This document shows positions 1 through 64,000 of a stretch of DNA of 64,000 nucleotides, piece by piece (the stretch's first letter is position 1; every line of letters begins with the position of its first letter). Position numbers and translations under genes: made by a program. The notes beneath the pieces are model-generated. The model was not told the origin of the DNA and searched no databases. It saw nothing but the letters and a program-made list of their open reading frames with translations. Origin of the DNA: an uncultured Rhodoblastus sp. (GTDB taxonomy: Bacteria > Pseudomonadota > Alphaproteobacteria > Rhizobiales > Beijerinckiaceae); NCBI RefSeq assembly GCF_903903185.1, contig NZ_CAIUXT010000136.1, positions 1-64,000 on the forward strand, in the 5' to 3' direction.

Positions 1-412
1 CGATTCAACCGAATCGCCATCGACTCCAGGCGCGAAACCCGTTGACGCAAGCGCCGATGACTTGAATGGTGGGGCCGCGCGAAAGCCGCCAGGGGGCGAT
101 TCGCGGCTTGCCGTTGCAGCGCTGACGCCGGCTTCGCGCTGCAGCGACAAATTCGGCTTCGCGCTGCAGCGCAAATGTCGGCTTCGCCGGGCGGCGTTCG
201 CTCAGGGGCCTGAAGGCGGGTAGGATTGTTCGGCGGGAGCCGCGATTCGATGGTTTTGGATCCGATCGGGCTTCTCCGGCGGCGCGAACCGGCAAGGGGG
301 TCTTGACCTTGGCGCCGGTCGCAAAAGGATTGAGCCCGAACCATATGCGGGAGCAGCCTGACGTTTTGATGAAGCGTCGGCGGGTTCCGACAGCAAAAGC
401 CCGAGGGAGCCT
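1..412. other. Upstream region of fabF with a short tandem repeat
   Basis: No convincing gene is seen here. A direct repeat of 18 bases (cggcttcgcgctgcagcg) lies at 129-146 and 154-171, followed by a decayed third copy beginning at 179, giving a 25-base period. The ribosome-binding sequence gaggga lies just before the fabF ATG at 413. In related alphaproteobacteria acpP usually precedes fabF; it would lie outside the window or is absent. Confidence 0.6.
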
Positions 413-1666
413 ATGCGCAGGGTAGTCGTTACGGGATTGGGCATGGTTTCGCCGCTGGCCTGCGGCGTGGAGGAGACCTGGAAGAGGCTGCTGGCCTGCG
501 AGAGCGGCGCCGGGCCGATCGAGGGGTTCGAGGCGTCCGACCTCGCCTGCAAGATCGCCATGCAGGTTCCGCGCGGCGACGCGCCCGACGCCTTCCATCC
601 CGACGACTGGATGGAGCCCAAGGAACAGCGCAAGGTCGACGATTTCATCGTTTTTGGCGTCGCGGCGGCGACCCAGGCGCTCAAGGACGCCGGCTGGGCC
701 CCGAAAACCTATCAGGACCAGATCGAAACCGGCGTGTTGATGGGCTCCGGCATCGGCGGTCTCGGCGGCATCTGCGAAACCGCCATCGTCCTGCACGAAA
801 AAGGCCCGCGCCGGGTGTCGCCGTTTTTCGTGCCGGGCCGGCTGATCAATCTGATCAGCGGCCATGTCTCGATCATGCACGGACTGAAAGGCCCCAATCA
901 CGCTGTCGTCACCGCCTGTTCGACGGGCGCCCACGCCATTGGCGACGCGGCGCGGCTGATCATGCTCGGCGACGCCGAAGTGATGGTGGCGGGCGGCGCC
1001 GAATCCGCCTGCAACCGGATCGGCATCGCCGGATTCGCCGCCTGCAAGGCGCTCGCGACCGCCTTCAACGACAATCCCAAGGCGGCCTCGCGCCCCTATG
1101 ACCGCGACCGAGACGGTTTCGTCATTGGCGAGGGCGCCGGCGCGGTGGTGCTGTAAGCGCTCGAACATGCCCAGGCGCGCGGCGCCCGCATCTATGCCGA
1201 AGTGATCGGCTACGGCATGTCGGGCGACGCCTACCACATCACCGCCCCGGCCGAGGATGGCGACGGCGCCTTCCGCTGCATGAATTCGGCGATCAAGCGC
1301 GCCGGGATTGTCCCGGCCGACATCGATTACGTCAACGCCCACGGCACCTCGACCATGGCCGACGGCATCGAACTGGCGGCGGTCGAGCGCGTCGTCGGCG
1401 CGGCGGCCTCGACCATTTCCATGTCCTCGACCAAAAGTTCGATCGGTCATCTGCTTGGCGCGGCCGGCGCGGTCGAGGCGATTTTCTGCCTGCTGGCGAT
1501 CCGCGACCAGATCGCTCCGGCCACGCTCAATCTCGACAACCCCTCGGTGGAGACGGCGATCGACCTCGTGCCGCACAAGCCGCGTCCGCGCAAGATCGAC
1601 ACGGTGCTTTCGAATTCCTTCGGCTTTGGCGGCACCAACGCGTCGCTGGTGCTGCGCCGGTTCTGA
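413..1666 (+). pseudogene. fabF: Beta-ketoacyl-ACP synthase II (KAS II) interrupted by an in-frame stop
   Basis: This encodes 3-oxoacyl-ACP synthase II, which condenses malonyl-ACP with acyl-ACP in fatty-acid elongation. The reading frame is full length (417 codons) but codon 248 (1154-1156) is TAA where the family normally has Glu (context VVL-E-ALEHA); one G-to-T change would explain it. The active-site Cys169 (TACSTG) lies before the stop, while the catalytic His310 (NAHGTS) and His346 (SSIGHLLGAAGA) lie after it, so the truncated product cannot be active. The frame is otherwise undamaged and conservation continues to the C-terminus, which fits either a very recent mutation or a sequence error. 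The start ATG at 413 follows gaggga. mltG is downstream, the usual neighbour. A second KAS II elsewhere in the genome would be needed if the stop is real. Confidence 0.88.
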
Positions 1667-1879
1667 GCCTTGCCGGCGGCGAGGCGTCAGGTCCGCGAAA
1701 GCGCCGGCGTCGATGATCGGATTGTTTTCGCCCTGCTTTCGGCGAGGGCCTGGGCGGCTTGATCCTGATTTCGCCACATTGGCAGGCAAACTGCGACTTT
1801 AGCCCATTTTCGCGGTCGGGAGCCGGCTTGAGCCGGCAGGAAGCCGAAATCGGCGCAAACCAGGGCGGCCTTAGGGAAC

Positions 1880-3589
<1,710 letters not shown>

Positions 3590-3936
3590 CGGCGACGCGC
3601 CCGCTGCTTTGGCTCCCGCGCCGCTCCGGGGATTGATTTTAGCCTTTTGTCTGCTGTTCGGTTGCCGCGGACACCATCAACATAAGGACTTGGCGGGGAG
3701 CCATATCTGGGCCGCCTGATCGGCGGGAAGAGGCGGGGATCAGGCGATCGATATGGCCGTATGCCCGCAACTTTTCGTAATCGATTATTGCTCAAGCGAA
3801 TTGGTCGATCCGACGGGCGGACTAGATTTCTTGATTTTTTCACCGGAACCGCCTCACCGTTTTTGACGCTCCCGCCTTTCATCATTACTCTTTCAACGGC
3901 TGCGGTATTGGCGAAGAATTGTAAAGGGGACAAAAA

Positions 3937-4935
3937 ATGCTCGGATTTTTGGCCGCAAAACAAGTTGTTGAGATGGGACGATCCGCTTTTTTCCCCGATC
4001 ACGAATCTGACTTACCTCTCGGCCGTTCTGCGCTTCTGAGTCGAGACGACCTAACACCTCAGTTTGGATATGTTGGCGCGCAATATTCGTCGACAAATAT
4101 ACTTCTGCTGGGGATCAACCCCGGCAATGGGCCACGAAACGACTTTCGGACGCCTGCAGACGAGCGAATGATGCCTGAACTTCTACGCTTCGCTCAAAAC
4201 CCGACCGAATTAAATTATGTTCAAGCGACGCGGGCGTACATGAGCGAATGTCGGTCGTGGCCAGTTTGGCAGCGACACTGCGCTGAAGTTCTTGGATCTG
4301 GAAAGCTCTCATTCGAGCAAATTGGATATTCGAACTGCCTGCCATGGAGAACCGCTAGCGAATCCAGCTTCAGTGAAAATGTAGCCCGAAAAGCTGCAGA
4401 GTTCTACGTGCGCCCACTCATCGAGGAATTAAACCCTTGCTTGATTGTGGCGATGGGAAAAGCGAGAGTGCTGTCGATCTTAGAGATGACCGGACTCTCT
4501 TTGCCCAAGATTATTGTATGGAACCGATCACGAGCGGCGACAGATTCGGTGAAGCGAGAACGTGTTAATGCTGCCAAAGAAATTTTCGCATTCGCGAAAC
4601 TAGGAGTGGTTGGTCAACGAGAGGCCGTAAATGCCATTGCAGCAGATTCGCGGCGTTCTTTAACTATTAAGAGAGAAGATGTTGTTCAAGAAATGGTCCC
4701 AATTTCATCCGACGTCATTCGACTTCTAATTCGCGAGAACCCGAAGAGCGGCAAAAGCCGCCTTCGGTTCGACTGCTATCGCGACGGCATGACCGTTGCC
4801 GATTATGAAAAGGCGGTTCTGCAAAAGCTAGGCGCAGCCGAGGCAAAAAAGTGCAAGCCTGATCTGAAATGGGACATTGCCCGACATTTCATCCGCATTG
4901 AGCATAGTGGCCGTAACCCATCTGTTTCTCGATGA
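3937..4935 (+). CDS. Uracil-DNA glycosylase-superfamily-like protein with C-terminal YRDGMTV module
   Basis: The protein has 332 residues and no signal peptide. Residues about 45-215 look like a UDG fold: a first motif LLLGINPGNGP resembles motif A of UDG families (G-x-N-P-G), followed by YSNCLPWR and a second-half strand NPCLIVAMGKA. The last 60 residues carry NPKSGKSRLRFDCYRDGMTV and a WD-x3-HFI ending, a short module I have seen at the ends of assorted bacterial proteins but cannot name. A strong ribosome-binding sequence (aaagggg) lies nine bases before the ATG. The gene is clearly lower in GC and richer in A-ending codons than its neighbours and lies between mltG and yicC, which are usually adjacent, so I infer recent acquisition. 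Whether it excises uracil is unknown: motif assignments are by eye. A defence or repair role is only a guess. Confidence 0.75.
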   Translation: MLGFLAAKQVVEMGRSAFFPDHESDLPLGRSALLSRDDLTPQFGYVGAQYSSTNILLLGINPGNGPRNDFRTPADERMMPELLRFAQNPTELNYVQATRAYMSECRSWPVWQRHCAEVLGSGKLSFEQIGYSNCLPWRTASESSFSENVARKAAEFYVRPLIEELNPCLIVAMGKARVLSILEMTGLSLPKIIVWNRSRAATDSVKRERVNAAKEIFAFAKLGVVGQREAVNAIAADSRRSLTIKREDVVQEMVPISSDVIRLLIRENPKSGKSRLRFDCYRDGMTVADYEKAVLQKLGAAEAKKCKPDLKWDIARHFIRIEHSGRNPSVSR

Positions 4936-5154
4936 CTGACGAACGATAAGCCACGTTTTTGTGACGGGATTCGATGGAAATGGTTGCAGCGGTCTCTCGG
5001 ACTTCAGCTTCGAGCGGAAGGCTACCGTCGCATCCAGTCCAAACCCCGTCTAAATGTTGTCCGTCCGCGTTAATCGGACAGACGCGTTTTTGCTCGATTG
5101 CGGCTTGTAGCGATCAAGAACGCTTCGCATAGGCCCAAGAGGGCGTCGAGAGAC

Positions 5155-5176
5155 GCCCGTCCGACGACGGGCTTTT
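5155..5176 (+). terminator. Candidate rho-independent terminator
   Basis: A 7-bp stem gcccgtc/gacgggc with a four-base loop is followed by tttt. It lies 220 bases after the UDG-like gene and 140 bases before yicC. It would end transcripts arriving from the inserted gene, or act in the yicC leader. The T-tract is short, so activity is uncertain. Confidence 0.45.
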
Positions 5177-5315
5177 CGGCGCATTCGCGCCTGACCCGAT
5201 CCCGCGGCTTTCCACCTGCGGGATTTGGGTTTAATCCATCGACGGCGCGCGTATCCCGCTCTGGACGATCCGCCGCTCTCTTTCGATCGGGCGCGTCGCC
5301 GGGAGTCTTTTGAGC

Positions 5316-6200
5316 ATGGCCATTTCGAGCATGACCGGGTTTGCGCAAGGCGTCGGCTTTTGCGCGCCGTTTCACTGGCGCTGGGAGTTGAAAACGGTCA
5401 ATTCCAAGGGGCTCGACCTGCGCCTGCGGCTGCCGCCCGGTTTCGACGCGCTCGATATTCCCGCCCGCGGGGCCATCTCCAAGGCGCTGTCGCGCGGCGC
5501 CTGCCACGCCAATCTGTCGGTGACGCGCGAAAGCCCGACGGTGACGGCGAAAATCAACCGCGAATTGCTCGCCCATCTGATGGAGACGCTCGCCAGCCTG
5601 CCGCGTCCCGCAAATATCGGCCCGCCGACCCTCGACGGCCTGCTCGGCCTGCGCGGCGTGGTCGAAACCGGCGAGGCGGAAGAGGACGAGGCCGCGCTGG
5701 CCGCCGCGCAAAAAATCATTCTCGCGGGTCTCGACGCGGCGCTGGTCCAATTGCAGGCGATGCGGCGGGCCGAGGGCGCGGCGCTGGCGGCCTTTTTGAC
5801 TCAGCGGATCGACCGTATCGAGGCCCTGACCAAAGCCGCCGACGCCTGTCCCGGGCGCCAGCCGGAGGCGGTCAAGGAGAAATTGCGGCAGGCGGTGGCG
5901 CAGATTTGCGAACTCGGGCGCTTCGACGAGACGCGGCTCCATCAGGAGGCGGTGCTGCTCGCCGGCAGGGCCGATATCCGCGAGGAGCTGGACCGGCTAT
6001 ATTCCCATGTCGGCGCCGCGCGCAAACTTTTGGGCGAGGGCGGCGGGGTCGGGCGGCGGCTCGATTTCCTGGCGCAGGAATTCGGGCGCGAATCCAATAC
6101 GCTGTGCGCCAAGTCCAACGACGCCGCGTTGACTTCGCTCGGTCTCGAACTCAAGGTCGAAGTCGAGCAATTGCGCGAACAGGCGCAGAATATCGAGTGA
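5316..6200 (+). CDS. yicC: YicC family endoribonuclease
   Basis: YicC proteins are conserved bacterial endoribonucleases (YicC-like N-terminal domain followed by DUF1732) implicated in RNA turnover and stress survival. The protein opens with the family signature SSMTGFAQG and ends with the conserved C-terminal segment SNDAALTSLGLELKVEVEQLREQAQNIE in full. A TTG two codons upstream (5310) is in frame, but the ATG at 5316 gives the usual MA-x-SSMTGFA start, with gggag ten bases upstream, so I chose it (294 residues). gmk starts four bases after the stop, so the two genes are probably co-transcribed, as in most alphaproteobacteria. Confidence 0.93.
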   Translation: MAISSMTGFAQGVGFCAPFHWRWELKTVNSKGLDLRLRLPPGFDALDIPARGAISKALSRGACHANLSVTRESPTVTAKINRELLAHLMETLASLPRPANIGPPTLDGLLGLRGVVETGEAEEDEAALAAAQKIILAGLDAALVQLQAMRRAEGAALAAFLTQRIDRIEALTKAADACPGRQPEAVKEKLRQAVAQICELGRFDETRLHQEAVLLAGRADIREELDRLYSHVGAARKLLGEGGGVGRRLDFLAQEFGRESNTLCAKSNDAALTSLGLELKVEVEQLREQAQNIE

Positions 6201-6204
6201 CGCG

Positions 6205-6870
6205 ATGAACAGGGACGCGGTCGGGCAGGGGCAGGGGCGCGGGCGCCGGGGGCTGATGCTGATTCTGTCCTCGCCGTCGGGCGCGGGCAAGACCACGCTG
6301 ACGCGGATGCTGCTGCAGAAACAGGGGCTCGACCTCACCCTTTCGATCTCGCTGACCACGCGCAAGAGGCGGTCGAGCGAAGCCGACGGCATTCATTATC
6401 ATTTCATCGACCATGCCGAATTCGAGCGCCGCCGCGACGCCGGCGAATTGCTCGAATATGCCGAGGTGCACGGCAATTTCTACGGCACGCCGCGCGCGCC
6501 GGTCGAGGCCATATTGGCCAGCGGGCGGGACGTCCTGTTCGACATCGATTACCAGGGTGCGCGGCAGGTGCGCGAGAAAATCCCGCAGGATGTCGTCACC
6601 GTCTTCATCCTGCCGCCCTCGATGCGCGAATTGCGCGCGCGGCTGGAGCGGCGCGCCGAAGACAGTTCGGACACGATCAAACGGCGGCTGGACAACGCCC
6701 GCCACGAGATCGGCCGCTGGGCGGATTATGATTTCGTGCTGGTCAATGACGACATCCAGACCACTTTCGACGACTTGCAGGCGATATTGCGAGCCGAGCG
6801 CCTGCGCCGCCCGCGCGCGGCGGCTGGCATGGCGGAATTCGTCGCGCGCCTGCTCGCGGAACCGGTTTAG
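6205..6870 (+). CDS. gmk: Guanylate kinase
   Basis: Guanylate kinase phosphorylates GMP (and dGMP) to the diphosphate using ATP, in the cytoplasm. The 221-residue protein has the P-loop SSPSGAGKTT near residue 20, the GMP-binding segment LTTRKRRSSEADGIHYHF, the YGTPRAPVE motif and the lid region RAEDSSDTIKRRL. Length and motif order are normal for the family. It starts four bases after yicC. In relatives rsmA commonly follows; here five unrelated genes separate them. Confidence 0.97.
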   Translation: MNRDAVGQGQGRGRRGLMLILSSPSGAGKTTLTRMLLQKQGLDLTLSISLTTRKRRSSEADGIHYHFIDHAEFERRRDAGELLEYAEVHGNFYGTPRAPVEAILASGRDVLFDIDYQGARQVREKIPQDVVTVFILPPSMRELRARLERRAEDSSDTIKRRLDNARHEIGRWADYDFVLVNDDIQTTFDDLQAILRAERLRRPRAAAGMAEFVARLLAEPV

Positions 6871-6999
6871 CCTCCGCAATTGTTTTTGGCGCGACCGCGC
6901 CTGTCGCCAAATGCGGCGGACGCCAAGGATAGGCATATCCGTCAAAAACAAAATGCCCTAGGTTCACACCGGGGAGGGGAGGCAACAGGGAGTAGTTGC

Positions 7000-7380
7000 A
7001 TGAACGCCGGCAAGAAACCCGATTTGAAAGCATCCGAAGCGGCCTCCGGGGTCGCGGGCGAGGACGTCAAGGCCGGGGAGGATAACGCCCTGGCGTCAAA
7101 CGCCGTGGACGCCGTCCGCAAGGCAGTGGAAGAATTGACGGAACTGCTGCGCGGCCATGGCCCGGAAGCGGCTTCGGCGTTGAAGGAAGCCGGCAAGGCG
7201 GCGGGCGAACATATCGACGATCTGGCCCATGATCTCAAGGACGAAGCCGGCGCGTTCAGCCGCGCCCGGCTTGAAGAGCTCAGCGCCGCCGTCCGGAAAA
7301 ATCCCCTCGCCGCGCTGTCGATCGCCGTCGGCGTGGGACTGATCGTCGGCCTGTGGAACAATCGCGGCGGGCGGTCATGA
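7000..7380 (+). CDS. DUF883 / ElaB-YqjD-like membrane-anchored protein
   Basis: This is a small protein of 126 residues with a long, Ala/Lys/Glu-rich amphipathic helical region (ESAADAVRKAVEELTELL-type) and a single C-terminal hydrophobic segment (PLAALSIAVGVGLIVGLW) followed by a Gly/Arg tail. That is the architecture of DUF883 (ElaB/YqjD), C-tail-anchored inner-membrane proteins that in E. coli bind ribosomes in stationary phase. The in-frame ORF begins at 6880, but the ATG at 7000 has a gggag sequence upstream and gives the family-like start. The next gene overlaps by four bases (ATGA), so the pair is translationally coupled. Confidence 0.8.
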   Translation: MNAGKKPDLKASEAASGVAGEDVKAGEDNALASNAVDAVRKAVEELTELLRGHGPEAASALKEAGKAAGEHIDDLAHDLKDEAGAFSRARLEELSAAVRKNPLAALSIAVGVGLIVGLWNNRGGRS

Positions 7381-7790
7381 GCGACCCTTTTCCGCCGGCT
7401 CTGGAAGGCGCGCTGCTGTCGCGCAAGTTTCTCGCGGTCGTCGCCGGCTCGGCGCTCGGCGGGGTGTTTGTCGCGCTGGCGCTGGGCTTTCTGGCTCTCG
7501 CCGCCTATCTGGCGCTGCTCGACCACCTGCCGCCCTGGCAGGCGGCGCTGAGCGTCGCCGCCGTCTCGGGCCTGATCGCCTGGATCGCGCTGGCCTTGTC
7601 GATGCGTCTGGCCGGCCGCACCGTCGATCGGGTCAAGACCGGGATCAAAACGAGCGCCGTGGCTCTGGTCGCGCCGAGAGCGCTGCATTTCGCGGCGCGC
7701 AACCTCCGGCTGACCGCCAGCCTCGTCGCGCTGGTCGGGGCCTTGCTCGCGCTGTTGCGCGCGCGGAGCCGGCCCGAAAACCAAGGATAG
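7377..7790 (+). CDS. Putative holin-superfamily / DUF1469-type membrane protein
   Basis: This is a protein of 137 residues with two closely spaced transmembrane helices (about residues 17-47 and 54-77) and a further hydrophobic segment near the C-terminus. The arrangement, together with a DUF883 gene immediately upstream, matches the YqjE-type phage-holin-like (DUF1469) partner of YqjD; the E. coli yqjCDEK cluster has the same pairing. The name reflects fold similarity only; there are no other phage genes nearby and a lysis role is unlikely. The start is the ATG at 7377 inside the ATGA overlap with the preceding stop. A GTG at 7353 is in frame but less likely. Confidence 0.7.
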   Translation: MSDPFPPALEGALLSRKFLAVVAGSALGGVFVALALGFLALAAYLALLDHLPPWQAALSVAAVSGLIAWIALALSMRLAGRTVDRVKTGIKTSAVALVAPRALHFAARNLRLTASLVALVGALLALLRARSRPENQG

Positions 7791-7875
7791 CGGCGAGTCA
7801 GCCCGGCGCAAGCCCTGGGGCCGAACAGTGGAACCCGTTCGGTTTCACGTTTTCGGCTCCAAAGGGAAAGTTCCA

Positions 7876-8616
7876 ATGCGCCATCTGCTCACCACGCTCG
7901 CGCTCGCCGGGCTCATAAGCCCGGCTTGCGCCGCCGATCCTTATTCGGCCCGCCAGAATCCGGTTTTCCTCGACCCGCCGCCTTATTTTTCGTGGAGCGG
8001 CTTTTATATCGGCGCCGACATCGGCGGCGGCGTCGCCAATCTCAACGCCAACTCGGCTCTGGGAAGCTTCAACAGTTCGGCCAGCGGCGTGATCGGCGGC
8101 GCGCGCATCGGCTATAACGCGCAGCTCGACCAGCTTGTGATCGGCCTCGAAGGTGATTTTTACGGCGCCGGCATCGGCGCCGACAAATATTTCCCCGACG
8201 CGGACCTGACTCTCAATCGCAATCAGGACTGGCTCGCCGCGATCAACGGCCATCTCGGCTATGCCGTCTATCGCACCCAGTTCTATGCGCTCGGCGGCGT
8301 CGCCTTCACGCAGGGCGCGAGCCGGTTCACCGCGGGGCCGTCCCTCGCGCCGCTCGCCGCCGGCCTTGGCCTGCCGACCAGCGTCAGCGTCTCCCACGCC
8401 TATACCGGCTTCGATGTCGGCGGCGGCGTCGAATATGGCTTTACCGATAATGTGATCGGCCGCCTCGAATATCGCTATTATTATTTCGGCGGCTGGAACT
8501 ACCCCGGCAATGGCTGGATTCAGCAGACCCAGGCCAGCCTCAACGACAATGTCGTGACGCTTGGCCTGAGCTACAAGTTCAATGTCGCGCAACCGCCGGT
8601 GGCGGCGAAATATTGA
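7876..8616 (+). CDS. Outer-membrane beta-barrel protein, Omp25/Omp31-like
   Basis: The protein has 246 residues with a clear signal peptide (hydrophobic core LTTLALAGLIS, cleavage after ACAA). The mature part opens with WSGFYIGADIGGGV, the hallmark of the rhizobial Omp25/Omp31 porin-like barrel family, and shows alternating beta-strands with aromatic girdles, ending VVTLGLSYKF plus a short tail. The last residue is Tyr rather than Phe. A GTG at 7828 is in frame, but the ATG at 7876 has aaaggg upstream and gives a standard signal peptide. Related proteins are abundant surface antigens that stabilise the outer membrane; the precise role is unknown. Confidence 0.85.
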   Translation: MRHLLTTLALAGLISPACAADPYSARQNPVFLDPPPYFSWSGFYIGADIGGGVANLNANSALGSFNSSASGVIGGARIGYNAQLDQLVIGLEGDFYGAGIGADKYFPDADLTLNRNQDWLAAINGHLGYAVYRTQFYALGGVAFTQGASRFTAGPSLAPLAAGLGLPTSVSVSHAYTGFDVGGGVEYGFTDNVIGRLEYRYYYFGGWNYPGNGWIQQTQASLNDNVVTLGLSYKFNVAQPPVAAKY

Positions 8617-8655
8617 ACGGGCCTGCAAAGGCCCGAAATTTGCTTTGTTGTGGCG

Positions 8656-9525
8656 ATGGATCGCAAATTCGACGCGCAACTGGCGGATCTCGCTCAGACT
8701 CATCCCGCGCTGGGCCTGCTGCGCCTTGCGGCCCTGCTCGCGGAAGCCGAAGCCGAACCCGATGACGACGCGCTCGACCTGTTGTTCGAACAGGTCGACG
8801 CCGGGTTCCTGCTCGACGTCGCGCCCGCCGAAATCTGGCCCGAACTGGCGCGCGGCCTGATGGCGCGTTCGCCGGCGAAAATGATTCGGACGCTGCGCGA
8901 TTGCGGCGCGCTCGCCCAGGTTCTGCCCGAGGCCGAGGCCTTGTTCGGCGTTCCGCAACTCGCCGACGAACCGGCGCCGGTCGATCTCGGCGCGCATCTG
9001 CTCGATTCGCTGCATGAGGCGGCGCTCTGCGCGGCGCCCTTGCCGGTGCGCGTCGCTTTGCTCTTGATGAATGTCGGCAAGGCGGATTCGCCGCGCGAAC
9101 ACCTGCCCCTGCATTATCGCCACATCGAACGCGGCCTGCCGCGCATCGACGCCATCTGCGCGCGGCTCGGCGCGCCGCAAGACTGCCGCGAGCTGGCGCT
9201 GGCGGCGGCGGCGGAACATGAGCGGGTGCATCGCGCCTCGAAGGCGCGGGCCGGACCCATCGCGCTGATGCTCGAACGGCTGGGCGGGTTCGACGCCCCG
9301 CAGCGATTCCGCGAGCTGATGACGGTCTGCGCCTGCGACTACCGCGCCTATGGCGAGCGCTCGGGCCAAAACTATCCCAAGGCGGAATTGCTGGAGACGG
9401 CCCTGGCGGCCTGCGCTGAAATCGACGGCGGCGGCTTTGCCGGGACGAACGGAGAGGACGAATTGCGCGAAGCCCGCGCCCTGGCCATTGCGCGGGTTTT
9501 CGGCTCGCAGCGCTGGTCGGGCTAA
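8656..9525 (+). CDS. Orphan HD-like domain of bacterial CCA tRNA nucleotidyltransferase type, HD dyad lost
   Basis: The 289-residue protein aligns by eye with the C-terminal half of E. coli-type multifunctional Cca: TLRDCGAL-x3-LPE, then LFGVP, DLGAHLLDSL, a helix with MNVGKA, HYRHIERGLPRI, AAAEHERVH and LMTVCACDYRAYG. The N-terminal nucleotidyltransferase head is absent, so it cannot add CCA. In E. coli Cca the dyad reads HDLGKG; here the two metal ligands are Met138-Asn139, while the later His of EHERVH is kept. I infer a non-catalytic RNA- or nucleotide-binding remnant that is still maintained, since the frame is open over its full length with normal codon use. A GTG at 8650 is an alternative start. 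A true cca gene should exist elsewhere in the genome. Confidence 0.75.
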   Translation: MDRKFDAQLADLAQTHPALGLLRLAALLAEAEAEPDDDALDLLFEQVDAGFLLDVAPAEIWPELARGLMARSPAKMIRTLRDCGALAQVLPEAEALFGVPQLADEPAPVDLGAHLLDSLHEAALCAAPLPVRVALLLMNVGKADSPREHLPLHYRHIERGLPRIDAICARLGAPQDCRELALAAAAEHERVHRASKARAGPIALMLERLGGFDAPQRFRELMTVCACDYRAYGERSGQNYPKAELLETALAACAEIDGGGFAGTNGEDELREARALAIARVFGSQRWSG

Positions 9526-9585
9526 ACGCCATTTATGCCCCGTGGGCTCGCCGCCCTCGAAGCTGGCGGCCTCCGATCATCCGCC

Positions 9586-10077
9586 TCAGTTCTTGGCCGG
9601 CGGGAAAACCTGATTGCTGAAGGGCGAGGCCGTCGGCGCCCGCAACCTGATGAAACCGACCTTGGCCTGCTGATGGCAGGAATTGCAGGCGGCGGTGAGC
9701 TTGTTCAAGGATTTGTGGAAAGCGTCGCTGTCGCGCTCCTTGATCGACTTTTCGACCTCCGCCAGCGCCGGCTTGCTGATATCGGCAATCATTCTGGCCA
9801 GCGGAACGTTCTCGAACACGGGATAGAGCTGGGCCGCCTTGCGAAAACTCTTGCCGATCCGCGCCACTTCATAATTCGCGAGATCCCAGTTCTTCACCGA
9901 GCCGGCGTAGGACAGTTTGAGATGGCGCAATTGCGTCGCGTGCATGATGTCCGCGAGGTCTTCCTGGCCGCCGACGGCCGCCGCCTCGTTCGTGGACTGG
10001 GGCGGATTGGCGCGCTCCTGCGCGCAGACGCTCCCCAGGGCGGCGAAAGAAAAGGCCGCGGCGAGAAAAAGTCTCAT
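9586..10077 (-). CDS. Periplasmic monohaem c-type cytochrome
   Basis: This is a secreted protein of 163 residues. The signal peptide MRLFLAAAFSFAALGSVCA is followed by a helical region and a single haem-attachment site CNSCH (Cys131, Cys134, His135) near the C-terminus. A CXXCH late in a four-helix-like protein resembles cytochrome c-prime-type (class II) proteins, although sequence similarity is too weak to assign a named family. The ATG at 10077 has aggaaa upstream, and the longer in-frame extension upstream lacks a signal peptide, so I chose the shorter start. It converges with the HD-domain gene, leaving 60 bases between them. The partner redox enzyme is not in the window. Confidence 0.82.
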   Translation of the reverse strand: MRLFLAAAFSFAALGSVCAQERANPPQSTNEAAAVGGQEDLADIMHATQLRHLKLSYAGSVKNWDLANYEVARIGKSFRKAAQLYPVFENVPLARMIADISKPALAEVEKSIKERDSDAFHKSLNKLTAACNSCHQQAKVGFIRLRAPTASPFSNQVFPPAKN

Positions 10078-10354
10078 TTCGTTTCCTGTTCTTTCTTTCC
10101 CGCAACATCGGGCGCCGCGCCCATGCCCGACCCCAACGGCGGCATTGTCCACCCAATATCGCGCAAGTAAAGAGGTTTCCACGTCGGCCCGGATTTCCGC
10201 CATTCGCGCCGGTAGGGGCGATGCTTGCCGATCGAGCGCAGCGTGTTCGCCTTGCGCGCCTTTTACGCCGGGCTCCTCGAAAGCGAACTTCAAACCCTGG
10301 TGGGGATCTGCGTTGACCGGACCGGCGCGTCGAACGGGCGTAGAGGATGGACGA
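10078..10354. other. Intergenic region upstream of the cytochrome gene
   Basis: These 277 bases lie between the rsmA stop and the cytochrome start; both genes are on the minus strand. The region should hold the cytochrome promoter. I see no strong hairpin or coding potential. Confidence 0.4.
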
Positions 10355-11260
10355 TCAAATCTGGCCGGTGTTTACGGCATAGGCGCGCGCCAGCGCGCAA
10401 AATCCGGCGATTTCGACTTCCTCGGCGCGGCGGGTCGGCTCGATCCCGGCCTGCGCCAGCAAATCCAGCACATCGACGGGCAGCGGCAGGCTTTTGAGCG
10501 ATTGCCGCAGCATCTTGCGCCTTTGGCCGAAAGCCGCCAGCGTCAACGCCTCCAGCGCCTTGACCGAACATTTTAACGGTTTTTCGCGCGGAACGAGTTC
10601 GACCACGCTGGAGGTGATCTTTGGCGGCGGCGTGAAGGCGGAAGGCGGCACATCGAACAAAATCCGCGCCGCGCAGCGCCAGCCGGAGAGCACGCCGAGC
10701 CGCCCGTAATCGGCGCGCTCGAGCGGCGTGGCGACGATGCGCTTGGCCACCTCGCGCTGGAACATCAGCACCATGCGCTCATAGAAGGGCGGCCAGTCCG
10801 GTTGCGTCAGCCAGCCGGCGAGCAGCGGCGTGCCGATATTATAGGGCAGGTTGGCGCAGATGCGCACAGGGCCGGCGACGTTGTGCGCGCCGAGAAATGT
10901 CGGATAGTCGAGCGTCAACGCGTCGGCGGCGACCACGTCGAGACGGCCGGGATAATGCGCCGCGATTTCGGCCAGCGCCGGCAGGCAGCGCTCGTCGCGC
11001 TCCACCGCGATCACCCTTTTCGCGCCCGAAGCCAGCAGCGCGCGGGTCAGGCCGCCCGGTCCAGGGCCGATTTCGAGAATCGTCGCCTCGCTGAGCGGTC
11101 CAGCGGCGCGGGCGATTTTTCCGGTCAGGTTGAGGTCGAACAGGAAATTCTGGCCGAGCGATTTCTTCGCCGCCAGACCGTGAGTCGCGACCACTTCGCG
11201 CAAAGGCGGCAGGGGCGGCAAATCCGGCAAGGGGGTCACGCGCGGCTGGGAGTCGCTCAC
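10355..11260 (-). CDS. rsmA: 16S rRNA (adenine1518-N6/adenine1519-N6) dimethyltransferase
   Basis: RsmA (KsgA) dimethylates the two adjacent adenines in helix 45 of 16S rRNA during 30S assembly, using S-adenosylmethionine. The protein has 301 residues. Motifs: KKSLGQNFL, the SAM site [11 protein letters not shown], the acidic loop [10 protein letters not shown], and the catalytic [11 protein letters not shown]. The C-terminal domain has [14 protein letters not shown] and [10 protein letters not shown]. The start is a GTG at 11260 within a GTGA overlap with the pdxA stop, so translation is coupled. pdxA-rsmA is a widely conserved pair. Confidence 0.96.
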
Positions 11261-12276
11261 GCCCGCGCCCGCGCCATGCGCGCGGCCAGCGTTACCGCCT
11301 CGCGCAGGCTGGTCAGTCTGGCCCGGCCCGTTCCGGCGAGGTCGAAAGCCGTGCCGTGATCGGGCGAGGTGCGGATGAACGGCAGGCCCAGCGTGACATT
11401 GACGCCGCTGTCGAAGGCCAGCGTCTTGATCGGGATCAGCGCCTGATCGTGATACATGCAGACAGCGACGTCGTAACCGTCGCGCGCCTGCGCATGAAAC
11501 AAGGTATCGGCGGAAAACGGTCCTTTGGCGTCGATGCCTTGCGCCGCGAGGCGCGCGACCGCCGGGGCGATGGTTTCGATTTCCTCCCGCCCGATCGCGC
11601 CCTCCTCGCCGGCGTGCGGATTGAGCCCGCTGAACACCAGGCGCGGCGCGGCGATGCCGAAGTCGTGGGTGAATGCGGCGGCGGCGATCTCGCCAATGGC
11701 GACCAGATCGTCGGTGTTGAGGAGCGACGGGACCCGCGCCAGCGGCACATGGACGGTGGCGGGGACCACCGCCAGTTCGCGCGACCACAGCAGCATGACG
11801 GGGCGAAAGGAGCCGCCGAAATGGCGTCCCGCCAGTTCGCCGAGAAATTCGGTATGTCCGGGATGGGCGAAGCCCGACCGATAGAGCACGGATTTGGCGA
11901 TCGGATTGGTGACGATGGCGCTCGCCCGGCCGCTGGCGACCCATTCGACGGCGCGGGCGATCGCCTCGACGGTCGCCGGCCCATCGGCTGGATCGGGGCG
12001 GCCCGGTTCGCCCAGGACCGGCGCTTGCAGCCTCGCTGCCGGCAGTCCGGCCTCGAAGGCCGAGGCCGCTTCTTCCGGCGTCGATTCGACGATCTCGACG
12101 GCAATTTTCAACTGTTTCGCGCGCCGATGCAGCAATCCGGGGTCAGCGATCAGGATGAAAGGTTCAAGCGGAGCCTCGCCGGCGCGCATCGCGGCGTAGA
12201 GCGCCAGCGCCAGATCGGGACCGATCCCGGAAGGATCGCCTTGCGTCATGCAAAGCGGCGGCTGAAAGCCCGTCAT
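11257..12276 (-). CDS. pdxA: 4-hydroxythreonine-4-phosphate dehydrogenase
   Basis: PdxA oxidises 4-phosphohydroxy-L-threonine with NAD in the DXP-dependent route to pyridoxal phosphate (vitamin B6). The 339-residue protein begins [20 protein letters not shown], the family N-terminal signature, and contains the metal-binding His-rich segments ([29 protein letters not shown]). The in-frame ORF extends further upstream, but the ATG at 12276 overlaps the surA stop by ATGA, which fixes the start. It lies between surA and rsmA, as in E. coli and most alphaproteobacteria. Confidence 0.96.
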
Positions 12277-13226
12277 TTCCTGGCTGTGACGATGGCGGCG
12301 TGGGAGCGGATTTCCTCGTAGAGCTTGTCGGCTTCCTGCTGGACCTTGCGCGACAGGATCCGGTTCTGCGCAGCTTCCCGCGTGGCGTCGCTCTTGGAGG
12401 CCGAGCGCGAGCACAGGGCGAGCGCGGCGACGCCGCTCGGATCGCGGCTCGCCGGCGTCAGGTGGCCGACCGGCATTTTGTCGAGCAGGGCGGTCAACTG
12501 GTCGCCCAATTGCGACGAGGTGCGGGTGAGCGGTTCGCGGACCACGAGATTCGGATATTCCGCCACCAGCTTGGCGCCGGTTTCGCAGTCGGTGAACCGG
12601 GCGTGCAGCGATTCCATCTGCTTGGCCGCCTGTTGCAGTCCGGCCGCGCCGGATTCGGCGGACACCGCGATCAGGACCTGACGAATGACATAGGTCTGCT
12701 GGTTCGACAGCTTCTTGTCGCGGGCGATTTCAGCATCGATGTCGCTCTGGCTGACTTCGACGGCGCGGTTGCGGGCGCGGGTATACATGTTGAATCCGGT
12801 ATGGATGGAGAAGAAATTCTCCATGTGCTTCTTGTCCACCCGCGAATTTTGCAGCCGCGCGCTGAGCGCGTCGGCGGAGATATGGGCGCGATCGGCGTAA
12901 TATTGCACCGCCGGGCCGAATTCGCTGGCGCTGATCTTGATGCCGTATTTGTTGATTTCGCCGGCCTCCAGCCGCGACTTGATCATGCTTTCCATCGCCG
13001 CCGACGCCGAGGAGGGCTGGCCGAGGGCGCTCAACAGCTTTTCCCGCTCCGCGATGTCGAACGTGGTGATCGGCTCGCCGTTGACCGTGGCGACGATCGA
13101 CTGCGCGTGGGCCGGGACGCATGCCAGCAGGCCGGCTTCCGGCGAAAAAGCCAGAACGGCCAGCGTCACGGCGATGGCGCGCGCATGAACGAAAAAAAAC
13201 CTCGATCCGATCGTCATTCCTGTCAT
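12273..13226 (-). CDS. surA: SurA-type periplasmic chaperone / peptidyl-prolyl isomerase-like
   Basis: SurA escorts unfolded outer-membrane proteins, notably LptD, across the periplasm. This protein of 317 residues has a signal peptide ending near AHAQS and the SurA N-terminal domain (IVATVNGEPITTFDIAEREKLL). It is shorter than E. coli SurA (428 residues), and the single rotamase-like region (about residues 175-275) lacks an obvious complete parvulin signature, so chaperone activity is better supported than isomerase activity. Two ATGs nine bases apart (13226 and 13217) are possible starts. The gene sits directly downstream of lptD, its main client, which supports the assignment. Confidence 0.85.
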   Translation of the reverse strand: MTGMTIGSRFFFVHARAIAVTLAVLAFSPEAGLLACVPAHAQSIVATVNGEPITTFDIAEREKLLSALGQPSSASAAMESMIKSRLEAGEINKYGIKISASEFGPAVQYYADRAHISADALSARLQNSRVDKKHMENFFSIHTGFNMYTRARNRAVEVSQSDIDAEIARDKKLSNQQTYVIRQVLIAVSAESGAAGLQQAAKQMESLHARFTDCETGAKLVAEYPNLVVREPLTRTSSQLGDQLTALLDKMPVGHLTPASRDPSGVAALALCSRSASKSDATREAAQNRILSRKVQQEADKLYEEIRSHAAIVTARK

Positions 13227-13376
13227 CCGCCCGTCAAATTGCCGATTGGGTGAAGCGCCCGGCTTCTCCCGCGCGATCGGCGCTGCCCGTCCAATAATCC
13301 AACCCCGCCTTCCCATGGAATCGGACTGTGTTTTTGTTGCGGCGTCGGCTTGCCCGTCGGGCGCCGGAGTCCCGCG

Positions 13377-16043
13377 TCAATTATATCGGACGCCATCCTG
13401 GATCTGCGACGGCGACAGCGCGAAAGGCGCCTTGATGCTGCCCAGGGTGCGCAGATCGAGGGTCAGCAGCACCGTCTGGTTGCGCGTATAGGTCGCCGGA
13501 TAGCCGTAATTGTCGGACAGGGCGTTGATGTAATTCAGCGTCAGTTTGGTGCAGTCGTCGGCATAGCCGACGCCGGCGACGAAGGAGGCCACGGCGAAGA
13601 CCGGAGCGGGCTGGGCAAGGAAGGCGTTGTAATAATGCCGTCCGAGATCGAAATTGACGTTGCCGGACACGTAGTAATGTTCGAGCACGTCATAGCGCGT
13701 ATTGAATTGCAGGCCTTCGCGCCGATAGACATAGCCGATCAGCGGCTGCTGCTCGTAATTGGCGAATTGCGCGCCAAACGAGACCGGCCCGTAATGGGCG
13801 GTCGCCGCCGCGTCCAGGCGCCGCATCGCCCAGGTATTCTCGTCGAACCGCGACTTGACGACGAGGGTGTAATTGGAGTTCGGCGAATAGCTGACGCGCG
13901 AGATGTAGTCCGAAGCCCTGGTGTCGAGGCCCGACGACAGCCCGATATTGGCCATGTCGGGCGTGGCGTAGGAATTGATTCCCGCCAATTGCTGCGACTG
14001 GCCGAACATGGCGCTGGCATAGCCGTTCTTGTCCATGTCGAGCGTGAATTGCGCGCCGTAATTGGCGCGCACGCCGGTCTCGAACCGATCGTAGCCGGAA
14101 TATTTGTTCCATTCGAACAGGTTGGTGTCGTCGAACACCAGGCTCTGCGCGTCCATGTTGACCAGCGTATTGGCGTTCTGGCCGTTCGGCCGGGCGATGA
14201 CCTGCGCGATCGGCTCGATGACCAGATTGCCGATGGCGGTTTTCGCCAGCAGCGGATAGCGCCAATCCACGCCAACGCCGGGCGTCACATAGCCGTTGAA
14301 CTGGTTGTTGGTGGAGAGGAAGGCGCCCTGGGCGGCGTTCGGAATGATGTCGGTGACGGCGATGCCGTTGTCGGTCCCGAAATAGATCGCCTCGCCGGTC
14401 GTTTTGTAGTTCAGGAAATTGCCGTTGGCGCGCGCGAAGACGAAGGGCGTCCAGACGTCGCCGATCGGGTCGATCAGCTTGCGCTGCCACGACAGCTGCA
14501 GGGTGGCGGTGGTGTAATCGCCGCCGATGCCATTCATCAGGCAGGAGCCCTGGTTGTAATCGGGCTTGCCGGTGACCGGATTGCGGCAGACGTTGTACAG
14601 GCCATATTGGCGATCGAGCGTCACCGCGCCGATCTGCTGATAGGAGGCGAGCCCCGCCGAAGAACTGGTGAGATTGCCGTCGATTTCGAGCTGGCCGCCG
14701 ATGCCGAGGGTTTGCTCCGGCTTGATGTCGATGGTCTTGTTGTAATCGAGGATCGGCCAGACGGCGGCGAGCTGCGGCTGAAGGTCTGAATTGGCCATGC
14801 CCTGGAACGAGAACCCGCGCAGGTCGAAATAGCCGCGCTCGCCCTGGCCGGTCAGATAGACCGTCGAGGAGGTCTCCCGGAAGAAATTGCCGCTCAGGGC
14901 GCTGCCGGTCAGATTGCCGCTCGGCAGGCCATAATCGTTGAGGAACCATTTGTCGGACACGCGCGCGATGTCCCAGCCGAATTTCCACATCGGGCTGAGC
15001 CAGATCGCGCCGAGCGATTCGACGGCGCCGCGATTGGTGCGGTCGCCCGAACCCCAGGGTTCGGAGGCGAAGGCCTCGTCCTGCCGCTGGTGAATGCCGC
15101 TCGCCATGATCTGGTAATAGCCGTTTTCGAGGCGATGGCGGAATTCGACTTCGCCGAACAGGCCCTGGCGCGTCATGTACATCGGCGTCAGGGTCACGTC
15201 CATGTTCGGCGCGATGGCCCAGAAATAGGGAACGCCGGCGCCAAAGCCGGTGGTCGAGCGATAGGTCAGGCGCGGCGCGAGGAAGCCGGACTGGCGCGTC
15301 ACGCTCGGATCGGCGGTCGAAAGAAAGGGGATATAGGCGATCGGCACGCCATAAAGCTCGAACCAGGCGTGCTCGTAATAGAGCATCTGTTCGGCGTTCT
15401 TGTGGATGATCTTCTCGGCGCGCAGCCGCCACAGCGGCGGCCTTTCCGGGTGCTCGGCGCAACTCGGGCAGGCGGTGTAGGTTCCCTTCTCGAACACGGT
15501 GGTGTTCTCGTCGCGCTTTTCCGAGCGCGTGGCGCTCAAATGGGTCTTTTCCTTGGTGTCGGCGCGCACCGTATCGACGAAACCCTGTTTGAAATCGCCG
15601 GTCAGCTCCATCCGGTCGGCATGGGTGAGCCCGCCGTCGGGCTCGGTGAGCTTGACCGCGCCTTCGGCGAGAACCCGCCCGCTTTCGCGAAAATAGGTGA
15701 CCCGATCCGCCTCGAGCACCTTGCCCTGATAATAGATTTGCGCATCGCCCTCGGCGGTGACGGTATGGGCCTTGTCGTCATAGACGACGCGGTCGGCCTC
15801 GACCACCATCGGGCTCTTCTTGTCGCCGCTGTTGGCGCCGGCGGCGAAACGGTCGTTGAGCGTACGGCTCGGGGCGGCCGGCGGCGGGGTCTGGGCCTGG
15901 GTCCGGGCGACAAAAGCGGACAGGGCGACGAGAAAAACCAGTGCAACGGCAAGTGACGCCGGAACGCGGACGCGCCGAAACATTCCCGCAGCCCGGCCGA
16001 CAGCCGCGCGGACCTGTTTGCGGCGATGCGATCCATGCGCCAT
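13377..16043 (-). CDS. lptD: LPS-assembly protein LptD
   Basis: LptD is the outer-membrane barrel that, with LptE, inserts lipopolysaccharide into the outer leaflet. It has 888 residues: a basic N-terminus with signal peptide (core LAVALVFLVALSAF), an OstA/LptA-like beta-jellyroll domain (about residues 70-200, including VVEADRVVYDDKAHTVTAEG), then a large barrel with repeated aromatic strands to the C-terminus. The start ATG at 16043 shares its A with the lptG stop (TGATG), indicating coupled translation; longer in-frame starts are less likely. Cysteines occur in a CPSC pair and in two barrel-loop positions. Gene order lptF-lptG-lptD-surA groups the machinery with its chaperone. Confidence 0.96.
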   Translation of the reverse strand: MAHGSHRRKQVRAAVGRAAGMFRRVRVPASLAVALVFLVALSAFVARTQAQTPPPAAPSRTLNDRFAAGANSGDKKSPMVVEADRVVYDDKAHTVTAEGDAQIYYQGKVLEADRVTYFRESGRVLAEGAVKLTEPDGGLTHADRMELTGDFKQGFVDTVRADTKEKTHLSATRSEKRDENTTVFEKGTYTACPSCAEHPERPPLWRLRAEKIIHKNAEQMLYYEHAWFELYGVPIAYIPFLSTADPSVTRQSGFLAPRLTYRSTTGFGAGVPYFWAIAPNMDVTLTPMYMTRQGLFGEVEFRHRLENGYYQIMASGIHQRQDEAFASEPWGSGDRTNRGAVESLGAIWLSPMWKFGWDIARVSDKWFLNDYGLPSGNLTGSALSGNFFRETSSTVYLTGQGERGYFDLRGFSFQGMANSDLQPQLAAVWPILDYNKTIDIKPEQTLGIGGQLEIDGNLTSSSAGLASYQQIGAVTLDRQYGLYNVCRNPVTGKPDYNQGSCLMNGIGGDYTTATLQLSWQRKLIDPIGDVWTPFVFARANGNFLNYKTTGEAIYFGTDNGIAVTDIIPNAAQGAFLSTNNQFNGYVTPGVGVDWRYPLLAKTAIGNLVIEPIAQVIARPNGQNANTLVNMDAQSLVFDDTNLFEWNKYSGYDRFETGVRANYGAQFTLDMDKNGYASAMFGQSQQLAGINSYATPDMANIGLSSGLDTRASDYISRVSYSPNSNYTLVVKSRFDENTWAMRRLDAAATAHYGPVSFGAQFANYEQQPLIGYVYRREGLQFNTRYDVLEHYYVSGNVNFDLGRHYYNAFLAQPAPVFAVASFVAGVGYADDCTKLTLNYINALSDNYGYPATYTRNQTVLLTLDLRTLGSIKAPFALSPSQIQDGVRYN

Positions 16044-17125
16044 CAGCCGTCCTCGCGGTTCAAAAGCGCCAATGCGCCCAACATGTTTGCGACAATGGCC
16101 GGCGACCATGCGGCGACGGGCGCGCTCAATACCCCCGCGCCGCCAAGATCGGACACCAGTTTTGTTGCGACATAAAGCACAAAGCCGGCGCCGACGCCAC
16201 CCATGACCAGAACGCCCACGCCGCCCATGCGCGAAAGCTTCAACGAGAACGACGCGGCAATGAGGACCATGGCCGCGAGCAGCAGAGGCAGAGCGAGAAG
16301 CGACTGAAAACGCAAACGATACCCCACGGCGTCAAGCCCGGCGCCTTCCGTGTCCCGCACCACGCGCGGCAGGGACCAGAAAGGCACGGATTCGGGCGAG
16401 ACGAAACTCTGAACGACCTGACTTGGCGACAGATTAGTCGCAAGAAGGTAAATTTCCGTCAACCGCGGATCGAGCCCCGGCGAAGTGACGGTTGCATGGC
16501 TCAGGCGCCATTCCGGCCCAACCAACCGGGCGTTGTCGGCGTCCACCCGTTCAATGAACTTTCCTTTGTTGTCAAACACATAGGCCGATACCGCGCCAAG
16601 CGAAAGACCCTGTTCGGCCGACGTCTCGGCGCGCAGAATCGACTGGCCGTCCCGGCTTTTCTGCCGGATCCACAGGCTCGAATCGTTCAAAAAAAGCTTC
16701 GATTTGAAAAGATTGGTCTCGATCGCGTCGGCGCGCTGGCGCATCAACGCCGAAACCGGATTGTAGATTCCGATCGCCAGCACGCCGATGGCGAGGGCGC
16801 CGAGCAGGGGCGGGGTCAGGAACTGCCAGACCGAGACGCCGGCGGCGCGCGCCACCACCAACTCCAGCTTGCGGGTCAGATTGATGAAGGCGGCCATCGC
16901 CCCGAACAGCACGGCGAAGGGCAGCACCTGTTCGGAGACCGCCGGCGTACGCAAAAACGACAGCGCCGCCACCAGACCGGCGCTGGCATGGGGATTATCG
17001 CCGGCGCGGCGCAGCATTTCGACGAAATCGACCATGTAGATCAGACCGAATATCGTGAAAAACACCACCGCGACGCTTTTGACGAAGCGCGACCCGATGT
17101 AGAGGCCAAGAGTTTTGCCGATCAT
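16043..17125 (-). CDS. lptG: LPS export ABC transporter permease LptG
   Basis: LptG is one of two inner-membrane permeases of the LptB2FG exporter that extracts LPS from the inner membrane. The 360-residue protein has the YjgP/YjgQ family layout: transmembrane helices at the N-terminus (FVKSVAVVFFTIFGLIYMVDFVEMLR), a periplasmic jellyroll in the middle and three helices at the C-terminus. A strong agggaggacgag ribosome site precedes the ATG at 17125, so I chose it over the in-frame ATG 30 bases upstream. It is 65 bases from lptF and overlaps lptD by one base. Confidence 0.95.
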   Translation of the reverse strand: MIGKTLGLYIGSRFVKSVAVVFFTIFGLIYMVDFVEMLRRAGDNPHASAGLVAALSFLRTPAVSEQVLPFAVLFGAMAAFINLTRKLELVVARAAGVSVWQFLTPPLLGALAIGVLAIGIYNPVSALMRQRADAIETNLFKSKLFLNDSSLWIRQKSRDGQSILRAETSAEQGLSLGAVSAYVFDNKGKFIERVDADNARLVGPEWRLSHATVTSPGLDPRLTEIYLLATNLSPSQVVQSFVSPESVPFWSLPRVVRDTEGAGLDAVGYRLRFQSLLALPLLLAAMVLIAASFSLKLSRMGGVGVLVMGGVGAGFVLYVATKLVSDLGGAGVLSAPVAAWSPAIVANMLGALALLNREDG

Positions 17126-17190
17126 CTCGTCCTCCCTGTCATGGGGCCCTTTCAATCACGATGTTGCGCCGGTCACGATGTCAGGCTCCC

Positions 17191-18318
17191 TCAGGCCTCC
17201 GCAAGTCCTGCCCGGACCCGGCGGAACGGATTTTCGAAGGCGAAGCGGAAGGCGTAAAGCGCGGCGAGCGCGCAGCCGAACAGCGGCAGGAAATAGGCGA
17301 GCGGAACGGCGGCGGCCTCGCGCGCCATCAGGGCGGAAGCGCCGAAACCGCCGACCCGCAGCGCCAGCGCGCAGCCGACGGCGGCGGCCATGGCCGCGCC
17401 GCGATTCTGCCGGGTGGTGCGTGGCGCGCCCAGCGCCGCGAAAGCGATCATGCCCATGGCAAGCGCATAGAGTGGCGCGATGAACCGCTCATGCAGTTCG
17501 GCGCGGAATCGCCCCTCATTTGCCTTCACATAGGCGTCGGCGGGGTCGAAGACGAGCAGCGCCGGCGTCGATCTCTCGCGCGGGCGCAACGGCGTTCCGT
17601 CGGCGCGCGCGCCGAAATGGCTCAGATCGAGCGCATAGGAATCGAACACGATCATCGCCGGGGTCTTGGCGTCCTTGTCCTGGCGCTGGATCGTGCCGGT
17701 CTCCAGCACCAGATAATTCTGGTCGCCGGCCTTGGCGGCAATGCCGGTTTCGGCGAGATAGACATTGTTCTGGCCCGCTTCGCGCCGGTCGAGCATGAAA
17801 ATGCCGAGCAGGGCGCCGCCCGGCCCGCGGTCGCGGTAATGGAACGTCAGGCCTGGTTCGAGCATGTTGAACGCTCCCGGACGGACGATTCGGGTCAGAA
17901 AGTCCGACTGCACCTCGCTCAACGCGTCGCGCATGATGCGAAAGCTCCAGGGCATGGCCCAGAGCGACATCAGGCCGGAAAAAATCGCCGCCGCGACGAT
18001 CAGCGCGGCATAGGGCCGGAACAATTGAAATGGCGACAGGCCGGCGGCGGCCGAAACCACCAGTTCGCTGTCGCCATTGAGCTTGTTGAGCGAGAACAGG
18101 GTGGCGATGAACAGCGCGATCGGCGCGATCACCATGACCAGCGACGGCACGATCAGGCTGGTGATGTGAAAGAACACGATCAGCGACTGGCCCTTGGTGG
18201 TCATCAGATCGAAATCCTTCATCGCCTGGGTCAGCCAGATCACCGCCGTCAGGATGCCAAGTGCGGCGAGGAAGGCCGAGGCCGCGATCCTGAAAATATA
18301 GCGCTCAAAGAGGGTCAT
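17191..18318 (-). CDS. lptF: LPS export ABC transporter permease LptF
   Basis: LptF is the partner permease of LptG. The 375-residue protein starts MTLFERYIFRIAASAFL, a family-typical opening, with an N-terminal helix pair, the conserved MKDFDLMTTKGQSL loop, a periplasmic domain and C-terminal helices (YALAMGMIAFAALGAPR). A gaggaaga ribosome site precedes the ATG. It is the first gene of the minus-strand lptFG-lptD-surA-pdxA-rsmA run and is divergent from pepA, so the operon promoter is probably in 18319-18745. Confidence 0.95.
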   Translation of the reverse strand: MTLFERYIFRIAASAFLAALGILTAVIWLTQAMKDFDLMTTKGQSLIVFFHITSLIVPSLVMVIAPIALFIATLFSLNKLNGDSELVVSAAAGLSPFQLFRPYAALIVAAAIFSGLMSLWAMPWSFRIMRDALSEVQSDFLTRIVRPGAFNMLEPGLTFHYRDRGPGGALLGIFMLDRREAGQNNVYLAETGIAAKAGDQNYLVLETGTIQRQDKDAKTPAMIVFDSYALDLSHFGARADGTPLRPRERSTPALLVFDPADAYVKANEGRFRAELHERFIAPLYALAMGMIAFAALGAPRTTRQNRGAAMAAAVGCALALRVGGFGASALMAREAAAVPLAYFLPLFGCALAALYAFRFAFENPFRRVRAGLAEA

Positions 18319-18745
18319 TCTTCCTCGGGTTTCGCGGCCAAGGCCGGCGGGATACGCTATAAGCTATATAAATCAATATTTTATGCCATAAACCTCACCT
18401 GACGCATCGGTTGAGGCCAGCGCCGACCGACCTTGATCTTTCTAGCGCATAAACCTCGCCTGAAAAGCTCCCGCCGAAGATATTTCAAGCCTGTGTCGTT
18501 TGGGTATCGTGTCTGGCCGGAAATGGCGGCATTTCAATGTCCGCGCGACAGCGCGCAAAACAACAATTTTTGTGCAAGCTAAGCAGAGGTTCGGGACGTA
18601 AACATTGACCCTTTTCGCCGGGCGAGCGCATAGTGTCGCCATTGTCTCCCGCCGCGTTCCGCCGGCGGGAGAATTTTATCGGCTTCCGCCAGTCGTCGCG
18701 CGCCTCCCGCGCGCAGGCCGGGCGTCGACACGCATGAGGTTTGGC
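18319..18745. promoter_or_regulatory. Divergent lptF/pepA control region with a direct repeat
   Basis: This region separates two divergent operons. An AT-rich patch (18360-18390) lies nearest lptF. The 16-mer cataaacctcacctga at 18387-18402 recurs with one mismatch at 18448-18463, 61 bases apart (about six helical turns), an arrangement compatible with a looping operator. The pepA frame is open upstream of the chosen start, but the sequence there shows no family conservation. Confidence 0.45.
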
Positions 18746-20323
18746 ATGTCCGGGTCCGTTTCCATTGGCGTCGTCCGTTTTGCCGAGGCGCTGTCGCCTC
18801 CGGCCGATCAGGGCGGCGAGGTCCTGATCGTCTTTGCGGGCGCCGGGCTCGGTCTGGGCGAGGCGACCAGCCATGCGCTCGGCGAAGCCGCCGCGCTGAT
18901 TGCCCGCGCCGCCGAAGTCGCGGGCTTCAAGGGCAAGATCGGCTCCGCCCTCGATATTCTCGCGCCCGCCGGGATCAAAGCGCCCCGGTTGCTGGTGCTC
19001 GGGACCGCGCCGGACAAGGCGGAAAAGGCGGAAAACGCCGACAAGGCCGAAAAGGCCGAAAAGGACGCCGCCAGCGTCGATTATCTGCGGCTCGGCGGCC
19101 TTGCCGCAGCCCAGCTCGGCAAGGCGAGGAAGGCGGCGATCCTGTTCGATTTCGCCGCGCCGCCGGAGGATTTTTCGGCGGCGGCGGCGGATTTCGCGCT
19201 GGGATTGCGGCTGCGCGCCTATAAATTCGACCAGTTCAAGACCAAGAAGAGTCAGAAGGACGAGGCCGACTCCTCCGGTCCGCTTTCCATCCGGCTCGCC
19301 GGCGCCGATCCGGCCTCGCCCGGCGTTCTCGAAGCGGCGGCGGCCAGGATCGAGGGCCTCGCCGAGGGCGTCGATCTCGCGCGCACCCTGGTCAACCTGC
19401 CGCCGAACCTGCTCTATCCCGAATCCTTCGCCGAAAAAGCCGGCGAACTGGCGAAACTTGGCGTCGGCGTCGAGATTCTCGATGTGCCGGCGCTGGAGGC
19501 GCTCGGAATGCGCGCGCTGCTCGGCGTCGGGCAGGGTTCGGCGCGGTCGAGCCGCGTCGTCCTGATGCGCTGGAACGGCGGGCCCGAGGGCGAGCCGCCC
19601 CTGGCCTTCATCGGCAAGGGCGTGTGTTTCGATTCCGGCGGGATATCGATCAAGCCGGGCGCCGGCATGGAGGACATGAAGGGCGACATGGCGGGCGCCG
19701 CCTGCGTCGTCGGCCTCATGCACGCGCTGGCGTCGCGCAAGGCGGCGGCCAATGTGATCGGGGCCATCGGCCTCGTCGAAAACATGCCGGGCGGCAAGGC
19801 GCAAAGGCCGGGCGACATTGTCGCCTCGATGTCCGGCCAGACCATCGAGATCATCAATACCGACGCCGAAGGGCGGCTGGTGCTGGCCGACGTGCTGTGG
19901 CACGTCCAAAACGCCTTCAAGCCGAAATTCATGGTCGATCTCGCCACCCTGACCGGCGCGATCCTGGTGGCGCTGGGGCAGGAATATGCCGGCCTGTTCA
20001 GCAATAACGACGAATTGGCCGAGAACCTGATCAAGGCCGGGACGGCGACCGGCGAGAAACTCTGGCGCCTGCCGATGGGGCCGACCTATGACAAGCTCGT
20101 CGATTCCAAATTCGCCGACATGAAGAACACCGGCGGCCGCCATGCCGGATCGATCACCGCCGCGCAATTCTTGCAGCGCTTCGTCAACGACACGCCCTGG
20201 GCGCATCTCGACATCGCCGGAACCGGCATGGGCTCGCCGACCGGCGACCTCAACCAGAGCTGGGGCTCGGGCTTTGGCGTGCGCCTGCTGGATCGGCTGG
20301 TAAAGGATAATTATGAAAAATAG
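18746..20323 (+). CDS. pepA: Leucyl aminopeptidase (M17 family)
   Basis: PepA is a cytosolic hexameric di-metal aminopeptidase that releases N-terminal residues from peptides. The C-terminal catalytic domain holds the family signature [12 protein letters not shown], the metal-binding [15 protein letters not shown] segment and [12 protein letters not shown]. The 525-residue protein is of normal length. A Lys-Ala-Glu-rich repeat (about 19012-19070) sits in a surface loop of the N-terminal domain. The ATG at 18746 has gagg seven bases upstream; an ATG at 18734 is also possible. holC follows 166 bases on, after a dispersed repeat; pepA-holC is a conserved pair. Confidence 0.95.
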
Positions 20324-20353
20324 TTCTTGCAGGGCTGCGGAGAAACACGCAGA

Positions 20354-20460
20354 CCGCCCTCGTGCTTCGAGACGGCTGCCTGGCAGTCTGCGCGTGAGGG
20401 CTGCTTTTATAGATTCCGCCTCATGGTGAGGAGCCGCTGAAAGCGGCGTCTCGAACCATG
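20354..20460. repeat. Dispersed two-part palindromic repeat, copy A
   Basis: It lies between pepA and holC. Part one (20354-20402) contains ccctcgtgcttcgagacg and ends in gtgaggg. Part two (20421-20460) is an inverted element with a stem agccgc/gcggc around tgaaa and flanks catggt/accatg. Related copies lie at 43906-43980 and 51349-51475. Such palindromes, built on cttcgagacg and gaggagcgc cores, are widespread in intergenic DNA of Rhizobiales. Confidence 0.75.
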
Positions 20461-20489
20461 GGCCATAGGAAGCGGACTTTTTCAGTCCC

Positions 20490-20945
20490 ATGCCCGAAAT
20501 CTGGTTTTATCAATTGCAGCGGCGCAGGCTCGAACAGGTTCTGCCGAATCTGATCGAGCGGACGCTGCAACGCGGCTGGCGGGCCGTCGTTCAGGCGAAG
20601 ACGCCGGAGCGTCTGGCCGCCATCGACGATCTGTTGTGGACCTATGCGGAGGAGAGCTTTCTGCCGCACGGATCGGCCGCCGAGGGCGACGCCCCGCTGC
20701 AGGCCGTCTGGCTGACCCTTGGCGCGGATAATCCCAATGGCGCGCAAGTCCGCTTTCTCGTCGAAGGCGTCGAAGCCGAACCCTTCGCCGAGGCCGGTTA
20801 CGAAAGGCTGATCCTGCTGTTCGACGGGCGCGACGACGAAATTCTCGAACAAGCCCGCGCGCAATGGAAAACCTTGCGCGCCCGCGACGTCAAATTGTCC
20901 TATTGGGCGGAAACCGAAGAGGGCGGCTGGCGCCAGCAGAAGTGA
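20490..20945 (+). CDS. holC: DNA polymerase III chi subunit
   Basis: Chi links the clamp loader to single-strand-binding protein at the replication fork. The 151-residue protein has the HolC layout: EIWFYQLQRRRLEQVLPNLIERTLQRGWR, then the DDLLWTYAEESFLPHG segment, the ADNPNGA motif and a C-terminal LILLFDGRDDEILEQAR. Length is typical for alphaproteobacteria. The window also carries its functional partners holB and ssb, in separate operons. Confidence 0.93.
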   Translation: MPEIWFYQLQRRRLEQVLPNLIERTLQRGWRAVVQAKTPERLAAIDDLLWTYAEESFLPHGSAAEGDAPLQAVWLTLGADNPNGAQVRFLVEGVEAEPFAEAGYERLILLFDGRDDEILEQARAQWKTLRARDVKLSYWAETEEGGWRQQK

Positions 20946-21335
20946 GACCGGGCGAAATCCGACTGGACGGAATCGCACCGTGTTCCGTTCAAAAAACCAA
21001 AATTTGCACGTTGCGAAAAACATCGGGCCAAAAACGCGCAATCGACTTCGCCTAGAATGTGATGCTTTAACGTCACAGCCGCCACGAAAACATGCCGCTT
21101 CGCGCCACAATGCGGCCACGCGTCGCATTTCTGCCTCAATATCGAGGCCTAGCTGCCTCACCGGCCCGCTGCGCGTCAAGGCTGGGCGAGGGGATTAACA
21201 GGATAAAAGGCCGAAACGGGGAGTTTACCATTTGCCTCAATCAATTGGTCACTTCGAGGGCGCAATGTGTCAGCCGATGAGCCTGTTCGCCGCAATTTCG
21301 ACTTTTCAGAAACCTTTCCGGGGCGCGTGCGCAGC
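20946..21335. other. Intergenic region upstream of rlpA
   Basis: About 390 bases without a supported gene. An in-frame GTG at 21267 could extend rlpA by 23 residues, but that extension has no signal-peptide character. No tRNA-like fold or strong terminator was recognised. Confidence 0.4.
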
Positions 21336-22316
21336 ATGAGTCCTTCATTCCCAACATTTTGGCGAAAGCCCGCTTTCGGCCTGCTCGGGCTGTTCGGCGC
21401 CGCCGCGCTTGGCGGTTGCGCGCAAGCGCCGGTCGGCCACCAGCAGGCCCGCCATTCGAAGGAATATTTTCCGTCGAGCATTTATGGCCCCGCCAGCGCC
21501 CGCGTCGTCGCCGAGGGCGAGGACGTGCCCAAGGGCGGCGGGCAATATCTCGTCGGCCATCCCTATACGGTGGCGGGAAAGACCTATGTGCCGAGCGAGC
21601 GCAAATTCGCCGCCGTCGGCCTCGCCTCCTGGTATGGCGACGCCTTTCACGGACGGCGCACCGCCAATGGCGAGATCTACGACAAGTACGCGGTTTCGGC
21701 GGCCCATCCCACCATGCCTTTGCCGAGCTATGCGCGGGTCACCAATCTGCGCAACAATCACTCGATCATCGTGCGCGTCAATGATCGCGGCCCCTATCAC
21801 GGCGGCCGGGTGATGGACCTTTCGGCCAAGGCCGCGGAAGCGCTCGAATACAAGCATATCGGCACCGCCAAAGTGAAGGTCGAATATGTCGGCCGCGCCG
21901 CCATATCGGGCTCCGACGACCGCAAATTGCTGGCGACCCTGCGGGTCGACGGCCAGCCGGCGCAACTCGACGATTTCGCCTTTTCCTCGACCCGCATTGC
22001 CGAACAGCGCGACCTGCCGCGCTCCGCGCCGCCATCGCGCGTCGATCGGGCGACCGAACTTGCGGCGCTGGAACAGCCCGAGAGCGTGGGCCACGCGAGG
22101 GGCGACCAGCGCGGCGAGCAGCAAGCCGCGCCCATGCCGCCTTCGCGGCCCGGCGAAAGGCCTGAGTCCGAGGCGGCGTCGGAACGGCAGGCGCTGGCCG
22201 AAATGAGCGAAGCCGCCGCGCCGCTGCCGAAAAATCCGCCGCTGCCGCCGCAAAGGCCGTTCGATCTCGGCACGATTCCCGGCGCCGACGCGCAGATCGC
22301 CATCGCCCGCCGCTAG
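21336..22316 (+). CDS. rlpA: RlpA-type lipoprotein (septal lytic transglycosylase family)
   Basis: RlpA proteins are outer-membrane lipoproteins with a double-psi beta-barrel that cleave denuded glycan strands at the division septum. The 326-residue protein has a lipoprotein signal with lipobox LGGC (Cys28), then the barrel domain (about residues 85-185) with the core motifs GLASWYGDAFHGRRTANGE, TNLRNN, and VRVNDRGPYHGGRVMDLS. The SPOR peptidoglycan-binding domain found at the C-terminus of many RlpA proteins is missing; instead there is a Pro/Glu/Arg-rich low-complexity tail. A D,D-carboxypeptidase gene follows 108 bases later, a common pairing in this group. Confidence 0.92.
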   Translation: MSPSFPTFWRKPAFGLLGLFGAAALGGCAQAPVGHQQARHSKEYFPSSIYGPASARVVAEGEDVPKGGGQYLVGHPYTVAGKTYVPSERKFAAVGLASWYGDAFHGRRTANGEIYDKYAVSAAHPTMPLPSYARVTNLRNNHSIIVRVNDRGPYHGGRVMDLSAKAAEALEYKHIGTAKVKVEYVGRAAISGSDDRKLLATLRVDGQPAQLDDFAFSSTRIAEQRDLPRSAPPSRVDRATELAALEQPESVGHARGDQRGEQQAAPMPPSRPGERPESEAASERQALAEMSEAAAPLPKNPPLPPQRPFDLGTIPGADAQIAIARR

Positions 22317-22424
22317 GCGGCTTCGGCCGTTTGTTCAGCCGGATATTGTTGGCGGAACAAAAGTTCGCCATTTTCGGGAATATGCTCCAGCGCCGCCCGC
22401 AACGACAACGGAGTTCGCCCGCAA

Positions 22425-23636
22425 TTGGTTTACGCGCCCTTTCTGCTCCGCCTCGGTCTCGCCGCGATCCTGCTGCCGCAGGCCGGCGCCGCCATGGCGC
22501 AAAACTTTACGACCACGGCGCCGCATGTCTTGGCGATGGATCTGGACAGCCAGACCATTCTGCTCGAAAAGGCCGCCGACGATCCGGTCGCGCCGGCCTC
22601 TGTCGCCAAATTGATGACGGCGGAACTGGTGTTTCGCGACCTCAGGAAAGGCGCGATCACGCTCGATACGCCGTTCTATATTTCCGAACGCGCCTGGAAG
22701 GCCGGTTCGAGCGGCTCCTCGATGTTCGCCCGGGTCAATACCAAGATCCGGGTCGAGGATCTGTTGCGCGGGCTGATCGTCCAGTCGGGCAATGACGCGG
22801 CCATTGCGCTGGCCGAAGGTCTCGGCGGCTCGGAGGAAAATTTCGCCGCGATGATGAATGTCCGGGCTTTGGAAATCGGCCTCGGCAAATCGCATTTCAC
22901 CGACGCCTGGGGCTCGCCCGACCCGGCGCAAGTGGTGAGCGCGCGCGACATGGCGACTCTCGCCGCACATCTGATCAAGACCTATCCAGAATATTATCAT
23001 TACTTCGGCGAGAAGGAATTCACCTGGAGCAAGATCCGCCAGCTCAACCGCAATCCGATCCTGTTCGTCGATGTCGCCGGCGACGGGCTCAAGGTCGGCA
23101 ACCTGCCGGACTGCTGTTACAATCTGGTCGGCTCGGCGGTGAACGCCGGCCAGAGGCTGATCGTGGTGATTCTCGACGCCAGGACCGCCAAGGACCGCGC
23201 CGAGGAGGCGCGCCGCATCTTCAACTGGGGTTTCCGCGGTTTCGACGCCAAAAAGCTCTATGACGCCAATGAGACGGTCGGGACGGCCAAGGTCTTTGGG
23301 GGCGCGCTGGCCGAGGTTGCGCTGGTTTCCGACAGCGAATTGCGGGTGCTGACGCCGCGCGGCTCGGCTGAAAAGCTCTCCGGCAAGATCGTCTATACCG
23401 GTCCGCTGATCGCGCCGGTCCCGGCCGGACAGACCGTCGCGCGGCTCAAGATCTATCGCGGCGCGTCGCTGGCGCTCGACGCGCCGCTCAAGACCGCCGG
23501 AGCGGTCGAACTGGGACCGCTAACCCAGCGCGCCAGGGATGCGGCGCTGGAACTCGGGTTGCAGCTTTTTCACAAGGGCATGGCCAGCGCCGTTCAGGCC
23601 GTGCAGAAAAAGGACGCCAATCCGGCTTCGCCATGA
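22425..23636 (+). CDS. D-alanyl-D-alanine carboxypeptidase (PBP5/6-like, S11) with altered KTG motif
   Basis: This periplasmic penicillin-binding protein trims the terminal D-Ala from peptidoglycan stem peptides. The 403-residue protein has an N-terminal signal (LLRLGLAAILLPQAGAAMAQ), the serine site SVAK (Ser59, Lys62), SGN (Ser121-Asn123) and the C-terminal PBP5 beta-domain. The third motif, normally KTG followed by H, reads Lys223-Val224-Gly225-Asn, and the usual Ala-Gly-Tyr afterwards reads Cys-Cys-Tyr, so activity or beta-lactam affinity may differ. The start codon appears to be TTG at 22425, with ggag upstream; no better in-frame start precedes the signal peptide. It could be dacC or dacF type; I leave the symbol open. 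Confidence 0.88.
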   Translation: MVYAPFLLRLGLAAILLPQAGAAMAQNFTTTAPHVLAMDLDSQTILLEKAADDPVAPASVAKLMTAELVFRDLRKGAITLDTPFYISERAWKAGSSGSSMFARVNTKIRVEDLLRGLIVQSGNDAAIALAEGLGGSEENFAAMMNVRALEIGLGKSHFTDAWGSPDPAQVVSARDMATLAAHLIKTYPEYYHYFGEKEFTWSKIRQLNRNPILFVDVAGDGLKVGNLPDCCYNLVGSAVNAGQRLIVVILDARTAKDRAEEARRIFNWGFRGFDAKKLYDANETVGTAKVFGGALAEVALVSDSELRVLTPRGSAEKLSGKIVYTGPLIAPVPAGQTVARLKIYRGASLALDAPLKTAGAVELGPLTQRARDAALELGLQLFHKGMASAVQAVQKKDANPASP

Positions 23637-24382
23637 CGCTTTCGCAGTCTGGCGGCAAAGTCTCAAAAAAACGGCCTCCGCAGGGAGGGCAATATTTTAG
23701 GAGCCCAACATTTTTGCGCCGGGCGAAAGCCTTTCGGCTGCCCGGCGCGCAAATGAAATAGCGGTACTCGACATTTGCGATGGTTCTTTTTCAAGACTCC
23801 GATCGCAGCAGCCCGATTTCGTGACGGGGGTTTATCACGCCGCTTGTTTCGAGTGTCATACTAGCAACCTGATTTTTACGATTCCGTTTCCGCAACATGA
23901 ACTTTTTGTCATTTTCGGAAGAAGCGACGCGCGTGCGCCCGTTCCCCTGAAACGGGGGTCTTCGCAGACAGAAAAAAGCCTTTAAAACAATTTGCTGGCG
24001 CCTTCCGGCGAAGCGGAGGCATTGTCTCGTCTCGAAAGCGCGAACAATTAAGGATATCGAGACCGGGATTCGTCGCCATCGGATCGGGAGCGCCCGGCGG
24101 AGGCGGTCACGAACCGGTCCCGCCCGCGCGTCGAGAGATGCGCCGAAGGTTCAGCATGCAAATTGCCCTTGGCAGAGTGTCAATTCGATGCGAAGTGGAC
24201 CTCAAACCATTTCTGGTGTAATAAGCTTGATCGGTGCTGACGTATGAAACGCGTGGTAAAATTTCGGTTAATCCGTCGTGCCGAGGCGGCTTCATGGACT
24301 TGCGGGTGTTGCTATCTTCGCAATCGGCAAAATTCAAATCGCGGTGACAATAATGACTTCCTCCGTACGTCCCTCCATTTAG
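23637..24382. other. Long intergenic region with palindromes
   Basis: About 750 bases lack a supported gene. A strong imperfect hairpin at 23716-23748 pairs gcgccgggc with gcccggcgc around an inner gaaag/ctttc stem, but no T-tract follows on either strand. A second inverted repeat, cccgtt/aacggg, lies near 23940. The second half (24100-24380) is lower in GC and may be decayed accessory DNA. A minus-strand ORF at 24107-24433 shows no recognisable features. Confidence 0.5.
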
Positions 24383-24544
24383 ATGGACATTCCATACGAT
24401 AACGGGCATGTCATCGTCGAAACCATCACTCAACTATGTTCTATCGCAGCAACGGAAGACAATACCATGCCTGAAAGCGACCGTATTTTGCGCGGCATGG
24501 CGAGCCAGGTCGGTTTCCGCACCCCGAAAGTGAACCGGCGATGA
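24383..24544 (+). CDS. Possible small protein coupled to the flippase-like gene
   Basis: An open frame of 53 codons runs from an ATG at 24383 (a TAG lies directly upstream) to a TGA that overlaps the next gene's start by ATGA. A second in-frame ATG at 24467 gives 25 residues. The product (ending GFRTPKVNRR) matches no family I know, and no ribosome-binding sequence precedes the first ATG. It may be a leader peptide, a small protein, or the tail of a lost upstream gene such as a glycosyltransferase. The four-base overlap is the main reason to list it. Confidence 0.3.
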   Translation: MDIPYDNGHVIVETITQLCSIAATEDNTMPESDRILRGMASQVGFRTPKVNRR

Positions 24545-25527
24545 GTCTGAAGCACTCAATTCAGCTGCTGGTGGGGTGCGCGCTCGCGGTTTTTTTCGGC
24601 TGGCTGGTCTTTCGGCAGATCGACCCGGCAAGCGTCTGGGCGGCGATCCGGGGCGCGAGCCCTTCGTGGGTGCTGGCCGGCGTCGTCGTCTTCTTCCTGG
24701 GCTATTCCTGCCGGATCGAGCGCTGGCGGGAGATGCTGATGAACGACAATCCCGCGCTCGCCTGGGTCGATTGCGCGGGGCCGATGTTCGCCAGCGTCGC
24801 CGCCAATAATGTCCTTCCCTTTCGAGCCGGCGACGTGGTGCGCGCCTTCGCCTTCAACCGCAGGCTTGGCATATCGACCAGCGTCGCCCTGACCACGCTC
24901 GTTGTGGAGCGCCTGCTCGATCTGGTGGTGATCTTGATTTTCTTCACCATCGCGCTGGTGGCCCTGGGCGGCGCAACGACCGAAAAGTTGAGATACGCCA
25001 GCCTCGTTCCGGTTCTCGGCGCGGCGACCCTGCTCGCGCTGCTGCTGTTTCCGGAAAACTTCGAGCGCGTGGCGGCTTCGGGCGTCAGACTGGTCCGGCG
25101 TTTCGCGCCCGGACTTGGCGCAAGACTCGCGCTGGAATTGCACAAGGTCGTGGTCACGCTGGAACATGTCGGCAGCCGTCGGACCATGGCGAGGCTGGTC
25201 TTGCTGTCCGTGCTGACGTGGCTGTTCGAAGGGCTGGTGTTCCTTTGCGCCGCGAAAGCCTTGCCCGCCGTCGCCCAGCCTCTTGGCGCCTGGCTGGCCT
25301 TGCCGGTCGGAACGCTTGCGACCTTGATCCCGAGCACGCCCGGCTTTGTCGGAACCTTCGACTATTTCGTGGTCCAGGCGATGACCGAACTCGGCAACAG
25401 CGAAAACGCCGCGGCGGCTTTTGCCGTTCTGGTTCATATCCTGCTTTGGCTGCCGCCAACCGTGACCGGCGGCCTCTATGCACTTATCCACCCGCTGAAA
25501 GGCGCTTTGAAGGCCCGTCGCACATGA
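24541..25527 (+). CDS. Lysylphosphatidylglycerol-synthase-type / UPF0104 transmembrane flippase-like protein
   Basis: This is an integral membrane protein of 328 residues with about eight hydrophobic segments. It has the UPF0104 pattern: LVFRQIDPASVWAAIRGASP in the first loop, the conserved [17 protein letters not shown] (N-x-x-P-x-R-x-G-D/E), TLVVERLLDLVV, and LIPSTPGFVGTFDYF. Relatives are the membrane domain of MprF and various lipid flippases. The ATG overlaps an upstream small ORF by ATGA, and the following oxidoreductase overlaps its stop by four bases, so the three are translationally linked. The context with a GT39 glycosyltransferase suggests synthesis or flipping of a lipid-linked sugar; the substrate is unknown. 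Confidence 0.85.
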   Translation: MSLKHSIQLLVGCALAVFFGWLVFRQIDPASVWAAIRGASPSWVLAGVVVFFLGYSCRIERWREMLMNDNPALAWVDCAGPMFASVAANNVLPFRAGDVVRAFAFNRRLGISTSVALTTLVVERLLDLVVILIFFTIALVALGGATTEKLRYASLVPVLGAATLLALLLFPENFERVAASGVRLVRRFAPGLGARLALELHKVVVTLEHVGSRRTMARLVLLSVLTWLFEGLVFLCAAKALPAVAQPLGAWLALPVGTLATLIPSTPGFVGTFDYFVVQAMTELGNSENAAAAFAVLVHILLWLPPTVTGGLYALIHPLKGALKARRT

Positions 25528-26945
25528 GCGTTTCCGATAGGACTCAGGTCCCCGATTTGACCGACGTCTCGCACGCGACGCAGGTCGCAATCGTCGGCGG
25601 CGGCTTCACCGGTCTCGCGGCCGCCTATGAACTGGCCAAACGGGGAATCAAGGTCACGGTTCTCGAAGCCGAAACCGAAATCGGCGGCCTCGCCTCGGCC
25701 TTCAAGGTAGGGGGCACCCGGCTGGATCGCTTCTATCACCATTGGTTCACCAGCGATCTGGACGTGATGGGCGTCATCGAGGAACTGGGCGTGGCCGACC
25801 AGGTGGCGATCAACCCGACCAATACCGGCGTCTATTACGCCAATCGGATTTTCAGGCTTTCCACGCCCTGGGATCTGTTGAATTTTTCGGCGCTTGGCGT
25901 CGTCGACCGAATTCGGCTCGGTCTGCTCGCGCTACGCGCGCGCCGGGTCGCGCATTGGGAACAGCTGGAGAGCAAGACCGCGAGCGAATGGTTGCGCGAA
26001 CTCGGCGGAGAAAAGGTTTTCGAGGTCGTGTGGCGGCCTCTGCTGAAGGGCAAGTTCGGCCCCTATGCCGACGACGTCTCGGCTGTCTGGTTCTGGAACA
26101 AGTTGAAATTGCGCGGCGGCAGCCGTGGCAAGGCCGGCGAGGAGCGGCTGGCCTATTTCAAGGGCGGATTCGTCTCGCTGGCCGACGCCATGGCGAAACG
26201 CATCCGCGAGCTTGGAGGTCGAATCGAGACCGGCGCCCCGGTCTCGGCGCTGCGCCGTGACGGCGCGAACTGGCGGACCGAAACGGCGAAGGGCGTCGTT
26301 ACCTCCCCGCATGTGATCGCGACAACCGCGCTGCCGCTGGTCGCCGACATGATCCGCGAATGGGCGGAGCCCACCTATGTCGCGAGCCTCGAAAAAATCG
26401 ACTATATCGGCAACGTCTGCCTCGTACTGGAATTGAGCCGCTCGCTGTCGAATACCTATTGGCTCAATGTCAACGATCCGAGCTTTCCTTTTGTCGGCGT
26501 CATCGAGCATACCAATTTCGAGGGACCCGCCAATTACGGCGGCAGGCATATCGTCTATCTTTCGAAATATCTGCCGCACACCGACGCCCTTTACCGCATG
26601 GACGCCGACGGTTTCCTCGATTACGCGCTGCCTTTCCTGCAAAAAATGTTCCCGGATTTCGATCGAAGCTGGATACTGGCGCATCATATCTGGCGCGCGC
26701 GCTGGTCGCAGCCGGTCGTCGGGAAATATTACAGCCGGCTGATCCCATCGCAGGACGGCCCGGCGCCCGGGTTCCACATCTGCTCCATGGCGCAGATTTA
26801 TCCCGAGGATCGAGGCACCAATTACGCCATACGCGAAGGACGCAAGATCGCGCGCCGGCTGGCGGAGCGGATCGAGCCCCGCTCGACTGTCGATAGCCAG
26901 GGTCGGGACCCAAGTCCGGCGATCGCCAGCTCCGATCAAACCTGA
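25524..26945 (+). CDS. NAD(P)/FAD-dependent oxidoreductase, protoporphyrinogen-oxidase-like
   Basis: The protein has 473 residues. An N-terminal Rossmann dinucleotide fold opens with QVAIVGGGFTGLAAAYEL (about residues 20-38) and the FAD ribose Glu in VLEAETEIGGLA. The rest resembles amine-oxidase/UDP-galactopyranose-mutase-like flavoproteins, including RLDRFYHHWFTSD, a typical substrate-domain segment. Such genes recur beside UPF0104 and glycosyltransferase genes in bacterial envelope clusters. It starts in the ATGA overlap with the previous stop (25524). The reaction is not known; it is not expected to be haem synthesis from this context. Confidence 0.82.
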   Translation: MSVSDRTQVPDLTDVSHATQVAIVGGGFTGLAAAYELAKRGIKVTVLEAETEIGGLASAFKVGGTRLDRFYHHWFTSDLDVMGVIEELGVADQVAINPTNTGVYYANRIFRLSTPWDLLNFSALGVVDRIRLGLLALRARRVAHWEQLESKTASEWLRELGGEKVFEVVWRPLLKGKFGPYADDVSAVWFWNKLKLRGGSRGKAGEERLAYFKGGFVSLADAMAKRIRELGGRIETGAPVSALRRDGANWRTETAKGVVTSPHVIATTALPLVADMIREWAEPTYVASLEKIDYIGNVCLVLELSRSLSNTYWLNVNDPSFPFVGVIEHTNFEGPANYGGRHIVYLSKYLPHTDALYRMDADGFLDYALPFLQKMFPDFDRSWILAHHIWRARWSQPVVGKYYSRLIPSQDGPAPGFHICSMAQIYPEDRGTNYAIREGRKIARRLAERIEPRSTVDSQGRDPSPAIASSDQT

Positions 26946-27013
26946 CTTTGCGCCAAATCCTGTTCTGAGCCTTGGCGAAGTCGCCCTGGCTTGCCCGAAG
27001 TTTGGGAGAAACA

Positions 27014-28612
27014 ATGGTGGTCAAGAATCCGCTAACGGTCGATTCGGTGAATTCCGGCTGGGCTCCAGGCCTCAATGCGGCGACCGATCCGGAGGCGCAG
27101 CCCTGGAATTTCCTGGCGCGCTTCCTCGGACTTTTCGTAGCGCTGGTCGCCCTGCTGCGTTGTCTGGTGGTCATGAATGTCTTTCTTATCCAGCAGGATG
27201 AGGGGGTCTGGCTGCATGCGGCCATGCGCATGAGCGACGGTCAGATTTTGTACCGCGATTTTTTCGAATTCCATCCACCGGTCGGCTTTCTGATCGTGTC
27301 CGGCTGGACCGCCCTGTTCGGTCCATCGCTGATGGCGGCGCGCATTTTGACCGCGCTGTTCATCTCCCTGACGGCCTGGCTTGCCTACGATTGCTGCCGC
27401 ATCATCTCCGGCCATCGCGGATTAGCGGCGTCGCTGGCGCTGACGTGGATCGCCGCCTTTCACATCTTCTGGACCTCGGTCAACCATCACTGGTTCACCA
27501 GTTGCTTTTCCATGTTGACGCTTTGGGCGATCATGACGGCGCAGGCGAAACCCGGGCGGCTGTTTCTCGCCGGTCTGGCGGCCTCCGCGGCGGCGCTGGT
27601 GACAACGAGCAGGGGCGGGCTCGCCGTCGTGGCGGGGTTGCTCTCGATCCTTTCGCGTCGGTCGGTCAAGGATGTGCTGATCTATGCGGCGGGCGGCGCG
27701 GCGCTGCTTTTCGCCGTCGTCGGCTTCCTCTGGTCGCAGGGCAGCCTGGGGCCTGCGATCGATCAGGTCATCGTTTGGACGTTTCATAATTATTCGCAGA
27801 TTCAGGGCATGCCTTTTGGCGCGTTCCTGGACATCCAGCACCTGTTCACGGTAGCCGTCTTTCCGTTGGTCGCCGTGCTGCTGGCCGTCGCGATCGCCCG
27901 CGAAGGGTTTGGCCTGTTGCGCCGGCCCCACTGGATCGCCGCCAGTTGGTTCGCCCTTGCCGGGTTTCTGGGGTGTTTCCCGCGGCCCGACACCGCTCAC
28001 ATCACTTTTGGCATGGTGCTCGCTCTGCCTTTGCTCTGCGCCCTGGTGTCGGTTCTGCTGCCGCAGCGATGGACCTCGCTTGCGGCTTGCGCCTTCGTCC
28101 TTATCGCGATCGTGTTGCCTTTCAAGCAACTTCTCCACAGCATCGACTGGGTGACGCATGCGTCGAGCCGCGACACCCGCGCCGGGCGAGTCCTCGCCAT
28201 TCCGCCAAACGGAATGTTGCAGCTTATCGAACGGCTTGACACGCTTCCGAAGCAAGACAGCGTCTTTTTCTATCCATTTGGCCCGATGGTGCCCTATTTG
28301 ACCGGACGGCATCATCCCGCTCGCCTCGATCTGCTCATGCCGCAATTCAACACGCCGTCGCAATTCGATCAAACCTGCCGTGAAATCATGGCGGGGGCGC
28401 AATGGGTGGTTGACGACCGCAACGTCAACTCGACCGCTTATTATCGCTATGTCTTTCCGGCGATGACCGATTCATCGCCCCCGGAAAAGGTCGCTTTCGA
28501 GGCGGCGCTGAACAAGGGCTTCGACCTCGACGCGAGCTACGGCGACTACCGGTTGCTCCGCCGCGGGCGCGCCGACGTCAGCCTCTGCGATCCTCCCGCG
28601 CCGGCGAAATAA
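27014..28612 (+). CDS. Glycosyltransferase family 39 / ArnT-like membrane protein
   Basis: This is a polytopic inner-membrane protein of 532 residues, with about ten or eleven hydrophobic helices after a short cytoplasmic N-terminus. The first periplasmic loop has the GT-C acidic motif (QQDEGVWLHAA) followed by DGQILYRDFFEFHPP, matching PMT/ArnT-type enzymes that use polyprenyl-phosphate sugars. The start ATG at 27014 follows gggagaaac, an excellent ribosome site; an earlier in-frame start is not supported. It is 68 bases after the oxidoreductase gene and probably in the same transcript. The sugar donor and acceptor are unknown. Confidence 0.8.
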   Translation: MVVKNPLTVDSVNSGWAPGLNAATDPEAQPWNFLARFLGLFVALVALLRCLVVMNVFLIQQDEGVWLHAAMRMSDGQILYRDFFEFHPPVGFLIVSGWTALFGPSLMAARILTALFISLTAWLAYDCCRIISGHRGLAASLALTWIAAFHIFWTSVNHHWFTSCFSMLTLWAIMTAQAKPGRLFLAGLAASAAALVTTSRGGLAVVAGLLSILSRRSVKDVLIYAAGGAALLFAVVGFLWSQGSLGPAIDQVIVWTFHNYSQIQGMPFGAFLDIQHLFTVAVFPLVAVLLAVAIAREGFGLLRRPHWIAASWFALAGFLGCFPRPDTAHITFGMVLALPLLCALVSVLLPQRWTSLAACAFVLIAIVLPFKQLLHSIDWVTHASSRDTRAGRVLAIPPNGMLQLIERLDTLPKQDSVFFYPFGPMVPYLTGRHHPARLDLLMPQFNTPSQFDQTCREIMAGAQWVVDDRNVNSTAYYRYVFPAMTDSSPPEKVAFEAALNKGFDLDASYGDYRLLRRGRADVSLCDPPAPAK

Positions 28613-28723
28613 GGCAAAGCCCGATTGCGTCAAAAGCGGGCGCGCATCGCCAGGCGATGGATGTTTTGTTCCCGTTCGCCACGGCCCTAGGACCGGCGCG
28701 CGTTTCGCGTTATGACAGGTGGA

Positions 28724-28830
28724 CTGGAGCGTTTTCCAGCGAAGCGGATAGCGGTTCGCGTGAAGAATACGCGCAAAAACAATAAGCTGGAGCCCCATTT
28801 CCGTTCAATCGGATCGGAAAAACGCTCCAG
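28724..28830. repeat. 107-bp palindromic intergenic repeat
   Basis: The ends are inverted copies: ctggagcgttttcc at 28724-28737 pairs with ggaaaaacgctccag at 28816-28830 (one extra A). The interior contains gaagcggatagcggttcgcg and agctggagcccc. It resembles the 'gagcgttttccagcgaag' repeat family that I know from many Rhizobiales genomes. It ends 24 bases before the tmk start, so it lies in the tmk leader. Confidence 0.75.
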
Positions 28831-28854
28831 GCGGGACATCTTGGCGGGACATCG

Positions 28855-29529
28855 TTGCATCACGCTCGGTTCATCACATTCGAAGGCGGCGAGGGCGCCG
28901 GCAAGACGACGCAGATTCGCCTGCTTGCCGAGCGGCTGCGGCAGATGGCGCCCGACGCGAGGCGGGAAGTGGTGGTGACGCGCGAACCCGGCGGCACGCC
29001 GCTGGCGGAAAAATTGCGCGCGGTGATTCTTTCCGGCGGAGCGCGGCAATTGGGTCCGCTCGGCGAGGCGCTGCTGTTTTCCGCCGCCCGAATCGACCAT
29101 ATCGACCGCATCATCGGTCCGGCCTTGCGGCGCGGCGCCTTCGTGCTCTGCGACCGTTTCGCCGATTCGACCCTCGCTTATCAGGGCGCGAAGGGCGGAG
29201 TAGACGCCGGCTTGCTCAAGGCGATGGAGAAGGTCGCGCTCGGCGCGCTCGCCCCCGATCTGACCTTCATTCTCGACCTGCCGCCAGAAATGGGGCTGGA
29301 GCGGGCCAGGCGGCGGCGCGGCGCGGACGAGGCCGATCGCTTCGAGGGCGAGGACCTGTCCTTCCATGCGCAATTGCGCGAAAGATTCCTCGCCATCGCC
29401 GAGGCCGAACCGCAGCGCTGCCGGGTGATCGCCGCCGCCATGCCCCCCGAAAAGGTCGCGGCGCAAATCTGGCGGGCGGTTGATGAAAAATTTCTCGGCC
29501 GTTCAGCGGAAGCCCGGCAATGGGCGTGA
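28855..29529 (+). CDS. tmk: Thymidylate kinase
   Basis: Tmk phosphorylates dTMP to dTDP for DNA synthesis. The 224-residue protein has the P-loop FEGGEGAGKTTQ, the TREPGGT dTMP-binding motif, CDRFADSTLAYQG and the lid region RRRGADEADRFE with the catalytic Arg residues. The start appears to be a TTG at 28855, with gcggga upstream; no ATG or GTG gives a sensible alternative before the P-loop. holB overlaps its end by ten bases. tmk-holB is a conserved pair. Confidence 0.94.
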   Translation: MHHARFITFEGGEGAGKTTQIRLLAERLRQMAPDARREVVVTREPGGTPLAEKLRAVILSGGARQLGPLGEALLFSAARIDHIDRIIGPALRRGAFVLCDRFADSTLAYQGAKGGVDAGLLKAMEKVALGALAPDLTFILDLPPEMGLERARRRRGADEADRFEGEDLSFHAQLRERFLAIAEAEPQRCRVIAAAMPPEKVAAQIWRAVDEKFLGRSAEARQWA

Positions 29530-30620
29530 AATATGCCGTTGAGGCGCCGCCCGAAAGCGACCGCTTCGCGCCCGCGCCGCATCCGCGCGACACGTTCGGC
29601 TTTTTCGGCCACCGCAAGGCGGAGGCCGAATTGCTCGACGCCTATCGCGTCGGGCGGCTGCCGCAGGCCTGGATTTTTGGGGGCCCGCAGGGCATAGGCA
29701 AGGCGACGCTGGCCTGGCGGATGGCGCGCTTTCTCGCCGCCCATCCCGACCCGGCCGCGCCCGCCGTGCAGAATGCGCAAACGCTTGACGTCGATCCGGA
29801 CCATCCGGCGGCGCGGAAAATTTCGGCGCTGTCGTTTGGCGATCTTGCGCTGCTGCGGCGAGAATGGCAGGAAAAAAACAAGAAACACGCGACGCGCATC
29901 GGGGTGGACGAGGTGCGCCGCGCGATCCATATCTTCGAACAGGCGGCGGGGGAGGGCGGCTGGCGCATGGCGCTCATCGACAGCGCCGACGATTTCAACG
30001 CCAGCAGCGCCAATGCGCTGTTGAAACTGATCGAGGAGCCGCCGCCGCGCTGCCTGTTCCTGATCGTCGCGCATCAGCCCGGCCGCATCCTGCCGACCAT
30101 CGCCTCGCGCTGCCGCCGGCTGATGATGCAGGGGCTGGCGCCGCACGACCTTGCCGCCGCCGCGCGCGCCGCCCTTGAAGCGGCGGAAGAAAAGGTCGTC
30201 GAGGCTGATCTTTTGCGCGCCTGCGCCAGGGCCGATGGGTCGGTCCGCGAGGCCTTGCGGCTGTTGTCGCGCGCCGACGCCGATTTCGACGCGCTCGTCG
30301 AAGGCAGTCTGGCGCCCCTGCCGCGGGTAGACTGGCGCCTGATCCATCGGCTTGCCGACCGGGTGACCGGGCGCGAGCGCGAGACCGAATATGACGCCTT
30401 TCTTCAGGCCATGTTCGGCTGGCTCGCCGCCGCGCTGCGCCGCCACGAGGGGCAGGGGCCTCGCGTCCTCGCGCCTTACGCGACCGCCTGGGAGAGTCTG
30501 GAGCGCGAGGCGCGCGACCTCGAGATTTTCAATCTCGACAAAAGGGCCTTCGTGCTGATCGTTTTTTCTCACCTCGCGGAGGCGGAAAACGCCGCCCGCG
30601 CCGCCCTGAAACCGAGTTGA
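29520..30620 (+). CDS. holB: DNA polymerase III delta-prime subunit
   Basis: Delta-prime is the non-hydrolysing member of the clamp loader that places the beta clamp at primer ends. The 366-residue protein has the HolB start ([30 protein letters not shown]), a P-loop [14 protein letters not shown], and the SRC-like motif IASRCRRL. The typical HolB zinc-finger cysteines are absent, as is usual in alphaproteobacteria. It starts inside the tmk coding end and is followed by tgt eight bases after the stop. In most relatives metG and tatD follow; here tgt does. Confidence 0.92.
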
Positions 30621-30627
30621 GGCTGCC

Positions 30628-31761
30628 GTGATCCAGGATTTCCAATATCGCCTGCTTGCGCGCGACGGCGCCGCCCGGCTCGGAGAAATTTTTACGCCGC
30701 GCGGAGTCATCCGGACGCCCGCCTTCATGCCGGTCGGCACCGCCGCCACCGTCAAGGCCATGTATCCGGACCAGGTCCGCGAACTCGGCGCCGATGTGGT
30801 GCTCGGCAATACCTATCATCTCATGCTGCGGCCCGGCGCGGAGCGCGTCGCCTCGCTCGGCGGCCTTCACCAGTTCATGAACTGGCCCTGGCCCATTCTC
30901 ACCGACAGCGGCGGCTTCCAGGTCATGTCGCTGGCCAAGCTGCGCAAGATCGACGAGAACGGCGTCACCTTCCAGTCCCATATCGACGGCTCGACCCATG
31001 TGCTGACGCCGGAATTGTCGATGGAAATCCAGCGCCTGCTCGGCTCCGACATCCAGATGCAGTTCGATGAATGCGTGCCATTGCCCTGTTCGCATGAGGA
31101 GGCGGAGCGCGCCATGCGGCTGTCGCTGCGCTGGGCGGAAAGGTCGCGCAAGGCGTTCGGCTCGCAGCCGGGCCACGCCTGTTTCGGCATCGTGCAGGGC
31201 GGCGCCGAGCCCGGACTGCGCATCGAAAGCGCCAAGGCGCTGGCGGAGATGGATTTTCACGGCATCGCCGTCGGCGGCCTCGCGGTCGGCGAGCCGCAGG
31301 AGATCATGCTGGCGATGATCGAAACGGTGATGCCGCATCTGCCGGACGACAAGCCGCATTATCTGATGGGCGTCGGCTCGCCCGACGACCTCATCGAATC
31401 GGCGGCGCGCGGCATCGACATGTTCGATTGCGTCATGCCGACGCGGGCCGGGCGCCACGGCCTCGCCTATACGCGTTTCGGCAAAATCAACCTGCGCAAC
31501 GCCCGCCACGCCGACGATGTGCGTCCGCTCGACGCGCACTCCTCCTGCCCGGCGGCGCGCGATTATTCGCGCGCCTATCTGCACCATCTGATGCGCTGCG
31601 AGGAAATATTGGGGATGATGCTGCTGAGCTGGGTCAATCTCGCCTATTATCAGGAGCTGATGGCGGGCATGCGCGCCGCGATCGCGCAGGGAAGTTTCGG
31701 CGATTTTCGCCGTCGGACCAAAGAAGACTGGGGCAGGGGCGGCGAGCCGGCGGAGGAATAG
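30628..31761 (+). CDS. tgt: tRNA-guanine(34) transglycosylase lacking most zinc ligands
   Basis: Tgt exchanges guanine-34 of GU(N) anticodon tRNAs for preQ1 in queuosine synthesis. The 377-residue protein keeps the catalytic set: Asp93 in [12 protein letters not shown] and the nucleophile Asp267 in [13 protein letters not shown], plus [11 protein letters not shown] and [11 protein letters not shown]. The C-terminal zinc site is altered: the usual C-x-C-x2-C reads Ser305-Ser-Cys307-Pro-Ala-Ala310, and the fourth ligand (His333 in E. coli) is Val336 in [11 protein letters not shown]. The surrounding [11 protein letters not shown] is intact, so the alignment is firm. Only one of the four ligands remains. 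The start is a GTG at 30628, eight bases after holB. Confidence 0.95.
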
Positions 31762-31864
31762 ACTGGGTCTATGATCGGGCGGCATGGCCAACAGTCTGGC
31801 GAGCGCAACAGCGATACGCTCCTCAATTTCGTTGTCAGAAATCCTTTCGTTCTTGGAGTCTCCC

Positions 31865-32420
31865 ATGTCGAAGCCTGTTGTCGTCCCATGCCCGCATACA
31901 AAAGAGGAATACGAAGCCATACAGAAAAAAATTGAGGAATCCAGCCATTCCCTCAACGCGGAAATAGGCAAATACGTGCGCGCATGGGGGCGAATTCACG
32001 ACCAATTTGCAAGTTATTTTGCCGGGCTATGCGGGCAACCGCCGATGATTGGATACCCCATTTGGAACGCCCTTAAGAGCGACCTTATCCCAGCGCCAAA
32101 TTCTTTCGGCGGCGCTGCAAGCTAAATCTGACTTTTTGAAAAACAGAAAACGCGACAAAGACTTAACAAAAGCAGCGTTTTATGATGAAGTTTTATGGTG
32201 CGCTGAGCAAATAACAAACATATCCGGTAATCGAAACGATTTAATCCGCTGCTCTATAATATATGGAATACGCGAAAACGATTTTGAGGCCAAATTTGAC
32301 ACCTGGACAGGTAGCAAGCGCGCCAGACCCCACAGCGGTGTAAATCTACATGAATTCTGTGAAGGTCATAGCTCATTTAGAGAAGATATGATGAAATATT
32401 TGGTGATATTCGGTAACTAA
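31865..32420 (+). pseudogene. Frameshifted AT-rich gene of unknown function
   Basis: Two overlapping frames appear to be one gene split by a single-base insertion. The first runs from ATG 31865 (ggag six bases upstream; opening MSKPVVVPCPHTKEEYEAIQ) and is coherent to about IWNALKSD near 32085. The product resumes in the next frame at LSQRQILSAALQAKSDFL and continues to the stop at 32420. Joined, it would be about 184 residues, helical, with a central YFAGLCG...IWNALKSDLSQRQILSAAL segment. GC is far below the neighbours. I do not recognise the family. It may be a disrupted accessory gene or carry a sequencing error. Confidence 0.6.
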
Positions 32421-32610
32421 ATGAACAATGACGCGCCATTGTCAAAAAGACCTCGAAGGCGGCCTTACTCGCAGTTGGTGAGGCAGGACAAACAACAGAA
32501 TCAATAAACCGCGCAATAAAAATAAACCTCGCTTTGATCATCTCGGGCGCGAACTCAATCTCAAATTCACTTATCGCTGAACTCTCGGCCAATTCTTTAA
32601 CATCGGTCAT
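32377..32610 (-). CDS. Possible small protein of unknown function
   Basis: A 77-codon frame opens at an ATG (32610) after gag. It reads MTDVKELAESSAISEFEIEF, then a central FAPEMIKARF segment. Its 3' end overlaps the frameshifted gene on the other strand by 44 bases, so the last 14 residues are probably not native and the gene may itself be truncated. The family is unknown and support is limited to codon character. Confidence 0.3.
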   Translation of the reverse strand: MTDVKELAESSAISEFEIEFAPEMIKARFIFIARFIDSVVCPASPTASKAAFEVFLTMARHCSFSYRISPNISSYLL

Positions 32611-33091
32611 TTGCTAACTCAAATGCATCATTGCCGAAAGACTTTTCGTCTTCCCGCCAATGAGCATTTTAAACACAATAGGCTCTTAAACGAAAGAGGT
32701 TCTTAAAACGAAAGAGCGGAAAGACTTTTGGTCTTTCCGCTCAACCTAGGCTTTGTCCCATCCCGCATCGTAGAAGCCGTATTCGGTCACTCCCCAGCGC
32801 CTCGTGACGCTCTAACGATGCGAAAACGTCCTCCCATGACTTGGACAGCAAGCTCACGCCGGATTATTTCCTGCTGCGGCCCCCCTTCGGATCGGTTGCA
32901 CGTTAGTCGAAGCCATTAGTCTTGTCACGGGGGCCTTTGCCGAAAAGCTGAAAAATTTCGTCTTTAGACGGCTCCATCTGCAAAAAATTTCCGTGATCGC
33001 CGAAAAACCCTGCCCAGCGTCCGCGGCGGCGGCTTCGCCTTGCCTTGGCGTTGCGGGCGCCTTATCGAAACGTTGCGACAGGACAGGCCAA
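32421..33091. other. AT-rich accessory intergenic region with a duplicated hairpin
   Basis: Apart from the small minus-strand frame, no gene is supported. A perfect 12-bp stem gagcggaaagac/gtctttccgctc around ttttg lies at 32714-32742. On the minus strand it is followed by tttcgtttta, so it can work as a terminator for leftward transcripts. A decayed copy (gaaagacttttcgtcttcc) lies near 32636, and cttaaacgaaagag is repeated as cttaaaacgaaagag nearby, showing local duplication. 32743-32990 has short conserved-looking minus-strand peptides in shifting frames, possibly a relic. Confidence 0.5.
32714..32742 (-). terminator. Strong hairpin, probable terminator for leftward transcripts
   Basis: The 12-bp perfect stem with a five-base loop is followed on the minus strand by a T-rich run (tttcgtttta). 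On the plus strand the following sequence is not T-rich. It lies about 350 bases upstream of guaA. Confidence 0.55.
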
Positions 33092-34684
33092 ATGAACGAT
33101 TTGCATGAAGAAATCCGCCGGCATCACGACAAGGTCCTGATTGTCGATTTCGGCTCGCAGGTGACTCAGTTGATCGCGCGGCGGGTGCGCGAGGCGGGCG
33201 TCTATTGCGAAATCGCGCCCTACCAATCGGCGGCAAGCGCTTTCGACCTGATCCAGCCCAAGGCGGTGATTCTTTCCGGCGGCCCGGCTTCGGTCACCGA
33301 GCCGGGTTCGCCCCGCGCGCCGCAGAAAATCTTCGAGTCCGGCCTGCCCATTCTCGCCATCTGCTATGGCCAGCAGACCATCGCCGCGCAGCTCGGCGGC
33401 GCAGTGGAAGGCGGCCACGCCGCCGAATTCGGCCGCGCCAATGTCGAAGTCGTCGCAAATTCCGCCTTGTTCGACGGCGTCTGGAGCGTCGGCGGCGCCT
33501 ATCCGGTGTGGATGAGCCATGGCGACCGCGTTACGGCGCTGCCCGAAGGTTTCACCGTCAAGGCGCTCAGCGAAAACGCGCCCTTCGCCGTCGCTTCGGA
33601 TGAAAGGCGCAGGATTTTCACCACCCAGTTCCATCCCGAAGTGGCGCATACGCCGGACGGCGCGAAACTTCTCGCCAATTTCGTCCACAAGGTCGCTGGG
33701 CTGAAATCCGACTGGACCATGGCGGCCTTTCGCGGCGAGGCGGTCAAGGCGATTCGTGAGCAGGTCGGGCAGGGGCGGGTGCTGTGCGGTCTTTCCGGCG
33801 GCGTCGATTCGGCGGTGGCCGCCGTCTTGATCCACGAGGCGATCGGCGAGAACCTCACCTGCGTCTTCGTCGATCACGGTATGTTGCGGCAGGGCGAAGC
33901 CGAGCAGGTGGTGACGCTGTTTCGCGACCATTACAATATTCCGCTGGTCCATGTTCAGGCGCAGGACCTGTTCATCGGCGCGCTCGAAGGCGAGGCGGAC
34001 CCCGAAACCAAAAGAAAGATCATCGGCCGGCTGTTCATCGAGACTTTTGACGCGGAGGCCAAAAAAATCGCCGCCGACGGACGCGGCGCGCCGGCCTTTC
34101 TTGCCCAGGGCACGCTTTATCCCGACGTGATCGAAAGCGTCTCCTTCACCGGCGGCCCTTCGGTGACGATCAAGAGCCACCATAATGTCGGCGGCCTGCC
34201 CGAACGCATGAACATGAAGCTGGTCGAACCGCTGCGCGAACTCTTTAAAGACGAAGTGCGCGCGCTCGGCCGCGAAATCGGCCTGCCCGAGGCTTTTGTC
34301 GCCCGCCATCCTTTCCCCGGTCCCGGCCTCGCCATCCGCTGCCCGGGCGGCGTCACCCGCGAAAAGCTCGAAATATTGCGCAAGGCCGACGCGGTTTACC
34401 TCGATGAAATTCACAAGGCGGGGCTTTACGACCAGATCTGGCAGGCCTTTGCGGTGCTGCTGCCGGTGCGCACGGTCGGGGTGATGGGGGACGGGCGCAC
34501 CTATGATTACGTCGTGGCGCTGCGCGCCGTGACCTCGGTGGACGGCATGACGGCGGATTTCTTTCCCTATGACATGAATTTTCTGGGCCGCGCCGCGACC
34601 CGCATCATCAACGAGGTCAAGGGCGTCAACCGGGTGGTCTACGACGTGACGAGCAAGCCGCCTGGGACGATCGAGTGGGAGTGA
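33092..34684 (+). CDS. guaA: GMP synthase (glutamine-hydrolysing)
   Basis: GuaA aminates XMP to GMP using glutamine and ATP. The 530-residue protein has the class-I glutamine amidotransferase domain first ([15 protein letters not shown]; nucleophile Cys91 in [17 protein letters not shown]), then the ATP pyrophosphatase domain with P-loop LSGGVDSAV and the C-terminal dimerisation domain ([43 protein letters not shown]). The frame opens earlier, but the ATG at 33092 fits the family N-terminus and follows a purine-rich site. An HNH gene starts four bases after the stop. Confidence 0.97.
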
Positions 34685-34688
34685 GGTC

Positions 34689-35345
34689 TTGAAAAAACAG
34701 ATTCAGCTTCTGAAGAGACTGCACGCCCCCGATGAATTGGTCAGGTCGTTCGAAGAAATTTGTAATATCAACGAGCAACTTGATCGTGACTCACGATCAA
34801 ACGTTTCAAAGCTCTTGGAAATAACCTGTAGAAAATTTGGATTCTCAGATGTTCTTGATGAAGGATGGTTTTTTCGGCCAGATAGCCTGTCAGGCTGCCA
34901 TAAACGCGAGGACGGCGCGGTAGTTGGCCATGAACCCGAAGCCTCGACCGTCGAACAGGCTTATCGGCGTGGTTACGATCAGGGCTATAGCGAGTGTCGG
35001 CGCTACGTGCAGGAAGGAAAGTCGATTAAGGCGATTGAATTACGTGAGAATGAAATCCGGAATTGGCGGTTCCGCTCCGTCCAACGTTACAAGTCTATGC
35101 CGGGCGACACTGAAAAGCCTCAGAGAAATATATTCGGTGGTCGCTCCACACTTTCTCTAAAAATAAGATGGAACGTATTGCAGCGCGACGAATACAAGTG
35201 CGTCGTGTGCGGGGCAACTGCGCATGACGGTGCAAAGCTCGAAGTCGATCACATCCATCCGGTCTCGAAGGGAGGCTCAGATGATATCGGCAATCTGCGA
35301 ACACTCTGTCAGGATTGCAATTCGGGCAAATCGGACTCGACATGA
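34689..35345 (+). CDS. HNH endonuclease-like protein
   Basis: This is a protein of 218 residues. The C-terminal 50 residues form a textbook HNH domain: Cys171-x2-Cys174, then the catalytic Asp187-His188 of LEVDHIHPVSKGG, Asn202 in GNLRTLC, and Cys207-x2-Cys210-Asn. The first 165 residues are helical and unlike any family I know; they may bind DNA or a partner. The start appears to be TTG at 34689, four bases after guaA, with gtgagg upstream, so it may be translated from the guaA mRNA. GC is much lower than guaA, pointing to acquisition. There is no methylase partner next to it. Confidence 0.85.
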   Translation: MKKQIQLLKRLHAPDELVRSFEEICNINEQLDRDSRSNVSKLLEITCRKFGFSDVLDEGWFFRPDSLSGCHKREDGAVVGHEPEASTVEQAYRRGYDQGYSECRRYVQEGKSIKAIELRENEIRNWRFRSVQRYKSMPGDTEKPQRNIFGGRSTLSLKIRWNVLQRDEYKCVVCGATAHDGAKLEVDHIHPVSKGGSDDIGNLRTLCQDCNSGKSDST

Positions 35346-35550
35346 GCCTCGGTTGGCCGCTTTCCCGCCCTGCGCGCCGTCGCCTTGGTGGTGGCTTATG
35401 GGCGCTCACGTAATCGGCAATGAAATAAGTTGAACCGCTGAGCCGAAGCTCGTCGCCGCCGACGGCTTTGTCTCCGACCTGCGTTCGACCAGATCGAGAA
35501 CTCCACGCGTGAACCGTGCCCCGCGTTGAATGTTGGGCGCAAAAGCGATA

Positions 35551-35572
35551 TTCTTACTGGTATCGGTAAGAA
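35551..35572. promoter_or_regulatory. Probable VapB/VapBC operator
   Basis: A perfect inverted repeat, ttcttac and gtaagaa, is separated by eight bases and lies 12 bases before the vapB start. VapB-type antitoxins, with their VapC partners, repress their own promoters by binding such palindromes. The position over the promoter and ribosome site fits autoregulation. Confidence 0.6.
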
Positions 35573-35583
35573 AGGCGGGCACC

Positions 35584-35835
35584 ATGCGGATCACCTCCAA
35601 GGGCCAGGTCACAATCCCTCAGGACGTAAGGGAACGCGCCGGTCTCATGCCGGGGACCGATGTCGAATTCGAAATCGAGGCTGGCGGGGTGCGCCTCGTC
35701 AAGGCGAAGCCTGGGCGCGGTCGCCGGACCCGGGGTCAAAAGCTCGTCGAGGGCCTGCGCGGAGGCGGCGACTTCAAGATGACGACCGATGAAGTCGTGG
35801 CCTTGATGCGCGGCCCTTCTGCGGACGAAGGCTGA
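35584..35835 (+). CDS. vapB: AbrB/MazE-fold antitoxin (VapB-like)
   Basis: The 83-residue protein starts MRITSKGQVTIPQDVRERAG, the classic swapped-hairpin AbrB/SpoVT DNA-binding motif, followed by GTDVEFEIEAGGVRLVKA. The C-terminal third is basic, then acidic (TTDEVVALMRG), the usual toxin-binding tail. The ATG at 35584 has aaaggcggg upstream. A PIN toxin gene follows 11 bases after the stop, so this is the antitoxin of a type II pair. Confidence 0.9.
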   Translation: MRITSKGQVTIPQDVRERAGLMPGTDVEFEIEAGGVRLVKAKPGRGRRTRGQKLVEGLRGGGDFKMTTDEVVALMRGPSADEG

Positions 35836-35846
35836 CCCGCGCGGCA

Positions 35847-36248
35847 ATGATTCTGGTCGACTCCAACGTCATCATCGACATCCTGACCGGGAATCCGACA
35901 TGGCGGACGTGGTCCGAAAGCGCCTTGAGCGACGCCGCCGACAGCGACGACATCGCGATCAACCCGATCATCTACGCCGAGATTGCCTCGGGATTCGCCA
36001 CGATGCGCGAACTTGATCGCTGCCTTGGCGCCGATGCGTTTCGACGGCTGGCGCTTCCCTATGAAGCGGGATTTGTCGCCGGCCGCGCGTTCGTGGAATA
36101 TCGCCGACGCGGCGGGGTTCGGACCTCGCCCCTTCCGGATTTCTACATCGGCGCCCACGCGGCCGTCTCGGGCCTCAGCCTGCTGACGCGCGATGCGCGC
36201 CGATATGCCGGCTACTTTCCAAAGCTGCGGCTGATTTCGCCGGCATAA
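35847..36248 (+). CDS. vapC: PIN-domain ribonuclease toxin (VapC-like)
   Basis: VapC toxins are Mg-dependent ribonucleases that cut tRNA or rRNA when freed from VapB. The 133-residue protein has the PIN acidic set: Asp5 (ILVDSNVIIDIL), Glu45 (IYAEIASGF), Asp98 (SPLPDFYIGAHA) and Asp116 (LLTRDARRY). All four are intact, so it is probably active. It lies just after vapB and converges with the next gene, 27 bases away. Confidence 0.92.
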   Translation: MILVDSNVIIDILTGNPTWRTWSESALSDAADSDDIAINPIIYAEIASGFATMRELDRCLGADAFRRLALPYEAGFVAGRAFVEYRRRGGVRTSPLPDFYIGAHAAVSGLSLLTRDARRYAGYFPKLRLISPA

Positions 36249-36275
36249 GGCCGCCGGCGCGCGCGCGAAAAAAAA

Positions 36276-37001
36276 TCAGCCCGTCAATTTATCCGCCCAG
36301 GCGACGACAAAGGGCAGGGCGCTGATCGGCTTCATCAGCGCCACCGCCGCGACCGAACCGCCGACGCCCCAGAACCAGGCTGGATGAATGCGCCCCCTCG
36401 TGGCCAGGTCGTGACGGATCGCGAAGCCAAAAAACAGCAGCAATTGCGCCGCCAGAATCGCCCAGACGCCCAGTTCCTGGCCCAGCAGCGGCATCGGCAA
36501 CAGCCGGCCCCAGGCGGGCGCCGTCAGGAAAATCGTCCCCGAGAGCATCAGCCGCCGATGCCAGTCGGTCCGCTGCCGCAGCCTGATGGCGGCAACGGTA
36601 AAGGCATAGAAAGTGAACACCGTGATCAGGTCCATCGCCAGGAAAAAGTTGGGCTGAAAAAACGGTGGGACCCGGTGGGACGCCAGCGAGGAGCACGTAA
36701 CCAAGACTGCAACCGGAATCATCGTGGTTGCCCAGGCGAACCCGAGCCAGCCCAATGTGCGGTGCCGGGCCACCGCGCCCCGATAGACGAGGGCGTTCTG
36801 GAGCAGATAGAAGCCAACCCAGCCCGCAAAGGTCACCCCGTGCAGATGGACCCACCATGGCGAGGCCAGGCTCGACCGGCCCATTGCAAATTGCAGTCCG
36901 AACCCGGCCACCACCGTCGCCGCGATCCCCGCCGCCATCGCAAGAAAAAATGCCCGTTCACGCTCCAGATCGGTCCGCGTATTTTCCGCAATCGTCGCCA
37001 T
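36276..37001 (-). CDS. Multi-pass membrane protein of unknown function
   Basis: The 241-residue protein has six or seven hydrophobic helices. A conserved-looking pattern of histidines at helix ends (WWVHLHGVTF; ARHRTLGWLGF; WHRRLMLSG) resembles small haem-binding or DUF2306-like membrane proteins, but I cannot assign a family. The start ATG is at 37001. It is monocistronic, converging with vapC. Confidence 0.7.
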   Translation of the reverse strand: MATIAENTRTDLERERAFFLAMAAGIAATVVAGFGLQFAMGRSSLASPWWVHLHGVTFAGWVGFYLLQNALVYRGAVARHRTLGWLGFAWATTMIPVAVLVTCSSLASHRVPPFFQPNFFLAMDLITVFTFYAFTVAAIRLRQRTDWHRRLMLSGTIFLTAPAWGRLLPMPLLGQELGVWAILAAQLLLFFGFAIRHDLATRGRIHPAWFWGVGGSVAAVALMKPISALPFVVAWADKLTG

Positions 37002-37468
37002 GCCGCCCCCTCAAGATTGCCTGCGCGAGATGATATGGAAACCGGACGCCGATAGTCCAGAGCAACGCCAGACGAGCCAGCCGCCGGGGGCGATTGTGTG
37101 AGAGCAGGGGTCGCCAGCGAAAGGCGACCCTCTCTAGCGGTGACCTGTTGCACTTGAACCAGGTCCGCCGAGCGCGCCCAGAGCTTCCGTCGCCGATTCT
37201 TTTCGATGATCTAACCCGGTGAGCGGGAGCGGTTTAGGGTCTTTTGGCGCGCGGTATCGGCGCCTCTTGATCAGGTCCAGGACGCCTGATAGCATTATAC
37301 TATGCAGTCTCGATGCGAGAGCTTCGGTAGTCTTACATAAAGTTTCAAGCTGCATTTCTGAACGTCCGTGACGTTTACGAAAACAGTCACAGCAGAATCA
37401 ATGACCTGGAGCTTCGTGGGAGTATTGTCGGAGGCGGCTCATCGAGTCCGGAATCGGGGGGTATTGAA
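37002..37468. other. Intergenic region upstream of a PEP-CTERM gene
   Basis: These 467 bases separate divergent genes. Only short shadow frames are present. A weak inverted pair gtgac/gtcac lies at 37368-37390. The ribosome site cggggggtattgaa precedes the next gene. I saw no sigma-54 promoter of the GG-N10-GC type. Confidence 0.4.
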
Positions 37469-38374
37469 ATGAAGACATCTGCGCAAAATTTGTCTGCCCT
37501 GGCGCTGACCCTGGCGCTGGGCTGTGGCGCTGCCGCGCAGGCCAACGCGACGGTTGCGTTGAGTTTTTATCAGTCCGGCACGACCACGGATGTCGATTAC
37601 GAGAACTTTCTCAATTCGACATTTGGCGCCGGTCTCACGCCGACCGAGCGCTTCGTCGGCCAGGTCAGCGGCAACAATTCCAACGGGCTCTTCGTGCCGA
37701 CCACGGCTTCGGGCTTCCCGGCGCCCGACGGGACGGGCGTGACCTCAGCGCTGACGAACCATCCGCCCGTCGGCAACGGCACGAACGGCGGCGGCTCGGT
37801 AGTCGGATCGTTCGCGACATATACCGCCTGGACAAACGGCGGCGGCCAGGTCGTGCCTTTCTCACTGAGCCGTAGCGGCCAGACGGTGACCTACACGCTC
37901 GCCTACCCGGGCGGGGCTACCGCGACCTGGACGAGCGCAACCGCGGACTACTTCGGTCAGGCGACCAGCTTTGAGCTTCGCGCCCGTTCCGTTGCGCCAA
38001 GCGGCCACCTGCTCAGCGACGGCTTCACGATCGACAACTTGAAGTTCACCGATACGAGTGTGACGAACCAGAATGTCGACTCGTTGCTTTCGGCGCACGG
38101 AAGCCAAGTTTACGCCGCCAACGGCGACACGACGATCGCGTTGTTCACCGGCGTTGCCCCTGGCGATTTCACGCTGACGGGCGATTATGTCCTTCAGTGG
38201 ACCAACAACGACAATATCACCAATCCTGGCAGGACATGGAACTCTCAGGTCAAGGCGCTCGACTTGCCTACCGCGGCGCCCGAGCCTTCGACGTGGGCTA
38301 TGATGATGATCGGCTTCGCCGTTCTCGGCTTCGCGGCGCAACGCAAAAAGCGCCAAGCGCGCGCTGATGTCTGA
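37469..38374 (+). CDS. PEPxxWA-CTERM sorting-domain exported protein
   Basis: The protein has 301 residues with a signal peptide (LSALALTLALGCGAAAQANA) and a Ser/Thr/Asn/Gly-rich beta-type body. The C-terminus has the sorting signal APEPSTWAMMMIGFAVLGF followed by basic residues (QRKKR), the PEPxxWA form recognised by exosortase-type enzymes. Such proteins are exported and processed, often linked to exopolysaccharide or floc formation. No exosortase gene is present in this window. It converges with a glutathione transferase gene. Confidence 0.88.
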   Translation: MKTSAQNLSALALTLALGCGAAAQANATVALSFYQSGTTTDVDYENFLNSTFGAGLTPTERFVGQVSGNNSNGLFVPTTASGFPAPDGTGVTSALTNHPPVGNGTNGGGSVVGSFATYTAWTNGGGQVVPFSLSRSGQTVTYTLAYPGGATATWTSATADYFGQATSFELRARSVAPSGHLLSDGFTIDNLKFTDTSVTNQNVDSLLSAHGSQVYAANGDTTIALFTGVAPGDFTLTGDYVLQWTNNDNITNPGRTWNSQVKALDLPTAAPEPSTWAMMMIGFAVLGFAAQRKKRQARADV

Positions 38375-38468
38375 ACCGATACAGAACCAAGGATCGCGGG
38401 CCGCCGACCGGCGGTCACGTTCCGGCGACGATGGAATGGGAACAGGGCCGGTAACGGCCGCATGGCCT

Positions 38469-39101
38469 TCAACCGGCGCCAAGCGGCTTCATGCCTTGGC
38501 CCCCCAACGCGCGCGCGACGCCGGCGTCCTGTTCCATCGCCGCGCGGAACCTTGCCAGATTGGCAAAAGTCCTTATGCCCCCGGGGAGGTTGTCCACCCA
38601 GCGGGTCAGGACATAAAGATAGGCGTCGGCGACCGAGCGATGGCCGAACAGGGTGTTGCGCCCCGCCAGCCGCGCATCGAGCGTCGCCATGTGCGCGGCG
38701 ACCTGCTCAAGCGATTTGCGCTTCACCCGGTCGAACCTGCTTTCGTCGTCGAAAAAGCGCTGCGGCGCAAAAAACGGTCCGAAAGCGACGTGAACTTCGC
38801 TCGTCAGATAGGACAAGGTTTCGTAAAGCGCGAAGCGGGCGAGCGAGTCGCCAACGGGCGCGCCAATGCCGGCCTGCGGATGGCGGTCGACCAGCCAGGT
38901 CAGGATCGCGGCGGCCTGGGTGAAGACGCGGCCATCGTCCAGCGCCACGGCGGGAACCTTGCCGCCGGGATTGATCGCCAGATAATCGGGCGCAAGGTTA
39001 TCGCCGTGTTTCATCAAAACCAGCTCATAGGGCTCGCCGATCCATTCGAGCGCAATATGCACGGAGAGGGCGCAAGTGCCCGGCATTGAATAAAGTTTCA
39101 T
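38469..39101 (-). CDS. Glutathione S-transferase, beta-class-like
   Basis: The 210-residue cytosolic protein begins MKLYSMPGTCALSVHIAL, the beta-class GST opening with catalytic Cys10. The thioredoxin-like N-domain continues with INPGGKVPAVALDDGRVFTQAAAIL, the glutathione-binding segment, and an all-helical C-domain follows (HRSVADAYLYVLTRW). In-frame sequence upstream of the ATG at 39101 is not conserved. The substrate is unknown. Confidence 0.92.
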   Translation of the reverse strand: MKLYSMPGTCALSVHIALEWIGEPYELVLMKHGDNLAPDYLAINPGGKVPAVALDDGRVFTQAAAILTWLVDRHPQAGIGAPVGDSLARFALYETLSYLTSEVHVAFGPFFAPQRFFDDESRFDRVKRKSLEQVAAHMATLDARLAGRNTLFGHRSVADAYLYVLTRWVDNLPGGIRTFANLARFRAAMEQDAGVARALGGQGMKPLGAG

Positions 39102-39410
39102 CGATAGCCCCAAGGGGTTGCGCTGCGATCCGCCGCGAGCCGGGAAAGAACAGCCTGGCATTTCGCCCGGGTCGTTTCAAGCTCGACGCCGCCCGAAACT
39201 ATGGCTCGGAAGTTAGTTTAACGAAGCCGTCACGCCCATGCTTGTCCAAGACTTTGGAGTCCTTTAACTGAAAAAGTCCGGCCCGACTCTTGGCGGCGCC
39301 CTGAGGCCGTGTTAATTATTAACAACGATGCAGGAAAAAATTTGGCGTTTCCTGCGGGCATCGGGGTCAAAGCAAAACTATTGAGCCACTCTTCGCTTGG
39401 GGGAACCGTC
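39102..39410. other. Intergenic region between GST and second PEP-CTERM gene
   Basis: About 310 bases upstream of two divergent genes. It holds the AT-rich ttaattattaacaac stretch near 39313, a plausible promoter region. No other feature was seen. Confidence 0.35.
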
Positions 39411-40022
39411 ATGCTTGTCAACGACTTGAGATCATCGCTGGTCCGCATGGGAATGGTCGTCGCCATCGGCGGGGCGTCGCTGTTTGCTCCCGCCGCGGAA
39501 GCGGCGGTGCTCGACGGCCAGACGATCGGCGTGAACACTCATAGTGAGGACACGCTGGGCAACGTCCTTGACGGCACGGTATATTACACGATCGCTCCGA
39601 ACAGCAGCCCGACCGGAGCTACGTTTCTGACTGCAATCTATACCGATCAGCAGATCACCTTGACCAATCTGGATTCGAGTTCTTCGGTGACGTTCCTCAG
39701 CAGCGATTTTTTTACGGGGGCGCCTTACGTATTCAACGGCTTGCACTTCCAGCTGAGCGCGCCGACTTTGACCAGCCTGACGATCGATCCGGCCTCGACG
39801 GTCACCGGGGCCGGAGCCTATTTCAACAGTCTTAACCTATGGGTCGGCCTCGCCGGCGTAACCTTCAACACCGGCGACACGCTGATCCTCGATATCAACG
39901 GCTACACACCCCCGACCACCGGCGTGCCGGAGCCCGCGAGCTGGGCTTTGCTGCTGCTCGGTTTCGGCGGCGTGGGCGCGGCGATGCGCCGGGCCAATCG
40001 GCGTGAAACGGTCGAGGCCTGA
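39411..40022 (+). CDS. PEPxxWA-CTERM sorting-domain exported protein
   Basis: The protein has 203 residues with a signal peptide (MGMVVAIGGASLFAPAAEAA). The body is Thr/Ser/Asn-rich with beta-strand character. The C-terminal sorting signal reads VPEPASWALLLLGFGGVGAA then basic RRANRR. The ATG at 39411 follows ggggga, the best site; in-frame sequence upstream is not needed. It is the second PEP-CTERM gene within 2 kb, unrelated in its body to the first, so both may be cargo of one exosortase encoded elsewhere. Confidence 0.87.
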   Translation: MLVNDLRSSLVRMGMVVAIGGASLFAPAAEAAVLDGQTIGVNTHSEDTLGNVLDGTVYYTIAPNSSPTGATFLTAIYTDQQITLTNLDSSSSVTFLSSDFFTGAPYVFNGLHFQLSAPTLTSLTIDPASTVTGAGAYFNSLNLWVGLAGVTFNTGDTLILDINGYTPPTTGVPEPASWALLLLGFGGVGAAMRRANRRETVEA

Positions 40023-40257
40023 TCCTGCGCGGCCTCGAACCCGGATCGCGAGGGTAATTGGGGCGCTGCACAGGCGAGGTTCGCAATTGGTCGAAAGCGC
40101 CACCGATGGCGTTCAAAGCTTTATCGCCGGAATCCGATCGCGAAACAGAGCAGGGCGGCTGCGCACGTCGTGGGCGCACGAGAGCCTATGCCGGCGCCGG
40201 CTTACGAGATCGCGACCGATCGACAGGATTTCTTCTGCTGCCGGCCCGGTTGCGGCG
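40023..40257. other. Convergent intergenic region
   Basis: About 235 bases between two convergent genes. No terminator with a T-tract was found. Confidence 0.3.
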
Positions 40258-41010
40258 TCATTTCCGACGGGAAGGCGTGACCCGAAGCGTGTTTTCCGGG
40301 TGGGTCGAAGATTGACCTTCCTCTGGCATATAGCCCCCGACAAATCGGATCGTTCGACCATCCGGTGACTGGATGGTCTGTTCGAGCGGGTTTTCCGTCT
40401 TGATCTCGGAGCCGTCGATGCCCGCGTATTTTTTTCCGCCTGGCGAGGCCCCGGCGGAAAGAGACGCGCCGTATTGATTGGCAAGCTGGGCAAAACCGGA
40501 GAGACGCACCCTCAAAGACTTTGCAACGCGTCTGTCGTCTGCCGCAAGGAAACTGCCGTCTTCGCCCCGGTCCGGATCGAAGACCACCGCGCCAGACTGC
40601 GTCACCAGGACGTCGCCGCGACGCAAAGTTTCATCGTGCGCGATCAAATAATCGATCGCTTCCTGTGTATCTTTTTGCGTCGTTTCCGTGCAGCCGCAGA
40701 AACGATGAGAGAAGCTCGCGCTGCTCAAAAATTTCTCGTCCTCCGACAGTTTGGGCCGACCGTCGGATTTTTGGCTGGCGTTACTCTTCGGTTTGTGATG
40801 CGCCACCTTTCTGATTTGCCCCCCACATGCCCCATGGGAGCAGGAGGGGCGCACATGCGAAGCGGATCGATGGGCAATCGCGGACTTTTCCTCCTTGGGG
40901 GACATAAATCCGAAAATCGATTCCAGAAATCCGGCGGCGCGAACCGAAGGACACATGACGATCCATAGGGTCGCCGCCACGGCCAAATTCAGACGGCGCG
41001 ATTTACGCAT
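40258..41010 (-). CDS. Secreted protein of unknown function, cysteine-bearing
   Basis: The 250-residue protein has a signal peptide (RRLNLAVAATLWIVMCPSVRA). The mature part has a basic, His/Lys/Ser-rich stretch, a CGC motif (FCGCTETT) and a C-terminal segment starting RRGDVLVTQSGAVVFDPDRG. The length and late conserved region suggest a periplasmic or surface protein. I do not recognise the family. There is no operon partner. Confidence 0.65.
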   Translation of the reverse strand: MRKSRRLNLAVAATLWIVMCPSVRAAGFLESIFGFMSPKEEKSAIAHRSASHVRPSCSHGACGGQIRKVAHHKPKSNASQKSDGRPKLSEDEKFLSSASFSHRFCGCTETTQKDTQEAIDYLIAHDETLRRGDVLVTQSGAVVFDPDRGEDGSFLAADDRRVAKSLRVRLSGFAQLANQYGASLSAGASPGGKKYAGIDGSEIKTENPLEQTIQSPDGRTIRFVGGYMPEEGQSSTHPENTLRVTPSRRK

Positions 41011-42261
41011 TTTCAGCCTCCAAAGTTCGCCTCAAGGATGAGGTCGCGTAATTTTCCCTTAGCCGTTTTGACGGCAAAGGCATGCCAAGGGAGATTTCAG
41101 GGGCTCGGCGACCAATTGCCGTCGCCGGTCCAGGCCCGGGGATGTATTGGCGGCAATCGTTCGCCAATCACGCTCTGCGACGCGGTTCTCGCAGAAACGT
41201 CGTCGATCGATGCGTTCGCGTCACTGGCGGGGCGGCCCGAAGCCATTGGCGGCGGCAGGCCCATTGGCCTCACACCCGGCGGTAGAACAGCGCACAGTTT
41301 GATCCGTTTCTTCGACGGCGTGTAATGGTCTTGACCTGCATGCGCCCACCCTGACTTTGCAATTCGCCGACCCGTCAAAAACGATGTCGCGGCTCCACCT
41401 TCCGCAAGGAAGGGGCCACCCGACAGCAGGCCGCCGCAAAGGTGCAACTCATTCTTTTATAACGATTTTTTAAGAAAAAGTCTACGGCCCTGGATCGCAA
41501 AACGCCAAGCCGCGCGGTTTGGAATCCCGAAATGCAAATCGCAAATTCTCAGGCTGCGTTTTCATCCCTGGAAAAGCGGCAGCTTGTAAACTCGGTTGGT
41601 TCCATAATATTGATTATGCGAATCGAGGATGCGGCGGCGCGGGCCGATCTGGCGCGGTCACGCAGCGCGGAGCCTCCCCCGTTCGCTTGTTCGTGGATTG
41701 GTCGGCCTGGCGAATGTCGGCGCCGGGATGGCGCGCAAACGCTCTCGCGCCATCGATGCGCCATGCGCGAGGCCTCTCGCCATTTGGAAAGCCTCGGACG
41801 GCTTGCATTGCAATTTGACGCCCGCAGAAGACGCCGATCGCGGCGAAGCTGAGTTGGAATTTTCCGCGTCACGCCGTTGTGCGCCCGGCGCGCCACGGCG
41901 CGGATCGTTGCCGCGTTGGCCGTTGTCGCCGAGCGATCCCTCAGGGCGGCGCCAAAATCGCCGCGTTCACAGAAATGTGAACTTGGCCGTGATTTGCGGC
42001 GGCGCTTACCCTAAGACGAATTGTCGCACGGAAAGCCCGCTTTTTCGTCAGTCTTCCGGCGTTTTTCCACCGCAAGCAATCTAGCCAGACCGGCCCATTT
42101 GCTGCTAAAAGGCTATTGCGCGGGCTCTGGAATAAAAAAATTACACCATCGGCTAGCGTTTCCGACCGACCGCACGGGGTTGGTTCGGGAGCATGGCGGC
42201 GTCTGGATGTTTTTGGCTCCCGGCGTGCTGAATGAAATGAGTCGGAGATTAATAGGCGGAC
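41011..42261. other. 1.25-kb region with no supported gene
   Basis: Several short frames exist on both strands but none has family features or consistent codon use. A perfect operator-like inverted repeat, gttcaca-gaaa-tgtgaac, lies at 41965-41982. A hairpin cgggagc/gctcccg spans 42186-42222 in the leader of the cold-shock gene. The long leader may be structured, as in cspA-type genes. Confidence 0.5.
41965..41982. promoter_or_regulatory. Operator-like perfect inverted repeat
   Basis: The arms gttcaca and tgtgaac are separated by gaaa. It lies 280 bases upstream of the cold-shock gene. The binding protein is unknown; the size suits a dimeric helix-turn-helix regulator. Confidence 0.45.
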
Positions 42262-42951
42262 ATGAGCAAAGGTAGAGATTTTCGAGGACCAAGGAAGCGC
42301 GGTTTTGATGATGACGCGCCCTCACCGTACGACGCCCCGCGCCAGTTTCGTCAGCCCCGCGCGCCGTTCGGCAGTCCGCCTCCGGGTGGAGGCTTTGGCG
42401 GCGAAGGCGGTTTTGCCAGTTCTCCCGCCTCCGCGCCAGCAGGCGGCGGCGCCACGGTGGATGCCATCGTCAAATGGTTCAAGGGCGACAAGGGCTTCGG
42501 CTTTGTCGAACTGGCCAATGGCAGCGGCGACGCCTTCTTGCACATCGGTGCGCTGCAATCGGCCGGTTATGAGACCGTGCCGCCGGGCGCCAAGCTGAAA
42601 GTTCTCGTCGCCAATGGCGTCAAGGGCCAGCAGGTCACCCGCGTGCTCGAAGTCGATACCGCCGGCGCCACCGAGCGCGCGCCACAGCGCTCGTTCGACT
42701 CGCCGCGCCCGCCGGCCCGCCGCGCTCCCGATCTTTCCTCCGCCGTCGATATCGAGGGCGCGGTGAAATGGTTCGACGGCGCGAAGGGTTTTGGTTTCGT
42801 TCAGGCCAATGACGGCGGCAAGGACGTCTTCGTTCATATTTCGATCCTCGGCGCCGCCGGCATCCAGCAGCTTGCCGAAGGCCAGCCGGTGTCGATGAAG
42901 GTCGTGGACACCCAGAAGGGCCGCGAGGCGGTCGCCATTTCGCTCGTCTGA
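42262..42951 (+). CDS. Double cold-shock-domain protein
   Basis: The 229-residue protein has a disordered N-terminus rich in Gly, Pro and Arg (about residues 1-65), then two cold-shock domains. The first has VKWFKGDKGFGFVEL and DAFLHIGAL; the second has VKWFDGAKGFGFVQ and DVFVHISIL, both with the RNP1/RNP2-type aromatic residues that bind single-stranded nucleic acid. Two-domain CspA-family proteins are typical of alphaproteobacteria and act as RNA chaperones or regulators in cold or stationary phase. An aggcgg ribosome site precedes the ATG. A strong terminator follows. Confidence 0.93.
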   Translation: MSKGRDFRGPRKRGFDDDAPSPYDAPRQFRQPRAPFGSPPPGGGFGGEGGFASSPASAPAGGGATVDAIVKWFKGDKGFGFVELANGSGDAFLHIGALQSAGYETVPPGAKLKVLVANGVKGQQVTRVLEVDTAGATERAPQRSFDSPRPPARRAPDLSSAVDIEGAVKWFDGAKGFGFVQANDGGKDVFVHISILGAAGIQQLAEGQPVSMKVVDTQKGREAVAISLV

Positions 42952-43006
42952 GCTTTTTGGCTTCGATGGATTTATTCAAAGCAGGGCGCAGGCGCCGGTG
43001 ATATCG

Positions 43007-43040
43007 AGAGCAGGGCGCCAGCGCCCTGCTCTTTTGTTTT
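43007..43040 (+). terminator. Rho-independent terminator of the cold-shock gene
   Basis: Self-complementary 12-base arms (agagcagggcgc / gcgccctgctct) flank a two-base centre and are followed by tttgtttt. It lies 55 bases after the cold-shock stop and ten bases before mazG. A partial copy (gcagggcgcaggcgcc) lies just upstream at 42981. Confidence 0.8.
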
Positions 43041-43049
43041 GGAGTTTAC

Positions 43050-43880
43050 ATGCAGCCGTCGCGCGAACTCTCTCGTCTCCTGGAGATCATGGCCGCCCTG
43101 CGCACGCCCGGAACCGGCTGCGCCTGGGATCTGGTGCAGGATTTCAGGAGCATAGCCCCCTATGCGATCGAGGAGGCCTGCGAGGTCGTGGATGCGATCG
43201 AACGCGAGGATTTCGTCGATCTGCGCGATGAACTCGGCGACCTGCTGCTGCAGGTGGTTTTTCACGCCCGCATGGCTCAGGAACGCGAGTTGTTCGATTT
43301 CGGCGGCGTCGTCGAAGCCGTCACGACCAAGATGATCCGCCGCCATCCGCATGTGTTCGGCGAACCCGAGCAGCGCACGCCGGAAGCGGTGGAAGGGGTC
43401 TGGGCTGAAATCAAGGCGCAGGAAAAGGCCGAAAAGGCGGCGGCCCGGCGCGCCGCCGGCCTGCCCGAGGCGGCGCGTCAGGGCCTGCTCGCCGATGTTC
43501 CCTCCGCCCTGCCCGCCTTGACCCGCGCGATAAAACTTCAGGAAAAAGCCTCGAAAGTCGGCTTCGACTGGAACGACGCCCGTCTCGTGCTGGCGAAGAT
43601 TCGCGAGGAATGCGACGAGGTCGAGGAAGCGCTGGAGCGGGGCGACATGGCGCATGTCGCCGACGAGGTCGGCGACGTGCTGTTCGCCGTCGCCAATCTG
43701 GCCCGCCACGCCCGGACCGACGCCGAAAGCGCGCTGCGCCGGACCAACGCCAAATTCGAGCGCCGTTTCCGCCATATCGAACAGCGTCTGGCGGCGCAGG
43801 GGAAGGTTTTGGGCCAAGTTCCGCTGCGCGAAATGGATGTATTATGGGACGAGGCCAAGGCGCTGGAAAACGCCGGCTGA
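43050..43880 (+). CDS. mazG: Nucleoside triphosphate pyrophosphohydrolase MazG
   Basis: MazG hydrolyses NTPs to NMP and pyrophosphate and lowers alarmone or damaged-nucleotide levels. The 276-residue protein has two tandem MazG folds. The first has GCAWDLVQDFRSIAPYAIEEACEVVDAI with the E-x-x-E/D metal set (EEACE ... DELGDLLLQVVFHA). The second has EECDEVEEALE and DEVGDVLFAVANLARH. The usual CPWD is CAWD here. It begins ten bases after a terminator and so probably has its own promoter. Confidence 0.95.
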   Translation: MQPSRELSRLLEIMAALRTPGTGCAWDLVQDFRSIAPYAIEEACEVVDAIEREDFVDLRDELGDLLLQVVFHARMAQERELFDFGGVVEAVTTKMIRRHPHVFGEPEQRTPEAVEGVWAEIKAQEKAEKAAARRAAGLPEAARQGLLADVPSALPALTRAIKLQEKASKVGFDWNDARLVLAKIREECDEVEEALERGDMAHVADEVGDVLFAVANLARHARTDAESALRRTNAKFERRFRHIEQRLAAQGKVLGQVPLREMDVLWDEAKALENAG

Positions 43881-43905
43881 AACTTGACAGGTCGCCGCAA
43901 AAGCC

Positions 43906-43980
43906 GTGAACCGCCCGCGTCCTTCGAGACGCGCCTCGCGGCGCTCCCACGGATGAGGGCATTCTATTGATTTCATTGGT
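43906..43980. repeat. Dispersed palindromic repeat, copy B
   Basis: It lies between the convergent mazG and methyltransferase genes. It reads gaaccgcccgcgtccttcga at its start, then gacgcgcct-cgcggcgctc, and ends with ttgatttcatt. It matches copy C (51349 on) over about 70 bases with few differences. Only the first of the two repeat parts is present here. Confidence 0.75.
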
Positions 43981-44011
43981 TCACTTGACGCGCGACTTTT
44001 TCAGTAGCCTG

Positions 44012-44743
44012 TCAAGGCCGGTTCTTGCACAACAGCGCCCGCCAGTGGCGATGGGGCGTCGCCGCCGGTGGCAACTCCTCCAGCGTCTGCAAGGCCAGAC
44101 CGTGGGCGGCCAAGGACTCGATGTTTTCGCGCGTCAGCGGCCAGGGGGGGCCTTCAAGCGCCGGGCTCTCGTCGCGGGCGCGCGCGATGACCAGCAGACG
44201 TCCGCCCGGCTTGACGAACCCGGCGATGGATTTTTGCGCGCCATCGAGAAGCTGCGGCGGCAGCGCCTGCAACGTATAGGTTTCATGGACGAAATCGAAA
44301 GCCTCGTTCCATTCCGGCGGCGGGTCGAACAGGTCGGCGACGCAAAAATGCACGCCCATGTTTTCAAAACGCCCGCGCGCCCAGTCGGCGGCGCGCGACA
44401 CCAGATCGAAACCGGTGACGCGCGCGCCCTGCCCCGCCAGCGCCGCCGCATTGTCGCCGAGGCCGCAGCCGATATCGAGCGCCGCGATTCCGTCAAGACG
44501 CGGATGTTGCGCCAGCCAGTCGAGCAGCAGCGGATGGGCGGCCATATTGCCCCACGGGACTTGCGCCGGATCGCCCTGCGCCAAAGCATAGACCGCCTCG
44601 AACCAGTCGCGCCGGTAAGGATCGTCCGGCCCGGCGCCGGGATTTTTCGCCGGATCGATGGCGTCGAGCCTTTTCCGCGCGGCGGCGCGGCGTTCGGCGG
44701 CAGCCGGATCGAGCGGATCGAAAGGCAGGGGTTTTTCGTTCAT
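44012..44743 (-). CDS. SAM-dependent methyltransferase, TPMT-like
   Basis: The 243-residue cytosolic protein has the class-I motif I LDIGCGLGDNA (near residue 115) and the motif II/III acidic stretches (VTGFDLVSRAADWAR; FDFVHETYTLQALP). The early RRDWFEAVYALAQGDPAQVPWG resembles the thiopurine-methyltransferase-like group, where a Trp-rich segment precedes motif I. The frame continues upstream, but the ATG at 44743 starts the conserved part. It lies downstream of an SDR gene with a 49-base gap. The substrate is unknown. Confidence 0.82.
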   Translation of the reverse strand: MNEKPLPFDPLDPAAAERRAAARKRLDAIDPAKNPGAGPDDPYRRDWFEAVYALAQGDPAQVPWGNMAAHPLLLDWLAQHPRLDGIAALDIGCGLGDNAAALAGQGARVTGFDLVSRAADWARGRFENMGVHFCVADLFDPPPEWNEAFDFVHETYTLQALPPQLLDGAQKSIAGFVKPGGRLLVIARARDESPALEGPPWPLTRENIESLAAHGLALQTLEELPPAATPHRHWRALLCKNRP

Positions 44744-44792
44744 TTTAGGCGGCGATCCGTCCTGTAAGGCTTCCTTCAGCCAACTGCGCCCG

Positions 44793-45593
44793 TCAGTTGA
44801 TCGACAGGGTGCTGCCGCCATCGACGCGCCAGTTCGCGCCGGAGACAAAGCGGGACAGGGGGCTGGCGAGGAAGGCGACGATCGCGCCGAGATCTTCGGG
44901 TTTGCCCATCAATCCGACATCGTTTGGCAGCAGCTCGCCCACCACGGCCTTCTCGATTTCCTCCCAGCTGTCGCCGAAGTGGCGGGTCTTGTTCATCTCG
45001 GTCCAGAAGGCGCGGTTGGAGGGGACGTCGATCAGCCCGGGCGTGACGATGTTGGAGGTGACGCCCGTTCCGCGCAGATGGCGCGCAAGCGACACCGTCA
45101 TGCTCAGCATCGCCCCCTTGGCCGCGCAATATTGCGGCTGCGTCGCCATGGGTTGCCATCCCGAGGCCGAGCCGATGAAGATGATCCGGCCCCAGCCGCG
45201 CTCGCGCATCCCCGGCATGAGCGCCTGGGTGAGGCGGAACGCCGAGACCACATCCGACTCGTAGGTCTTGATCCATGCCTCGCTGGTGGCGTCGTCCCAG
45301 GTGGTCGGATCATAGGAGCCGGCGTTGTTGACGAGAATATCGACCGGGCCGCTCGCGAGCGCCTCGCGTCCGACCGCGGCTGCGCCTTCCTCGGTCGAAA
45401 GGTCGCCGAGCACCACATCCGCCTTGCCGCCCGCGGCGCGGATCGCCTCGCCCACGGCATTGGCGCGCGCCGCATTGCGGCCATGCACGATCGCGGTCGC
45501 GCCCTCGGCGGCGATCGCCCTGGCGATGGCCTCGCCGATACCGGCCGAGGAGCCGGTCACGAGCGCGCGCTTGCCTTCCAGTTCAAGATTCAT
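44793..45593 (-). CDS. Short-chain dehydrogenase/reductase (SDR)
   Basis: The 266-residue protein has the Rossmann cofactor motif TGSSAGIG, NNAG, the catalytic Ser in IGSASGW, and the YxxxK dyad (QYCAAK), all intact. The residues after the second strand (VHGRNAARANAV) favour NADP. The ATG at 45593 is preceded by ggaggagagg, a strong ribosome site; earlier in-frame sequence is not conserved. The substrate is unknown. It probably forms an operon with the downstream methyltransferase. Confidence 0.9.
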   Translation of the reverse strand: MNLELEGKRALVTGSSAGIGEAIARAIAAEGATAIVHGRNAARANAVGEAIRAAGGKADVVLGDLSTEEGAAAVGREALASGPVDILVNNAGSYDPTTWDDATSEAWIKTYESDVVSAFRLTQALMPGMRERGWGRIIFIGSASGWQPMATQPQYCAAKGAMLSMTVSLARHLRGTGVTSNIVTPGLIDVPSNRAFWTEMNKTRHFGDSWEEIEKAVVGELLPNDVGLMGKPEDLGAIVAFLASPLSRFVSGANWRVDGGSTLSIN

Positions 45594-45786
45594 CGGTCCT
45601 CTCCTCCGTTTTTCAGGCGTGACCGCCAGCGGCCCTGTCTGGCCAGGAACGCGAAGGCGCCGGCCAAATCTCCTCCGGCTGGCCGATCCGGCCAATGTCG
45701 TTGGGAGGATGTCGCGCCGCACGCGCTTCGATTTCGTCCCGGCGGAAGACAGGCGCTCCCTGGATGCGGGGAGAAAGGAGCCGCGC

Positions 45787-48519
<2,733 letters not shown>

Positions 48520-48897
48520 AACAGACCCTTGCGCTCAGGGGAAAGGTCTATTCTTCTTAGGTGATTCTCGCGCGGAACGCCAATTTCGCCGGGCCCGCAG
48601 TGATTTCATTTTATTATTTTATTTCAATAGGTTGCGGCGATATTTCGAAGGCGGCGCCAACAAGCCCGCATAAAATCAACCCCCAAAGGCCAAAGGGGGC
48701 GCCCGCCGAAGTTTCACAAGCGCGGCCCTGGAGTTCCCAAATCGGATAGATCCGGAGGCGCCGCCACGGGATGAACCAGTCCGAACCCGGCAAAGGACCG
48801 CCTCGCGACGATCCTTCGCTGTCGCCTCCCGGCGATTTGCCCATCCAGCGGCCGAAAAACCATTCGATGGCTGGTCCCATTGATCTGTTCGCGGAAA
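48520..48897. other. Intergenic region upstream of gyrA with an uncertain small frame
   Basis: About 380 bases. A minus-strand frame of 88 codons (48614-48880, Trp-rich, one hydrophobic segment FGLWGLILCGLVGAA) and a plus-strand frame of 57 codons (from ATG 48771) both exist. Neither resembles a known family and they exclude each other, so I do not call a gene. The gyrA promoter should lie here. Confidence 0.4.
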
Positions 48898-49338
48898 TTA
48901 TCGCAGCGACAGTTGCAGCCCGCTCAGATCGATCGAAAACATGAAGCCGATCTGCCTGCCCTGAAGTTTCAAGTCGACGCCGTTGGAGTTTTGCAGCTGC
49001 GCGACGCGGCCGCCGCCGGCCAGGGCCAGGCCGGCGCCCGCCGCGGTATAAACTCCGGTTATGTCGCGGATGGTGCGAAGATTATGGGCGGTTCCAACCA
49101 GTTGCGCCTTGGAGGCGCCAATCGTCGCGCCAAGGCTGACGCCGCCGATATTGACCGGATAGGTCTTGCCGCGGAAGGTGACCGTACCCCGGCCGCCCGA
49201 CGCGCCGACGATGAATCCGGCCTTGTAAATGGTCAGATTGACGCGGGCGTTCTCGGCCAGAGCGGCGGCGGAGGTCATCGCCACGCCGGCGAGCGCCAGA
49301 GACGCGGCCAGAGCCGCCGAGCGCAGAATTCTGTTCAT
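48898..49338 (-). CDS. Secreted small protein of unknown function
   Basis: The 146-residue protein has a clear signal peptide (RILRSAALAASLALAGVAMTSAAALA). The mature 118 residues read as a beta-rich, Gly-rich domain (TIYKAGFIVGASGGRGTV; NIGGVSLGATIGASKA; AAGAGLALAGGGRVAQLQN; GRQIGFMFSIDLSGLQLSLR). I have seen similar periplasmic proteins in Rhizobiales but cannot name the family. It is probably monocistronic. Confidence 0.72.
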   Translation of the reverse strand: MNRILRSAALAASLALAGVAMTSAAALAENARVNLTIYKAGFIVGASGGRGTVTFRGKTYPVNIGGVSLGATIGASKAQLVGTAHNLRTIRDITGVYTAAGAGLALAGGGRVAQLQNSNGVDLKLQGRQIGFMFSIDLSGLQLSLR

Positions 49339-49531
49339 GAAAATCTCCTGTGATGGGTCGTCGATTGAGGCTGGCGAAAGGTTGGAATGCGCGATTTGGG
49401 CGGGGGGCCCGCGCCTGCGGTCGATCCAGCCGTTGAGACGGCGAGGCTTTGGACCATGCGCGGTAACGGCGGGATGTTAGCTCCGGCGAAACGATTCGGC
49501 CAGAGCCCGTCGCCTGCAAAATGGGGCCGCC

Positions 49532-50029
49532 TCAGTCGGAGCAGTCGCAGGACGGTCCGCTGACATGCTGGGTCAGGACGAAAAACTCGACACGCCGGTT
49601 CCGGCGCATGTCGGCCTCGTTTTGCGGATTGAGCACGAGGCGATGGGCCGACCCCATGCCGAAGGCCTCAAGGCGCAACATATATAGCACCGATCGGGCG
49701 CCGGCCTTTCGGACCAGTTCCGCCTCGAACAGCTTCTTGCCCGATTGCGCGCGCTTGACGCTGACGTCCATCTCGAAAGCCGCCCGCTGCGGCGGATTTA
49801 CGCGCAGCGCGACATCGGCGTGACCGAGAACCACTACGGCGCGCGCCGCCGGATGCCTCGAAAGGCTTGCGAAAACCTGCCCCGCCAGATCGCGGATCTG
49901 CGCCGTCTGCTGCGCCGACAGGCCGGCGACCTCAGTCGCATATTCCGGAAAGTCGGACACGATGCAGTCGGGCCTGCGGGTTGCGACATAAGCGGCGCTG
50001 AGATTGCGCAGGATCGGCAGCGACAGCAT
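49532..50029 (-). CDS. OmpA/MotB-like domain protein without signal peptide
   Basis: The 165-residue protein has an OmpA-like peptidoglycan-binding fold by eye: VVVLGHADVALRV, then FEMDVSVKRAQSGKKLF, FGMGSAHRLVLNPQNEADMRRNRRVEFFVL, which carries the Arg and Asn/Asp pattern of the family. The C-terminus has a CDC motif (SGPSCDCSD). No N-terminal signal or transmembrane helix is seen, which is unusual because the fold normally works in the periplasm. It is divergent from a HExxH protein gene, with 105 bases between them, and both are unlike the housekeeping neighbours ssb and gyrA. Confidence 0.68.
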   Translation of the reverse strand: MLSLPILRNLSAAYVATRRPDCIVSDFPEYATEVAGLSAQQTAQIRDLAGQVFASLSRHPAARAVVVLGHADVALRVNPPQRAAFEMDVSVKRAQSGKKLFEAELVRKAGARSVLYMLRLEAFGMGSAHRLVLNPQNEADMRRNRRVEFFVLTQHVSGPSCDCSD

Positions 50030-50134
50030 CGAAAGGCCCGTGTCAAAACCCGGCTATGGAGCTTTCAAAGCTCGGACTTTTCTGCCAGATTGTCAATCGA
50101 CGCTGGAAGCCTCGCCCTTTAGCAGAGACGCCCG

Positions 50135-50737
50135 ATGGCCAACGTGACGATCCACATCGCCGACGTTTTCGAACTGACGAAAATCGGATCCTTCGCCAAG
50201 GATCTCACAACTCGGGTGAAGGCGCTTTTCGACGATTGCATCGCCTTTGCCAACAAAAGCGTCAAGCAAGGCGACCCGCCGCACACGTCGAATATCGTCA
50301 TCGCCACTGCCGCCAAACCCGCGCCCGGCAAGCTGGACTTTCTGGTCTATCTGCTGCCGATCGAATTTCACTCGATCGCCGGCGCGCCGACCAAGGACAA
50401 CCTTCTCGCCGACCATTGGGGATTTACCAAACTCGAACAAGGCGGAGCGGCGGCCAAGTGCGAGATCATCGCCAAGCTCACCCAGGGCGACGTGATCGGG
50501 TCGCTCGTGATCCACGAAATGCTGCATTACAAGACCGCGAAGGGCAATAACGCGCTGCACCCAACCGGAGGCCTCGGCGCCGCGACAGTCGACGCGGCTT
50601 CGCAGCTCAACGACGCCAACCGGCGCGACATTGCCGCCAACCTGAAAAAAGAAATCACGCCCTGGCTCGACGGATGGGATATTTGCGCCGGAGCGAAGGC
50701 GCGCCGCGATGGCGGCGATCCCTTGTGGAATCTCTAG
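50135..50737 (+). CDS. HExxH zinc-metallopeptidase-like protein
   Basis: The 200-residue protein has no signal peptide. Residues 125-131 read VIHEMLH, the zincin helix with His127, Glu128 and His131; a further His142 (ALHPTGG) may be the third ligand. The N-terminal half is alpha/beta with TIHIADVFELTK at the start. I do not recognise the family; secreted-effector-type zincins are one possibility, and a metal-binding non-peptidase is another. It converges with ssb, 19 bases away, and is divergent from the OmpA-like gene. Confidence 0.62.
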   Translation: MANVTIHIADVFELTKIGSFAKDLTTRVKALFDDCIAFANKSVKQGDPPHTSNIVIATAAKPAPGKLDFLVYLLPIEFHSIAGAPTKDNLLADHWGFTKLEQGGAAAKCEIIAKLTQGDVIGSLVIHEMLHYKTAKGNNALHPTGGLGAATVDAASQLNDANRRDIAANLKKEITPWLDGWDICAGAKARRDGGDPLWNL

Positions 50738-50756
50738 AGTTTTCCTTCGAATCCGT

Positions 50757-51263
50757 TCAGAATGGAATATCGTCGTCGATTGTGTCCGAGGCCCTTCCGC
50801 CGCCGGCGCCTTCGTTGCGCTCCGAGGGTCCGCGCTCCAGTGGCGATTGCCGGCCAAAGGAACCGCCGCCCGACGAGGCGCCGCCGAAGCCGGCGTCGTC
50901 GCCGCGCGCGCCGCGCCCGTCGAGCAGCACCAACTCGCCGCGGAATTTGGTCAGCACGACGTCGGTGGCTTTGCGCTGGTGGCCTTCCTTGTCGGTGAAT
51001 TCGCGCGTCTGCAATTGCCCCTCGATATAGACCTTGGCGCCCTTCTTGAGGTATTGCTCCGCGACTTTCCCCAAATTCTCGTTGAAAATCGAAATATTAT
51101 GCCATTCGGTGCGTTCCTTGCGCTCGCCGGTGGCCTTGTCGCGCCAGCTGTCGGTGGTGGCGACCGAAAAGGACACCACCGCGTCGCCCGATGGGAAACG
51201 CCGGACCTCCGGATCGCGGCCGAGATTGCCGATCAAAATGACTTTATTGACGCTTCCCGCCAT
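50757..51263 (-). CDS. ssb: Single-strand DNA-binding protein
   Basis: Ssb protects single-stranded DNA and recruits replication and repair partners. The 168-residue protein has an OB fold (AGSVNKVILIGNLGRDPEVRRF; TEWHNISIFNENLGKVAEQYLKKG), a Gly/Ser-rich linker and the acidic tip DTIDDDIPF that binds HolC and other partners. The ATG at 51263 gives the family start. It is divergent from uvrA, and an SOS box lies between them, so ssb may be LexA-regulated as in other alphaproteobacteria. Confidence 0.96.
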   Translation of the reverse strand: MAGSVNKVILIGNLGRDPEVRRFPSGDAVVSFSVATTDSWRDKATGERKERTEWHNISIFNENLGKVAEQYLKKGAKVYIEGQLQTREFTDKEGHQRKATDVVLTKFRGELVLLDGRGARGDDAGFGGASSGGGSFGRQSPLERGPSERNEGAGGGRASDTIDDDIPF

Positions 51264-51348
51264 GGTTTCCTCGCTACCTGTCCGTTTCGCGGCCTCAAGG
51301 CCATTCGCCGTATGCCGATTGGGCGCTTGCCCATTGGACGAACCGGCC

Positions 51349-51475
51349 ATGAACCGCCCTCGTCCTTCGAGACGCGCCTAGCGGCGCTCCTCAGGATGGG
51401 GGCTACTCGACTGATTTCATTTATCCTCTCATGTCAGGAAGCGATGCGAAGCATCGCGTCTCCAAGTACGAGGGG
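51349..51475. repeat. Dispersed two-part palindromic repeat, copy C
   Basis: Part one starts gaaccgccctcgtccttcga and ends near ctgatttcat at 51420, matching copy B. Part two (51425-51475) has the hairpin gcgatgc-gaa-gcatcgc at 51441-51457 and ends gtctccaagtacgagggg, resembling part two of copy A with a different stem. It lies between ssb and uvrA. Confidence 0.75.
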
Positions 51476-51592
51476 ATCAACGCGCGATCTTTCAGCGCCT
51501 GCGGGCGCATCCTATACGCCCGCGAAACCGGCCGCGCGTCCTTATCCGTCCTTATCCACAGCGTCGCGGGCCCGATCCCCGGCGCCGAGGAT

Positions 51593-51607
51593 GTTCTATT
51601 TATGTTC
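51593..51607. promoter_or_regulatory. LexA (SOS) box between ssb and uvrA
   Basis: gttc-tatttat-gttc is an exact match to the alphaproteobacterial SOS box GTTC-N7-GTTC. It lies 135 bases upstream of the uvrA start and 330 bases upstream of ssb, and overlaps the probable promoter. uvrA and ssb are classic SOS genes, and lexA in this window has the same box. Confidence 0.85.
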
Positions 51608-51741
51608 TAGCTTATCGGCGCGAATCGTGCAAGCCTGCGAAAGGTGGAAATTTTGGCCGCTGACGTTAAATACAGGCGGACGTCGCCCCCGCCGGACCGG
51701 CCGCGCGCTTTTGGCGGCCCCGCGTTTTTTGGAATGTGACC

Positions 51742-54700
51742 ATGGATTCAGCCAAGCCCGTAGCCAAAAAGAATCCCCCCAAAAAGCCCGCGCCGAAGAA
51801 ATCCCTGTTGAAAAAGCCCGCCAAAGGCCCCTCCCCGCAAAAGCCGGCGCAAAGCGCCGAAACCTCCGAACAGGCGGCGTTTCGCATCGGCGAGGGCCGT
51901 GTGATTTCGCTGCGCGGCGCCCGGGAACATAATCTCAAGAATGTCGATCTCACCATTCCGCGCGACAAGCTGGTGGTGTTCACAGGCCTGTCCGGCTCGG
52001 GCAAATCCTCGCTCGCCTTCGACACCATTTATGCCGAGGGCCAGCGGCGCTATGTCGAGAGCCTGTCCGCCTATGCGCGGCAGTTTCTCGAAATGATGCA
52101 AAAGCCCGACGTCGATCATATCGACGGCCTGTCGCCGGCCATTTCGATCGAACAGAAGACCACGTCGAAAAACCCGCGCTCGACCGTCGGCACCGTCACC
52201 GAAATCAACGATTACATGCGCCTGCTCTGGGCGCGCGTCGGCATTCCCTATTCGCCCGCCACCGGCCTGCCGATCGAGAGCCAGACGGTGAGCCAGATGG
52301 TCGATCGGGTGCTGGCCCTGCCCGAGCGCACGCGGCTGTTTCTGCTCGCCCCGGTGGTGCGCGGCCGAAAGGGCGAATATCGCAAGGAAATCGCGGAATT
52401 TCTCAAGCGCGGCTTCCAGCGGCTGAAGATCGACGGCCAGTTCTGCGACATCGCCGAGGCGCCGGCGCTCGACAAGAAGCTCAAGCATGACATCGAGGTG
52501 GTGGTCGACCGCATCGTCGTGCGCGCCGATATTTCGGCGCGTCTCGCGGAGAGTTTCGAGACCGCGCTCGATCTCGCCGATGGCTTGGCCATCGTCGAAT
52601 TCGCCGAAGGCGTCCGGGATGGCGATGGCGAAAAAACGGCTTCGCCCGAGCGCATCGTTTTTTCGTCGAAATTCTCCTGCCCGGTCTCCGGGTTTTCGAT
52701 TTCGGAAATCGAACCGCGGCTGTTTTCGTTCAATAATCCCCATGGCGCCTGCCCGAAATGCGGCGGCATCGGCTTCGAGCAGAAGGTCGATCCCGAATTG
52801 ATCGTCCCCAATCCCGAACTGACCCTGCGCAAGGGCGCCATCGCGCCCTGGGCCAAGTCGCCCTCGCCCTATTATGCGCAGACGCTCGAAGCGCTTGGCA
52901 AGGTCTTCAAGTTCCGCATGGAGGACCGCTGGTCGGCGCTTTCCGCCGAGGCGCACAAAGCCATTTTCTATGGTTCCGGCGACCGGGACGTGCTGTTCAC
53001 CTATGCCGACGGGACCCGCGCCTATGAGGTGAGAAAGCCGTTCGAGGGGGTGATCCGCAATCTGGAGCGGCGTTATATCGAGACCGAAAGCGATTGGGCG
53101 CGCGAGGAAATCTCGCGCTACATGTCGGCCAGCCCCTGCGCCGCCTGCAAGGGCTTTCGCCTCAAGCCCGAGGCGCTGGCGGTCAAGATCGACTTTTCCC
53201 ATATCGGCCAAATTTCCGAACTCTCGGTGCGCGAGGCGCAACAATGGTTCGTCGCCCTGCCGCAAAAGCTCGACGCCAAGCGCAACGAGATCTCGGCGCG
53301 CATTTTACGCGAGATCGACGAGAGACTGCGGTTTCTCGTCGATGTCGGGCTCGACTATCTGACGCTGGCGCGCGGTTCGGGGACCCTGTCGGGCGGCGAA
53401 AGCCAGCGCATCCGCCTCGCCTCGCAGATCGGCTCGGGCCTGACCGGGGTTTTGTATGTGCTCGACGAACCCTCCATCGGCCTGCACCAGCGCGATAATT
53501 TCCGCCTGCTCGAAACCTTGCGGCGGCTGCGCGACCTCGGCAATTCGGTGATCGTCGTCGAGCATGACGAGGACGCCATCCTGACCGCCGATTATGTCGT
53601 CGATGTCGGCCCCGGGGCCGGCGTCCATGGCGGCGAAATCGTCGCGCAGGGAACCCCGGCCGACATCATGGCCAATGAAAATTCGCTGACCGGGGCCTAT
53701 CTGACCGGCCGTCTCGCCGTAGCCGCGCCGAAAAAACGCCGGAAACCCGACCCCCGCCGCATGTTGAAGCTGACGGGCGCGCGCGGCAACAATCTGCGCA
53801 ACGTCACGGCGAACTTGCCGCTCGGCCTGTTCACCTGCATCACCGGCGTTTCGGGCGGCGGCAAATCGACGCTGGTGGTCGATACGCTCTACAAGGCGGT
53901 GGCGCGGCGCCTCAATGGCGCGCTGGAGCATCCGGCGCCTTTCGACACGCTCGAAGGGCTGGAGCATATCGACAAGGTCATCGACATCGACCAGTCGCCG
54001 ATCGGCCGCACACCGCGCTCCAATCCCGCCACCTATGTCGGCGCCTTCACGCCGATCCGCGACTGGTTCGCTGGCCTGCCGGAGGCCAAGGCGCGCGGTT
54101 ACGGGCCGGGACGCTTCTCCTTCAACGTCAAGGGCGGACGTTGCGAAGCCTGCCAGGGCGACGGCGTGATCAAGATCGAAATGCATTTTCTGCCCGACGT
54201 CTATGTCACCTGCGACGTCTGCAAGGGCCGGCGCTATGACCGCGAAACGCTGGAAGTGCGCTATCGCGACCGCAGCATCGCCGATGTGCTCGACATGACG
54301 GTCGAAGAGGCCGCCGACCTGTTCAAGGCGGTGCCGTCGATCCGCGACAAGATGCAGACGCTTTCGCGCGTCGGTCTGGGTTATGTAAAAGTCGGCCAGC
54401 AGGCCACGACCCTTTCCGGCGGCGAAGCCCAGCGCGTCAAATTGTCGAAGGAATTGTCGCGGCGCTCGACGGGGCGCACGCTCTATATTCTCGACGAACC
54501 GACTACCGGCTTGCATTTCCACGACGTGAAAAAGCTTCTTGAAGTGCTGCATGAACTGGTCGATCAGGGCAACAGCGTGGTGGTGATCGAGCATAATCTC
54601 GAAGTGGTGAAGACGGCGGACTGGGTGATCGACATGGGGCCGGAAGGCGGCGACGGCGGCGGAACCATTGTCGCCGAAGGACCTCCGGAGGCCATCGTGC

Positions 54701-54780
54701 GCGAACCCGCTTCCTATACAGGACAGTTTTTGAAGGAGGTTCTGCTGCGCCGGCCCGGGTCAAGGGAAGCGGCGGCCTGA
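51742..54780 (+). CDS. uvrA: Excinuclease ABC subunit A
   Basis: UvrA scans for DNA damage and loads UvrB in nucleotide excision repair. The 1012-residue protein begins with a Lys/Pro/Ala-rich extension of about 50 residues, then the two ABC ATPase halves: Walker [10 protein letters not shown] and [12 protein letters not shown] signatures LSGGESQRI and [11 protein letters not shown], and two CxxC zinc modules ([17 protein letters not shown] with CDVCKGRR). Other conserved residues include the [12 protein letters not shown] segment. GTG at 51736 is in frame, but the ATG at 51742 is preferred. An SOS box lies upstream. Confidence 0.97.
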
Positions 54781-55059
54781 GGCCTATGCTGCTTTGCAAA
54801 AATCGCAATGCTGCTTTGCAAAATTTTTGGGTTCCGTCCTGATCCAGGGGCGATCATAGTTCGTTAATCGTTTATAGAGGCGCCGTAAGGTTTGGCCGTT
54901 CCTTCCGAGGTCAACGTACGGGCGTGTTAATCGCTCGTACGCCTCAGCGCCCGCCGGCCCCTCCCCCCGGCGGGCGCTATTTAGCATGATCCCTTCTCCC
55001 CTTGTGGGAGGTGATGCGACGCGGCGGATGACTTTCGGCAGCCACGGCGCGAGGAAGGG
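54781..55059. other. Region after uvrA: direct repeat and strong hairpin
   Basis: A 16-base direct repeat atgctgctttgcaaaa lies at 54786-54801 and 54808-54823, 22 bases apart. A perfect 12-bp stem agcgcccgccgg/ccggcgggcgct at 54944-54976 is followed by atttag, weakly terminator-like, for either strand. A minus-strand frame in this area is probably spurious. Confidence 0.5.
54944..54976. terminator. Strong GC-rich hairpin downstream of uvrA
   Basis: The 12-bp perfect stem has a nine-base pyrimidine loop. It is followed by attt on the plus strand, so it may end the uvrA transcript 160 bases after its stop. The T-tract is weak, so it could also be the 3' end of a small RNA. Confidence 0.4.
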
Positions 55060-55149
55060 CGGGGACTGGATACTCATGGCGCGTTGCGGTTTTCCTTTTT
55101 GGCGACTTTGATCGGGTCGTGATTCGTTTCCTGTCCCCGACTTCCGGGA
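55060..55149. repeat. Left 90-bp inverted repeat of a two-gene cassette
   Basis: Outer end cggggactggatac; inner end gtttcctgtccccgacttccggga. The inner 28 bases match the inverted right copy (57001-57091) at 26 positions, and the outer 14 match exactly. The arm is itself partly palindromic. Confidence 0.75.
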
Positions 55150-55193
55150 TGGATTGGCGCGCACAGAATTTCCTCTACTCTAAAGATCAGGCG

Positions 55194-55892
55194 TCAACGC
55201 GCATTGTTGTCAAGTACGGATTGGAAGAATTGGTCAACCAGAGTCCCGTCGTCCCCGTGCGCGCCAAAAGAACTCATCCAGCCGCTTTGCCCAGCATGGA
55301 CGCCGTCGAGAATTGTCACGTGCAGATCCCGTTCATGGTCTTTAGACGGGTCGTAGCTGATGACGCTTGCCGAGCAGCGCTCTCCTAAATCCAACCCTGT
55401 CGCAGCATCAATCGAACCTATTCTTGCCGTCGGGAACAACCGTAGTGTATCGTTCCCGATTTTTTTGAAATTAACGATTGTTCCTTTTGGCACCAGCGGG
55501 TGGAGGCTAAGTAATAGAATATATCCTACAAAATTTTTTGTTGGAATATGTACCTTCGCAATCGGAAGCCCCATTGCACCCTTGTTGTCTTCAACAGGAT
55601 TATAAGTGATGACTTCTATAACAACAGGCAAATCGTGCTGAAAGGTCTGGCATCCGGGCGGATGCTCGTATTTAAGCCAATCCCGGTACCGGTCCGCAGT
55701 GTCGCATACGGTCGCCGTATTGACGCCCCCTCCATCATCACCAAGAAATGCTTTGGTTCCAGGTGCGGGCTGTTTCCATACTGGAGCAGCTTTCTCGGAG
55801 CCGCTTGCGATTGCGGTAAAGGTTATAGTTGCTGCGATTGCGCCAACCCAAAGCCACCGTCCGGCGCTAGTAGTCATCGTCAGCGAAGCCAT
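55194..55892 (-). CDS. Secreted protein of unknown function in AT-rich cassette
   Basis: The 232-residue protein has a signal peptide (RWLWVGAIAATITFTAIASG) and a mature domain with four cysteines (CDTADRYRDWLKY, CQTF, ERCSA) suited to disulfides. It has no family that I know. The start is ATG 55892, or ATG 55877, which gives a better signal peptide. The upstream gene's stop overlaps its start, so the two are co-translated. GC is well below the host average. Confidence 0.6.
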   Translation of the reverse strand: MASLTMTTSAGRWLWVGAIAATITFTAIASGSEKAAPVWKQPAPGTKAFLGDDGGGVNTATVCDTADRYRDWLKYEHPPGCQTFQHDLPVVIEVITYNPVEDNKGAMGLPIAKVHIPTKNFVGYILLLSLHPLVPKGTIVNFKKIGNDTLRLFPTARIGSIDAATGLDLGERCSASVISYDPSKDHERDLHVTILDGVHAGQSGWMSSFGAHGDDGTLVDQFFQSVLDNNAR

Positions 55893-56964
55893 CGATTTGA
55901 GTTCCGTTCGGATTCTGAGCGCAAAAAAACTTTGCGTGCCAATACGTCAAACGATGTGTCGCTCGCGGGTTCAAATACAACCATGAAGGCATAGCATATT
56001 TGATGCTTGAGTCCGCATCTTTTGGCCAAACGTTAACAAAAAAAATCGCCGATAAGAGACGCGAGGCATCGCCAATGGTCACATCGGCTGGGACCTTTTT
56101 AGCAATGGAAGTAAGAGGCGTTGAGTCGTGGGAAAATTGCATGAAGGCGCGGCGAGCAAGCGAGCGAGTAAAAGCGGTATCAATCCCGGCGAAATCGTTG
56201 TAAATTGAAAGGTAGTTGAACCAAGGATGCACCACCAATATTAGTATAAACGGATTATTTCGGGTGAATTGCTTAGCGTCGCGAAAGGGGTAGTGAACGT
56301 TCGCTTTTGCGAGGCGATATGGCTCAACGTTGCGACCAATGATCGTCACAGGTTTCACGGAATCCAGTCGGATCACCATCGGACCTTTCCTCACCATGCC
56401 TTTCTGTCTGAGTTCATTGGCAATATCCGGCGCCGTTTCGATCAGATCACTAAATATATCAAAGGATAGGTCCCACGACTCCTCGATAAGAACCTGCTCG
56501 TCGGGAATTTCTTTTTCTAATCGTTCCTTCAAACGTTGAGCCAATCTCCCGTTGGAGCCAAAAGCTTTGATGTCAAAATACATGCTGCCAAATTCGATCC
56601 GACCGTCGAGGGTCGATCCCTCGGTGGCCAAAACGTCGCTTGAGGTCATGGCGACTTCCGTTGTGAACTTCAGAGGACACTGGGCCAGCCAATCATACGC
56701 AGCGAGTTCTGCAAAAGCGCCATATGTATCTCGTGAGATCAGGCGGCGAATTAAATTTCGGGCATTAGATTTCGACGTGGAGTTGCTCTTTAGCAAATCT
56801 CCGATCGCTCGGGCAATCAGGCGACAATGAGCGTCACAGTTGGCGAGAGAAAACGCGTCGGCATCCAGGGCAGCATCCGGGATGTCTGAAGCAAGTTTCA
56901 TGTCGGCGATTGCGGCGCTTCCCGCAGCAAGTTTTTTGATCCATTCATGCTTCTTAGTATTCAC
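55867..56964 (-). CDS. Uncharacterised protein with PD-(D/E)XK-like motif in AT-rich cassette
   Basis: The 365-residue soluble protein lacks a signal peptide. In the first half, LDGRIEFGSMYFDIKAFGS resembles the core of a PD-(D/E)XK nuclease: an Asp, a strand, then D-x-K, with an upstream helix (DTYGAFAELAAYDWL) that could supply the conserved Glu. The second half is helical and strand-rich (NNPFILILVVHPWFNYLSIYND) with no known match. It overlaps the secreted-protein gene by 26 bases. A restriction-like or other defence role is a guess; membership of the nuclease superfamily is by eye. Confidence 0.5.
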   Translation of the reverse strand: MNTKKHEWIKKLAAGSAAIADMKLASDIPDAALDADAFSLANCDAHCRLIARAIGDLLKSNSTSKSNARNLIRRLISRDTYGAFAELAAYDWLAQCPLKFTTEVAMTSSDVLATEGSTLDGRIEFGSMYFDIKAFGSNGRLAQRLKERLEKEIPDEQVLIEESWDLSFDIFSDLIETAPDIANELRQKGMVRKGPMVIRLDSVKPVTIIGRNVEPYRLAKANVHYPFRDAKQFTRNNPFILILVVHPWFNYLSIYNDFAGIDTAFTRSLARRAFMQFSHDSTPLTSIAKKVPADVTIGDASRLLSAIFFVNVWPKDADSSIKYAMPSWLYLNPRATHRLTYWHAKFFCAQNPNGTQIDGFADDDY

Positions 56965-57000
56965 GATGATCGGAGCCTCGAAATCGTCTAGCTAAAACCG

Positions 57001-57091
57001 TCCCGGAAGTCGGGGACTGAAAACGAATTGCGACGCAGCGACGGGCCGACGCGACAAGAATGGATGCCGCGCAATTCGTATCCAGTCCCCG
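57001..57091. repeat. Right 91-bp inverted repeat of a two-gene cassette
   Basis: Inner end tcccggaagtcggggac; outer end gtatccagtccccg. The arm is itself a palindrome: the 22-mer starting at 57011 pairs with the one ending at 57091 (19 of 22 positions). It is the inverted counterpart of 55060-55149. Confidence 0.75.
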
Positions 57092-57121
57092 AGTACCTCG
57101 CATTGTAGCTATGGCGCGCCA

Positions 57122-57586
57122 TCACGCCGCGATCAGCACCGCGCCGACCGGGCGCTTTTCCCCCAGCAGGATATTATAGGTCTGGCAGGCGGCGGCGGTG
57201 CTCATCGGGTCGCAGCCGATGCCGAGCGCCCGCAGACGCTGGCGCAGAGCCGGCGGAACCGGCAGCAGCATTGCGCCGCATCCAAACAGCAATAAATCGA
57301 CGCTGCCGCGCGGCAAGGCGAACAAAGGCGCGAGCGACGCCTCGTCCACTGCTGCGAAAGTTTCGGGCGCATAGGCGTGGATGCCGTCCGGCAGCGCCAG
57401 CAGCGAGCCGCGATGGGTCATGCCGGCGAACTGGAAGCCGCCGGCGGCGATGCCGTCGATCGGGTGAAGGCCAGGGGTAAAGCCCTCGTATCTGCGCCCT
57501 TCCGCCAATTCAGGCGCCCGAAAGCGGCCGCGCGCCGGATTTGCCGCCCAGCCCCGTGACTTCGTCGGAGGCGGCGCGGTTTTCAT
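57122..57586 (-). CDS. Mth938-like (DUF498/NDUFAF3-type) protein
   Basis: The 154-residue protein has the Mth938 core: GFQFAGMTHRGSLLALPDGI, a strand LPRGSVDLLLFGCG, a helix PALRQRLRALGIGCDPMSTAAACQTYNIL and the end GAVLIAA. The mitochondrial relative NDUFAF3 assists complex I assembly; the bacterial role is not settled. It lies after secF in many alphaproteobacteria. The ATG at 57586 lies inside secF, an overlap of 77 bases, which is unusually long; a shorter start is possible. The left end of this gene is 30 bases from the right repeat of the cassette. Confidence 0.85.
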   Translation of the reverse strand: MKTAPPPTKSRGWAANPARGRFRAPELAEGRRYEGFTPGLHPIDGIAAGGFQFAGMTHRGSLLALPDGIHAYAPETFAAVDEASLAPLFALPRGSVDLLLFGCGAMLLPVPPALRQRLRALGIGCDPMSTAAACQTYNILLGEKRPVGAVLIAA

Positions 57587-58475
57587 TGCGCAGGCCGAGA
57601 TAGATCAAGGTCGGCGAGCAGATGAAAATCGAGGAATAAGTGGCGACGAATATGCCCCACATCATCGCCAGCGAGAACGAGCGGATCACCTGACCGCCAA
57701 AGATCACCAGCGACAGCAGCGCCAGGAAAACCGTGGTCGCGGTCATCAGGGTGCGCGGCAGCACGGCGTTGATCGACGTATCGATGAGCTGATCGGTCGG
57801 CATTTTCTTGAACTTGCGCATATTTTCGCGGATGCGGTCGAGCACCACCACGGTTTCGTTGAGCGAATAGCCGACGATGGTCAGGATCGCCGCGATCGAC
57901 GTGGTGTTGAACTCCAATTGGGTGATCGAGAAAAAGCCGACCGTCAGCAGCAAATCGTGCATCGTGGCGATGATCGCGCCAATGGCGAATTGCCATTCGA
58001 AGCGGAACCACAGATAGGCCAGCACCGCCAGAATCGACAGCACCACGCCGAGCGTGCCGGACTGCACCAGTTCGTTGGAGACGCGCGGGCCGACCACTTC
58101 GACGCGGCGGAAATCGTAGGACTCGCCGAGCGCCTTGCGGACCTTTTCCACCGCCGCCTGCTGCGCCACGTCGCCGCCCGGCTGCATGCCGAAGCGGATC
58201 GAGGCGTCGGCCTGCGAGCCAAAGCCCTGCACTTCGAGATCGCCGAGCCCGAGGTGGTCGGACAGGTCGCGGATGTAGGAGAGATCGGCGATGCCGGATT
58301 TCGCCTGCACTTCGAGCAGCGTGCCGCCGGAAAAATCGATGCCGAAATTCATGCCCACGGTCAGGAAAAGGATCACCGAAACGATCGAGAGCACCGCCGA
58401 AAACGGATAGGACACGCGCCGGAAGCGCATGAACGGGAACTTGGTGTTTTCGGGCGCCAGGCGCAAAAGCTTCAT
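57510..58475 (-). CDS. secF: Protein translocase subunit SecF
   Basis: SecF, with SecD, pulls exported proteins out of the SecYEG channel using the proton motive force. The 321-residue protein has six transmembrane helices, with the first periplasmic domain containing the SecF motif FGIDFSGGTLLEV, and the C-terminal half having GYSLNETVVVLDRIREN, a conserved SecD/F proton-path element. It starts 16 bases after secD. Its 3' end overlaps the Mth938-like gene. Confidence 0.96.
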   Translation of the reverse strand: MKLLRLAPENTKFPFMRFRRVSYPFSAVLSIVSVILFLTVGMNFGIDFSGGTLLEVQAKSGIADLSYIRDLSDHLGLGDLEVQGFGSQADASIRFGMQPGGDVAQQAAVEKVRKALGESYDFRRVEVVGPRVSNELVQSGTLGVVLSILAVLAYLWFRFEWQFAIGAIIATMHDLLLTVGFFSITQLEFNTTSIAAILTIVGYSLNETVVVLDRIRENMRKFKKMPTDQLIDTSINAVLPRTLMTATTVFLALLSLVIFGGQVIRSFSLAMMWGIFVATYSSIFICSPTLIYLGLRNENRAASDEVTGLGGKSGARPLSGA

Positions 58476-58490
58476 GGCAAAAGGTCCTGA

Positions 58491-60071
58491 TCAGATCGGA
58501 AGCTTGGTCGGGCGGGCGTAGCGATACCAAAGGGCGATCATCATCCGCGTCATGGTGACGGCGGTGACGATGGTGGTCAGAATGCCGAGCGCCAGCGACA
58601 CGGCGAAGCCGCGCACCGGACCGGCGCCGAGAAAGTAGAGAATCGCCGCCACCACGAACATCGTCACGTTGGAATCGACGATTGTTGCGAAGGCGCGGTT
58701 GAAGCCCGCGTCGAGCGCCGAAACAATCGAGCGGCCGGCATGGGATTCCTCGCGGATGCGCTCGTAGATCAACACGTTGGAATCCACCGCCATGCCGATG
58801 GTCAGCACGATTCCGGCGATGCCGGGCAGGGTCAGGGTGGCGCGCAGCAGCACCAGCGCGGCGAAGATGAACGAAATATGGATCAGCAGCGCGACATTGG
58901 CGAAGATTCCAAACACGCCATAGGTCATCAGCATATAGGCGACCACCAGCGCCGCCGCCCAATAGGCCGCCTTCTTGCCGGCGTCGATCGAATCCTGGCC
59001 TAGGCCGGGGCCGACGGTGCGCTCCTCGACAATGGTCAGCTTGGCCGGCAGCGCGCCGGCGCGCAGCAGGATGGCGAGATTATTGGCCTGTTCGACGGTG
59101 AAGCGGCCGGAAATCTGGCCCGAGCCGCCGGTGATCGGCCCGAGGATGCGCGGCGCCGAAATCACCTTGTTGTCGAGCACGATGGCGAAGGGCCGCCCGA
59201 CATTGGCCGAGGTCGCCTGCCCGAATTGCTGGCCGCCGCGAATGTTGAAGCGGAAATTGACCACCGGCTCGCCATTGCGCGAATCGAACCCCGGCGTGGC
59301 GTCGGTCAGATCCTCGCCCTGCACCATCACCTGTTTTTCGACCGGCAATCTGCCGGGCTGGTCGGTCTGCTCCAGCTGGTCGACATCGCCCGGATTGGCG
59401 CCGGGGTCGGCGACGAGGCGGAACTCCAGCTTGGCCGTGGTGCCGACGATTTCCTTGAGCCGGTTGGTGTCTTGCAGGCCAGGCACTTCGACCAGCACGC
59501 GGTCGGCGCCCTGGCGCTGGATGTTCGGCTCGGTGGTGCCGAGGCCGTTGACGCGCCGGTTGAGTACTTCGATGGTCTGTTCGACCGCGCGCTTGACCTT
59601 GTTGTCGATGGCGGCGTCGGAAATGTTGAGCTTCAGCAGCCCGTCCTCGCCCTCGACGATGTCGAGCCCCGAACCGGGGCCGGCGCTGGAAAGCGGCACC
59701 AGCGCGGCGAGTTTGGGCAGGACGCGGGCGCGGTCGGCGGCGTCGGGAATGCGCACCTGCACGCCGCGCGCGTTGATGCCGATGCCGCCGGAAATGCCGA
59801 TCTTTTCCTCGCGCAGCAGCCGGCGCAGATCGTCGCGCAGATTGCCGACCATGCTGCGGATCACGTCGGCGCGATCCACCTCATAGAGCAGATGCGCGCC
59901 GCCCTGCAGATCGAGGCCGAGCACGATGCCATTGGGCGGCAGCCAGGACGGCAGATGGGCGGCGAGCGCGGCGCGGTTCTGCGGCCCGATCATGCTGGGA
60001 AGGCAGATCAGGAACGCAATCAGCGACGCGGCCAGCGTGAAGGCGATTTTCCAGGGAGCGAAGCGCAGCAT
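58491..60071 (-). CDS. secD: Protein translocase subunit SecD
   Basis: The 526-residue protein has six transmembrane helices and a large periplasmic P1 domain. Motifs: GLDLQGGAHLLYEVD near the start and the C-terminal half GMAVDSNVLIYERIREE, both SecD hallmarks. yajC lies 33 bases upstream, giving the classic yajC-secD-secF order. The start ATG is at 60071. Confidence 0.97.
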   Translation of the reverse strand: MLRFAPWKIAFTLAASLIAFLICLPSMIGPQNRAALAAHLPSWLPPNGIVLGLDLQGGAHLLYEVDRADVIRSMVGNLRDDLRRLLREEKIGISGGIGINARGVQVRIPDAADRARVLPKLAALVPLSSAGPGSGLDIVEGEDGLLKLNISDAAIDNKVKRAVEQTIEVLNRRVNGLGTTEPNIQRQGADRVLVEVPGLQDTNRLKEIVGTTAKLEFRLVADPGANPGDVDQLEQTDQPGRLPVEKQVMVQGEDLTDATPGFDSRNGEPVVNFRFNIRGGQQFGQATSANVGRPFAIVLDNKVISAPRILGPITGGSGQISGRFTVEQANNLAILLRAGALPAKLTIVEERTVGPGLGQDSIDAGKKAAYWAAALVVAYMLMTYGVFGIFANVALLIHISFIFAALVLLRATLTLPGIAGIVLTIGMAVDSNVLIYERIREESHAGRSIVSALDAGFNRAFATIVDSNVTMFVVAAILYFLGAGPVRGFAVSLALGILTTIVTAVTMTRMMIALWYRYARPTKLPI

Positions 60072-60103
60072 TGTTTGCGGCTATTCCATTGTTCTTGGCC
60101 AGT

Positions 60104-60442
60104 TCAGGCGGGATCCTTGACCGGTTCGCCCTTGGCGCGCACATCGGCAATGGCCGCCCGGCTCTGGCGCACGCGGACATTGGGGGCGATCTCGATCTCG
60201 ATCTCGGAATCGTCGATGGTCTTGGTGACCTTGCCGATCAGCCCGCCATTGGTCACCACCGTGTCGCCGCGACGCAGATTGGAGATCAATTCCTGATGCG
60301 CCTTGGCGCGCTGCTGCTGCGGCCGCAGGATCAGAAAATACATGATCAGCAGAATGATGCCGAAGGGCGCCATCTGGATCAGCACGTCGGCGCCGGCGGA
60401 GGCGCCCGCCGTCTGCGCATAGGCAGGAGAAATCAAAAACAT
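60104..60442 (-). CDS. yajC: Preprotein translocase subunit YajC
   Basis: YajC binds SecDF at the inner membrane. The 112-residue protein has one transmembrane helix (IQMAPFGIILLIMYFLIL) followed by RPQQQRAKAHQ and a cytoplasmic domain with GDTVVTNGGLIGKV. The ATG at 60442 gives the usual length; upstream in-frame sequence is not conserved. The gene is divergent from the DUF815 ATPase, 166 bases away. Confidence 0.95.
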   Translation of the reverse strand: MFLISPAYAQTAGASAGADVLIQMAPFGIILLIMYFLILRPQQQRAKAHQELISNLRRGDTVVTNGGLIGKVTKTIDDSEIEIEIAPNVRVRQSRAAIADVRAKGEPVKDPA

Positions 60443-60608
60443 GTCGCGCTTTCCGCTTTGGGCGCTCGAGGGCTGCGCCGGGAACCGAATTTTTGGCGGA
60501 CTATAGCGGCTCAAAAGCCGAAAGCAATAACGCCAAGCGCTCCAAGGCTTGAGTCTTTTGCCGCCGCCGCCTAATGGGGTCGCCATCAGGCCCCTCCGGA
60601 CGCCCCGC

Positions 60609-61490
60609 ATGACCTCGCCCGCCTCTCAAAATACGAATGATTTGCTCGCCCGCATCGCGCAGGCGCTGGAGCGGCTGAGCCCGCCGCCGCCGCAAAAGCC
60701 GGATTTTGCCGGCGCCGACGCTTTCGTCTGGCGCGCCGAAACCCAAACACTGGCGCCGGTGCAAAAAGTCAGCCGCGTCGAAATCGGCCTTTTGCGCGGC
60801 GTCGATTTTCTGCGCGATCAATTGCTTGGCAATACCGAGCGTTTCGCGCGCGGCCTGCCGGCCAATAATGTGCTGCTGTGGGGCGCGCGCGGCATGGGCA
60901 AGTCCTCGCTGGTCAAGGCCGCCCATGCCGACGTCAACGCGAGGCTTGCCGGCGAACCCGGATTCGCCGGCCTCAAACTGATCGAGATCCACCGCGAGGA
61001 CATCGAGTCCCTGCCCGCGCTGATGGGTTTTTTGCGCGACGCTCCGTTTTCCTTCCTCGTGTTCTGTGACGATCTGTCGTTCGATGGCGGCGACGCCTCC
61101 TATAAATCGCTCAAGGCGGCGCTGGAGGGCGGCGTCGAGGGCCGACCAGGCAATGTGCTGTTCTACGCGACGTCCAACCGCCGCCACCTGCTGCCGCGCG
61201 ACATGATGGACAACGAGCGCTCGACCGCGATCAATCCCGGCGAGGCGGTGGAGGAAAAAGTCTCGCTCTCGGACCGCTTCGGCCTGTGGCTCGGCTTCCA
61301 CAAATGCAGCCAGGACGATTATCTCGCCATGGTCTTCGCCTATGCAAAATATTTTGGGCTCGAAGCGCCGGAAGAGCAGATTCGCGCCGAATCGCTCGAA
61401 TGGGCGATCACGCGCGGCTCCCGTTCGGGTCGCGCCGCCTTCCAGTATATTCAGGACCTCGCCGGAAGACTGGGAAAGAAGCTCGATTAG
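60609..61490 (+). CDS. DUF815-type P-loop ATPase
   Basis: The 293-residue protein has the P-loop LLWGARGMGKSSLVKA (near residue 87) and the Walker B region FLVFCDDLSFDGGD, then SNRRHLLPRDMMDNE and a sensor-like LSDRFGLWLGF. This set is typical of the DUF815 AAA-family proteins, common in alpha- and betaproteobacteria beside yajC-secDF. The ATG at 60609 is preferred over a frame start 60 bases upstream. The biochemical role is not known. Confidence 0.88.
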   Translation: MTSPASQNTNDLLARIAQALERLSPPPPQKPDFAGADAFVWRAETQTLAPVQKVSRVEIGLLRGVDFLRDQLLGNTERFARGLPANNVLLWGARGMGKSSLVKAAHADVNARLAGEPGFAGLKLIEIHREDIESLPALMGFLRDAPFSFLVFCDDLSFDGGDASYKSLKAALEGGVEGRPGNVLFYATSNRRHLLPRDMMDNERSTAINPGEAVEEKVSLSDRFGLWLGFHKCSQDDYLAMVFAYAKYFGLEAPEEQIRAESLEWAITRGSRSGRAAFQYIQDLAGRLGKKLD

Positions 61491-61653
61491 CCTGCGCCCG
61501 GAGCGCGGTTTGCACAGGTCGGGTCGCCAAAATTTCCAATTGCGGAACCAAGCGCGAACGTCTATGTTTTGTTCATGATCTGTCTTTGGTCGATTCTCCG
61601 CCTTCGCGGGGATGAGGCGTAGATGGCGCGAAGGGCAAGCAAGAGGCGGTAAA
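61491..61653. promoter_or_regulatory. lexA promoter region with SOS box
   Basis: gaac-caagcgc-gaac at 61545-61559 is an exact alphaproteobacterial SOS box (the reverse reads GTTC-N7-GTTC) and lies 95 bases before the lexA start. LexA represses its own gene through such a box. Confidence 0.85.
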
Positions 61654-62358
61654 ATGCTGACGAAAAAGCAGAGCGAATTATTGCGCTTCATCCACGAGCG
61701 CCTCAAGGAGACCGGCGTGCCGCCCTCCTTCGACGAAATGAAGGACGCGCTGGATCTGCGCTCCAAATCGGGCATTCACCGGCTGATCATGGCGCTGGAG
61801 GAGCGGGGCTTCATCCGCCGCCTGCCCAATCGCGCCCGCGCGCTCGAAGTGCTTCGGTTGCCGGAATCCTCGACCCCGGCCACGCCGCGTTCGGGACGCT
61901 CCGCCTTCGGCGTCATCGAGGGCAATCTCGGCAAGACCCGCGGCGGCGCCAACGGCGACGCGGCCGATTTCTCTCAGCAGGTCGCCATTCCGGTCATGGG
62001 ACGGATCGCCGCCGGCACGCCGATCTCCGCGTTGCAGACGCGCTCGCATTCGATCTCGCTGCCGCCCGACCTCTTGTCGAGCGGCGAACATTACGCGCTC
62101 GAAGTGCGCGGCGATTCGATGATCGAGGCCGGCATCCTCGACGGCGACACCGTCGTCATCAAGAAGCAGGACACGGCGGAATCCGGCGACATCGTGGTCG
62201 CCCTGATCGACGAAGAGGAGGCGACGCTGAAGCGCCTGCGCAAACGCGGCGCCTCGATCGCGCTCGAAGCCGCGAATCCCGCCTATGAAACGCGGATTTT
62301 CGGTCCCGACCGGGTGAATATCCAGGGCAAGCTGGTGAGTCTGGTGCGCAAGTATTGA
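61654..62358 (+). CDS. lexA: LexA SOS-response repressor
   Basis: LexA represses SOS genes and cleaves itself when RecA filaments form on damaged DNA. The 234-residue protein has an N-terminal winged helix ([36 protein letters not shown]) and a C-terminal S24-type domain. The scissile bond is Ala120-Gly121 (GRIAAGTP), the nucleophile is Ser155 (RGDSMIEAG) and the base is Lys170 or Lys171 (VIKKQD). Gene order lexA next to comEC is common in Rhizobiales. An SOS box lies upstream. Confidence 0.96.
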
Positions 62359-62414
62359 AGCGCTTTGACTCCCTCTCCCCGCCTGCGGGGAGAGGGACAT
62401 CTGGCGCACGACCG

Positions 62415-64000
62415 TTACTCGGCGATTTCTTCGGAAGCATCGTCGTCGCGCGCCGCAACGGGCGCGCGCGAAACGCCATGCGGCGTCGAAGCGGCAATGA
62501 CGCGACGACGCGGCGCGGGCGACCAGGGCCGATTTTCGCCGGGCGCCCGGGCGGTCCGCCATTCCACGCCATTCTCGCCGAAAGCCAGCGTCACCGCGCC
62601 GGTCTCCGCCAGCCGCGCCCGGTCGAGCAGGATTTTCGGCGCGCAGGATCTTGGGGCGTAAAGCGGCGAGATCACCACCTGCGCGCGTGCGCAATCCTCG
62701 TGGAAAGCGGCATAATCGAGCACCAGCGCGGCGGACTCGCCATTGCGCAGTCGCCCGACGCAGCCAAGGGCGTCGCAATGGCCGGCCCGCTCGGCGCCGT
62801 TGCGCGGATCGGCGTCGGCGCGCAGCCATTGTTCGGCGGCGAAAGCGTCGTTTTTCTTGCCGAGCAGCGTCAATTGGCCGTCGGCGTCGCGCAGCGCCGC
62901 CATGTCGCCGGACGGCGGAACCGCCAGATCGAAGCGCCCGCCGCTCGCCGCGCCGAGCAGGCCGAGCGCCAGCAGCGGCAGGGCGGTCAGCCGCATGAGG
63001 GCGGTGCGCCACAGCACGGCGGAAAGCACTGCGAGGGTCAGGCAGACAATCGACCAGGGCGCGAAGGCCGGAAGCGAAATACTGGCGCCGGGCGCCGCGC
63101 CGATCCAGCCGGCGATTTTCATGACGATGGCGATTCCGGCGCCGAGATAGGACCAGACCCAAGCGTCGAGCCCGAACGGATATAGCACCGAACCGAGCAA
63201 GGCCGCCGGCACGGCGAAAAGCTCGATCATCGCCAGCGTCAGCGGGTTGCCGATCAGCACATAGGGGCTCAACTCGTGAAAATCATAGGCCATGAACGAG
63301 GCCGTGGCGGACGTAGCGCAGAAAGTGGCGAACAGCGCGCCAAAAACGCCGTGCCGGCTGCGCTCGGCAAGATCTTGCGCCAGCGCGCGCGCCTCCCGTT
63401 CGCGTGGCGCGGCGGTGGGCCCGGCCTGGCCGCCTGGAACAAAGCTGCGCGCGGCGGCGCGCGATTCATAAACCGCCACCAGCGCCGCCACGGCGGCGAA
63501 GGACAATTGGAAACTTGCGCCGAGCAGCGCCTCGGGTTGCAGGACGATCACCGCCAAAGCGGCGAAGGCCAGATTGCGCATGGTCAGCGCGGGCCGGTCG
63601 GCGAGCACCGAGCCGAGCAAAATCAGGGTCATGAACAGCGCCCGTTCCGAGCCGACGCGCGATCCGGTGAACAGCGCGTAAAGGCAGGCGCCGGCGATGG
63701 CCAGGCCGGCGGCCCATTTCTTGATCGGATAGTTGAGCGCCAGCGTCGGCGAAAACGCCATCAGCCGCCGCAGGCCGACGAAGAAAATGCCGGCAACCAA
63801 AGTCATCTGCACGCCGGAAATGGTGATGATGTGGAAAATGCCTGCCTTGCGGATGGTTTCCTTCGCCTCCTCGGACAGGAGATCGCGCTTGCCGGTGACC
63901 ATGGCCGCGCCGATGGCGCCATTATCGCCGCCAATGGCGTCGGCGACCCGCAGCGCCAGCGCATTGCGCGCCCGGTCGACGGCGGCGAAAAAACCGAAGC
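62415..64000 (-). CDS. ComEC/Rec2-type DNA-uptake channel protein, 5' end outside the window
   Basis: The visible 528 residues form a polytopic membrane protein, continuing beyond the right edge. The Competence domain core is present: AGIFHIITISGVQMTLVAG (the family normally has SGLHM), ALFTGSRVGSERALFM, and GASFQLSFAAVAALV. About six more hydrophobic helices follow, then a C-terminal soluble part (FAAEQWLRADADPRNG). The canonical beta-lactamase-like C-terminal domain of ComEC is absent; the family is often shorter in Rhizobiales. ComEC carries transforming DNA through the inner membrane. It converges with lexA. Confidence 0.88.
   Translation of the reverse strand, partial: FGFFAAVDRARNALALRVADAIGGDNGAIGAAMVTGKRDLLSEEAKETIRKAGIFHIITISGVQMTLVAGIFFVGLRRLMAFSPTLALNYPIKKWAAGLAIAGACLYALFTGSRVGSERALFMTLILLGSVLADRPALTMRNLAFAALAVIVLQPEALLGASFQLSFAAVAALVAVYESRAAARSFVPGGQAGPTAAPREREARALAQDLAERSRHGVFGALFATFCATSATASFMAYDFHELSPYVLIGNPLTLAMIELFAVPAALLGSVLYPFGLDAWVWSYLGAGIAIVMKIAGWIGAAPGASISLPAFAPWSIVCLTLAVLSAVLWRTALMRLTALPLLALGLLGAASGGRFDLAVPPSGDMAALRDADGQLTLLGKKNDAFAAEQWLRADADPRNGAERAGHCDALGCVGRLRNGESAALVLDYAAFHEDCARAQVVISPLYAPRSCAPKILLDRARLAETGAVTLAFGENGVEWRTARAPGENRPWSPAPRRRVIAASTPHGVSRAPVAARDDDASEEIAE

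Follow-up and report, generated by a model that had tools for sequence, protein, structure and literature searches.

Results

The locus between uvrA and DUF498

The window analyzed here is a stretch of 64,000 nucleotides from an uncultured Rhodoblastus sp. Between uvrA and a DUF498 gene it contains a block made up of a repeat, two genes, and a second repeat (55050..57101). The limits of this block come from a gap comparison, and its outer edges are accurate to within some tens of bases. For uvrA and secF the names were given by eye and in the original prediction; DUF498 was tested by profile. The two genes are overlapping open reading frames on the minus strand that, as originally described, fill the interval between the repeats. 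Gene 1 (55194..55892, minus strand) encodes 232 amino acids with a hydrophobic N-terminal stretch, and judging this stretch by eye its product is likely secreted or anchored. Gene 2 (55867..56964, minus strand) encodes 365 amino acids, among them E, D-G-R, and F-D-I-K residues which resemble a PD-(D/E)XK core.

We found no significant family for either protein in Pfam, NCBIfam, PADLOC, or PHROGs, the profile searches that the original prediction had proposed, and the profile matches of gene 2 were at chance level (E 0.17 or worse). Searches of PDB sequences gave no match to gene 1 at E up to 1, and the best match to gene 2 (E 0.13) was not significant. Single-sequence structure models were unusable, with pLDDT values of 32.5 and 33.1 (the latter for gene 2). 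Among 296 other genomes of the order that were sampled, one homolog of gene 2 was found. It belongs to another family of the order and is 35% identical over 322 columns, with the E, D-G-R, and F-D-I-K residues kept. The PD-(D/E)XK-like motif proposed earlier for gene 2 is retained in one homolog but has no support from profiles, and the assignment of gene 2 as a PD-(D/E)XK nuclease is a motif-level guess. The homolog lies on a 5.3-kb contig which ends 244 bp past the gene, holds a resolvase-like open reading frame (named by eye), and contains no repeat half-site.

A search of its own genome with gene 2 gave one match, the gene itself, and no second copy. The cargo of the window had no match in the 12 repeat-cluster loci that were compared, and scans of genome contigs with the gene 1 and gene 2 proteins found no relative. 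We also considered whether the cargo came from a plasmid or phage and set this origin aside, as the gene 2 protein had no match in plasmids, phages, or viral contigs and neither the gene 1 protein nor the block DNA had a match in plasmids. The low GC content noted for the block held up: it is 0.50 for the cargo compared to 0.63 for the window, and GC3 is 0.50-0.53 for the cargo genes compared to 0.80-0.85 for uvrA and secF.

The two arms

The inverted arms predicted at 55060-55149 and 57001-57091 are present in the sequence. Their outer ends are identical at 14 of 14 bases (row 55060-55073). For the inner ends, the 26 of 28 matches reported is a by-eye count; when aligned, 55116-55155 and 56995-57034 are 85% identical over 40 nt. 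Local alignment of the two arms gave a score of 46, above chance, as none of 500 single-base shuffles scored higher than 32. This score, together with membership in the dispersed family described below, rules out a chance inverted repeat. In the alignment of the family the two arms share 58% identity, and the match between them is confined to the ends.

Each copy of the family has a T-end (CGGGGACTGGAT(A/T)CGAATTGCG) and an inverted A-end (CGGGGACAGGAAACGAATTGCG), and every copy thus has an orientation. The arms do form an inverted pair, but their extents differ from the ~90 bp proposed. Our covariance model (R1) places the left copy at 55050..55147 on the plus strand (core 55060-55139) and the right copy, inverted relative to the left, at 57003..57101 on the minus strand (core 57011-57091). 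The left copy is a degenerate hairpin with 3 model pairs broken and scores 69.0 bits (E 2.5e-16) while the right copy scores 82.0 bits (E 8.8e-20), and these scores are in part a matter of construction because both arms are in the model seed. Since the left copy runs from T-end to A-end and the right copy from A-end to T-end, the A-ends face the cargo. Both the left arm T-end, CGGGGACTGGATACTCATGGCG, and the right arm A-end, CGGGGACTGAAAACGAATTGCG, deviate from the family ends. Both arms have GACTTCCGG at the inner end, a sequence absent from all 13 other aligned copies.

Taken alone, either arm is an imperfect palindrome of ~98 bp, and for this reason the arms are partly direct repeats as well (22 nt, 77%). 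The self-complement score is 46 for the right arm, a good palindrome, and 20 for the degenerate left arm. With 14-base flanks the right arm folds as RNA to -50.2 kcal/mol. No Rfam-type RNA family was found in the arms at E up to 1; two matches that fall outside the insert are sub-threshold. A hairpin downstream of uvrA, also outside the insert (54887..54982, plus strand), is conserved in an alignment with 6 relatives. This hairpin gave a sub-threshold match to the Rfam alphaproteobacterial sRNA ar14 (35.4 bits, gathering score 58.8).

Comparison with same-genus genomes

We fetched loci at the DUF498 gene from ten same-genus genomes and from one genome of another genus of the family. The gap between uvrA and DUF498 is 2342 bp in the window's own genome (ORF ends 54780 and 57122) and 317-381 bp in six of the ten same-genus genomes, measured there between the ends of tblastn matches. 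None of these six gaps holds a repeat half-site or the cargo. The search of relatives for an empty site was therefore successful, with a short gap free of arms and genes in 6 of 10. Elsewhere in the fetched stretches there were four look-alikes of a half-site, with 6 mismatches each. For the remaining four same-genus genomes uvrA falls outside the fetched stretch, and the two of these that were read for open reading frames (L095 and L096) have other genes in that place. The genome from the other genus has uvrA and DUF498 5.1 kb apart, with other genes between them.

By presence and absence in comparison with the six same-genus genomes, the two-gene block is an insertion. The limits of the insert coincide with the repeat on both sides; its exact edges cannot be fixed because the intergenic DNA of the relatives is too diverged. 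No tRNA gene was found in 50000-60000, and a tRNA-linked insertion was ruled out on this basis.

A dispersed family of hairpin repeats

The R1 model was built from 15 copies, both window arms included. It identified 28 places in the window's own genome, which become 27 on 13 contigs once a place on C13 and one on C44 are merged because the contig ends overlap by 124 identical bases. Of the 27 places 24 have E<1e-4 and three have E 0.015-0.13, five score 20.6-35.2 bits, and further copies may be missing from this count because 150 of 7532 first-look candidates were scored. Some of the repeats are located at contig ends (C13/C44, C77, C86, and C234). A pattern search of the same genome returned 25 half-sites at <=3 mismatches, and the pattern read backwards, as a control, returned 0. 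When half-sites at <=2 mismatches were counted in 11 genus genomes, we found 33 in the window's own genome and 1 in the other 10 together, with the backwards-pattern control giving 0 in the former and 1 in one of the others. For the single match in a relative, G299, the model recognizes a complete copy (53.5 bits). The family is nearly absent from the 10 other genomes of the genus. A half-site on a viral contig was taken as chance, with no model copy there at E up to 0.5.

The original prediction held that it would be refuted if the arms turned out to be dispersed repeats in close relatives. They are dispersed within their own genome, at 27 places, and the close relatives are almost without the family. 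As members of a dispersed family, the arms are not dedicated to one cassette, and that idea was ruled out.

By a count made by eye, 16 of 18 stretches form a hairpin fold with both ends paired, and in a C215 copy both sides of the stem carry changes. The mean identity of a copy to the other aligned copies is 0.57-0.76 (15 aligned). Closer copies exist, with 0.94-0.98 identity among C13b, C157, and C215 and between C86b and C45; the closeness of the last two may reflect a segment duplication because both follow copies of one gene end. In all three pairs compared among the 15 aligned copies the nearest copy to each member lies elsewhere, and neither window arm is the nearest copy of the other.

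Several other repeated sequences were observed near the family. An ftsK-like 3' end (by-eye name) is present in three copies (L043 9974-10144, L047 8073-8241, and L160 6417-6587), of which two have a repeat within ~20 bp of the stop codon and one does not. A second motif, GGGATTTGGTAAARTGT (<=3 mismatches), which the window does not contain, follows the A-end of 7 copies at a distance of 27-30 bp; it also occurs just upstream of the C86 transposase gene described below. Its sites in the fetched loci are L042 6698, 8083, and 9794, L044 137, L049 5272, L050 6044 and 6872, and L043 7428. In five clusters another repeat, ~370-430 bp long and 70-75% identical, accompanies the hairpin repeats at a distance of up to ~1 kb (L047 7424-7795, L049 4599-5026, L050 5456-5889, L044 735-1107, and L051 8632-9003). 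A separate repeat of ~585 bp, 76-77% identical, was found at L051 4899-5485 in the C150 cluster, at C256:1089-1675, and at C143:1910-2496.

Neighboring copies and the genes between them

Using tests of clustering and orientation that, like the 7-kb limit, were chosen post hoc once the data had been seen, we found 14 neighbor gaps <=7 kb among the 27 copies, compared to a mean of 0.97 and a maximum of 6 in 20,000 random placements. Seven of the 14 pairs have the same orientation and seven are opposite. All seven opposite pairs face inward (T-A, cargo, A-T), for which the chance is ~1/128 given 7 opposite pairs. When copies below 36 bits are dropped, 22 remain; they have 9 gaps, where the simulations gave a mean of 0.64 and a maximum of 5, and 6 of 6 opposite pairs are inward. 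The 16 copies with >=60 bits have 4 gaps (simulated mean 0.34, maximum 4) and 3 of 3 inward. Thirteen of the 14 gaps are 0.7-6 kb with genes between the copies and one is an 87-bp tandem.

The contents of the inward brackets were read for the window, C13 b-c, C215, C222, C77, and C86, with C247 left out. C13 b-c, which is flanked by inverted ends of 168 bp at 87%, encloses a LuxR-type and a PEP-CTERM gene, and C222 also encloses a PEP-CTERM gene. The C215 bracket holds a HigB-like toxin gene with an HTH open reading frame (the HTH match is below the cut-off), C77 has YARHG and PMT_2 matches, and C86 has two open reading frames that look lipoprotein-like by eye. Same-orientation intervals contain RES with Xre/MbcA/ParS (C13 a-b), radical SAM (C215), GIY-YIG and a PEBP-domain protein (C222), and a symporter with a sub-threshold PEP-CTERM match (C150, where four copies share one orientation). 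GC is below 0.52 in 3 of 12 intervals, C247 again left out, which rules out low GC as a general trait of the bracketed intervals.

We compared interval DNA of four clusters, C215, C222, C86, and C150 (C13, C77, and C247 were outside this comparison), with 10 genus genomes, scoring 27 first-look candidates per genome, and found it mostly without a match. The exceptions are matches of 191 bp in C215 and 56 bp in C222, matches in a single C150 interval that reach 517 bp, and, in C86, an IS-like fragment. The C86 fragment, IS630-like by eye (L043 9443-9747), has matches in G299, G304, and G303. In G303 the flanks of C215 lie ~0.8 Mb apart and those of C150 ~2.1 Mb apart.

A Y1 transposase gene beside one repeat copy

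The genome has four Y1_Tnp matches. One, at C86:12017-12343, scores 40.8 bits against PF01797 (cut-off 23), and its open reading frame has an HVH motif, so that the HUH motif is kept. This reading frame starts 85-115 bp from a repeat copy. Against the NCBI model for REP-associated transposases it scores 63.9, below the cut-off of 80. On the other side of the gene no repeat was found, with nearby matches reaching at most 5.4 bits when filters were off. Another Y1_Tnp match, a partial one, is 2-5 kb away from cluster C222.

Discussion

Origin of the block and its arms

Our data lead us to lean, with modest confidence, towards the reading that the arms are dispersed hairpin repeats, that the genes are an acquired pair, and that the repeats and the block arrived separately or with repeat-rich DNA rather than as a dedicated transposon. 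The Y1 transposase would cut single-stranded repeat hairpins and would place new repeat copies into intergenic sites. The two genes, by presence and absence in the six same-genus genomes, are an acquired accessory pair that entered the gap between uvrA and DUF498. Most likely the repeats are the mobile units, and they either landed on the two sides of the acquired block separately or arrived as part of repeat-rich accessory DNA. Separate arrival is the reading we favor: neither arm is the sister of the other, gene 2 occurs as a single copy, and the gene 2 homolog is without arms. That palindromic repeats flank foreign DNA was one of the two readings offered by the original prediction, and the placement of the arms in a family of 27 places supports it. 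Random independent insertion, however, does not predict 14 gaps <=7 kb or inward orientation in seven of seven opposite pairs.

The other reading offered was a non-autonomous cassette. On this account the inward repeats are the ends of an element moved in trans by a Y1 (RAYT/TIRYT-like) transposase, comparable to a TIRtron whose transposase gene has been replaced by other genes. It fits a repeat-bounded insert whose arms and genes are both missing from the site in 6 of 10 relatives. The inward layout of every opposite neighbor pair (6/6 without the weak copies), the variation of cargo between brackets, the inverted ends of C13 b-c, the scarcity of matches to interval DNA in the genus for four clusters, and the Y1 gene adjoining one repeat copy all point the same way. 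Against it, half of the 14 neighbor pairs, including the four C150 copies, share one orientation, paired arms are not mutual nearest copies, and gene 2 occurs once in its genome. Moreover no arms were seen on the 5.3-kb contig of the gene 2 homolog, which comes from another family of the order, the C86 transposase gene has a repeat on one side only, and low GC is confined to 3 of 12 intervals. Clustering alone can stem from local multiplication, since REPs are concentrated near their tnpA in one organism, according to a passage of PMC8266576. We regard a cassette at this locus as possible but unlikely; what keeps it alive is the inward bias and the coincidence of the insert limits with the repeats. 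The broader proposal, that inward pairs of RAYT/TIRYT-type repeats are in general the ends of non-autonomous cassettes carrying accessory genes around the genome with the help of its Y1 transposase, seems to us somewhat more doubtful still.

The arms might also be recombination joints, that is, intergenic repeats that were already in place and at which foreign DNA with similar repeats was exchanged in by homologous recombination. The presence of GACTTCCGG at the inner ends of both arms and in 0/13 other aligned copies is consistent with this, as is the position of the C215 and C150 clusters where flanks that are distant in G303 meet. However, none of the six short-gap genomes has a repeat half-site in the gap, and the copies measure ~100 bp and have a mean identity to the other aligned copies of 0.57-0.76. 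Copies of that length and identity are poor substrates for homologous recombination, and we consider this route improbable. Pure coincidence of two unrelated hairpins has next to no probability, as both the pattern search and the covariance model put the two arms in one dispersed family and their alignment score exceeds every shuffle. Among these explanations, we retain dispersed repeats beside an acquired pair of genes as the preferred one.

The recurrent inward bracketing of accessory genes makes it testable whether RAYT-type repeats also move cargo. If the brackets are cassettes, then REP-like repeats carry accessory genes, including a toxin-antitoxin-like pair, around the genome. If the repeats move no cargo, what we see here is nonetheless a species-level repeat family which marks the borders of acquired DNA.

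Comparison with known repeat systems

Composite and non-autonomous transposons have inverted ends. Like them, the block has accessory genes enclosed by inverted repeats and occupies a site that is empty in relatives, but it contains no transposase, shows no readable target duplication, has no second copy of gene 2, and has arms that have diverged from each other.

RAYT-type repeats are described, in part of the literature, as miniature, non-autonomous elements. A passage of PMC3733652 reports that the TIRs flanking TIRYT genes carry a GGGGWSAS motif, and passages there and in PMC6006769 describe TIRs as sometimes self-complementary, moderately abundant, and clustered. Our family is like these TIRs of TIRtrons, as so described, in its self-complementarity, moderate copy number, clusters, and the Y1/RAYT-like gene beside one copy, and perhaps in a GGGGWSAS-type end. 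Of the 15 aligned copies 13, including the left arm, have GGGGACAG at the A-end, and it is absent from the right arm and C150; the fit to GGGGWSAS is weak evidence because the motif is short and has 7 matches in the window. Unlike the TIRs in these descriptions, our repeats bracket genes other than the transposase gene, and a repeat was found on just one of the two sides of the C86 transposase gene.

REPINs, as outlined in parts of PMC3116915, are likewise dispersed ~100-bp hairpins made of two inverted short repeats, associated with RAYT-type genes and found in some clusters. In contrast to the hundreds of copies given there, our family occupies 27 places, and in 13 of 14 gaps genes lie between neighbors, over 0.7-6 kb. 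In Thauera sp. MZ1T, exopolysaccharide genes adjoin GTAG-1 REP arrays which were proposed to modulate expression (PMC3733652). That case is similar in that a gene cluster is directly flanked by arrays of palindromic repeats, but the repeats are of the GTAG-1 kind and the passage in question claims no movement. A GTAG tetranucleotide at one end was found in 1 of our 15 aligned copies (C77).

A search of the literature at the level of titles and the beginnings of abstracts, with subscription papers mostly outside its scope, found no account of a RAYT moving cargo bracketed by REPs or TIRs. With GTAG in 1/15 copies and a transposase gene that is not flanked on both sides, the family does not have full membership in either the TIRs or the REPINs. 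The classification that suits the arms best is a new, lineage-specific family of RAYT/TIRYT-linked repeats.
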